From Acidobacteriaceae bacterium (GTDB lineage Bacteria; Acidobacteriota; Terriglobia; Terriglobales; Acidobacteriaceae), in assembly GCA_025934135.1 (NCBI GenBank), contig JAICYR010000015.1, positions 1 to 33,503 on the forward strand: DNA of 33,503 nucleotides, in the 5' to 3' direction. The notes under the pieces were generated by a model that saw only the letters and a list, made by a program, of their open reading frames with translations, ran no database searches and was not told where the DNA came from. Both the position numbers and the translations under genes were made by a program. Of this stretch, positions 1 to 33,503 are shown in pieces (the stretch's first letter is position 1; each line of letters begins with the position of its first letter).

Positions 1-448
1 ATGCAAGCTCACAGACGCTTTCGACAAACTCCTCCGCCACAATTATCTGTTTAACATTTGCCGTTTGAATGCAATGTAGCAGCGTCGCACCGGATATATT
101 TGTATTAAGCAGGGCCGTCACTCCGCCCACACTGCTTATCCCCATCCATGCCGCATAGTACTCGGGGCAATTCCGCATCAAAAGGCCAACCACATCGCCT
201 TTTTGAATGCCCGCGCCCAGCGCCCATCTTGCATATTGGTTTTTGCGCGACGCCAATCCGTCATAGGTCAGGCACTGACCGTCGGACAACAATGCCGGCG
301 CGGACCCTTGTCGTGCCGCCATCTCATCGGCGATCATGGGCATAATTCTGTCGCGGTTCCGCGCGATCGATGCCGTCAGCTCCAGCGCCCGCATCCATGA
401 ATGCGCTGTGGAGCTTCTTGTTTCGGCAATGGCTGTGGTTCCGCTCAC
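1..448 (-). CDS. AMP-dependent acyl-CoA synthetase, N-terminal part (cut by window edge)
   Basis: This open frame runs off the left edge; only the first 149 codons are visible. The proposed start is a GTG at 448, which overlaps the TGA stop of the upstream dehydrogenase (GTGA), so translation is probably coupled. An in-frame ATG about 18 codons further in is possible. The visible part reads like the N-terminal subdomain of the FATP/long-chain acyl-CoA synthetase branch of the ANL superfamily: a stretch like LTYDGLASRKNQYARWAL, then a turn like GIQKGDVVGLLMRNCPEYY, then the GGVTALLNTN segment. The ATP-binding P-loop and catalytic lysine would lie outside the window, so activity cannot be judged. 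It is the last visible gene of the EPS/acyl operon and would be that operon's second acyl-activating enzyme. The family call is fairly safe; the substrate is unknown. Confidence 0.8.
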   Translation of the reverse strand, partial: MSGTTAIAETRSSTAHSWMRALELTASIARNRDRIMPMIADEMAARQGSAPALLSDGQCLTYDGLASRKNQYARWALGAGIQKGDVVGLLMRNCPEYYAAWMGISSVGGVTALLNTNISGATLLHCIQTANVKQIIVAEEFVESVCELA

Positions 449-1179
449 GCTGTATTTCCCGCGTCGACAGTAAGCACTGTTCCCGTAATGTTTTTCGCCC
501 CCGGCCCCATTAAAAACTCAATTGCGGTGGCAATGTCCCCTACTTCGGGCAGGCGCCGAAGAGCGCTGCGACGGGTGATCCGTTGCAGGTTTTCTCCCTT
601 CAAGCCCACCGTCATATCGGTTTCCACAAATCCCGGAGCCACAGCATTTACGTTGATCCCCATACACCCAACCTCGCGCGCCAGGGCACGCGTAAAGCCG
701 ATCACCGCCGACTTCGTTGCACCATAAGCTACAAGCCCGCTGTAGCCCGTGACCGCTGTGATCGACGAAATGTTCACGACCCTGCCGCCTCCGTCCGCCA
801 TCATCGCTCGCGTAACATATTTGGTCAGCACAATTGGAGACAGTGTATTGGTCTGTATAAGTTGCTCTATATGAGTCACCGGCATCATCGCCAGTGGTCC
901 GTCAAAACTTATCCCCGCATTATTGACAAGGCCATAAATTGGACCGAATTCCTTACGCAGTCCCCTCACTAGGCCTTGTATCCCACTGATCTCAGTAAGA
1001 TCAAACTGGACAAACTGGAACGCCCCGGGATGCGCGGCCTCCGACTCGTGCATTGCCTCTGCCAGCTTGCTATTGGAATTGCGCGCAATGGCAATCACCC
1101 GGTATCCCGCGCAAACAAGCCGTAGCGCCGTGCCCAGGCCGAGACCGCGACTGCCGCCCGTCACAATTACGTTAAGCAT
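445..1179 (-). CDS. Short-chain dehydrogenase/reductase, FabG-like
   Basis: A 244-residue classical SDR, normal length for FabG-type 3-oxoacyl-ACP reductases. It has the TGGSRGLG nucleotide-binding turn (residues 7-14), NNAG at 86-89, and the catalytic set N111, S139, Y152 and K156. All key residues are present, so it should be an active NAD(P)-dependent oxidoreductase. The C-terminus (GTVLTVDAGNTA) is also FabG-like. Its start overlaps the end of the upstream ligase by 8 bases and its stop overlaps the start of the next synthetase by 4 bases, so it is translationally coupled on both sides. With an ACP and two acyl-activating enzymes in the same operon, reduction of a 3-oxoacyl or similar carbonyl on an acyl thioester is the likely role. 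That substrate is inferred, and a sugar or polyol substrate cannot be excluded. Confidence 0.88.
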   Translation of the reverse strand: MLNVIVTGGSRGLGLGTALRLVCAGYRVIAIARNSNSKLAEAMHESEAAHPGAFQFVQFDLTEISGIQGLVRGLRKEFGPIYGLVNNAGISFDGPLAMMPVTHIEQLIQTNTLSPIVLTKYVTRAMMADGGGRVVNISSITAVTGYSGLVAYGATKSAVIGFTRALAREVGCMGINVNAVAPGFVETDMTVGLKGENLQRITRRSALRRLPEVGDIATAIEFLMGPGAKNITGTVLTVDAGNTA

Positions 1180-2584
1180 TGCGGCGCAATACTTTGCCTG
1201 ACTCGGCCACCGTCAGCGCTGGAATGAAGTTGATCGCGGCGGGGACTTTATAAGAAGAAAGTGACTTTCGGCAGAGCAGCAGGATATCGTCCTGAATCGA
1301 TCTCGCATTGCACTGTGTCGGCTGTGGATCACGCTGTAGCACCACGTCTGCTATTACTAGGCTTCCTGTTACCGGGTTCTTCTTGGTCCGTACAAGCGAA
1401 GTTCGCACCGCTGGATGCTGGTTGATAACGGCCTCCACCTCTTCCGGATGCACTTTGAGGCCGCCTACATTGATCGTCCCATCTCGTCTTCCCATAAAGT
1501 AGTAGCGGCCATCTCGCTGCTCAAGCATGTCGCCCGTATCCACAAACCCGTCCGCGCTCCTCAGGGCCGGCGCGCCTTCGCCTAGATACCGGCTCGCGTT
1601 TCGGCTCGAGCGGATCCGTAATGAGCCGCATTCCACTTTCATCTCTACCTCGTCGGTGTTTTCCATTGCGCTCGCTGGAAATCCCGCGCGGCCGTCCTTC
1701 ACCTCAAATGCCACGCCTGCTTCAGTAGACGCGAACGCGTGGACAATCTGCGCATTCGGGTAGATAACATGCAGGGCATTCAGAATTGGCTGGTCTGCTA
1801 TCTCACCTGATAACCGAACGTATTCAGGTGCTATTGTTTGCGCCGCCCCGCTCATTAATGCTTTCCGCCATTGCGAGGGTGTTCCGGATATATAAGTAAT
1901 GCCATGCTTCGCGGCTCGCGTCAGAAACTCCGCCGTTGGCCCCCGGGAAGATGACAGCACGAGCGATGCTCCCGTCAACACGCAGCGGAGCAGTATCTGC
2001 AGGCCCCCATATCTCCGGATGTCGTAAAAGGTGCTCCATACCACCTTTTTCCCGGCATCTTTCACCGGCCCAATCGCTCCAGCCAGGCTTGCCAGTGAAT
2101 GTGCGACCAGCTTGGGAACTCCGGTTGTGCCCGATGTAAGCAGCACCCATTCCGTCCGGTAATACGCATCGCCGTCTTCGCGTCCGAGCGCGACCGCCTT
2201 GCTGCATGGGCAAAACAGAATTGACCGCGTGTGGCCAAAGTGTTGTATTGGCCTGTCAGAAACAATCGCATCTATCCCGGCCGAGTCCATAACAAAGGGT
2301 AGGTGTTCAAGCGAAAAGTCGGGCGGGCAGATGACTAGCCGGCTCGCCAGTCCATCAAGCTCAATTAGGGCCGAGGCGGCCGTGAGCTGGCTCGACGTCG
2401 CCACCAGCACCGACCGTCCTCGAAGCTCAATACCGCGACCGTAAAGGGCCGAGCCTGAAATTAGATCACTCTGTGTGACCGCAGCTTCATCGTCCGCGAT
2501 CACGCAATCGTGAAACTCACCTCTGCACCGCAGAGCGGCCCTTAGCGACGTCCATTCACTGTGGTTGCTTTGCTGCATTCTCAT
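1172..2584 (-). CDS. AMP-dependent acyl ligase (exosortase-A-associated ligase-like)
   Basis: An ANL-superfamily adenylate-forming enzyme of 470 residues from the ATG at 2584. A longer frame reaches back to 2626, but GGTGGA sits just upstream of 2584, and the longer start would increase the overlap with the ACP gene to 71 bases. Visible motifs are the P-loop LLTSGTTGVPK (about residues 148-158), the A7-like DTGDM, the hinge and A8 region GRRDGTINVGGLKVHPEE, and a C-terminal SGKVLR whose lysine (about 464) is the adenylation lysine. It is shorter than typical 500-550-residue acyl-CoA synthetases because the N-terminal subdomain is compact. It overlaps the upstream ACP gene by 29 bases, which suggests that it loads that ACP with an acyl group. 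This layout resembles the AMP ligase of exosortase-A EPS loci. Substrate unknown. Confidence 0.85.
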   Translation of the reverse strand: MRMQQSNHSEWTSLRAALRCRGEFHDCVIADDEAAVTQSDLISGSALYGRGIELRGRSVLVATSSQLTAASALIELDGLASRLVICPPDFSLEHLPFVMDSAGIDAIVSDRPIQHFGHTRSILFCPCSKAVALGREDGDAYYRTEWVLLTSGTTGVPKLVAHSLASLAGAIGPVKDAGKKVVWSTFYDIRRYGGLQILLRCVLTGASLVLSSSRGPTAEFLTRAAKHGITYISGTPSQWRKALMSGAAQTIAPEYVRLSGEIADQPILNALHVIYPNAQIVHAFASTEAGVAFEVKDGRAGFPASAMENTDEVEMKVECGSLRIRSSRNASRYLGEGAPALRSADGFVDTGDMLEQRDGRYYFMGRRDGTINVGGLKVHPEEVEAVINQHPAVRTSLVRTKKNPVTGSLVIADVVLQRDPQPTQCNARSIQDDILLLCRKSLSSYKVPAAINFIPALTVAESGKVLRRNA

Positions 2585-2810
2585 ACAGTTCCACCAGCTC
2601 GCCGAACGTAACCGGAAACAGCGCATCCTCGGAGGCGCTGAAAGGATCTAGCCCAAGCACGTTTTCAAGCCGGGCGACGATAATTGCAAAGGAGAGCGAA
2701 TCAAGCCCGGACTGGATAAGTTCCAGGTCGTCCGTCAGGCGCGCCAACTCCAGGCCTTGTTCCGTCGCCACCTGCGTGAACTGCGTTACAACTTCCGATC
2801 TTATTTCCAT
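2556..2810 (-). CDS. Acyl carrier protein (PP-binding)
   Basis: An 84-residue four-helix carrier protein. The phosphopantetheine attachment motif is GLDSLS with Ser38 as the expected attachment site, followed by the typical helix IIVARLENVLG. A good ribosome binding site (GAGGGG, about 6 bases upstream) supports the ATG at 2810. It is a dedicated carrier, not housekeeping AcpP, as the residues around the serine (IQSGLDSLSFAIIVARLE) and the gene context differ from fab loci. It is followed by a ligase that overlaps it by 29 bases and preceded after 76 bases by an alpha/beta hydrolase. The likely role is to hold an activated acyl unit for modification or transfer in the EPS-linked pathway. The ACP family is certain; the role is inferred. 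Confidence 0.9.
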   Translation of the reverse strand: MEIRSEVVTQFTQVATEQGLELARLTDDLELIQSGLDSLSFAIIVARLENVLGLDPFSASEDALFPVTFGELVELYENAAKQPQ

Positions 2811-2886
2811 ATCAACCCCTCAAGGCAGATAAAAACAAACGCTATCTCTCGTCCTGACATAAAGCAGCTTGTACCTGTAAGTGAAA

Positions 2887-3846
2887 TCACGCCGTCTTAC
2901 TTTCTCTTGCAGACGGCATTAGGATGACATTTTCTCCCATCGCGTTTGGAAGCGCGGTTGAGATATTGGTGAAGATGGTTGAGTCCAGCCACTTTTCTAT
3001 AAATTGCGGAATGGCTGCGCGGCCCTGTCGATTTGAGAACGAGTGGTTCGAGCCGTCCACTACCTCAACTGACACGCTGGCCTGCTGACCCGCGCTGGCA
3101 AGAATGTGCTGTAAGTAGTCGAACTCGCCCGTGCGGGCCTTCAATCCCGCCGACCTCCTGCTGGGCGCCCGCAGTATCAGCACCGGCACCCCGCCGCGCA
3201 CAACTTCTTTCCAGCAGCGTAGAAGTTTTACGTTCGCGTTCGCCGGAAGCCCCTCTTGCCTTAGCTTGCGCCGCACCTGCTTCAGCAAATCAAATGCGCC
3301 GCTCAATAGTCCGCCCAAGTGGCTTCGCCGGGACCAAAGGTTAAGTTGCTGCCGAAACTTCGGAGTATCCAGCCTCTGCATGTTGAAGTATGGATCCATC
3401 AACACCATGCCCAGGCACTGCCCGCTCGTAGCGGCTGCATAGATGGCGGAAACAGCTCCCGCGCAATGCCCCGCGACAACCATCCCGGGTAGCTTGTATC
3501 GCCGCACCAACTCCTCAATCAAGGTCGATACCTTAGCTCCATATCCTCCAGAGTTAATGTATCCGAGCCAGTCCGCGGGCGGAGCATCGTCTGAGTCTCC
3601 AAACCCCGGCAAATCAACGCGGAATGACGGGTGTCCCGCTGCGGCAAGCGCGCTGGCCCAGCCCACGGCGGCATCTCCGTTGCCTGCCCTCGTGGCATAA
3701 AGGCCGTTCAGAAATAGCACACCGGCCTGTGCGCCACGCGCTGCGCGCGAATGTGGTCGTATCCCTCTGGGCCTATGGTAAGTTACCCACATGCCATCCA
3801 GCGACACTAACTCGCGGCCTTCAATTGTTTGTTCCATCGACTCCAT
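2887..3846 (-). CDS. Alpha/beta hydrolase with cysteine nucleophile elbow (exosortase hydrolase 1-like)
   Basis: A 319-residue alpha/beta-hydrolase-fold protein. Visible parts are the early strand VLFLNGLY (43-50), the strand and turn FRVDLPGFGDSD, the nucleophile elbow GHCAG with Cys128 where most relatives have serine, and a probable catalytic histidine at H268 (SNHSF). The acid may be D151 (LMDPYF) or a later residue. Cysteine at this position recalls EPS-linked hydrolases of the exosortase-A hydrolase 1 type, and suggests thioester or acyl-transfer chemistry more than simple hydrolysis. Its start overlaps the upstream hydrolase gene by 26 bases; an alternative ATG is at 3837. No signal peptide is seen, so it is cytoplasmic. 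The fold is clear; the subfamily name is from memory of motifs and is moderate. Confidence 0.78.
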   Translation of the reverse strand: MESMEQTIEGRELVSLDGMWVTYHRPRGIRPHSRAARGAQAGVLFLNGLYATRAGNGDAAVGWASALAAAGHPSFRVDLPGFGDSDDAPPADWLGYINSGGYGAKVSTLIEELVRRYKLPGMVVAGHCAGAVSAIYAAATSGQCLGMVLMDPYFNMQRLDTPKFRQQLNLWSRRSHLGGLLSGAFDLLKQVRRKLRQEGLPANANVKLLRCWKEVVRGGVPVLILRAPSRRSAGLKARTGEFDYLQHILASAGQQASVSVEVVDGSNHSFSNRQGRAAIPQFIEKWLDSTIFTNISTALPNAMGENVILMPSARESKTA

Positions 3847-4651
3847 GGGTATGTAACCGCAAAGCTCCAGCGACCCACTTATAGGTCGATTCGTAAAGTG
3901 CGCTCAGGTCTTGGCTGTCGTCGTATCTTCTGTAAGGCATTGACGGTGACTGGGCACTCGATCCAAATCTGTCAACCTTAACTGGCCGGCCCCGGTCATC
4001 GAGGAATGCGCCTTCATCCCGCAATCCATCCAGTGCCCCAAATGCGAAGGACTCGTGCCACAATTTGCTCTGCCATTCGTATCCATGCACTTCGATGGAC
4101 GTACCGCCCTCTAGCTCACGGATATATTCCGAAGCTGACTTTCGGTTTTCCGGCGACTCATACAGTTGCTCGATACCCGCCCACCGCCGCAGAATCGCGC
4201 GCATCGCCTGGTTTGCATTCACCGGCGGAGACCATAGCAGCAGCGCCTCGCCTGCCCCGCCGGAAAAACATCTGCCGGCCAGAACAGCTCCTAGCTCAAC
4301 GCCGTGCAATAAAAGCGGAAGTTCCGGACGTTGCTGCGCAAACCAATTGGCCAGAGCTTCGGCATCCGCGCGCCATTGTTCAAAGCTCGCCGACTCAAAA
4401 TCACCTGTGCTCTCGCCTGTGCCGCGATGGTCATACCGCAGCACCTCGATTCCGCGCGCAGCCAGGTACCGCGCCCACCGCACCCATGCGTTGTATGCGA
4501 ACTGTCGCTCCGACGCAAAGGGTCCCACCAGCAATACTCGTGCTTCCGGACGGCCCGCCCGGTGCAGCATCGCATACAGATGTGCACCGGGAACCGGAAT
4601 GTATCCGGCGTGCTCTTCCAGAACTACGGCCGATGCAGGGGCGCACCGCAT
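3821..4651 (-). CDS. Alpha/beta hydrolase-like protein lacking the nucleophile (exosortase hydrolase 2-like)
   Basis: A 276-residue protein with an alpha/beta-hydrolase core: VLLVGPFASERQF near the oxyanion strand, then LRYDHRGTGESTGDF, and then the elbow HGVELGA, where Glu119 replaces the serine. The GPF...SER start, the GDF-x-SAS-x-EQW stretch and the LLLHGVELGAVLA elbow match my memory of exosortase-A hydrolase 2 proteins, in which the elbow residue is also not serine. It is therefore probably a non-hydrolytic partner or a pseudo-enzyme. The ATG overlaps the TAA of the oxidase gene upstream (TAATG), and its end overlaps the next hydrolase by 26 bases, so the two hydrolases are probably made together, perhaps as a pair. 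Cytoplasmic by sequence. The function is not known. Confidence 0.75.
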   Translation of the reverse strand: MRCAPASAVVLEEHAGYIPVPGAHLYAMLHRAGRPEARVLLVGPFASERQFAYNAWVRWARYLAARGIEVLRYDHRGTGESTGDFESASFEQWRADAEALANWFAQQRPELPLLLHGVELGAVLAGRCFSGGAGEALLLWSPPVNANQAMRAILRRWAGIEQLYESPENRKSASEYIRELEGGTSIEVHGYEWQSKLWHESFAFGALDGLRDEGAFLDDRGRPVKVDRFGSSAQSPSMPYRRYDDSQDLSALYESTYKWVAGALRLHTHGVDGTNN

Positions 4652-5334
4652 TAGGCTGCGGCCGCCATCGCGTCGGCACGATTGTAGACAATCGTGTCGA
4701 TCAGCGCGCGAAGCAGATCGACGCCTTCAAATAGATCCACCTCCGGGCCAACAGGATGGTTCGCCTTCTCTACCTCAAAGGCTTGAATCAGCCCCGCTGT
4801 GTGGGCTATGTCACATACTCCGTGAACGTCCGTATATTCCATCTCCGTTGATCCCAGCCCCGCCGCCAGCTCCGCCAGATATGGCATGAACTTCTGGATA
4901 AACCCTTCAAAGTAGGCCATCGTCAGCAACGACGGAACTCCCTGTAGCCTCCCCAGGAACCGGCGCATATTCGTAAGCGCTTCATCCACTGCCAGCGAGT
5001 CCGCCGCATCGGGATACGCGTGCGCCGCGACTGCAAACTTCCTCATCATCACGGGGTGCGCATCCGTAACTTCTTCGTGCAGGTTTTCCAGAAGAATCGG
5101 CTTCGCCTCTTCTGACTTGGTTGCCATCACCGTGGCCGTCATCCAATAGATAAAATTACCCTCCAATACAGAGGTATACCGCGCAATGATGTCCCGCCGT
5201 TCCGCATTGCTCAAAAGCCTCAAGTCAGGCAACGAGGCCATCTGCTCATCAATCATGCGGTCCAGAGTTTCCTTAATGCCGGCATCCTGTGCGGCGTTCT
5301 GTGGTTCCCGTGGTACAGTCAACGTCGTAGTCAT
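4651..5334 (-). CDS. Haem-oxygenase-like di-iron oxidase (HDO) candidate
   Basis: A 227-residue all-helical protein of the TenA/PqqC/CADD-like fold. Candidate metal ligands follow the HDO pattern: E87 and H93 in NLHEEVTDAHP, E143 in YFEGF, and the closing helix H171-x3-D175-x2-H178 (DVHGVCDIAH). The H-x3-D-x2-H spacing is what I recall for CADD-type enzymes. HDO enzymes use iron and O2 for reactions such as fatty-acid decarboxylation to alkenes (UndA), C-C cleavage and N-oxygenation. A strong ribosome binding site (AGGAAGG) precedes the ATG, and the gene is followed by a TAATG overlap with the hydrolase. Placed among an ACP, two acyl-activating enzymes and an SDR, it may oxidise an acyl or amino-acyl chain. 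The substrate is unknown; a non-metal TenA-like relative is the main alternative. Confidence 0.7.
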   Translation of the reverse strand: MTTTLTVPREPQNAAQDAGIKETLDRMIDEQMASLPDLRLLSNAERRDIIARYTSVLEGNFIYWMTATVMATKSEEAKPILLENLHEEVTDAHPVMMRKFAVAAHAYPDAADSLAVDEALTNMRRFLGRLQGVPSLLTMAYFEGFIQKFMPYLAELAAGLGSTEMEYTDVHGVCDIAHTAGLIQAFEVEKANHPVGPEVDLFEGVDLLRALIDTIVYNRADAMAAAA

Positions 5335-5397
5335 AAGTTACCTTCCTGCAAGTTTTTTGGATTTTGGGTTGCCCGCATGGGATACTCCGGCTTCGCC

Positions 5398-5426
5398 CAC
5401 ACCATCATGCGCGGCGACATGGTGTG
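5398..5426. repeat. Perfect 8-bp inverted repeat in the wzz-HDO gap
   Basis: CACACCAT (5398-5405) and ATGGTGTG (5419-5426) form a perfect stem around a 13-base loop. It lies in the only long gap (179 bases, 5335-5513) inside the operon, about 65 bases before the HDO start. No T-run follows on the minus strand, so it does not look like an intrinsic terminator. An operator, a processing or stabilising hairpin, or an attenuator is possible. Confidence 0.45.
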
Positions 5427-5513
5427 TCGAGTTCTGCCCGCATTTTCAAGATATGCTTGCCGGTCGCAGCTGACGTCTGCAGCCTGGCAGAGAATCGAAC
5501 TACTCGTAATCGC

Positions 5514-7010
5514 TCACGCGCTCTTGTTCTCCACATCATCAATGGGATCGATCGCCTCAAATTTCGGCAGCTCATTCGGCCCGTAAATCGACGCCAGCAC
5601 CGGCACGTTCAGATACGCGGCCACTTCGTCCGTGCTGCGGAACTTTGGATCGAAAAAGTCCGTCAGCAGCGCCGCCGCTAGGCTTAGGAAGAGCGCGGTG
5701 CCGATTCCGGCCAGCATGATCTTGCTGCGCAGGTGGACATGCGTCGCCGGCACAAATGCCTTCTGGACTACAGCCACATTCAATATCTTGTTCGCATCCA
5801 GCTCATCCGAGATGCGCGCTTCTTCCCTCTTTTGCGAATACAGCAGATAGTTGGTCTCCGCGGTTTTTGCCCTTCGAGTCAGGTCCTGCTCTTGGATCGA
5901 TTGTGCGTTCAAACTGTGAAGGTTCTGGCCGTCGGCCACCAGCAGGCTCGCATCCGCTGTGCGCCTGCCAAGCAGCCCCTGCAACTGGGCCTGCGCCTTC
6001 GCCATTTCGGTCCGGATCCATTCATACGCGGTGTTCTGATTGGTCGCCTCTTCATGCAGCGGCTGACTCTCTTCCCGCGCTATCGCCGCCTTGGTGTCTG
6101 CAATCCTCTTGTCCAAATCAACCACCGGCCTATATGTCGGCTGGTACTTGGCTGTCAGTTGGTCTCGCTGAAGTTGTAAGGTCAGCAGCGTCCCCTTCAG
6201 ATTTTGCAGTAATTGCGGATTGTCGGAGGCCCTCTTCTCTGTCACCAGACGTTGCGGAGTGCTCTTCTCCAGCTCTTTCAAACTGGCGATCCGCTTTTCT
6301 GTCTCGGCAATCTCAGCTTCTGTCTCATTCGATGAGGCCTTCAAATCTGCGCGCTTGCTCACCATCTGGTCTCGCGTAAGTGACGGAGCGACAAACTTGG
6401 CATCCGCAATCTGCTGTTCTATCGCATCCAACTGCTTCTTATAGATGTCCGCCTGCTGCTCAAAGAATTTGTAATCCCGCCCTGCCTGTCTTATTTGTTG
6501 ATGCTTCTCAAGATATAGAGCGATCAATGAATTCAGAACATTCGCGCTCACCTGCGGATCGTCCGAGTTATAACTCAGTCCAATAACATTGCTCTTCTTG
6601 ATCGGTTCAATCTTTAATTTGCTGTTCAGCCGCTCAACTGCCCGGTCCACTTCAGCATTTGAAGGCTTCGCTCCGGCAAGCCCATTTTCCAGCACCACTT
6701 TGCGCAGAATGTCGTGGGTCCTCAACAACTCCAGTTCGGAGTCAAGATCTGCCTCGCTCACCTCTTCCGAAGGCGCTTGATAATTCACCGTGCGTTCCGG
6801 AGAAATCATCGCGTCCGATCTCGCCCTTTGCACAAGCAGCTTCGCGGACGATTGATATTGGCTGGGCAGCAGAAACGCCAGGAGAAGGGCAGCGCCTATC
6901 GTCGCAAAAAATATGATCGACAGGAGCCCCTTGCGCCGGAATATCACCGACGCCACTTCGCGCAGCGCCACAGGCTGGGGCGCCGACTGCACAATTAGAG
7001 CTGATTGCAT
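5514..7010 (-). CDS. Polysaccharide co-polymerase / chain-length determinant (Wzz/GumC-like)
   Basis: A 498-residue inner-membrane protein. It has a first membrane span at about residues 29-49, a long periplasmic coiled-coil-rich part with many charged heptads (about 150-400, including the GNVR-like segment), and a second span at about 430-450 followed by a 48-residue cytoplasmic tail. The tail has no Walker motifs, so there is no fused BY-kinase. This is the architecture of exosortase-linked or GumC-type PCP proteins, which set chain length and work with the Wza-like exporter encoded just upstream. The start ATG has only a weak ribosome binding site. The order antiterminator, exporter, co-polymerase places it in the EPS export part of the operon. 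Confidence 0.88.
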   Translation of the reverse strand: MQSALIVQSAPQPVALREVASVIFRRKGLLSIIFFATIGAALLLAFLLPSQYQSSAKLLVQRARSDAMISPERTVNYQAPSEEVSEADLDSELELLRTHDILRKVVLENGLAGAKPSNAEVDRAVERLNSKLKIEPIKKSNVIGLSYNSDDPQVSANVLNSLIALYLEKHQQIRQAGRDYKFFEQQADIYKKQLDAIEQQIADAKFVAPSLTRDQMVSKRADLKASSNETEAEIAETEKRIASLKELEKSTPQRLVTEKRASDNPQLLQNLKGTLLTLQLQRDQLTAKYQPTYRPVVDLDKRIADTKAAIAREESQPLHEEATNQNTAYEWIRTEMAKAQAQLQGLLGRRTADASLLVADGQNLHSLNAQSIQEQDLTRRAKTAETNYLLYSQKREEARISDELDANKILNVAVVQKAFVPATHVHLRSKIMLAGIGTALFLSLAAALLTDFFDPKFRSTDEVAAYLNVPVLASIYGPNELPKFEAIDPIDDVENKSA

Positions 7011-7086
7011 TGGAAACTCGGTTCAGCTATCTCAAAGCCGGTCCGGATTGCTTACCTACACTAAGTGGCTATGTTATGAGGCAGCT

Positions 7087-7797
7087 TTAGAATGTCCCGG
7101 GATATACGCTCATGCCCACACCCGGCGTGGGAATCAATTGATGGATCTTCGACCAGGTGTTCTGTGGAACGTACACTAGATCACCAGGATGCAGATATAC
7201 GTCTTCCCGCAGATCGCGATGCTTCAAAAGCTTTTTCACGTCGATCACTTGTCCCTGCGCCAGCATGTTTCCCTCCCGCCGGAACAGCACCACTTGTGAA
7301 TCCTTGCCGCGGTCTGGAGCCAAGCCTCCCGCAATCGCAATCGCTTCCGTCACCGTAATGGGGCCGCGAAGCTCATACTTCCCTGGCTTTGCCACTTGAC
7401 CCATCGCGATAAAGTAGCTCTTTTCCAGGTCCTTCGGAGTCACCGAAACCACGGGCCTATTCAAGATGCTCGAATACTTCTTCTCCACAAGCTCCTGCAC
7501 TTGCGGTAGCGTGAGCCCGCTCACATGCGCGTCGCCCACTTCCTTTAGCGAAACGAACCCATCCGGCTGCACCACAAGCGTCTGGTTGAACTCCGGAGAG
7601 AACTGGAAATTCAGGTCAAAACTGTCTCCTGACCGCAGCGTGTATCTTGGAAACCTCTGATGAAGCGAGGGAGAATTCGTCGACGCCGGCTCCGCCACCG
7701 CCGTCTTCTGCTTCGTTTCCGCTCCGGCCGCTACCGCCATGCACAAAAGCAGCGCCCCGGCCCATGCCATCCAGCTTTTTCGCTTTGTCAGAAACAT
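7087..7797 (-). CDS. Polysaccharide export protein (Wza-like, Poly_export + SLBB)
   Basis: A 236-residue secreted protein. The N-terminus is a signal peptide (KRK followed by a hydrophobic core ending ...VAAGAET). The Cys in that core is preceded by LLL, not a good lipobox, so cleavage by signal peptidase I is more likely than lipidation. Residues about 50-125 form the polysaccharide-export domain (YTLRSGDSFDL, QPDGFVSLKEVGD), and about 130-215 one SLBB domain (SYFIAMGQVAKPGKYEL). It is shorter than Wza (about 380), which has further SLBB repeats and an outer-membrane helix. GGAG overlapping the preceding stop serves as ribosome binding site. It is expected to form the periplasmic or outer-membrane part of the EPS secretion channel. 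Confidence 0.88.
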   Translation of the reverse strand: MFLTKRKSWMAWAGALLLCMAVAAGAETKQKTAVAEPASTNSPSLHQRFPRYTLRSGDSFDLNFQFSPEFNQTLVVQPDGFVSLKEVGDAHVSGLTLPQVQELVEKKYSSILNRPVVSVTPKDLEKSYFIAMGQVAKPGKYELRGPITVTEAIAIAGGLAPDRGKDSQVVLFRREGNMLAQGQVIDVKKLLKHRDLREDVYLHPGDLVYVPQNTWSKIHQLIPTPGVGMSVYPGTF

Positions 7798-7805
7798 CCC
7801 CGCTC

Positions 7806-8414
7806 CTATGCCGTGAGCGCCAGGTCAGACAGGTCCGTCACCGGCCTCACCGGCACGCTCGCAATTTGGAACCCGTCAAGTTCCACCGCGATCGACTGCC
7901 GAATCGTCTCCACCGAAAGTACAAACCGGTTCCCAGACTTGGTCCGCTGAACGATTCCGCGCAATCCCTCCAGCGGGCCTGCCACAATCTGTACCGGATT
8001 CCCGGCGGAAAGATATGGATGCGGCCCCACTTCCTTACCGCTGATCAGAATTTTCCGAAGCGCCTCAATCTCATCATCTGCAATCGGGCTCGGAGTCACC
8101 CCCGATCCCGCATAGTGCAGCACCCCCGGCACCTGGAGAGGCTGGAACCGCTCCCGCGCTCCGGTCCGCACAAACACGTATCCGGGAAACAACGGCAGCG
8201 ACACCCGGCTCGATCGCTTGTTCCAGCGATGCACCGCCTGGTACAGCGGCAGAAAATACGCCAGGCCCCGCTCTTCAAAATGACGTGCCACCGCCTTCTC
8301 ATGGCGCGCCCACGTGTAAACCGCATACCATCGCGGGCGATTCTCAACTACCAGAATTGGACCGACCGATTTGGGCTCAAGCCCCGAACATACCGCTGCG
8401 CCGCTGAGTGCCAT
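7806..8414 (-). CDS. NusG-family transcription antiterminator (UpxY/RfaH-like)
   Basis: A 202-residue NusG paralogue. The NGN domain begins with RPRWYAVYTWARHEKAVA at about residue 27 and includes the LPLFPGYVFVR strand; a KOW-containing C-terminal domain follows (VQIVAGPLEGLRGIVQ, about 140-160). Specialised NusG proteins of the UpxY/LoaP/RfaH type are usually the first gene of long capsule or EPS operons and let RNA polymerase pass terminators inside them. The position here, first of at least ten co-oriented genes with very short gaps, fits exactly. AAAGGTGAG 3 bases before the ATG is a strong ribosome binding site. It is unlikely to be the housekeeping NusG because it is not beside secE or rplK and has a divergent N-terminal extension. 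Confidence 0.9.
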   Translation of the reverse strand: MALSGAAVCSGLEPKSVGPILVVENRPRWYAVYTWARHEKAVARHFEERGLAYFLPLYQAVHRWNKRSSRVSLPLFPGYVFVRTGARERFQPLQVPGVLHYAGSGVTPSPIADDEIEALRKILISGKEVGPHPYLSAGNPVQIVAGPLEGLRGIVQRTKSGNRFVLSVETIRQSIAVELDGFQIASVPVRPVTDLSDLALTA

Positions 8415-9001
8415 TGCTCACCTTTTCTGCAAGGCTTCGCCATCCTCAACCGCTCTGAGGCTTTTCCCACAGCTTCTGCTTCGCAGAAAACGATGGAACC
8501 ACTGGCAAAAGTCTTGCTGAAACTAAAACCCGCGGATATGGATCGCCGCTGGTATGCTCGATCTCCGCAATCATAACGCTCTCTCAAAACCGTTCAAGGG
8601 GTCACTCTTCTCTTTTTCATCGCAAATCAGAGCAACTCTTTCCCTGAAGCACTACTCCTTTAGAAAGACGGGCTTTGACGATCAAGTTCGTATTTTGCTA
8701 GAGTTTTCCACGCTCCCGGGCAGAGGGTCGAATTGCCCGAGGGTAGCTGGATTGCTGGGGTCGAATATCTCGGATCTATCGGGAAATGCTTCCCCGTGAT
8801 TTTCGCGGTTTCACTGCGCGTCCTACCCCCTTGGGCACGCATCGTTAGCATTTCGCGTCGTCAGTGGCTTCCCCAGCCTCATCTCGCGAAAATGCTTTAG
8901 CAAGGAGCCAGGGCCATGCTGAAAAATTTCGGTACTCGGGACCGGCCCTCTCGAACAGTTGAATTCCCCAGAATCCAGCTATTAGCCATCATGGTGACCC
9001 A
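8415..9001. other. Intergenic region between the EPS operon and a divergent regulator
   Basis: There are 587 bases without a convincing gene. They must hold the promoter and 5' leader of the EPS operon (minus strand) and of the regulator gene (plus strand). A sigma-54-like element is at 8503-8518 (own entry). A 9-base direct repeat GGGTCGAAT occurs at 8725-8733 and 8758-8766, and a short inverted repeat CGGGCA/TGCCCG at 8717-8722 and 8734-8739. AAGGAG at about 8899 precedes an ATG at 8916 that is out of frame with the regulator. No ops/JUMPstart-like element for the antiterminator was recognised. Confidence 0.5.
8503..8518 (+). promoter_or_regulatory. Sigma-54 (RpoN)-type promoter candidate
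   Basis: TGGCA at 8503 and TTGCT at 8514 give GG and GC separated by exactly ten bases, the -24/-12 arrangement required by sigma-54. It points right, towards the regulator at 9002, and would leave a leader of about 470 bases. Only the motif supports it; no enhancer-binding protein is encoded in the window. Confidence 0.4.
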
Positions 9002-9727
9002 ATGGAACTCCTTCAGGAAGTTGAACACCCACACAAATCCCGCCTGCTCATCTCCGACCACACCCTGTTGGGCTGCGAACTCATGGCCAGGGGCCTCGAA
9101 TCCGGGATCGGCCAGATCCAACTGGTCGCACGTGCAACAAGTGGAGCGGAAGTTCTCCGCCTCGCCCAGGAGCATAATCCTGACATCGCCCTCGTCAGTG
9201 CCGTGCTTTCCGACGGCCCTCTCGCCGGATTTAAAACCCTGCCCGTCCTCCAAAGCCTCGTCCCGCGCTGCTCTGTGATCGTCCTCCTCGACGAAATGGA
9301 CGTGGACCTCGTCGTAGACGCCTTCCGCGCCCACGCCCGCGGCGTCTTCTTTCGCGCCGAGCCCATCGAGAACCTCATTAGGTGTGTCAACGCCGTTCAC
9401 GAAGGACAGGTCTGGGTCGGCTCCCGCGAACTCAGGCTCGTCCTCGATGCCTTCTCCGAGTCCGCACCCTTCCACGTCCCCACCAGCGCCGGACTCAACC
9501 TCACCCGGCGTGAGCTCGACATCGCCACCCTTGTCGCCGCAGGAAAAAGCAATCGCCAAATCTCACGCAGCCTCAACATCAGTGAGCACACTGTAAAAAA
9601 CAACCTCTTCCGCATCTTCGAAAAAATAGGAGTAGGCAGCCGCGTCGAGCTGGCCGTCTTCATCATGAACGTCCACCAATACGCCCCCTTCCGCGGCCCC
9701 ACTCCGCTGGACAAGCTCGCCGGCTAA
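9002..9727 (+). CDS. NarL/LuxR-family regulator with degenerate receiver domain
   Basis: A 241-residue protein with an N-terminal receiver-like domain (about 13-135) and a C-terminal LuxR-type HTH (LTRREL... at 167 to about 225, with ISEHTVKNNL as recognition helix). In the receiver, D19 of the acidic pocket is present, but the phospho-acceptor aspartate is Ser66 (PDIALVS), the switch Ser/Thr is Leu96, and the conserved lysine is Arg118. It should therefore not be phosphorylated in the normal way and may act constitutively or through another input. GGTGA 4 bases before the ATG is a weak ribosome binding site. The gene is divergent from the EPS operon, so it is a natural candidate regulator of it. 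DNA binding by the HTH looks intact. Confidence 0.85.
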   Translation: MELLQEVEHPHKSRLLISDHTLLGCELMARGLESGIGQIQLVARATSGAEVLRLAQEHNPDIALVSAVLSDGPLAGFKTLPVLQSLVPRCSVIVLLDEMDVDLVVDAFRAHARGVFFRAEPIENLIRCVNAVHEGQVWVGSRELRLVLDAFSESAPFHVPTSAGLNLTRRELDIATLVAAGKSNRQISRSLNISEHTVKNNLFRIFEKIGVGSRVELAVFIMNVHQYAPFRGPTPLDKLAG

Positions 9728-10001
9728 CCGGTCATAGATCAGTTTGAGAAGCGTGCCGATGATATATCACAAGCACGGCCAATTTAGGTGCCCAATATCC
9801 TGATTGCGCAAAGTCCTTGTTCTCAACAAACCCTCGTCAAAAACAAATCCGCTCGCAAATCGTTGCTCCACATCATGCATCTTCTTCTCGTTTCTCCACC
9901 GCGCGTAGGAAAACCAAACCATCTCTTTCTGCGTCTCTTAGAAAGGCAGGTTGGCGCTCGAACCCAATCGAAAATCGTGTTCCAAAGGAAGGGCAAGGCT
10001 C

Positions 10002-10220
10002 GTGTCTCAATACAAAGGCAAAGTCAAGTGGTTTAACAACGCCAAAGGCTACGGATTCATAGGACGAGACGACGGACCCGACGTTTTCGTCCACTACAGC
10101 GCCATCCAAATTGATGGATACAAAAGCTTAAAAGAGGGGGACGAGGTCGAGTTTGACATCGTTCAGGGGCAAAAGGGTCCACAGGCCGACCAGGTGGTTC
10201 GCCACCAGGATGCGGCCTGA
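10002..10220 (+). CDS. Cold-shock domain protein (CspA family)
   Basis: A 72-residue single cold-shock domain. RNP1 is KGYGFI (15-20) and RNP2 is VFVH (28-31); the start [12 protein letters not shown] is typical. The GTG at 10002 is chosen over the in-frame ATG at 9951 because it gives standard length and has GGAAGG about 10 bases upstream. Such proteins bind single-stranded RNA or DNA and act as RNA chaperones. It is monocistronic: a 274-base non-coding stretch lies before it and an intrinsic terminator follows. The upstream stretch (9728-10001) is long enough for the structured 5' leader seen in cold-shock genes, though only a weak CGTGC/GCACG hairpin near 9750 could be seen in it. Confidence 0.93.
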
Positions 10221-10276
10221 TCCAGTCTCGACGTTAGCGCGCCCTCCGAACGATTGGATCGCGCGCGCGCAACCAG

Positions 10277-10307
10277 AACCCAGCGGCATTGACCGGCTGG
10301 GTTTTTG
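10277..10307 (+). terminator. Intrinsic terminator after the cold-shock gene
   Basis: AACCCAGC (10277-10284) pairs with GCTGGGTT (10296-10303), loop of 11 bases, followed directly by more T residues. It is 57 bases after the stop of the cold-shock gene. Confidence 0.75.
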
Positions 10308-10380
10308 CGTTCCTAAAAAATCTGTCAACCCCTACACCAAAAAACCTCTCCTAAATCCCACAAATTACAAACCAACGTGG

Positions 10381-10513
10381 CCCACTCAAACCCGACGGTG
10401 GCCCACGCCGGGGCCCCCAACGCCGGGGCCCCATGGACGTGTCTTTGTCCATGGGGTGGACAATAGGTCTTCGTTCGCGGGGCGGATTCAAGCCCTATTT
10501 TGGCTTGAGTGGG
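10381..10513. repeat. GC-rich nested inverted and direct repeats
   Basis: An outer inverted repeat CCCACTCAA (10381-10389) / TTGAGTGGG (10505-10513) encloses a 15-base direct repeat beginning ACGCCGGGGCCCC (10405 and 10420) and a hairpin CCATGGAC (10431-10438) / GTCCATGG (10447-10454). No coding frame here is credible. It looks like an interspersed non-coding repeat. It belongs to the 692-base gap 10221-10912, together with the next hairpin and the orphan terminator. Confidence 0.65.
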
Positions 10514-10535
10514 GGATACGCTGAACGCCAAGTGC

Positions 10536-10574
10536 CCCATCCTTGAAGGGCGCGCAGCGCTCTGCAAGGGTGGG
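10536..10574. repeat. Interspersed hairpin CCCATCCTTG/CAAGGGTGGG
   Basis: CCCATCCTTG (10536-10545) and CAAGGGTGGG (10565-10574) form a ten-base stem with one G-T pair around a GC-rich 19-base loop. I recall similar hairpins scattered between genes in acidobacterial genomes, which is why I treat it as a dispersed element. Confidence 0.55.
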
Positions 10575-10730
10575 AGGCGCTGACCGCTGCCCATTGTTTT
10601 TCCCTGTCAAGCCCCTCAGCCCAAAATTTGTCCTAACTCCTTCATTCCAAAAAGCAAAAAACTTCGCCCAATATGCATGTGAATTATTCCGATTCGATAA
10701 AATAGATACAGAAGCTAAATTTCATCAAAG

Positions 10731-10754
10731 GACCGCCATCGGCGGTCTTTTTTT
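10731..10754 (+). terminator. Strong intrinsic terminator with no gene directly before it
   Basis: GACCGCC (10731-10737), loop ATC, GGCGGTC (10741-10747), then seven T. The nearest upstream gene on this strand already has its own terminator 420 bases earlier. It may end a small RNA starting in 10600-10700 or act as an attenuator for the gene at 10913. Confidence 0.75.
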
Positions 10755-10912
10755 ATGCTCCCAAACGCCGCCTCGTGCGACCAGCGTGAGCAGCCACGCG
10801 AACAGGCACCCCAGCGCGCGTGGTTTTCGCGTGCAGGGAAAGAAGCACGAACCGCTGGACGCGCACAATCCTGCAGTCCTTTTTCTTTCCGCCCAACCGA
10901 AAGGAGAACCTC

Positions 10913-11344
10913 ATGGCTCAATCCAAACCTGCCTCTCTGTGCAGCCACCTCATGCCCTCCGGCAAGCCCTGCCGCGGAGTCGCGCTCCGCAACGAGCGCT
11001 ATTGCCGCTCTCACATCCGCAACTACCGCATCCTCGAGCTCGACCTTGCCCGGAACGCCGCCATCGAACGGCTCGCCTTTGAGGTTCGGCGCATGGATCT
11101 CCACGACCTTCTCGTTCTTATCCAGAAAAGACTCGTCACCCTCAGCCGGTCCTATACGATCGCCCGCTTCCCGGAAATCTGCTTTCTCCTCACCGTCGCC
11201 ATCGACTGGCTCTATGACGCAAGGTCCGCGGAATCAAACATCAGCCAGCAAACCCCTTTGGATCAAACACCTGAGGACCTCGAACAGCTAAGTCCCAATG
11301 AATTCAATCAGATGATCGCAGGACTCTTTAAATCAAACACATAG
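10913..11344 (+). CDS. Small Cys/His protein, putative zinc-binding, function unknown
   Basis: A 143-residue protein. The ATG at 10913 is chosen because AAAGGAG lies 6 bases upstream; a longer frame to 10820 has no such site. Residues 10-34 hold C10-x9-C20-x10-C31-x2-H34 (with ...GKPCRGVALRNERYCRSH), a likely zinc-binding knuckle. Similar motifs occur in many small acidobacterial proteins of unknown function (from memory). The middle (about 45-100) is helical and hydrophobic in part but has no clear membrane span, and the C-terminal 30 residues are polar. It stands alone between a terminator and the heptamer repeat array. DNA or RNA binding is possible but not shown. Confidence 0.75.
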   Translation: MAQSKPASLCSHLMPSGKPCRGVALRNERYCRSHIRNYRILELDLARNAAIERLAFEVRRMDLHDLLVLIQKRLVTLSRSYTIARFPEICFLLTVAIDWLYDARSAESNISQQTPLDQTPEDLEQLSPNEFNQMIAGLFKSNT

Positions 11345-11442
11345 CAGAGAGCCGATTTGTAAATCCCATAGAATCAATCATCTCTAAAAACCAGCAAAAA
11401 AGCAGATTGAAGAATTCGGGATCATGTCGAACCTTGAATCAC

Positions 11443-11513
11443 TAATGGCTGATGGCTAATGGCTAATGGCTAATGGCTGGATGGCTAATGGCTAATGGCT
11501 GATGGCTAATGAC
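11443..11513 (+). repeat. Heptanucleotide tandem array (TAATGGC)n before polX
   Basis: Ten units of T(A/G)ATGGC run from 11443 to 11513. Unit six carries one extra base (TGGATGGC), units two and nine are TGATGGC, and the last unit is TAATGAC. Each of the nine seven-base units contains a stop-start overlap (TAATG or TGATG); the eight-base unit does not. The ATG of the last unit (11509) is in frame with polX and would add 11 residues to it. Confidence 0.9.
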
Positions 11514-11541
11514 TTTAGTTGGCTGGTATCGTAGAACTGCC

Positions 11542-13287
11542 ATGGACAACCGCACCATTGCCCAGCTCTTCTACGAAACCGCCGACCTGCTGGAAATCAG
11601 CGCGGGAGACCCATTCCGAATCCGCTCTTATCGCCGGGCGGCCGAGGCCGTCGAGTGTTCCACCGTTCAGCTAAGCGACATTGCCGACGATCCGAAAAAG
11701 CTCCTCGCCATCCCCGGCATCGGCAAGGGAATGGCCGCCAATATCCGCGAGATGCAGACCACCGGGACTCTGCCTCTTCGCGAAGAACTATTACTTAAGT
11801 ACCGTCCGTCCATGCTCGACCTGCTCAAGCTGCCGGGCATGGGGCCCAAGTCCGTCGCGCTCATGTGGGACGCCCTTCAAATAGCTTCGATTGAGGAACT
11901 TGAGGCGGCAATCCTCGCGGGACGCTTGAACGATCTTCCCCGCTTCGGAGCGAAGCAGATCGAGAAGCTCCGCAAGGGCATCGAGGACTACAAGCGCAAC
12001 AGTGGCCGCTTCCTCATCGACACCGCCGAGACCGCCGCCGACAAGCTCATCGCCTACCTCCGCACCTTTCCCGGACTCGACACCATCGAGCCCGCCGGCT
12101 CTCTGCGACGGGGCCGCGAAACCTGCGGCGACCTCGATATCCTCGTCACCGGCCCGGCCTGCTCTGAGGACAAGGTCTCCGCCGCCGTCGAGCATACCGC
12201 CGCCTATCCGCCCATTGTGGACCTCATCGCCAAGGGCCAGAACAAGGTCAGCTTCCGTCTCCGCAACGGCCTTCAGGTTGATGTGCGGCTCCTGCCGGAA
12301 GCCTCCTACGGCGCGGCCCTCCAGTACTTCACCGGCTCCAAGGCCCACAACGTCAGCATCCGCCAGCGCGCCCTCAAGCGCGGCTACACCCTCAACGAGT
12401 ACGCCCTGGCCCGCGTCGACGACGGCTCTATCGTCGCCGGAGCCACCGAGCACGACATCTACGCGGCCCTCGGCCTCCAGTGGATCCCGCCCGAGCTCCG
12501 CGAGAACAATGGCGAGATCGAGGCCGCAGAAGCCGGGACCCTTCCGATCCTCATCGACCAGCCCGACATTCGGGGCGACGTCCACATGCACACCACCGCG
12601 ACCGATGGACGCAACACCATCCGCGAAATGGCCGAGGCCGCCATCGCCCGCGGCTACGAGTACATCGCCATCACCGACCACTCCAAGAACCTCGCCATGA
12701 CCAACGGCCTCGACGACGCCCGCGCCCTCGAGCACATCCAGCGCATCCGCCAGGTCGAGCAGGAGCTTGAGGGCCGCATCCGCATCTTCACCGGCATCGA
12801 GGTCGACATCCTGGCCGACGGCGCGCTCGACCTCTCCAACGAAGTCCTGGCCCAGATGGACGTCGTCATCGCCAGCGTCCATTCCCTCTTCAACCAGCCG
12901 CTCGAAGAGATGACCGCCCGCGTCCTTCGCGCCATCGAGAACCCTTACGTCCGCATCCTCGGCCATCCCACTGGACGCCTTCTGCTCCGCCGCGAGGCCT
13001 TCCAGATCGACCTGCCCGCGATCCTCCGCCGCGCCGCCGAACTAGGCGTTGCCATGGAGCACAACGCCTACCCCGACCGCCTCGACCTCCGCGACCGCGA
13101 CCTCCACCACGCAAAAGAGCTGGCCTGCAACATCGTTATCAACACCGACGCGCATCATACCAGCCACATGGAGAAGATGCGTTACGGAATCCGCCAGCTT
13201 CGCCGCGCCTGGCTGCGGAAGCAGGATGTCCTCAACACCTTGGGAGCGCGCGAGTTCTTGGCGGCTCTGCGCCCGCGCCCAGCCTGA
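11542..13287 (+). CDS. polX: PHP-domain DNA polymerase X
   Basis: A 581-residue bacterial PolX, normal length. In order: helix-hairpin-helix region (LLAIPGIGKGMA at 55-65, LLKLPGMGPKSVAL at 94-107); X-family nucleotidyl transferase with GSLRR (186-190), catalytic D197 and D199 (GDLDI) and third aspartate D247; then a PHP domain from about 345 with H348, H350, H380, E420, H447, H475 (GHPTGR) and D536/H538. Both active sites look complete, so gap-filling polymerase and Mn-dependent 3'-5' exonuclease activities in base-excision repair are expected. The start at 11542 fits the family (MDNRTIAQLFYETADLLE); an in-frame ATG in the repeat at 11509 is the alternative. No strong ribosome binding site is seen for either. 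Confidence 0.95.
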   Translation: MDNRTIAQLFYETADLLEISAGDPFRIRSYRRAAEAVECSTVQLSDIADDPKKLLAIPGIGKGMAANIREMQTTGTLPLREELLLKYRPSMLDLLKLPGMGPKSVALMWDALQIASIEELEAAILAGRLNDLPRFGAKQIEKLRKGIEDYKRNSGRFLIDTAETAADKLIAYLRTFPGLDTIEPAGSLRRGRETCGDLDILVTGPACSEDKVSAAVEHTAAYPPIVDLIAKGQNKVSFRLRNGLQVDVRLLPEASYGAALQYFTGSKAHNVSIRQRALKRGYTLNEYALARVDDGSIVAGATEHDIYAALGLQWIPPELRENNGEIEAAEAGTLPILIDQPDIRGDVHMHTTATDGRNTIREMAEAAIARGYEYIAITDHSKNLAMTNGLDDARALEHIQRIRQVEQELEGRIRIFTGIEVDILADGALDLSNEVLAQMDVVIASVHSLFNQPLEEMTARVLRAIENPYVRILGHPTGRLLLRREAFQIDLPAILRRAAELGVAMEHNAYPDRLDLRDRDLHHAKELACNIVINTDAHHTSHMEKMRYGIRQLRRAWLRKQDVLNTLGAREFLAALRPRPA

Positions 13288-13317
13288 TTTCCGGAGTAGA
13301 ATTCGAGCACGCAGCCT

Positions 13318-13875
13318 ATGAGCGAAGAGAATCCGTCCTACCGCATAGTCCTCATCATCGTCATCGCGACCATCGTGGTCATTGGCGCCATTGCCGCTTA
13401 CGTCTACTTCGGCCGCACGCCAAATCCGTATCAGGGACAGATTCTCAGCGTCAACGTCTACCCAATCCATCGCGATCTCACGCAGCCCTCCACCACGGAA
13501 GGCATGGGGGGACAGAATCAGACCTACGACGAGGTACTCGTCTTCGCCGACGTGAGCGTAAAGAACACCACCAATATCCCACTGTACCTCCGCGACATGA
13601 CGGCGATTGCGGATCTCCCCAACGAGACCTCCCACTCCAGCGCCGCTTCCGGCGAGGACTTCCCCAAGGTCTTCATCGCCTATCCTGAAACGAAGCAGTA
13701 CGAAAAGCCGCTGCTCGCACGCGACATCACTATCCAGCCCGGCCAGCAGATCCAGGGGATGATGATCTTCAATTTCCAGATGAGCAAGGAGCAATGGCAG
13801 TCGGCATCAGACGTGGCGATCTATATCTCCTTCGTCAACCAGAACCCGCTCGTCATGCACCTCAAAAGCCACTGA
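13318..13875 (+). CDS. Membrane-anchored hypothetical protein
   Basis: A 185-residue protein with a single N-terminal membrane span (about 9-30, IVLIIVIATIVVIGAIAAYV) and a beta-rich exported part. The run of strands (ILSVNVYPI, EVLVFADVSVKNTTNIPLYL, GMMIFNFQM, VAIYISFV) suggests an immunoglobulin-like fold of the DUF4352/FxLYD sort, common in lipoproteins and anchored proteins; this is only a fold guess. It starts 30 bases after polX, probably in the same transcript, with a GGAG at about 13292 that is too far for a good ribosome binding site. The first 17 bases of the gene match the first 17 of lepB, on the opposite strand, at 16 positions. Function unknown. Confidence 0.75.
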   Translation: MSEENPSYRIVLIIVIATIVVIGAIAAYVYFGRTPNPYQGQILSVNVYPIHRDLTQPSTTEGMGGQNQTYDEVLVFADVSVKNTTNIPLYLRDMTAIADLPNETSHSSAASGEDFPKVFIAYPETKQYEKPLLARDITIQPGQQIQGMMIFNFQMSKEQWQSASDVAIYISFVNQNPLVMHLKSH

Positions 13876-13895
13876 CATCAAGCCGCATCGCAATT

Positions 13896-13912
13896 GGCAA
13901 TTCGCTATTGCC
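13896..13912. repeat. Short inverted repeat between convergent genes
   Basis: GGCAAT / ATTGCC with a five-base loop lies in the 60-base gap between the hypothetical gene and lepB. No T-run follows. The neighbouring text (CTATTGGC-like units) resembles a decayed form of the short repeats seen before polX. Confidence 0.4.
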
Positions 13913-13935
13913 TGCTGGCTATTGGCTGTTGTTCC

Positions 13936-14508
13936 CTACCGCACCACTCCCATATTGTCCGCAGGCCAGTAGATGAACGCGGCCTTGCCATAGATCACAT
14001 TCCGGTTCACCGGCCCAAAGTCGCGGCTGTCGCTCGAAATTGACCTGTGGTCGCCCATCACGAAGTACTCATTGGTCGGGACCACGATCTTCGGATACGA
14101 GCGGTCGTCCCGGTAGCGCGCCGGAACATACGGCTCAGCGATGCGCTTGCCGTTCACATACACCCGCCCGTCAGCAATGCGCAGCGTGTCGCCCGGCAGC
14201 GCGATCACCCGCTTGATGTAGCTCTTGGAGAGATCGAGCGGATAATGGAACACCACCACATCTCCGTGTGAGATGTTCTCGAAGTGGTAGGCGAACTTGT
14301 TGATGAACAGCCGGTCCTGGTCGCGCAGCTCCGGCTGCATCGACGTGCCCTCCACCCGCACCGGTTGGTAGATGAACGTGATGATCATGAACGAGGCGGC
14401 CACCGAGATCAGCACGTCGCGGAACCAAAGCCTCAACGCCCCGCGGCTCTCAGGCCTCTGCTCTTCCGGCGCCGGCGGCCCGGGATTTACAGGATTCTCT
14501 TCACTCAT
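13936..14508 (-). CDS. lepB: Signal peptidase I
   Basis: A 190-residue S26A peptidase with one N-terminal membrane span (about 31-48). Ser56 in EGTSMQP is the nucleophile and Lys99 in SYIKRVIALPGD the general base. Later boxes YFVMGDHR and SDSRDFGPV are present, with His in place of the usual Asn in GDNR. It removes signal peptides of exported proteins on the outer face of the inner membrane. The short form with a single span is typical of Gram-positive enzymes and of many acidobacterial copies. The first 25 residues are a Pro/Glu-rich cytoplasmic tail. It is divergent from the next hydrolase with 108 bases between them; no clear promoter was seen there. Confidence 0.95.
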   Translation of the reverse strand: MSEENPVNPGPPAPEEQRPESRGALRLWFRDVLISVAASFMIITFIYQPVRVEGTSMQPELRDQDRLFINKFAYHFENISHGDVVVFHYPLDLSKSYIKRVIALPGDTLRIADGRVYVNGKRIAEPYVPARYRDDRSYPKIVVPTNEYFVMGDHRSISSDSRDFGPVNRNVIYGKAAFIYWPADNMGVVR

Positions 14509-14616
14509 CGGATTCGCTGTTTTCTATTCTATGCTGCGGAAACCACTAACGTTAAGACGCGCCGCACACGCCATTGGTTACGCCGGCCCCGAAATGCCGT
14601 ACCATATCCGCACGAG

Positions 14617-15720
14617 ATGACCGCTTCCGCCTCTCCGGTTTCCGCGCACCCCCGACGTTTCGCTGCCGCCCACGCCGTGCTGGAGCAGGCCGTCCGCGAC
14701 CGCGCCTTTCCCGGAGCCGCCTACGGAGTTCTCCTTAATAAGGAGGTCCTTGCGCTCGACGCCGTTGGCCGTTTCACCTATGCTCCAGACGCGCCGCCGG
14801 TCACGCCGCCCACGGTATTCGATTTGGCCAGCATCACCAAAGTCCTGGCCACCACCGCCACCGCCATGCTGCTCTACGACCGCGGCCTTCTCCGGCTCGA
14901 TATGCCTCTCACCGAAATCCTGCCCGAATTCGCCGCTGGTCCGGGCCCGAATCGAAATCGCGTGACCATCCGCTCCCTGCTCGCGCATTCCTCCGGCCTG
15001 CCCGGTTATCTGCGCCTCTTCGAGCAGCACCATTCCCCGGCGGCTATGCTCGATGCCCTGATGCACGTCCCGCTGGAAGCACCACCAGGAACCCGCGCCG
15101 AATACTCCGATATAGGATTCATGCTCCTGGGCCGCGCCCTTGAAGTCCTCGCAGGCGAGCCACTTTCTGACTTCTTCCAAACAGAAATCGCCGTCCCGCT
15201 GCGGCTCGCATCCGCACGCTTCAACCCGCCCGCCGAATGGCGCCACCAAATTCCGCCAACCGAAAACGATACCTCCTTTCGCCATCGAATCATTCAGGGC
15301 GAAGTGCAGGACGAGAACTGCTCCGCTCTGGGAGGAGTGGCCGGACACGCCGGTCTTTTCGCCAACGCTCTCGACGTCCTGCGCTTCGCCGCCTGCATTC
15401 TGGCCGAAGGCAAAACTGCGACCGGCGAGCAATTGTTCCGGCCGGAAACCGTCCGTCTATTCGCCACACGCGAAACCCAGCCTTTCGGCACAACCCGCGC
15501 TCTCGGGTGGGACACACCCTCGAAGCCATCCTCTTCCGGCAGGTTCTTCAGCCCCAACTCCATCGGCCATCTTGGCTATGCCGGGACCTCGCTCTGGATC
15601 GACCAAGATCGCAGCTTCGCCGTGGTTCTGCTCACCAATCGCACATGGCCCGACCGCTCCAATAATGCCATCCGACAGGTCCGGCCCGCCTTTCACGATT
15701 CCATCTTCGCCGCAATCTGA
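14617..15720 (+). CDS. Class-C beta-lactamase-like serine hydrolase (AmiE/YfeW-like)
   Basis: A 367-residue serine hydrolase from the ATG at 14617; the open frame extends further back but runs into lepB. Catalytic S72 and K75 are in SITK, Y163 in YSD, and the third motif is H318-L-G (GHLGYAGTSLW). These are the marks of the class-C beta-lactamase/esterase/PBP4-like family. No signal peptide is visible, so it is probably cytoplasmic. It lies directly before murQ (85 bases to the favoured start). In Escherichia coli, yfeW, and in Bacillus subtilis, amiE, members of this family sit in the murQ operon, so a role in muropeptide or MurNAc recycling is more likely than drug resistance. The exact reaction is not known. 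Confidence 0.88.
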   Translation: MTASASPVSAHPRRFAAAHAVLEQAVRDRAFPGAAYGVLLNKEVLALDAVGRFTYAPDAPPVTPPTVFDLASITKVLATTATAMLLYDRGLLRLDMPLTEILPEFAAGPGPNRNRVTIRSLLAHSSGLPGYLRLFEQHHSPAAMLDALMHVPLEAPPGTRAEYSDIGFMLLGRALEVLAGEPLSDFFQTEIAVPLRLASARFNPPAEWRHQIPPTENDTSFRHRIIQGEVQDENCSALGGVAGHAGLFANALDVLRFAACILAEGKTATGEQLFRPETVRLFATRETQPFGTTRALGWDTPSKPSSSGRFFSPNSIGHLGYAGTSLWIDQDRSFAVVLLTNRTWPDRSNNAIRQVRPAFHDSIFAAI

Positions 15721-15805
15721 CTCGTGACCGGACATTTTTCCGTAGTCAAATCTGCCCCGCGGCGATAAAATGAGGCAGCACACGTGTACGAAGTTTGGAC
15801 AAATT

Positions 15806-16774
15806 ATGGCCACTATGACGCAACCCGAAACCGGCATTAAGAACGGACATTTTTCGCCGGAGCATCTGCCCTTACACGATCTCGTCACCGAAAGCACGAA
15901 TGAGGCCTCACAGGGGTTCGACACAAAATCCGCGCTGGAAATCGCGCGCATCATCAATCACGAAGATTCCCGAGTTGCCGCCGCGGTCAAGAAGGCCCTG
16001 CCGGAAATCGCCCAGGTCATCGACTCGGTCGCGCGCAGCCTGCGCGATGGCGGACGCCTCATTTATATAGGGGCCGGCTCCAGCGGCCGCATCGCCTCGC
16101 TCGACGCCTGCGAGTGCCCCCCGTATTTCTCCACTTCGCCCCAGACCATCCAGTACATCATGGCCGGAGGACCCAAGGCGCTCGCCTCGCCCGTCGAGGT
16201 GAATGAGGACTCCGAAGAACTGGGCCAGCGCGACATCGCGCGCCGCCGCCCCAGCCGCAAAGACGTCATCATCGGCCTTTCCGCCAGCGGACGCACGCCT
16301 TATGTGGTCGCCGCTGTAGCCTACGCCCGCGCGCGCGGCGCCAAGACGGCCTGCATCACCTGCAACCAGAACACTCCGCTCGCCGCCGCCGCCGACATTG
16401 CCATCGTCGCCGAGGTAGGCCCCGAAGTCATTTCCGGCTCCACTCGCATGAAGGCCGCGACCGCCCAGAAGATGATCACCAACATGATCACCACTGGTGC
16501 CATGACCCGCATGGGCTACGTGTATGAAAACCTCATGGTCAACGTCCACATGCAGAACTCAAAGCTAGTCGAGCGCGGCATCGGAATCCTCATCCGCGCC
16601 TGCGGCATCACCCGCGAGCGTGCCGTCGAGGTCATCAAGTCAGCCGGACGCAGCGTTCCCGTCGCGCTAGTCATGCTGAAGGCCGGCGTGGACAAACCCG
16701 AAGCCGTGCTACGCCTGACTCATTCGGATAACAACGTTCGCGTGGCCATCGAAGACACAACGACAGAAATCTAG
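15806..16774 (+). CDS. murQ: N-acetylmuramic acid 6-phosphate etherase
   Basis: A 322-residue enzyme from the ATG at 15806. It splits the lactyl ether of MurNAc-6-phosphate to give GlcNAc-6-phosphate and D-lactate during peptidoglycan recycling. Family marks are LVTESTNEAS (27-35), the SIS-domain sugar-phosphate loop LIYIGAGSSGRIASLDA (85-101), catalytic E103 in DACECPP, SASGRTPYV, and SGSTRMKAATAQK. Another ATG at 15770 would add 12 residues, but it overlaps an ATAAAAT that could be a -10 box, so the downstream start is preferred. It follows the serine hydrolase and ends in a good terminator, so the two form a small recycling unit. No murP or murR is visible. Confidence 0.94.
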   Translation: MATMTQPETGIKNGHFSPEHLPLHDLVTESTNEASQGFDTKSALEIARIINHEDSRVAAAVKKALPEIAQVIDSVARSLRDGGRLIYIGAGSSGRIASLDACECPPYFSTSPQTIQYIMAGGPKALASPVEVNEDSEELGQRDIARRRPSRKDVIIGLSASGRTPYVVAAVAYARARGAKTACITCNQNTPLAAAADIAIVAEVGPEVISGSTRMKAATAQKMITNMITTGAMTRMGYVYENLMVNVHMQNSKLVERGIGILIRACGITRERAVEVIKSAGRSVPVALVMLKAGVDKPEAVLRLTHSDNNVRVAIEDTTTEI

Positions 16775-16799
16775 CCACACTTTCTTCCGATTGCAATCA

Positions 16800-16828
16800 C
16801 CCGCCGCGATTCAGCACGGCGGGTTTTC
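16800..16828 (+). terminator. Intrinsic terminator after murQ
   Basis: CCCGCCG (16800-16806) pairs with CGGCGGG (16817-16823), followed by TTTTCT. It lies 26 bases past the murQ stop and just before the end of the convergent mannosidase gene. Confidence 0.8.
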
Positions 16829-16832
16829 TGCT

Positions 16833-19800
16833 TCAGGGCTTGGAGTTATGCGGATAATCCACCCGCACCGCCACGATCTCATACGGATGCACCGGCACCG
16901 TGACCTTATTACCTGTGACGGACAGCGGCGAACCTTCAGGCTTTTCCATCAGGTTCGTCTCCGTTGCTCCGGTCGCTCCCGGAGGCACAGTAATGGTGAT
17001 GCTGCCTGACTTCCCTGCCCACTCGTACAGGTGGAAGATCAGCGCATTCGAGTCCTCGGCCTTCTTCATCGCCGTCATCACCACGTTGTTCGGCTCGACG
17101 GAAACGAACGAGTGCCGCGCAGCCATATCGCCCGTGCGCGCAGCCATATCGCCCGTGCGCGATGCAGGTGGTAATTGAAGTTGAAGCCATGCCGAACGCT
17201 CATGGCCTGCCGCCAGCCGCCGCCATGCGGATAAAGCGCGTAGCGGAAGTGCTGGTGCCCCCGGTCGGCGTTGGGATCAGGCCAGACAGGCGAGCGCAGC
17301 AGCGTAAGCCGCAGCACGTTTCCGCGCGCATCATAGCCGAACTTGGAATCGTTGATCAGGCTGAAGCCGTGCTGCCCGTCTCCCAGGTCGGCCCATCGCT
17401 GGGCCGGGACTTCAAACTGCGCCTTCTCCCAACTGTTGTTGCGCGTGGTCGCGCGCTCAATCGTGCCATACGGAATCTCAAACGTGGCCTTGTCGCTCGA
17501 AGCTGCCAGCGGAAACGCCGCCTTCAGCAACTCGTGAGTCTCATGCCAGTCCACATCATTGGTCACGACAACTTCGTCCGAACCTTCCGCGAGACTGATC
17601 TCCTGCACGAATTTCGATTTGTCGGTATGATGCGTCACGCGGACCACCGCCCGCATCGGCCCTTTCTCCACAAGATCGACCGAGTCGGCGGTGTCCAGTT
17701 TCGTGGGAGGAACATCATACGTGCCCGGATCAATGTTCCACGCATCGTAATCCTTCGGCAGATCATGGTAGAGTTGCAGCTCATTGCCGCAGCTATGCGG
17801 AGCAAGAGCCTCGAATCCGGCCTTCTTATCGAACAGGCTGGTGATGCAGCCCGTCACCTTATCCACCACCACGCGCAGATCGGCGTTTTCCAGCGTCAGC
17901 CCGGAAACCTTAAGGTCGCTCGCAAACGTCCGCTTGCCCGGAACAATATGCAGTACCTCATAACCCAGTGAAGGCGCATTCTTCACGTCCACCAGCAGCT
18001 TGAAGGTATGCGTCGCCGCATTCGATGACAGCACCTCCGACGGCAGCACGCGACCCTGCGCATCGAGCACTGAAACCGCTGACGCGGCCTGCGGCATCTG
18101 CACCGTTACGGTCGTGAGTCCCGAGCGCTCCCACGCCAGCGGGTTGAACACCATCACGGGAACGCCCGTGCCGCTCGTGTTCACTCGCGCCTTCAGCGTC
18201 TCCATCGCCTTACTGGCAATCTGATTGTCTTCCCAGTGGACGACATCGAAATCCTTCTGCGCATCCTTATAGATCACGCCAATACCAGAGCCGGCTGCGA
18301 GGTCATGGAAATCGTTAAACGTGATCTTCTTCCACGCACCCGTCAGCCTGTCGTTGGGGTACGCGTCGCCGTCGAGCCACGCCAGCGACGCCACTTTCTC
18401 CGCATCCAGAGTCCATTCCGGCGAATGCCGCAGGTTGTACTTCATCTTGGCCTGGGTGGTGTAAACGCCACGATGGTATTCGAGGTAAAGCTCGTCGTCC
18501 CACGTGGGAATCGAAATCTTCCCCGCCACAGCCTCCGGGAATTGGTAACCCTTCGCAATCGAGTCGTAATCCCAGGTGCGCGACTCCGGCGCAACCTCCT
18601 TTTCAACCGTCGAGAAATAGCTCTGCGCGGTCCCGAACCGCAGCTTCGGAACCACCTTGTCGCTCTTCTCCCAATGCACGCCTTGGTCCAGCATCGATCG
18701 CGTTGGGCCGCCGCCGTGGTCGCCCACGCCATACAGGTCCATCATCTCCGTCATCCCGGGAGAGAACTTCCGCGCCTCTGCCAGATTCTCCGACAGCCGC
18801 ACCGGATCCAGGTTGCGGTTTGCATAGTCATGCGGAAAATACGTCAACACCTTGCTGCCGTCCGGCGACTCCCACCAGAAGAGCTTCAGCGGCAGCTTAT
18901 TGGTGTCGTTCCACGTCATCTTCTGCGTCACGAAGTAATCAATGCCGGACTTCTTATAGATCTGCGGCAACTGCCAGTTATATCCGAATGAATCCGGATT
19001 CCATCCGATCCGCACATTCACGCCATAGTGCTGCTCATACCAGCGCTTTCCAATCAGGATGGACCGCGCCGTCGATTCGCCGTCGGGCAGATTCAGGTCC
19101 GGCTCAACCCACATACCGCCCACCACTTCCCAGCGGCCTTGGTTGATACGCTTCTTGATCTCGTCATTCAACTCCGGATACTTGTTCGCAAGCCACGCGT
19201 TGTACTGCGCCGCCGACTGTGTATAGGTGTAGTCCGGATATTCATTCATTAACTGTAGAGCCGTACCGAAGGTGCGCTTCACCACGTCCACCGTTTCGGT
19301 CCATGGCCAAAGCCACGCCGCGTCAATGTGCGAGTTGCCGGTTTCATGGAACGTCGCCTGCTGGAGCATCGGCTTCAGCGCTTCAAGCGCCTGCTGCGCC
19401 ATGTTCAGCGATGCGTCAAAGGCTTTCTGGTCGCCTGCGTCCAGCGCCTTCAGATCAACTTCCGCAATCGCCTTGCTCAGTGTGGCTTGGTCAGTCGCCA
19501 CATCCTTCGAGAGGCTGGGCACCAAAATCGCAGCCGAAAGAAATTCAGTCCGCTCGTCATCGGGATTGGGCCGGTTCGGGGCAAAATCAATATGCATCTC
19601 CGCTCCGGAAAACCGCTTCTTGTCCACCGTCGGCAGCAGCTTCACCGCGACCAGCACGCGATCTCCGGGCTTCGCCTGATCGAACAGCACAATACGCTCC
19701 AGGTCATCGCCCATCGCCACGCGCCGCCCATTGAAGTAAATGATCTGCGGAATCGGCCCATTCGCGGTGGCATTAAACCGGAACCATATCCGCGTGCCCG

Positions 19801-20131
19801 TCAGGTCATAGCCATGCAAGCTCTTCGGCACTTCGATCCACTGCCGAAACCATTCCGCTTCCGTGGGGCCTTCTGTTCCGGACTTGGCAATCGACCAACC
19901 CGAATCACCGAGTGAGGTGTCCTCCCCATAAGGTACGTCACCGGCGTGGACGCGCCACTGCCCGGAAGGCAGAGTGTCCAGCTCACCCAGCCGCTGAATC
20001 ACCTGCCGCTCCTGCGCGGGCAACGATTTCACAATTTGCTCGGCGGACTGCGCTCGAAGAGCGCCCGGAAACGTCAGGGCCAATACGGATGCGGAAAGAA
20101 GAGAAACAGAGGCGGTGGCAATTAACTTCAC
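16833..20131 (-). pseudogene. Secreted GH38 alpha-mannosidase, frameshifted near the C-terminus
   Basis: The first frame (20131 to 17078, 1017 codons) carries a signal peptide (to about residue 27), an N-terminal beta-sandwich, the GH38 catalytic domain with H268/D270 (NSHIDAAW) and nucleophile D380 (WNPDSFGYN), the mannosidase middle domain (about 560-650), and most of the C-terminal beta domain. After NFNYHLH (about 17160) homology leaves this frame. It continues in another frame down to 16833 with HSFVSVEPNNVVMTAMKKAED and a normal C-terminus. The total span, 3299 bases, is not a multiple of three. The break coincides with a 21-base tandem duplication. The gene is either a recent pseudogene, a sequencing or assembly error, or still active without the last strands. 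The start is a GTG under a palindromic operator-like site. It would release mannose from alpha-mannosides in the periplasm or outside. Confidence 0.85.
17117..17158. repeat. 21-bp tandem duplication at the mannosidase frameshift
   Basis: Two identical 21-base units start at 17117 and 17138 (each begins GCGCAGCCATATCGCCC). The length keeps frame by itself (RARAIWL twice in one frame, MAARTGD in the other), so the frame change must come from a separate one- or two-base event beside it, about 17159-17165. Confidence 0.95.
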
Positions 20132-20138
20132 AGCATGA

Positions 20139-20166
20139 CCTCACAATGTTCGATGTGAGGATTATA
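20139..20166 (-). promoter_or_regulatory. -10 box and palindromic operator of the mannosidase gene
   Basis: On the minus strand a perfect TATAAT (20166-20161) is followed at once by a perfect inverted repeat of 7 bases, CCTCACA / TGTGAGG, with an 8-base centre (20139-20160). It ends 7 bases before the GTG start, so it would cover the transcription start and leader, a place fit for a repressor. No good -35 was found. Confidence 0.6.
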
Positions 20167-20203
20167 AACAGAGACCCCGCAATTTCCCTCGCCACGCCCT
20201 TCC

Positions 20204-21925
20204 TTAATCGCCCGGCGTGCGGTCCCGCACGGGATCTTCCTGAAGCATCGCATCCATTTCCTGGTCGAGCTTCGCCAGGTCCTCTGGCAGCTTTCCATGT
20301 TGAGCAAACACATAGCGGTTCCCGCCGGACCGCTTGGCGCGGTACATCGCGGAATCCGCAAGCCGCCACAAATCCTGTGCCGAGGTTGCATCGGTGGGAT
20401 ACATGGCGATGCCAATACTCGCCGTCAGGCTTACGGCGTGACCTTCGATCAGAAGCGACTGCCGGAAGCTGTCCAGCAGCACGCGCGCAACGTGACCGGC
20501 ATCCGACGCGCTCTTCAACTGCCCCAGCAGAACGATAAATTCCTCGCCGCCTGAGCGCGCAATCGTATCCGTCATACGCAGCCTGTCGCGCAGTGTGGAG
20601 GCCACCTGCTGCAAACAGGTGTCTCCCGCATGATGGCCATAAGTGTCGTTCACCTGCTTAAAGCGGTCCAGATCCAGGCATAAAATCGCCGCCTGTTGCC
20701 CCTGCCGCTCCGCCGCCGCGAGCACCTGCTGCATGCGATCTTTCAAAAGCAGGCGGTTCGGCAGCCCGGTCAGCATGTCATGGTGCGCCTGGTAAACCAG
20801 TCTTTCGTAAAGCTGCTGCCGCTCCGTCACATCCTGCACCAGAGAGAACCGCGCCGGACGGCCCTCGAACTGGATCCGATGCGAAGCCATCTCCACCTGA
20901 ATAGCCGACCCGTCCTTCCGCACATGCGTCCACGGCCCTGAATACAGCGTGTGCTCCCCCGCGTCCTTCAGGCGGTGCTCCAGCCGCGCAACGTCATCGG
21001 CGCGGTGAATATCACGAAGCGACAGCGCCAGAAATTCTTCCGGCTTGTAGCCGTAATGGTTCGTCGCCGCCGCGTTCACCTTCACAAATTCCAGAGTTTC
21101 CTGGTCGAAGATCAGCATCGGATGCGGGTTCCCGTCAAACAACACCCGATACTCCTCCCGCTGCCGGGCCGTCTCAATCACCTCGCCCTCAACCAGCGTC
21201 AGAATCATCCCGAATTCCACAAAATACTTCGGCAGGTTCCAAAGCTCCGATGAGACGTGCACCCCCGGCGCGAGCGCCGCCAGCGCAATCGCCACCGGAA
21301 AGACCAGCCCCCACGCCACTAAGCCTGACGTCGCCGTAATCACACCCATCGACCAGCGCTGGAAACCATGCCAGTACACAATCGCGTTGATCAGATAAAT
21401 CTGCATCAGCAGCGCATAAACCCCGGGGACCTCCCGGTGTGCGAAAATGTCAAACCCGGCCCACGCCAGAGCGGCCATTCCGCACAACACCGCCGCCGCC
21501 AGGACGCGGGGCCTCCGCGGCCAGCGGCTGAACACAAAGGAAAACACCGCCGCCTCCGCCACCAGAAACATGGCCAGCAGCAGCACGTTCCTTGGGCTGA
21601 ATACCGCCAGAAAGATGTACCCCACCGGCGGGACAGCCAGCAGCGCCAGGCCCGATATCCCGAGCGCTCGCGGACTCGACGCTCTCGCCGAAGCCGCAAG
21701 AAAACACACGCCGCCCATCAGCAGGCCCGAAAGCGCGAGCGCAGCCACCAGATCGGAACCCAGCCTGACCACCGGGGCAGGTAGCATCAGCGCAAAATGC
21801 GCCAGAATAAAGAACCAGCCCGCAATCCAATAGCGCAGCCGCGGAGTGCGTCGCGTCCGGTAAACCGACGCGAACAGCAGCACCAGCAATCCGAGAATCA
21901 GGATGTCAAGCAGCGTTTCTTGCAT
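20204..21925 (-). CDS. Membrane-bound PAS-GGDEF diguanylate cyclase
   Basis: A 573-residue protein. The first 250 residues form about seven membrane spans (a 7TM-type sensor region), then a PAS domain (about 256-368, with YRVLFDGNPHPMLIFD), then a GGDEF domain (about 378-545). The active-site motif is SGGEEF (458-463), a functional variant, and an inhibitory site RMTD (450-453) lies five residues before GGEEF. It should make cyclic di-GMP from two GTP with product feedback. Cyclic di-GMP often controls EPS export, and an EPS operon lies about 12 kb away, but nothing in the sequence links them. Only a weak ribosome binding site is seen. It is followed after 72 bases by the mannosidase gene in the same direction, which has its own promoter. 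Confidence 0.92.
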   Translation of the reverse strand: MQETLLDILILGLLVLLFASVYRTRRTPRLRYWIAGWFFILAHFALMLPAPVVRLGSDLVAALALSGLLMGGVCFLAASARASSPRALGISGLALLAVPPVGYIFLAVFSPRNVLLLAMFLVAEAAVFSFVFSRWPRRPRVLAAAVLCGMAALAWAGFDIFAHREVPGVYALLMQIYLINAIVYWHGFQRWSMGVITATSGLVAWGLVFPVAIALAALAPGVHVSSELWNLPKYFVEFGMILTLVEGEVIETARQREEYRVLFDGNPHPMLIFDQETLEFVKVNAAATNHYGYKPEEFLALSLRDIHRADDVARLEHRLKDAGEHTLYSGPWTHVRKDGSAIQVEMASHRIQFEGRPARFSLVQDVTERQQLYERLVYQAHHDMLTGLPNRLLLKDRMQQVLAAAERQGQQAAILCLDLDRFKQVNDTYGHHAGDTCLQQVASTLRDRLRMTDTIARSGGEEFIVLLGQLKSASDAGHVARVLLDSFRQSLLIEGHAVSLTASIGIAMYPTDATSAQDLWRLADSAMYRAKRSGGNRYVFAQHGKLPEDLAKLDQEMDAMLQEDPVRDRTPGD

Positions 21926-22051
21926 GATCGATGGTTCCTATATCGGCAATGCGACGCACGTCCTCACAAAAAATGAAAAATATCTTCACGTTGTGCGGAG
22001 TGTAGCAAGCGAAATACTTCAGGGGGATGACCCGTCGAAAGTGGAGGAGGA

Positions 22052-22128
22052 TGGTGGGCAGTGAGGGACTCGAACCCCCGACTTCCTGCTTGTAAGGCAG
22101 GCGCTCTAACCAACTGAGCTAACCGCCC
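22052..22128 (-). tRNA. tRNA-Val (anticodon UAC)
   Basis: Read on the minus strand, the gene starts GGGCGGTTAGCTCAG, has the anticodon stem CCTGC/GCAGG around loop CTTACAA (anticodon TAC, decoding GTA/GTG), the T arm GGGTTCGAGTCCC, and an acceptor strand ACTGCCC that pairs with GGGCGGT. CCA is encoded at 22054-22052. It is 77 bases long with CCA. Confidence 0.97.
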
Positions 22129-22259
22129 CGGACTTCAACATGAAGCGTCATGACGATCTTGACGCCCCCGTCCGTGCTCCATAGATTCTACCAGCGGTCA
22201 ACCGCTTCAGTTCAACCAACTTGAGGGAAAATCGACCGCCCTGTGTAGACTGGGATTTC

Positions 22260-23120
22260 GTGACCAGCCTCATCCTCAACGCCGACGACTTCGGCCTCAC
22301 GCCCGGCGTCAACCGCTCCGTTCTGGAGCTTGGCGCGGGGGGAGCGCTGACCTCCACCACCTTGATGGCTATCTCGCGCTATGCGCCCGAATCACCCGCA
22401 ATGGCGGGCTCTTCCCAGCTCGGCGTAGGCTGCCACGTCGTTCTTGTGGACGGCGAACCCGCGCTCCCGCCCAGCCAAATTCCCGCACTCGCGCCTTCCG
22501 GCGCCTTCCGCCCCAAGCTCGGGGCCTTTGTCCGCGATCTCCTCCTGGGACGCATTCCCGAATCGGAAATCGAGGCCGAAGCTGTCGCCCAGATCCGCCG
22601 CGCCCAGTCCACTGGCATCCGCATCACCCATCTGGATACGCACAAGCACACCCACATGTTTTCTCGTGTACTGCGCCCCCTGCTCAGCGCCGCCCTGCTC
22701 TGCGGAGTTCGCGCCATCCGCAACCCCTTCGAGCCGGACTGGGCGCTCCGGGCGACTCCCCGTGCTCCCGCGCTGCGCCGCGCGCAAGTCCGACTGCTCC
22801 GCACGCAACGGCGCACCTTTATCCGGACCGTTGACCAAACGGGCCTCGCCACAACTGACGGAGCCATCGGAGTCCTCGCCACCGGGACTCTCGACGCCGA
22901 AACCCTCACTTCCCTGCTGAACGCCATGCCTCCGGGAACATGGGAACTCGTTTGCCACCCCGGGCATGTCGATGACGCCCTGAACCAGGCACACACCCGT
23001 CTCCGCGAATCCCGCGCCATCGAACACGCCGCGCTCGTGAAGGTCATCCCCGCCTTCCTGAGCGCGCATCCAAACGTCACCCCCATCCATTTCGGACAAC
23101 TCGCGGAAGGGCCGGCATGA
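22260..23120 (+). CDS. YdjC/HpnK-type carbohydrate deacetylase
   Basis: A 286-residue protein of the YdjC/ChbG/HpnK family, predicted metal-dependent deacetylases of acetylated amino sugars. It starts at a GTG (22260) so that NADDFG falls at residues 7-12 as in relatives; a TTG at 22221 would add 13 residues without support. Metal and catalytic residues are D9/D10, and H124, D126, H128, H130 and H132 in THLDTHKHTHMF. WELVCHPGHVDDAL near the end is HpnK-like. The gene leads into bshA through a minicistron, so the two are probably co-expressed. It could remove an acetyl group from a hopanoid glycoside, or from a GlcNAc conjugate of the bacillithiol route; the sequence cannot decide. Confidence 0.85.
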   Translation: MTSLILNADDFGLTPGVNRSVLELGAGGALTSTTLMAISRYAPESPAMAGSSQLGVGCHVVLVDGEPALPPSQIPALAPSGAFRPKLGAFVRDLLLGRIPESEIEAEAVAQIRRAQSTGIRITHLDTHKHTHMFSRVLRPLLSAALLCGVRAIRNPFEPDWALRATPRAPALRRAQVRLLRTQRRTFIRTVDQTGLATTDGAIGVLATGTLDAETLTSLLNAMPPGTWELVCHPGHVDDALNQAHTRLRESRAIEHAALVKVIPAFLSAHPNVTPIHFGQLAEGPA

Positions 23121-23170
23121 ATCCTCAACCCTCCGCCCCGCGTCCAAACACCACGGCACGAACTTTATGA
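23117..23170 (+). CDS. 17-codon minicistron coupling ydjC-like gene and bshA
   Basis: An ATG at 23117 overlaps the TGA of the deacetylase gene (ATGA), runs for 17 codons (starts MNPQPSAPRPN), and ends in a TGA that overlaps the ATG of bshA (ATGA again). It has no family match I know. It fills the whole gap between the two genes and could carry terminating ribosomes to the bshA start, which lacks its own ribosome binding site. Confidence 0.4.
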   Translation: MNPQPSAPRPNTTARTL

Positions 23171-24282
23171 AGATCGGAATCACATGCTATCCCACCTACG
23201 GCGGCAGCGGAGTCGTCGCCACCGAGCTTGGCATTGAACTCGCCGCCGCAGGGCATGAGGTGCATTTCATCACCTACTCGCAGCCTTTCCGCCTCACCGG
23301 ACGCGAGCACGGCATCTTTTATCACGAGGTTCCGGTCTCCAACTACCCGCTTTTTGAGTACCCTCCCTACGACCTCGCGCTGGCCACGCGCATGTCTGAG
23401 GTCGCGGCCTACTATAAGCTCGACCTGCTGCACGTTCACTACGCCATTCCGCATTCCATCTCCGCCTATCTCGCGCGGCAGATGCTGGCCGACCGTAACC
23501 ACCGCCTGCCCTTTGTCACAACGCTTCACGGGACCGATATCACCCTCGTCGGGCTCGACCACTCCTACTTGCCTATCACCCGCTTCGGAATTGACGAAAG
23601 CGACGGCGTCACCGCCATCTCCAATTACCTGCGCGAACGTACCGTGAGCGAATTCAGCATCAAGCGCGAAATTGAAGTTATTCCCAACTTCGTCAACTGC
23701 GATGTCTACACGCCACTCAGCCCTGAAGCCCGCGCTGCGGCCCGCGCCCAGTTCGCCGAGCCCGGCGAAAGAATCCTGGTGCATCTCTCGAATTTCCGCC
23801 CGGTGAAGCGCGCCGTCGATGTGGTCGAAATCTTCGCCCGAGTCGCGCGCGAAATCCCCTCACGCCTGCTCCTTATTGGCGACGGCCCCGACCGCTCGCA
23901 GGCCGAATGGCTTGCCCGCCGTCTCCGCATTCAGGACCGCATTCATTTCCTCGGCAAGCAGGCCGGCGTCAGCGATCTGCTGCCGCTCGCCGACCTCATG
24001 CTCATGCCCAGCGAACTCGAGTCCTTCGGCCTGGCCGCACTCGAGTCCATGGCCTGCCGCGTTCCCGCCATCGCGACCGCCGTCGGAGGTGTACCTGAAC
24101 TCATCGAAGACGGCGTCAACGGACGCCTCTTCGCTGTGGGCGATGTGGACGGCATGGCCCGCGCCGCCATCGAGCTACTCAGCGATGGAGAAGATTACGA
24201 GGCCATGGCCACCGCCGCCCGCCACACCGCGCAGCAGCGATATTGCGCCTCGCACATGATTACTCAATTTGTGGACTACTAA
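23167..24282 (+). CDS. bshA: N-acetyl-alpha-D-glucosaminyl L-malate synthase
   Basis: A 371-residue GT4 glycosyltransferase with two Rossmann domains. It joins GlcNAc from UDP-GlcNAc to L-malate, the first step of bacillithiol synthesis in the cytoplasm. BshA marks are the start MKIGITCYPTYGGSGVVATELG, the acceptor region VPVSNYPLFEYPPYDLALATRM, HVHYAIPH, TTLHGTDITLVG, and the C-terminal donor region with ELESFGLAALESMA. The length is as expected. No ribosome binding site is seen; translation may depend on the minicistron before it. The last base of its coding region and its TAA overlap the stop of the convergent kinase gene (CTAA). bshB and bshC are not in the window. Confidence 0.93.
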   Translation: MKIGITCYPTYGGSGVVATELGIELAAAGHEVHFITYSQPFRLTGREHGIFYHEVPVSNYPLFEYPPYDLALATRMSEVAAYYKLDLLHVHYAIPHSISAYLARQMLADRNHRLPFVTTLHGTDITLVGLDHSYLPITRFGIDESDGVTAISNYLRERTVSEFSIKREIEVIPNFVNCDVYTPLSPEARAAARAQFAEPGERILVHLSNFRPVKRAVDVVEIFARVAREIPSRLLLIGDGPDRSQAEWLARRLRIQDRIHFLGKQAGVSDLLPLADLMLMPSELESFGLAALESMACRVPAIATAVGGVPELIEDGVNGRLFAVGDVDGMARAAIELLSDGEDYEAMATAARHTAQQRYCASHMITQFVDY

Positions 24283-25613
24283 ACGCGCGTGCTGGACGCC
24301 GCACCGTAATGCCCAATGGGAAGGCACTCGCGCACCGGAATCCCCAGCGTCACCTTGGTCCCGCGTCCCGGGCGGCTCGTTACATCGAAGTGCGCGGCAT
24401 CTCCAAACAGCACATCCAGCCGCTCGCGCACATTCTTCATCCCGATGCCCGTCCCCGTCAGCACGCCGCTTGAACGATGCCGACCCGGGGCAATCCCCAC
24501 TCCGTCGTCCTCAACCTCAATCATCATCCGGCCGCCCTCAATGCGGCTTCGCAGCGTAATGGTCCCTCCGCTGATGCGCGGCTCCAGCCCATGCTTGATG
24601 CTGTTTTCAATTAGCGGCTGCAACAGCATCGACGGGACCGGAAGATCCAGCGTCTCGGGATCAATCTCCTTCACCACTCTTAGCTTCTCTGCGCCAAAGC
24701 GCACCACTTCAATGCCCAGATAATCATCCGTAAAGCTCAACTCGTCGCGCAGCAGAATATAGGAGTCGTGGTCCTTGAGCAGCGCGCGCAGAATATTCGC
24801 CAGCCGCACAATCAGCTCCCGCGCCTGCTCGGGCCGGAAGCGCACCAGCGAGGCAATCGAGTTCAGTGTGTTGAACAGAAAGTGCGGATTGATCTGCCGC
24901 TGCAGCGCATCCAGACGCGCCTCCAACAACAGCCGCCGCTGCTCCTCCAAAAACCGTTCCGTGCGGATCGCGTTCCATACCTTTAGCGGAATTCCCACCA
25001 CAATCGCCGCGCACGTCCAGATCGCCAGCCGTATCAGCCACTGGTCCGACGTTACCGCGAACAGCAGGTGCGGATACAGTTGGTGGATCGAGTCCCGGCA
25101 TATCTCCATGCAGATGATCAGGAACAGCAGCAGCACCTGCCGGTCGAAGCGCGGCTTGCGCAGGTTGCGTCTGATCCAGCGATAAATGCTGAGGTCCACA
25201 AACGGGGAAAACGACCAGACCTCTTCCTCTTCCGCGAACTTGCCGAACAGCCCCGCCGTCACCGCCACCGCCACATCAAACGGCAACGCGAGATACTCAT
25301 GGTGCAGCATGGCCGGAAACAACAACGCAATCGCCCCGCCGATCGCCGAGATCGGTCCCACCAGAATCCCCAGCAGGATCGTTGTCTCAAAAGAAAGATC
25401 GGCGGCAAAGAAGTTCGGCACCACCACGCGCGCCCAAACGCCCAGCCCCAGCGGAATCACAATGAAGGCCAGCAGCCCCAGCGACTGCGAGGGCCGCCGC
25501 TTCTGCGTGAACAGCAGGTTCTGGAAGGTGCGCGAGCGCGCCAGCGCCCCGGAGAAGGCAGCCGCCACTCCCAGCTTCACCAGCAGCGTGATAAGGATGA
25601 TCTCCGGGTTCAT
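24279..25613 (-). CDS. LytS-type (5TM) sensor histidine kinase
   Basis: A 444-residue kinase from the ATG at 25613; a GTG directly before it is possible. Five to six membrane spans (about 1-125, and more around 160-210) make up a 5TM-LYT-like sensor part. The His_kinase domain has LQRQINPHFLFNTLNSI with phospho-acceptor H245 (longer-frame numbering), an N-box with N338 (PLIENSIKHGLEP), DDGVGI and the GTGIGMKNVRERL lid. This class normally pairs with a LytTR response regulator, but none is adjacent here; the partner must be elsewhere. The gene is 16-19 bases behind ribA on the same strand and probably shares its transcript. The signal is unknown; relatives sense cell-wall stress, pyruvate or membrane state. 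Confidence 0.92.
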   Translation of the reverse strand: MNPEIILITLLVKLGVAAAFSGALARSRTFQNLLFTQKRRPSQSLGLLAFIVIPLGLGVWARVVVPNFFAADLSFETTILLGILVGPISAIGGAIALLFPAMLHHEYLALPFDVAVAVTAGLFGKFAEEEEVWSFSPFVDLSIYRWIRRNLRKPRFDRQVLLLFLIICMEICRDSIHQLYPHLLFAVTSDQWLIRLAIWTCAAIVVGIPLKVWNAIRTERFLEEQRRLLLEARLDALQRQINPHFLFNTLNSIASLVRFRPEQARELIVRLANILRALLKDHDSYILLRDELSFTDDYLGIEVVRFGAEKLRVVKEIDPETLDLPVPSMLLQPLIENSIKHGLEPRISGGTITLRSRIEGGRMMIEVEDDGVGIAPGRHRSSGVLTGTGIGMKNVRERLDVLFGDAAHFDVTSRPGRGTKVTLGIPVRECLPIGHYGAASSTRV

Positions 25614-25631
25614 CACGCTCTTAATTTACTC

Positions 25632-26381
25632 TCAAACGCTGTCAACAAAGGGGCTCAGATGCCCCATCTTTTCCCGCTTTACCCGCAGATAATCACGGAA
25701 GCTCTCTTCCGGCTCCACGTCCGCCGGAAGGCGCTCCACGACTGAAATCCCCGCCGCTTCCAGCGCCGCCACCTTCTCGGGATTATTCGTAATGAGCCGC
25801 ACCGCGCCCACGCCCATCAGCTTCAAAACCGCTGCCGGAAGCTCAAACTCACGGCAGTCCGCTTTGAATCCCAGCTCGATGTTGGCCTCGACCGTGTCCA
25901 GCCCCTGGTCCTGCAACTCGTAGGCCTTCAGCTTGGCCATCAGGCCGATGCCACGGCCCTCCTGCTGCTCGTACAGCAGAACCCCGCTACCCTCTTCGGA
26001 AATCTTCTCCAGCGCAAGTTCAAGCTGCTGGCGGCAGTCGCAGCGCAGCGAATGGAACACGTCTCCCGTGAGGCATTGCGAGTGGATCCGCACAATCGGC
26101 GGCTGGGAAACGATATCGCCCATCACCAGCGCAACCGCACTCTCCGTTTTCGCGTCCGCCTCCGGCCCCATCACCGTCCCCTCGAATCCGAGGATGCGAA
26201 AGTGTCCCCACCTTGTAGGAAAATCCGCGTCGGCGACCTTTCTCACGTTCTCCAGAGGCATAGTGCCATTATAGATGTCCTGATCTTGCATCAGGATGCG
26301 GGCGCGCTGCGACTCTGCGAGCGGGTAGGCTGCGCCTCTATTGCGGTCTTTGTTTATCTCAATTATTTCGTGTTTTTGCAT
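25632..26381 (-). CDS. ribA: GTP cyclohydrolase II
   Basis: A 249-residue single-domain RibA, which turns GTP into the first pyrimidine intermediate of riboflavin synthesis. The zinc ligands are C103, C114 and C116 (SQCLTGDVFHSLRCDC), the same spacing as in Escherichia coli RibA. The catalytic stretch EGRGIGLMAKLKAYELQD follows, then RLITNNPEK. There is no fused RibB domain. The first 40 residues before MPLENVRKVADADFPT are not family-like; no ribosome binding site supports the ATG at 26381, and starts at 26291 or 26261 are as likely. No FMN riboswitch could be recognised upstream. Confidence 0.92.
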   Translation of the reverse strand: MQKHEIIEINKDRNRGAAYPLAESQRARILMQDQDIYNGTMPLENVRKVADADFPTRWGHFRILGFEGTVMGPEADAKTESAVALVMGDIVSQPPIVRIHSQCLTGDVFHSLRCDCRQQLELALEKISEEGSGVLLYEQQEGRGIGLMAKLKAYELQDQGLDTVEANIELGFKADCREFELPAAVLKLMGVGAVRLITNNPEKVAALEAAGISVVERLPADVEPEESFRDYLRVKREKMGHLSPFVDSV

Positions 26382-26561
26382 GTGTTTGATTCTGAGCGGT
26401 TTCCCAAACGGCTTTTCTGCAATCGTATGATTCTGGATTGTTTGCAGTCAGGCAATTGAATCCATTGGGTTTTCTCAATCGTGCCGTGTAAGTATTTGAA
26501 CCACGGTGGCTAACTCCTATCTATTTGATATAAAGCGACTACTACTCTCACGCTGAAAGCA

Positions 26562-26589
26562 AAAGGACCGCTCGGTTGAGCGGTCCTTT
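26562..26589 (-). terminator. Second terminator behind the TonB receptor gene
   Basis: A perfect 12-bp stem AAAGGACCGCTC / GAGCGGTCCTTT with loop GGTT (26562-26573 and 26578-26589). On the minus strand it is followed by TTTTGCTTT; on the plus strand by only TTT, so it may also work weakly in the other direction. Confidence 0.75.
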
Positions 26590-26681
26590 CCAGTTAATTC
26601 TCTCTATTTCTATTCTACCAAGCTGAGGAAATTCATATGCCATGTCGCGTGAAAAAAATCAGGAGCGTGTTCCGTTTTGGC

Positions 26682-26714
26682 AAAAAGTTGCCGTCCGGCG
26701 AACCGGACGGCAAC
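26682..26714 (-). terminator. First terminator behind the TonB receptor gene
   Basis: A perfect 11-bp stem GTTGCCGTCCG / CGGACGGCAAC (26687-26697 and 26704-26714) with a six-base loop. Read on the minus strand it is followed by TTTTT, 24 bases after the receptor stop. Confidence 0.85.
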
Positions 26715-26737
26715 CCGAGAGAAGCAATGCAGACGGT

Positions 26738-29700
26738 TTAAAAGTTGAATTTCAGCGAAAACTGGGTCATTCGAGGAGCGCCTGCGGCGAACGTTCCTGA
26801 GCCGCGTTGGCTTCTGATGCTGTTTGCGGTGGCCTCATCATCCGGACCATTGAGGAAACCGCCGACACCAGCCCCGGTCGGACCGCCGGTGGTCACCTGG
26901 TTCAGGAGCGTACTCGACAGAGTCCCAAAATTCGAGAAGTTCGCCACGTTGAAGATGGTGACACCCGGCTCGAGGCTCATTCCTTCACCAAGGTGGATTG
27001 GATATGAGATACCCGCGTTCATGTCCGAGAACATCGCATTAGCAGGGGCATGATCTCCGGGTATCTGTGCGATCGGTATCTGTACACCCCCGAGGGATAC
27101 CAACTGTTGTTGAGTGAACAGGCCGGCGCTGATCAACGCTTGCCCGGCGGGAGTCGGAGTGCCAGCGAACTGAGAGTTGTAGTTGCTGATCAACTTATTA
27201 AGATTGCCGGGCTTGACATCGTGCATATAAGACCCACCCCTTGTACCGGGGACGAGGTCACCAATCGAACCGTCGCCCGTCCAGTCGGTCTGGAATATCT
27301 GGGCCTCCTCGGTCGCCGTGTCATCCAGGGTGAGAGGCAGTGGAGGAGCAGAGTAGAAGTGGCCGGTCACTGAGATCATGGGACCACGCCTAATCTCAAA
27401 CGCTCCGCCAAACGAGAGTTCATGTTTGTGATCCAACGCGTTCCGCCCCATAAAGGCCTGCGGATGGTCGAAATCGTATGGAAGATTGTTGAAGAACTGG
27501 TCGCCTTGGCCGCTGCTCGAAAACGCAATGTCGCTCACAACTCTGGAAAGTGTATATGACGCCTGGAAACTGGAGTTTGCCACTCCGCGAAATGGATGTG
27601 CGTGAATTTCTTTGAACACAATCTGTAGCGCGTCATATCCGGAGCGTCCACCGGGAACAATAAATTCTCCAAGTCCCACGCCCGGATTCCTGCCCGGAAA
27701 TGCTGCTCCGGTGTCCGGAGTGAGGCCGAACGCCGCCGCCGGATAGCCGCTCAAGTATTGGTTCCCCGAGTCAAGCCCATTATTGGCAAAGTCGTAGATC
27801 GAACCGCCGGCGTTAATTACGCAGTCGATATCCGAGCAGCCATAGCCGGCCTCAGTAGCCGCGATTGCATTCTGCGCTGCCGCAACATTGAGGTAGCGTG
27901 CCGCGCCCAAATGGTTTACATCAACAACCATGGGCACCTTCAGAGTGGAGTTGTGAATATACTCGGCGGTTACAACCATGCCTCTCTTAAGCTGCTGCTG
28001 AATGCCAAAGTTGTACTGGATCGAATAAGGTGTCTTATAGTCCGGCGCATAAATTCCTGCGGAGTTAAGTGCGCCGCCCTCGCCAATGTAGGCCGGATTG
28101 GTCGCGCTGTTATTGGCCGCCGTTGCCGTTTGATAGTCGTTCTTTAGGGATTGCAAGGCCGGTGCGGCCTGGCCAATCGGCTCGTCACATATAGTCGAAA
28201 TCGGAACTCCATTCACATCCGAAATGCTCCCGCCGCCGGGCAACAGCAGCGTATTGGAGCCGCCGCAGATCACAGTGTCATTGAAGAATGGCCCGGAGGT
28301 ATTGATCACAGAACTGCGAGCATTCGTCGTGTTATTGAAAATATTGCTTTCGTAGAAGATTCCGATCGCGCCATTGAATACCGTATTCCTCGCAACCGCG
28401 GGCGCATAGGTGAAACCAAGTTGCGGACCGAAATCATGATAAGGTTGGTGGACTTTTTTTCCGAATCCCGGTTGATATTGATCAAAGAGGTTGCCGCCTC
28501 CGGGGCAAGGATTAAACGCCGGGTCCACGCTGGCGCAAGTCGGAGTTGGCAGATCCTGATTGGCGCGGTCCGTATCAATGCTCCAGCGCAGGCCCGCGAT
28601 TAGCGTGAGGTTCGGCATCACTTTCCAGTTATCCGCGATATAAGCCCCTTCGCGCCAATCCTCTGTGCCACCACCGGGAAGGCCGAAGGCGGGCTTCTCC
28701 GTAAAAATTGAGTTCCCGTTGCCCAGGATAATCACCCTCGTCGAATAACCTTGGAGCGGATCGTCCGGGCAGGGAGCGGCGCCAGCTACCCCGCCGCAGT
28801 TGGAAAGGAGACTACCCTGGCCGAATTCCGTGAACAGACCGACGCCGAAAAACTCCGCGCCGCCTCCGCCAAGAATCCGGTTCAAGCTGTAACCGTACTT
28901 GATGTTATGAGCGCCACGGGTCCAAGTACCGTCGTATCGGAACTGTTTGTCCGATTGGAATGTCGTCTGGGGAGCAAGATAGTTCGGTCCAGCGTAGAAT
29001 CCGTCGCCGCCGTCATAAAGCGTCACGCCAGGTGCCCCGAAGGCTGCGGGATTATAGATCGAAGTTCCGAGGCTAGCGGTCGAGTCCACCAGGAGGTTAT
29101 GGAATTTCTCGTAGCTGCCGCGGAAGGAATGCGTGAAGTGGCCCTTCTGGAAGTCCGCGCCGAACGCGAATCCCGGCGTATTATCGCGGTTCGCGTAAAT
29201 CGAGTACAGGAATCCGAAATTGGCCGCTGTGGAATTCGCCTCGTAGCTCACGCGTGCGAAATAGTGTCCGCCCAACCCATTGAAGTCAAGCCGCCCCGCC
29301 GAGTAAGTATCACGAAACGGGGATGGAATGGTCGGATATTGGTTCAGGATACTGGTGAAGCTAGGACTGGCCTGGGCCCTGCCCGAGGAATCCTGCTTGA
29401 TGCGCTCGCTGCTCGCGAAGAAGAAAAGCTTGTCTTTGAGAATGGGGCCGCCTATGTTGCCGCCAAACTGGTTCCGCTGGAACGGCGCGGCGTATCCTCC
29501 CGTGGTGTTCGCGAACCCAGCACGGTAGTCCTGGAAATTGTAAAAAAGCAGTCCATGGAAGCGGTTCGTGCCCGAGGTGGTCGCCACCAGCACCTGTCCG
29601 GTTGACGTCACTTCGCCCGAAACGTCCTGGTTCGCGCGATTCAGTTGGAACTCGCTGATCGAACCTGTGGAAACATTGAAAATTGTCGTTCCGACAGTCT

Positions 29701-30337
29701 CGTCCGTGATGTCCTGGCCATCAAGAAGAATGCGCGTGGTGCGTCCGCTAACGCCTGACACCGAGATGGCCGAATACCCGGCCTTGGTCGGATCGAAATC
29801 CTGGCCTTGCTGCAACAGAACGCCGGGCTCAATCGAGGCGAGATCGAGGAAGTTCCGCCCATTCACCGGCAGGTTCTTGATCTGCTGCGAAGTGATAACG
29901 TCGCTCACGCCGGCCTGGTCCGTATTCAACTGCACCGCGCCCGCATTCACTTGGATGGTCTGCGTCGCCTCGCCGACGGTCAGTTTAAAGTTGCCGCTGG
30001 TTGCCGTGCCAGTGCGCACCACCGTTGTGACTTGCAACTTCTGGAAGCCCGTCGCAGTTACCGTCACCACGTAGGGTCCGGGATTCAACGGCCCGATGGT
30101 ATAAAAGCCCCGCGAGTCAGTGTGTAACGTATGGGTGTACCCGGTTTCGGGGTTGGAAATGACAACTTCGGCGTTCGGGATGATCGCGCCCGACTGGTCC
30201 GTGATGGTGCCCTGAATGGAACCCGCATTGACTGAAATGGCCTGTCCGAATGCCGGAACAGGCCGCGATACCACCGTCACAAAAGCCGCCAGACTAAACG
30301 CCGCGGCGAGTAATACGACTTTTTTCTTGGTTAACAA
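26738..30337 (-). CDS. TonB-dependent receptor with carboxypeptidase-regulatory-like domain (Oar-like)
   Basis: A 1199-residue outer-membrane protein. It has a signal peptide (KKK then a hydrophobic core, cleaved near residue 32, PAFGQA), a carboxypeptidase-regulatory-like beta domain (about 40-120, GSIQGTITDQSGAIIPNAEV), a plug domain (about 130-240, including NLPVNGRNFLDLASIEPGV) and a long barrel ending in the aromatic terminus QFSLKFNF expected for Bam insertion. This SusC/Oar-like class is greatly expanded in Acidobacteria and takes up glycans, peptides or other large nutrients. No SusD-like partner is adjacent. The start is an unusual TTG at 30337 with GGAGGGG three bases upstream; no other start keeps the signal peptide whole. 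It is a single-gene unit with two terminators behind it. Confidence 0.92.
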   Translation of the reverse strand: MLTKKKVVLLAAAFSLAAFVTVVSRPVPAFGQAISVNAGSIQGTITDQSGAIIPNAEVVISNPETGYTHTLHTDSRGFYTIGPLNPGPYVVTVTATGFQKLQVTTVVRTGTATSGNFKLTVGEATQTIQVNAGAVQLNTDQAGVSDVITSQQIKNLPVNGRNFLDLASIEPGVLLQQGQDFDPTKAGYSAISVSGVSGRTTRILLDGQDITDETVGTTIFNVSTGSISEFQLNRANQDVSGEVTSTGQVLVATTSGTNRFHGLLFYNFQDYRAGFANTTGGYAAPFQRNQFGGNIGGPILKDKLFFFASSERIKQDSSGRAQASPSFTSILNQYPTIPSPFRDTYSAGRLDFNGLGGHYFARVSYEANSTAANFGFLYSIYANRDNTPGFAFGADFQKGHFTHSFRGSYEKFHNLLVDSTASLGTSIYNPAAFGAPGVTLYDGGDGFYAGPNYLAPQTTFQSDKQFRYDGTWTRGAHNIKYGYSLNRILGGGGAEFFGVGLFTEFGQGSLLSNCGGVAGAAPCPDDPLQGYSTRVIILGNGNSIFTEKPAFGLPGGGTEDWREGAYIADNWKVMPNLTLIAGLRWSIDTDRANQDLPTPTCASVDPAFNPCPGGGNLFDQYQPGFGKKVHQPYHDFGPQLGFTYAPAVARNTVFNGAIGIFYESNIFNNTTNARSSVINTSGPFFNDTVICGGSNTLLLPGGGSISDVNGVPISTICDEPIGQAAPALQSLKNDYQTATAANNSATNPAYIGEGGALNSAGIYAPDYKTPYSIQYNFGIQQQLKRGMVVTAEYIHNSTLKVPMVVDVNHLGAARYLNVAAAQNAIAATEAGYGCSDIDCVINAGGSIYDFANNGLDSGNQYLSGYPAAAFGLTPDTGAAFPGRNPGVGLGEFIVPGGRSGYDALQIVFKEIHAHPFRGVANSSFQASYTLSRVVSDIAFSSSGQGDQFFNNLPYDFDHPQAFMGRNALDHKHELSFGGAFEIRRGPMISVTGHFYSAPPLPLTLDDTATEEAQIFQTDWTGDGSIGDLVPGTRGGSYMHDVKPGNLNKLISNYNSQFAGTPTPAGQALISAGLFTQQQLVSLGGVQIPIAQIPGDHAPANAMFSDMNAGISYPIHLGEGMSLEPGVTIFNVANFSNFGTLSSTLLNQVTTGGPTGAGVGGFLNGPDDEATANSIRSQRGSGTFAAGAPRMTQFSLKFNF

Positions 30338-30708
30338 GTGCCCCTCCAGGTTTGCTTCTGGTAGACAGCTAAACTGGTGATAAGGTGCAATCCGGGAACC
30401 AAAGGCGTATGTGATTGTTTTTAAAGCTACTTAGATAAGATTGCAAATTACTGGACGATGTGTTATTTGGAAGACCACGCTGCCTCCCCGCACTCATAAA
30501 TTAATCTTCTACTCTGGATAAATCTTTCTTTTTCTGTCATTTGCTCCTTCTCATACGATTCAGAGAAGCTCTTTACCATGAATCTCCAAAATTTAATAGG
30601 AGTTTCCTGAAAAGAGAACCCTTTTATCTACTTAGCCGTCTCGAATTCTCGCTTCGCTGGCGGCTTTTTAACATTCCTTTCACGCTGGCCATTTAGCGTG
30701 AGAATCGC
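30338..30708. other. AT-rich divergent promoter region (TonB receptor / pst)
   Basis: These 371 bases are clearly more AT-rich than the genes on both sides and contain no credible frame. They must hold the leftward promoter of the receptor gene and the rightward promoter of pstC. A weak hairpin AGCCG/CGGCT followed by TTTTT lies at about 30644-30669, and a PHO-box-like repeat at 30668-30685. Confidence 0.5.
30668..30685 (+). promoter_or_regulatory. PHO-box-like direct repeat before pstC
   Basis: TTAACAT (30668) and TTCACGC (30679) are spaced 11 bases apart, the geometry of PhoB/PhoP sites (two 6-7-base direct repeats, one helix turn). They end 23 bases before the pstC start. The match to known consensus sites is partial and the recognition sequence in this phylum is not known to me. 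Confidence 0.3.
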
Positions 30709-31740
30709 GTGGCTTTCAATCTCGAGGAAGTTCGCCCGTCCCGCCCCTCCCTTCCGCCTACCGCGGAAGCGGACGCGCCCGCGCAATCGGCAATCCGAGC
30801 CTACCTGCTCAGCCGGGGAAACTCCGCAGTCTCCGACGCCGCCTTCCGCTGGCTGATGTTGCTGAGCGGCCTCAGCATTTTCGCAATCATCGGCATCATC
30901 GCCGGAGAACTGATCGCGGGCTCACGCCTCACGCTGGCCAAATTCGGCCTACACTTCTTCTTCGGGACCGCATGGGACCCGGTCAGCGGCCACTACGGAG
31001 CGCTGCCCTTTATCTACGGCACACTGGTTTCCTCGCTCATCGCACTCATCATCGCCGTGCCGCTGTCTATCGGGCTCGCCATATTTCTCACGGAGATGTG
31101 TCCTAAGCCGCTGCGCGGGCCGCTGTCGTTCCTCACCGAACTGCTGGCGGCCATTCCCAGCGTCGTGTACGGACTCTGGGCCATCTTCGTGCTGGCACCC
31201 ATTCTTCGCGACCACGTCAACCCGGTACTGATTCATCTCCTGGGGTGGACCGGCCTCTTCGCCAAACCAAATTTCGGAATTGGAATGCTCGCCGCGGGAG
31301 TCATTCTGGCGATCATGATTCTGCCCATCATCTCTTCGCTCACGCGCGAGGTCATGATCTCTGTTCCACGCTCCCAGCGCGAGGCCGTGCTGGCGCTCGG
31401 CGCAACGCGATGGGAGATGATCCGAATGGGCGTGCTGCGCAACGCCCGCATTGGAATCGTCGGAGCCATTATTCTCGGCCTGGGGCGCGCGTTGGGGGAA
31501 ACCATGGCCGTCACCATGGTCATTGGAAACCGTCCGGACATCGTGAAGAACCTGCTCTCTCCGGCCTACAGCATGGCCAGCGTGCTCGCCAACGAATTCA
31601 CCGAGGCTGCGGACAGCACCTACCTTAGCGCGCTCGTCGAGATCGGCCTCGCGCTGTTCATCATCACGATTCTTGTGAACGCGCTGGCCCGCTTGCTGGT
31701 CTGGGCCGTCACGCGCGGCGCTCCCGCGAGGGCCTCCTGA
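30709..31740 (+). CDS. pstC: Phosphate ABC transporter permease PstC
   Basis: A 343-residue inner-membrane permease with six predicted spans (first at about 46-69) and the cytoplasmic EAA-type loop SQREAVLALGATRWEMI that docks onto the ATPase. GRALGETMAVTMVIGN is the conserved PstC segment. The start is a GTG (30709) with only GTGAGA as possible ribosome binding site. It forms the high-affinity phosphate importer with PstA and PstB; its stop overlaps the pstA start (TGATG). The periplasmic binding protein PstS, normally the first gene, is not here. The N-terminal 40 residues are Pro-rich and longer than usual. Confidence 0.95.
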   Translation: MAFNLEEVRPSRPSLPPTAEADAPAQSAIRAYLLSRGNSAVSDAAFRWLMLLSGLSIFAIIGIIAGELIAGSRLTLAKFGLHFFFGTAWDPVSGHYGALPFIYGTLVSSLIALIIAVPLSIGLAIFLTEMCPKPLRGPLSFLTELLAAIPSVVYGLWAIFVLAPILRDHVNPVLIHLLGWTGLFAKPNFGIGMLAAGVILAIMILPIISSLTREVMISVPRSQREAVLALGATRWEMIRMGVLRNARIGIVGAIILGLGRALGETMAVTMVIGNRPDIVKNLLSPAYSMASVLANEFTEAADSTYLSALVEIGLALFIITILVNALARLLVWAVTRGAPARAS

Positions 31741-32615
31741 TGCCCAGCCGCTATCAGCCCAGCGCCCTTCACCGCTTCCGCCGCATCGCGGCCAACCAGC
31801 TTGCGTCCGCGCTGGCGATTGCCAGCACCGTGATTGTGGTCGCGCCGCTGGTGGCCATCTTCGCCTATCTTCTCTTCAAGGGCGCGAGTTCTCTCAACCT
31901 TGCCTTCTTCACGCAGACGCCTAAGCCGGTCGGCGAACCCGGCGGAGGCATGGCGAACGCCATCGTCGGTTCCGGAATCCTGCTCGCACTGGCCAGCGCC
32001 ATCGGCGTGCCCATCGGCATTGGCGGAGGCATCTACCTCGCCGAATTCGGACGCGGCACCCGGCTGGCCAACTTCATCCGTTTCACCGCCGACGTGCTCA
32101 ACGGAGTGCCCTCCATCGTGATGGGCATCGCCATCTATGCGCTCGTCGTTCTCCCTCAAAAGCATTTCTCCGCGTTCGCCGGAGGCGTCGCCCTCGGCAT
32201 CATGATGGTCCCCACCATCACCCGTACCACCGAGGAAATGCTTCTCATGGTGCCTCACTCCGTGCGCGAAGCCGCGCTCGGACTCGGAGTCCCCAACTGG
32301 CGCTCCGTGCTTTCCATTACGCTCAAGACCGCCTCGCCCGGCGTCATTACCGGCTGCATGCTGGCCTTCGCCCGCGTCGCCGGAGAAACCGCCCCCCTGC
32401 TCTTTACCGCGCTCGGCAACGAGTTCTGGAGCACGAGCCTGGGCGAGCCTATCGCCGCACTGCCGTTGCAGATTTACGTCTACGCCATTTCGCCTTACAA
32501 CGAATGGCACCGCCTGGCGTGGGCCGGCGCGCTGGTATTGATTCTCCTGATCGTGCTCTCCGTCGCGCTCGTCCGTTACGTGACCACGCGCGGCGTGTTG
32601 AAAGGAACTGCCTGA
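31740..32615 (+). CDS. pstA: Phosphate ABC transporter permease PstA
   Basis: A 291-residue permease with six predicted spans. Family marks are [30 protein letters not shown], the EAA loop [20 protein letters not shown], and [24 protein letters not shown] (split over residues about 200-225). It starts on the last base of the pstC stop and ends two bases before the pstB start, so the three subunits are translationally linked. It pairs with PstC to form the membrane channel for phosphate. Codon use is like the rest of the window. Confidence 0.95.
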
Positions 32616-32617
32616 AT

Positions 32618-33403
32618 ATGGGTGTTGGAATCCAGGTCGAACATCTGAATGCGTGGTACGGCGCCAACCATACCCTCATGGACATCACCCTGCACATCCC
32701 CGCAAACGAGGCCACAGCGCTCATCGGCCCCTCCGGCTGCGGAAAGTCCACCTTCGTGCGCTGCATCAACCGCATGCACGAAACCAATCCCATCGCCCGC
32801 GTCACCGGCACGGTTCGTATCGGCGAACTCGACATCTACGCAGACGTCTCGCCCGTCGAAGTACGCCGCCGCATCGGGATGGTCTTCCAGCGCCCTAATC
32901 CTTTCCCCACCATGTCCATTTACGACAACGTGGCCTCCGGCTTGCGCCTTAACGGATTTCGCAATCGCCGCGTCCTCGATGAAGTTGTCGAGCGCTCGCT
33001 GATTCAAGCCGCGCTTTGGGATGAGGTGAAGGACGACCTGAAGAAGAAGTCCGGCGCAAGCCTCTCCGGAGGCCAGCAGCAGCGCCTCTGCATTGCCCGC
33101 GCGCTCGCCGTCGATCCTGAAGTCCTGCTCATGGACGAGCCTGCCTCGGCGCTCGACCCGATCGCCACCGGCGCGATCGAGGACCTGATCCACAGCCTCA
33201 AAGGCCGCTTCACGATCGTCATCGTCACCCACAACATGCAGCAGGCGGCGCGCGTCGCCGACATGACGGCGTTCTTCTCGATCTCGAAGGGCGGCGAGGG
33301 CGAGCGCTGGGGCGAGCTCGTCGAGTACACGACGACCGAGACGATCTTCACGAACCCGGCCGACAAGCGGACGGAGGACTACGTCACCGGGCGATTCGGC
33401 TGA
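32618..33403 (+). CDS. pstB: Phosphate ABC transporter ATPase PstB, with foreign-looking 3' end
   Basis: A 261-residue ABC ATPase. Walker A is GPSGCGKST (37-45), the Q-loop [10 protein letters not shown], signature LSGGQQQR, Walker [14 protein letters not shown], and the H-loop VTHNM. The ATG at 32618 has AAAGGA about 11 bases upstream; a longer frame overlaps pstA. The first ~185 codons use the same mixed codons as pstA. From about 33150-33240 on, nearly every codon ends in C or G. The C-terminus ([23 protein letters not shown]..., ending [10 protein letters not shown]) carries the longer loop I associate with actinobacterial PstB, where acidobacterial proteins are shorter. The function as phosphate importer ATPase is certain; whether this end belongs to the same genome is doubtful. 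Confidence 0.93.
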
Positions 33404-33503
33404 CGAGCGGGTCGGTCACGCGCTCGACGTAGCGCGCGACCCAGGCGGCGATGCGGCGCAGCCAGCGCACGACGACGAACGCGACCACCGCGCCGGCGAG
33501 CAC
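33384..33503 (-). CDS. Membrane protein C-terminus (partial, foreign composition)
   Basis: A minus-strand frame enters at the right edge and ends with TGA at 33384, 39 codons, overlapping the pstB end by 20 bases. It reads as one hydrophobic span ([15 protein letters not shown]) followed by an Arg-rich amphipathic tail ending LVSRIAR. All codons but one end in G or C, like the end of pstB. The family is not recognised. It may belong to another genome if the contig is chimeric. Confidence 0.5.

Follow-up and report, generated by a model that had tools for sequence, protein, structure and literature searches.

A recurrent eight-gene cassette with a predicted di-iron oxidase, entered from an acidobacterial EPS locus, may build a homoserine-derived acyl group

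The window analysed here, an entire contig of 33,503 bases from a member of the Acidobacteriaceae, contains the first five genes of an eight-gene cassette, the fifth of them truncated, located behind a set of EPS export genes. The cassette is composed of a heme-oxygenase-like di-iron oxidase (HDO), an ACP, an AMP-forming ligase, an SDR reductase, a FATP-type acyl-CoA synthetase and three genes missing from the window: one for a PLP decarboxylase of group II, one for an enzyme resembling O-acetylhomoserine sulfhydrylase (OAHS) and one for a MetA-like acyltransferase (HTS). All eight recur in 21 of the 26 related loci that extend 9 kb or more past HDO. The reading favored here, held at a little short of even confidence, is that a homoserine-derived acyl group is built on the ACP, oxidised by HDO and used to decorate an EPS. 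A fuller version is offered more tentatively, as a new di-iron pathway in which MetA/OAHS and a PLP decarboxylase would lead from homoserine to an ACP-bound acyl group that is oxidised by HDO and passed by a Cys hydrolase pair to an exosortase-type EPS.

The initial annotation described ten co-oriented genes joining EPS export to acyl chemistry. All ten are present on the minus strand between positions 2 and 8414, and profile searches gave family matches that agree with those it named. In order of the run, the genes are as follows.

7806..8414, minus strand: UpxY/RfaH-type NusG antiterminator, first of the run (NF033644, 111 bits, cut-off 100)
7087..7797, minus strand: Wza-type polysaccharide export protein, an EPS neighbour (PF02563 Poly_export and SLBB; TIGR03027, 82 bits of a 180-bit cut-off)
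5514..7010, minus strand: Wzz-type polysaccharide chain-length protein, an EPS neighbour (PF02706; TIGR03007, 119 of 279 bits)
4651..5334, minus strand: predicted HDO, 227 aa (PF14518 iron-containing redox enzyme, 36.8 bits, cut-off 28.9)
3821..4651, minus strand: hyd2, alpha/beta hydrolase fold (TIGR03101, 84 bits, cut-off 203)
2887..3846, minus strand: hyd1, alpha/beta hydrolase with a GHC[AT]G elbow (TIGR03100, 50 bits, cut-off 168)
2556..2810, minus strand: free-standing ACP, 84 aa, with a GLDSL attachment site (PF00550 PP-binding, 23.4 bits, cut-off 20.8)
1172..2626, minus strand: AMP-forming ligase (PF00501/PF13193; TIGR03098, 69 of 592 bits)
445..1179, minus strand: FabG-like SDR reductase, 244 aa (PF00106 adh_short; TIGR01830, 189 of 298 bits)
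1..448, minus strand: FATP-type (long-chain-like) acyl-CoA synthetase, truncated (AMP-binding; PRK08279, E 2e-35, 122 of 625 bits for the fragment)

The successive intergenic gaps are 8, 76, 179, -1, -26, 76, -71, -8 and -4 bases, of which the -71 value rests on an uncertain ligase start (2626, 2584, 2578 or 2503), and from HDO onward the genes overlap in most cases. A consensus scan found two promoter-like sites in the stretch ahead of the NusG gene against 0.3 expected, with a minus-strand promoter-like site upstream of this gene at 8597-8570, and identified no promoter-like or terminator-like site in the 179 bases between Wzz and HDO. The export genes are EPS neighbours and lie outside the cassette core. 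The contig end cuts the tenth gene after its first 149 codons, where a full-length relative has 602, so the initial annotation had only a truncated cassette in view. The contig could not be extended, the remainder of this gene was not found in the genome's own assembly, and the nearest PDB entry to the full-length relative is FATP2.

The candidate metal ligands of the HDO are E88 (or E58), H93, E143, H171, D175 and H178. This 3-His/3-carboxylate set, E58 included, is invariant in 48 of 48 aligned rows, which omit L001 (the window again) and the short rows L050, L051 and L052 but count both L024 and its duplicate L002. By sequence, the protein thus appears to carry the primary ligands of the HDO superfamily. 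PMC13185094 gives the MboA ligands as E86, H89, E143, H172, D176 and H181; the E88-x4-H93 spacing of the window protein is unlike E86-x2-H89 of MboA, so both E88 and E58 are retained as candidates. An AF2 model (pLDDT 91.8) predicts a heme-oxygenase-like helical bundle. Its best Foldseek match is CADD (TM 0.63-0.70, probability 1.00, E 2e-3), with no match at E < 0.001, and the query-normalised TM is 0.63-0.66 for CADD and 0.49-0.61 for HrmI and UndA. TenA and PqqC chains fit the model about equally with HrmI and UndA, and the fold alone cannot discriminate between them; it is the complete ligand set that rules out a TenA/thiaminase identity and upholds the initial call of an HDO over a metal-free TenA. 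A phmmer search of the PDB with this protein alone returned nothing useful, and a profile of the family gave a weak match to PabS (best E 0.036). The protein shares the 3-His/3-carboxylate set with HxxxDxxH and a CADD-like fold with the HDO superfamily (CADD/PabS, UndA, HrmI, MboA, BesC and SznF), but differs in having no strong PDB sequence match.

The eight-gene counts were obtained by tblastn with score thresholds set by the authors, and the genes of the relatives were called with a simple caller of our own. The Ser attachment motif of the ACP is present in all 38 called homologues. Two loci, L035 and L037, are without ACP and SDR. The decarboxylase lies downstream of the acyl-CoA synthetase, either directly or after OAHS/HTS, and the order of decarboxylase, OAHS and HTS differs between loci; that the eight genes stay together while the last three vary in order suggests that they are held together by function. 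A PLP decarboxylase of PF00282 is present in 25 of the 26 loci extending 9 kb or more past HDO. In one relative, TIGR03099, which we take to be the PLP decarboxylase of the exosortase-A system, was not among the nine NCBIfam matches of this protein at E 0.001. The initial annotation had placed HDO in the position of a missing PLP decarboxylase; that proposal is not supported, as the window stops short of a gene that is usually present in relatives and appears to belong to another family.

The HTS of one relative matches PF04204 with 198.8 bits (cut-off 27), and among the called genes both the HPEY motif and the Cys motif are found in 23 of 24, which places this cassette gene of the relatives, beyond the window's end, in the MetA/HTS family. 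The 28 cassette OAHS rows, with the duplicates L002 and L024 both included, form a single clade across phyla on a long stem (support 100/99). This clade is separate from eight further OAHS that cassette genomes carry and from four CGS-type rows, which are long and may join falsely according to a program warning. The nearest PDB entry is the plain sulfhydrylase 8sf5, and Fub7 chains are among the matches. The OAHS/HTS pair points to a homoserine-derived group.

The two hydrolases appear to be a specialised pair. The nucleophile elbow of hyd2 is without Ser or Cys in all six aligned rows, window included, and the protein is likely a pseudo-enzyme. Hyd1 carries an elbow Cys in the same number of rows (6/6) and in all five hyd1-like partners from other acidobacterial loci, a total of 11/11, and is a candidate acyltransferase or thioesterase with a Cys nucleophile. 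A Cys in one partner and no nucleophile in the other suggests an acyl-transfer pair, and the hyd2-hyd1 pairs of the five other acidobacterial loci have the same pattern. In two other genomes the pair adjoins, or is one gene from, a gene that the authors read as polyketide synthase-like. Within the related loci, hyd1/hyd2 were found in 5 of 50 plus the window, making the pair a lineage-specific addition restricted to a subset of Acidobacteriota loci.

Several cassette genes are missing from the genome itself, with no matches to HTS or PF00282 and no cassette-type OAHS. Of its nine PF01053 matches, one strong match groups with the CGS-type rows and the others listed are below 40 bits. Since the remainder of the acyl-CoA synthetase is missing too, the absence of these genes is uninformative. 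The contig break can account for the missing decarboxylase and HTS, but not for the missing exosortase, for which no PF09721 match was found in this 88% complete genome. Within Acidobacteriota, HDO is present in two of 297 genomes, the present one included; the ligase matches strongly in these two and weakly in a third, at 34% identity. HTS is found in 25 of the 297, none of them from the family studied here. Among 95 genomes of the phylum to which the Rokuibacteriota genome G323 belongs, 11 carry the cassette. Apparently cultured bearers include Terracidiphilus gabretensis strain S55 and Granulicella sp. L46, both lacking hyd1/hyd2 in the fetched locus, as well as Acidipila rosea DSM 103428, so that the proposal can be tested; in the A. 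rosea assembly HTS is absent and the decarboxylase has no neighbouring cassette-type OAHS, the contig ending there.

The expected recurrence of the set beside EPS genes was borne out in 20 of 51 loci flanked by recurrent EPS clusters, an uncontrolled raw count of clusters chosen by the authors, several by reading rather than scanning, and not in the other 31, many of which have short fetched DNA. A scan of 80 of the 99 listed same-strand upstream genes identified 11 group 1 glycosyltransferases and five O-antigen ligases, tallies tilted toward EPS genes by the discarding of 19 genes by eye as distant. Hexapeptide proteins (clusters c15, c21 and c39) are found in nine loci and Acyl_transf_3 proteins (c25) in three, based on one scanned member of each cluster. 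An exosortase near the set, which the initial annotation advised looking for, is found on contigs of some genomes and not in the present one. Exosortase matches were found in 25 of the 38 cassette genomes searched and not in 13, and an exosortase shares its contig with HTS in five genomes. In G318 and G326 this contig carries HDO as well, and in G301, G303 and G308 it differs from the HDO contig; a weak match of 42 bits in G328, on the contig that carries HTS, was left out of the count. PrsT is above its cut-off in two extended loci, and XrtA-type genes flank some cassettes.

From these genes a pathway can be proposed. HTS would O-acylate homoserine, and the OAHS-like PLP enzyme would exchange the acyl group for another nucleophile to give a gamma-substituted 2-aminobutyrate, from which the group II decarboxylase would take off the carboxylate. 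In some genomes, a nearby class III aminotransferase and aldehyde dehydrogenase could convert the amine to an acid. The AMP ligase and/or the acyl-CoA synthetase would activate the acid and attach it to the ACP. HDO would oxidise (desaturate, hydroxylate or cleave) an intermediate that is either amino-acid-derived or ACP-bound, and the SDR would reduce it. In the lineage of the window, hyd1 with its Cys nucleophile and the inactive partner hyd2 may pass the acyl group to EPS, and in other lineages hexapeptide or Acyl_transf_3 proteins perhaps do so. The product and the sequence of steps are inferred, as are the nucleophile, the substrate of HDO, the passage of the group to EPS and the presence of decarboxylase, OAHS and HTS in the genome studied.

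The strongest competing account, possible though doubtful, is that the cassette makes a small molecule secreted in free form (an antimetabolite, signal or metal binder) and that EPS loci often serve as insertion sites for accessory genes. No recurrent EPS cluster is seen in several loci for which almost 10 kb of upstream DNA is at hand, such as L008, L018, L019, L036 and L040, and the patchy distribution of the cassette is in keeping with this account. Against it, an exosortase, PrsT, a FemAB-like protein, glycosyltransferases and O-antigen ligases lie beside the cassette in both Acidobacteriota and Rokuibacteriota, a glycosyltransferase is fused in frame to HDO in one genome, and no exporter or NRPS is found among the recurrent clusters annotated, which are part of all clusters. 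A membrane or envelope lipid pathway, in which a long-chain acyl group carried by the FATP-type synthetase and ACP is linked to an amino-acid headgroup, is hardly probable. It would fit the FATP2-like synthetase, ACP and FabG-like SDR, but the eight core genes include no lipid acyltransferase, and the transferases found nearby, hexapeptide and Acyl_transf_3 proteins, adjoin EPS genes.

The initial annotation read the locus as an exosortase-A ligase, ACP and hydrolase module with HDO replacing the PLP decarboxylase, which is now improbable, the conserved decarboxylase having largely refuted the replacement. The locus does resemble the exosortase-A (XrtA/PEP-CTERM) module in its AMP ligase, hyd2-hyd1 pair and EPS context, with XrtA-type genes beside some cassettes, and hyd1 and hyd2 appear to be distant relatives of its hydr1 (TIGR03100) and hydr2 (TIGR03101). 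All three profile scores, though, are far under the curated cut-offs (hyd1 50 of 168 bits, hyd2 84 of 203, ligase 69 of 592), and TIGR03101 is above its cut-off in none of the 297 phylum genomes. The window ligase seems distant from the ligase_PEP_1 family (TIGR03098), to which a ligase beside another acidobacterial hyd2-hyd1 pair scores 489 bits. The cassette also adds HDO, SDR, the FATP-type synthetase, the group II decarboxylase, OAHS and HTS to that module, treats the hydrolases as optional, and occurs here in a genome in which no exosortase was found.

Methionine synthesis is the textbook role of HTS and OAHS, and that the two merely adjoin unrelated genes by chance is very unlikely. In its favor, the OAHS is nearest to a plain sulfhydrylase, and six of 18 genomes searched, the present one aside, have no MetX match above 150 bits, so HTS/OAHS there might serve methionine too. 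However, both genes are kept with the same six others across phyla and several orders, the cassette OAHS is one clade on a long stem, and none of the HTS-bearing genomes in the phylum sample comes from the family studied. Furthermore, a MetX-like gene of at least 360 bits is present in eight of the 18 genomes, with a second OAHS adjoining it in five; none of these matches reaches the model's cut-off of 500 bits, which is also true of the control genomes.

The EPS-decoration reading has partial parallels elsewhere. Fub7 and other OAHS-like enzymes perform gamma-substitution in natural-product clusters; the cassette OAHS likewise resembles O-acetylhomoserine sulfhydrylases and has its own homoserine acyltransferase, but is closer to plain sulfhydrylases, with 8sf5 best. 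JamABC-type alkyne cassettes combine a ligase, an oxidase and an ACP, the oxidase being a membrane desaturase. By this general description they share an adjoining ligase, ACP and iron oxidase with the present cassette, which instead uses an HDO and has five more enzymes. No published account of the eight-gene cassette was found among the titles and beginnings of abstracts searched. By word search, PMC1569441 nowhere names a ligase, ACP, decarboxylase or hydrolase, and in a review of HDO enzymes (PMC13108848) "polysaccharide" is absent and "carrier protein" occurs in a reference only.

The cassette is common to distantly related soil bacteria, often next to slime-coat genes. If the proposal is correct, it would single out eight genes that can be tested for a role in the surface or secreted chemistry of these bacteria and would tie HDO enzymes to carrier-protein and EPS biochemistry, placing their chemistry at the cell surface instead of in a secreted metabolite. 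The Cys acyl-transfer pair would likewise offer an explanation for the "hydrolase 1" and "hydrolase 2" of exosortase-A loci.

The ten co-oriented EPS and acyl-activation genes proposed in the initial annotation are present, on the minus strand, and belong to the families named. The window is a complete contig of a draft genome (88% complete, 300 contigs). The tenth gene, an acyl-CoA synthetase, is truncated after 149 codons at the contig end, and its remainder was not found in the rest of the same assembly.

2–8414, minus strand: the run of ten EPS and acyl genes
9002–9727: a frame assigned by reading to the LuxR-type response regulators, pointing away from the EPS run, which it may control
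22221–24282: a YdjC/ChbG-like deacetylase frame adjoining a BshA-like glycosyltransferase, both named by reading

The heme-oxygenase-like di-iron oxidase (HDO) was used as query against GTDB contigs and recovered 50 loci, titled mostly Acidobacteria (or a group therein) and Candidatus Rokuibacteriota, with one bin each labelled Pirellulales and Formivibrio. The order recurring by tblastn is HDO, ACP, AMP ligase, SDR and acyl-CoA synthetase, with HDO located after the synthetase in L024 and L047 and the synthetase inverted in L038, L039 and L045. Relatives encode three further genes: a group II PLP decarboxylase (PF00282), an O-acetylhomoserine sulfhydrylase-like protein (OAHS, PF01053) and a MetA-like homoserine acyltransferase (HTS, PF04204), in at least three gene orders. 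Where 9 kb or more of sequence follows HDO (26 loci), tblastn detects all eight genes in 21. The others are missing HTS (L014, L045), synthetase and decarboxylase (L026), ACP and SDR (L035), or OAHS and HTS (L038). Some gaps arise because the fetched DNA ends there; the HTS of L045 is found farther along the same contig, and that of the L014 genome sits on a different contig. The two alpha/beta hydrolase-fold genes of the window, hyd1 and hyd2, occur in 5 of the 50 loci in addition to the window. The conserved unit is other than the gene set of the window, and the eight-gene cassette is real in relatives; no published description of it was found in the literature searched. The module had been read as exosortase-A-like without a PLP decarboxylase. 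None lies in the window, but relatives do hold one, and any decarboxylase, OAHS and HTS of this copy of the cassette would lie past the contig end.

Nine genomes encode a class III aminotransferase (at least 67% identity) no more than about 8 kb from HTS or the cassette end; in three further genomes the match is weaker or incomplete. An aldehyde dehydrogenase is near the cassette in four. A cytochrome P450 cluster member is beside or inside the cassette at four loci (L006 (and L084), L014, L015 and L031; one scanned, PF00067).

The cassette is rare and patchy in distribution. At E 1e-8, HDO has matches in two of the 297 Acidobacteriota genomes, own genome counted; both also give strong AMP ligase matches, and a third ligase match is weak (34% identity). 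In the phylum to which the Rokuibacteriota genome G323 belongs, 11 of 95 genomes have HDO, and five genomes of that sample carry two copies (G318, G322, G323, G324, G331). One copy in each of G318 and G324 has a stop codon within the matched stretch.

Residues E58, E88, H93, E143, H171, D175 and H178 are invariant among 48 aligned HDO rows, so the alternative of a TenA without metal ligands is not borne out, the candidate ligand residues being complete. They are compatible with the ligands described for MboA (PMC13185094), three histidines and three carboxylates, a combination that a review (PMC13108848) presents as the majority set. A three-histidine, four-carboxylate set is also possible because the seventh invariant residue is a carboxylate. 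The predicted structure (pLDDT 91.8) is closest to CADD (TM 0.63–0.70, probability 1.00, E 2e-3), and the structure search with this model gave no match below E 0.001. HrmI and UndA rank under CADD, and TenA and PqqC chains score about equal to them. It is the predicted ligands, not the fold, that separate HDO from TenA.

HTS matches 34 of 38 cassette genomes, 33 of them above cut-off. It is found in 25 of the 297 phylum-sample genomes, none of these from the window's own family; 16 belong to a single different family, where scores are roughly double. The 28 cassette OAHS rows form a single clade (100/99, maximum-likelihood tree), separate from eight other OAHS of cassette genomes and from four CGS-type rows, in a tree limited to sequences from cassette genomes in which the CGS-type rows are long-branched and drew a program warning. 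A MetX-like gene of at least 360 bits is present in 8 of 18 genomes searched, and a second OAHS adjoins it in five of those eight; the 500-bit MetX cut-off is reached by none of the 18 and by no control genome. The lack of any MetX match above 150 bits in six of the 18, own genome not counted, speaks against a non-methionine role. The HTS/OAHS pair nevertheless probably serves more than methionine synthesis.

The nucleophile elbow of hyd1 is GHC[AT]G in all six rows, window counted, and GxCxG in all five hyd1-like partners from other acidobacterial loci. At the elbow position hyd2 has neither Ser nor Cys (6/6 rows and 5/5 other-locus rows). A Cys elbow occurs in PHA synthases, which are acyl-transferring enzymes. 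In two other genomes (L092, L094) a hyd2-hyd1 pair is beside or one gene from a polyketide-synthase-like gene, named by reading. We infer that the pair would transfer an acyl group off a carrier protein rather than perform plain hydrolysis. Across L090–L094, from other Acidobacteriota, such pairs lie beside ligase or polyketide-synthase-like genes (in L091 a TIGR03098-like ligase, 489 bits), and no HDO of the cassette family was called in these stretches.

The gene set was also expected to recur beside EPS genes. This holds in part: recurrent EPS-like clusters are present in 20 of 51 loci, window counted and with no background control, and the remaining loci show none of these clusters within the DNA fetched. 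The Pfam scan covered 80 of 99 upstream same-strand genes and, likewise without background control, returned 11 group 1 glycosyltransferases, five O-antigen ligases, three sugar transferases and two exosortases. Exosortase PF09721 is matched in 25 of 38 cassette genomes and lies 0.1–14 kb away on the HTS contig in five (G301, G303, G308, G318, G326), both counts without background control; of these five, only G318 and G326 have HDO on the same contig. PrsT is above cut-off in two extended loci, one of which also encodes an exosortase barely at its subfamily cut-off (105.9 of 105.55) and a protein resembling FemAB (88 of 260 bits). In a single Rokuibacteriota genome, glycosyltransferase and HDO lie in a 647-codon open frame (L031, 8705–10648, plus strand).

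From the enzyme families, the cassette would convert homoserine into an ACP-bound, HDO-oxidised group, and among several uses for that group, attachment to an EPS is the most likely.
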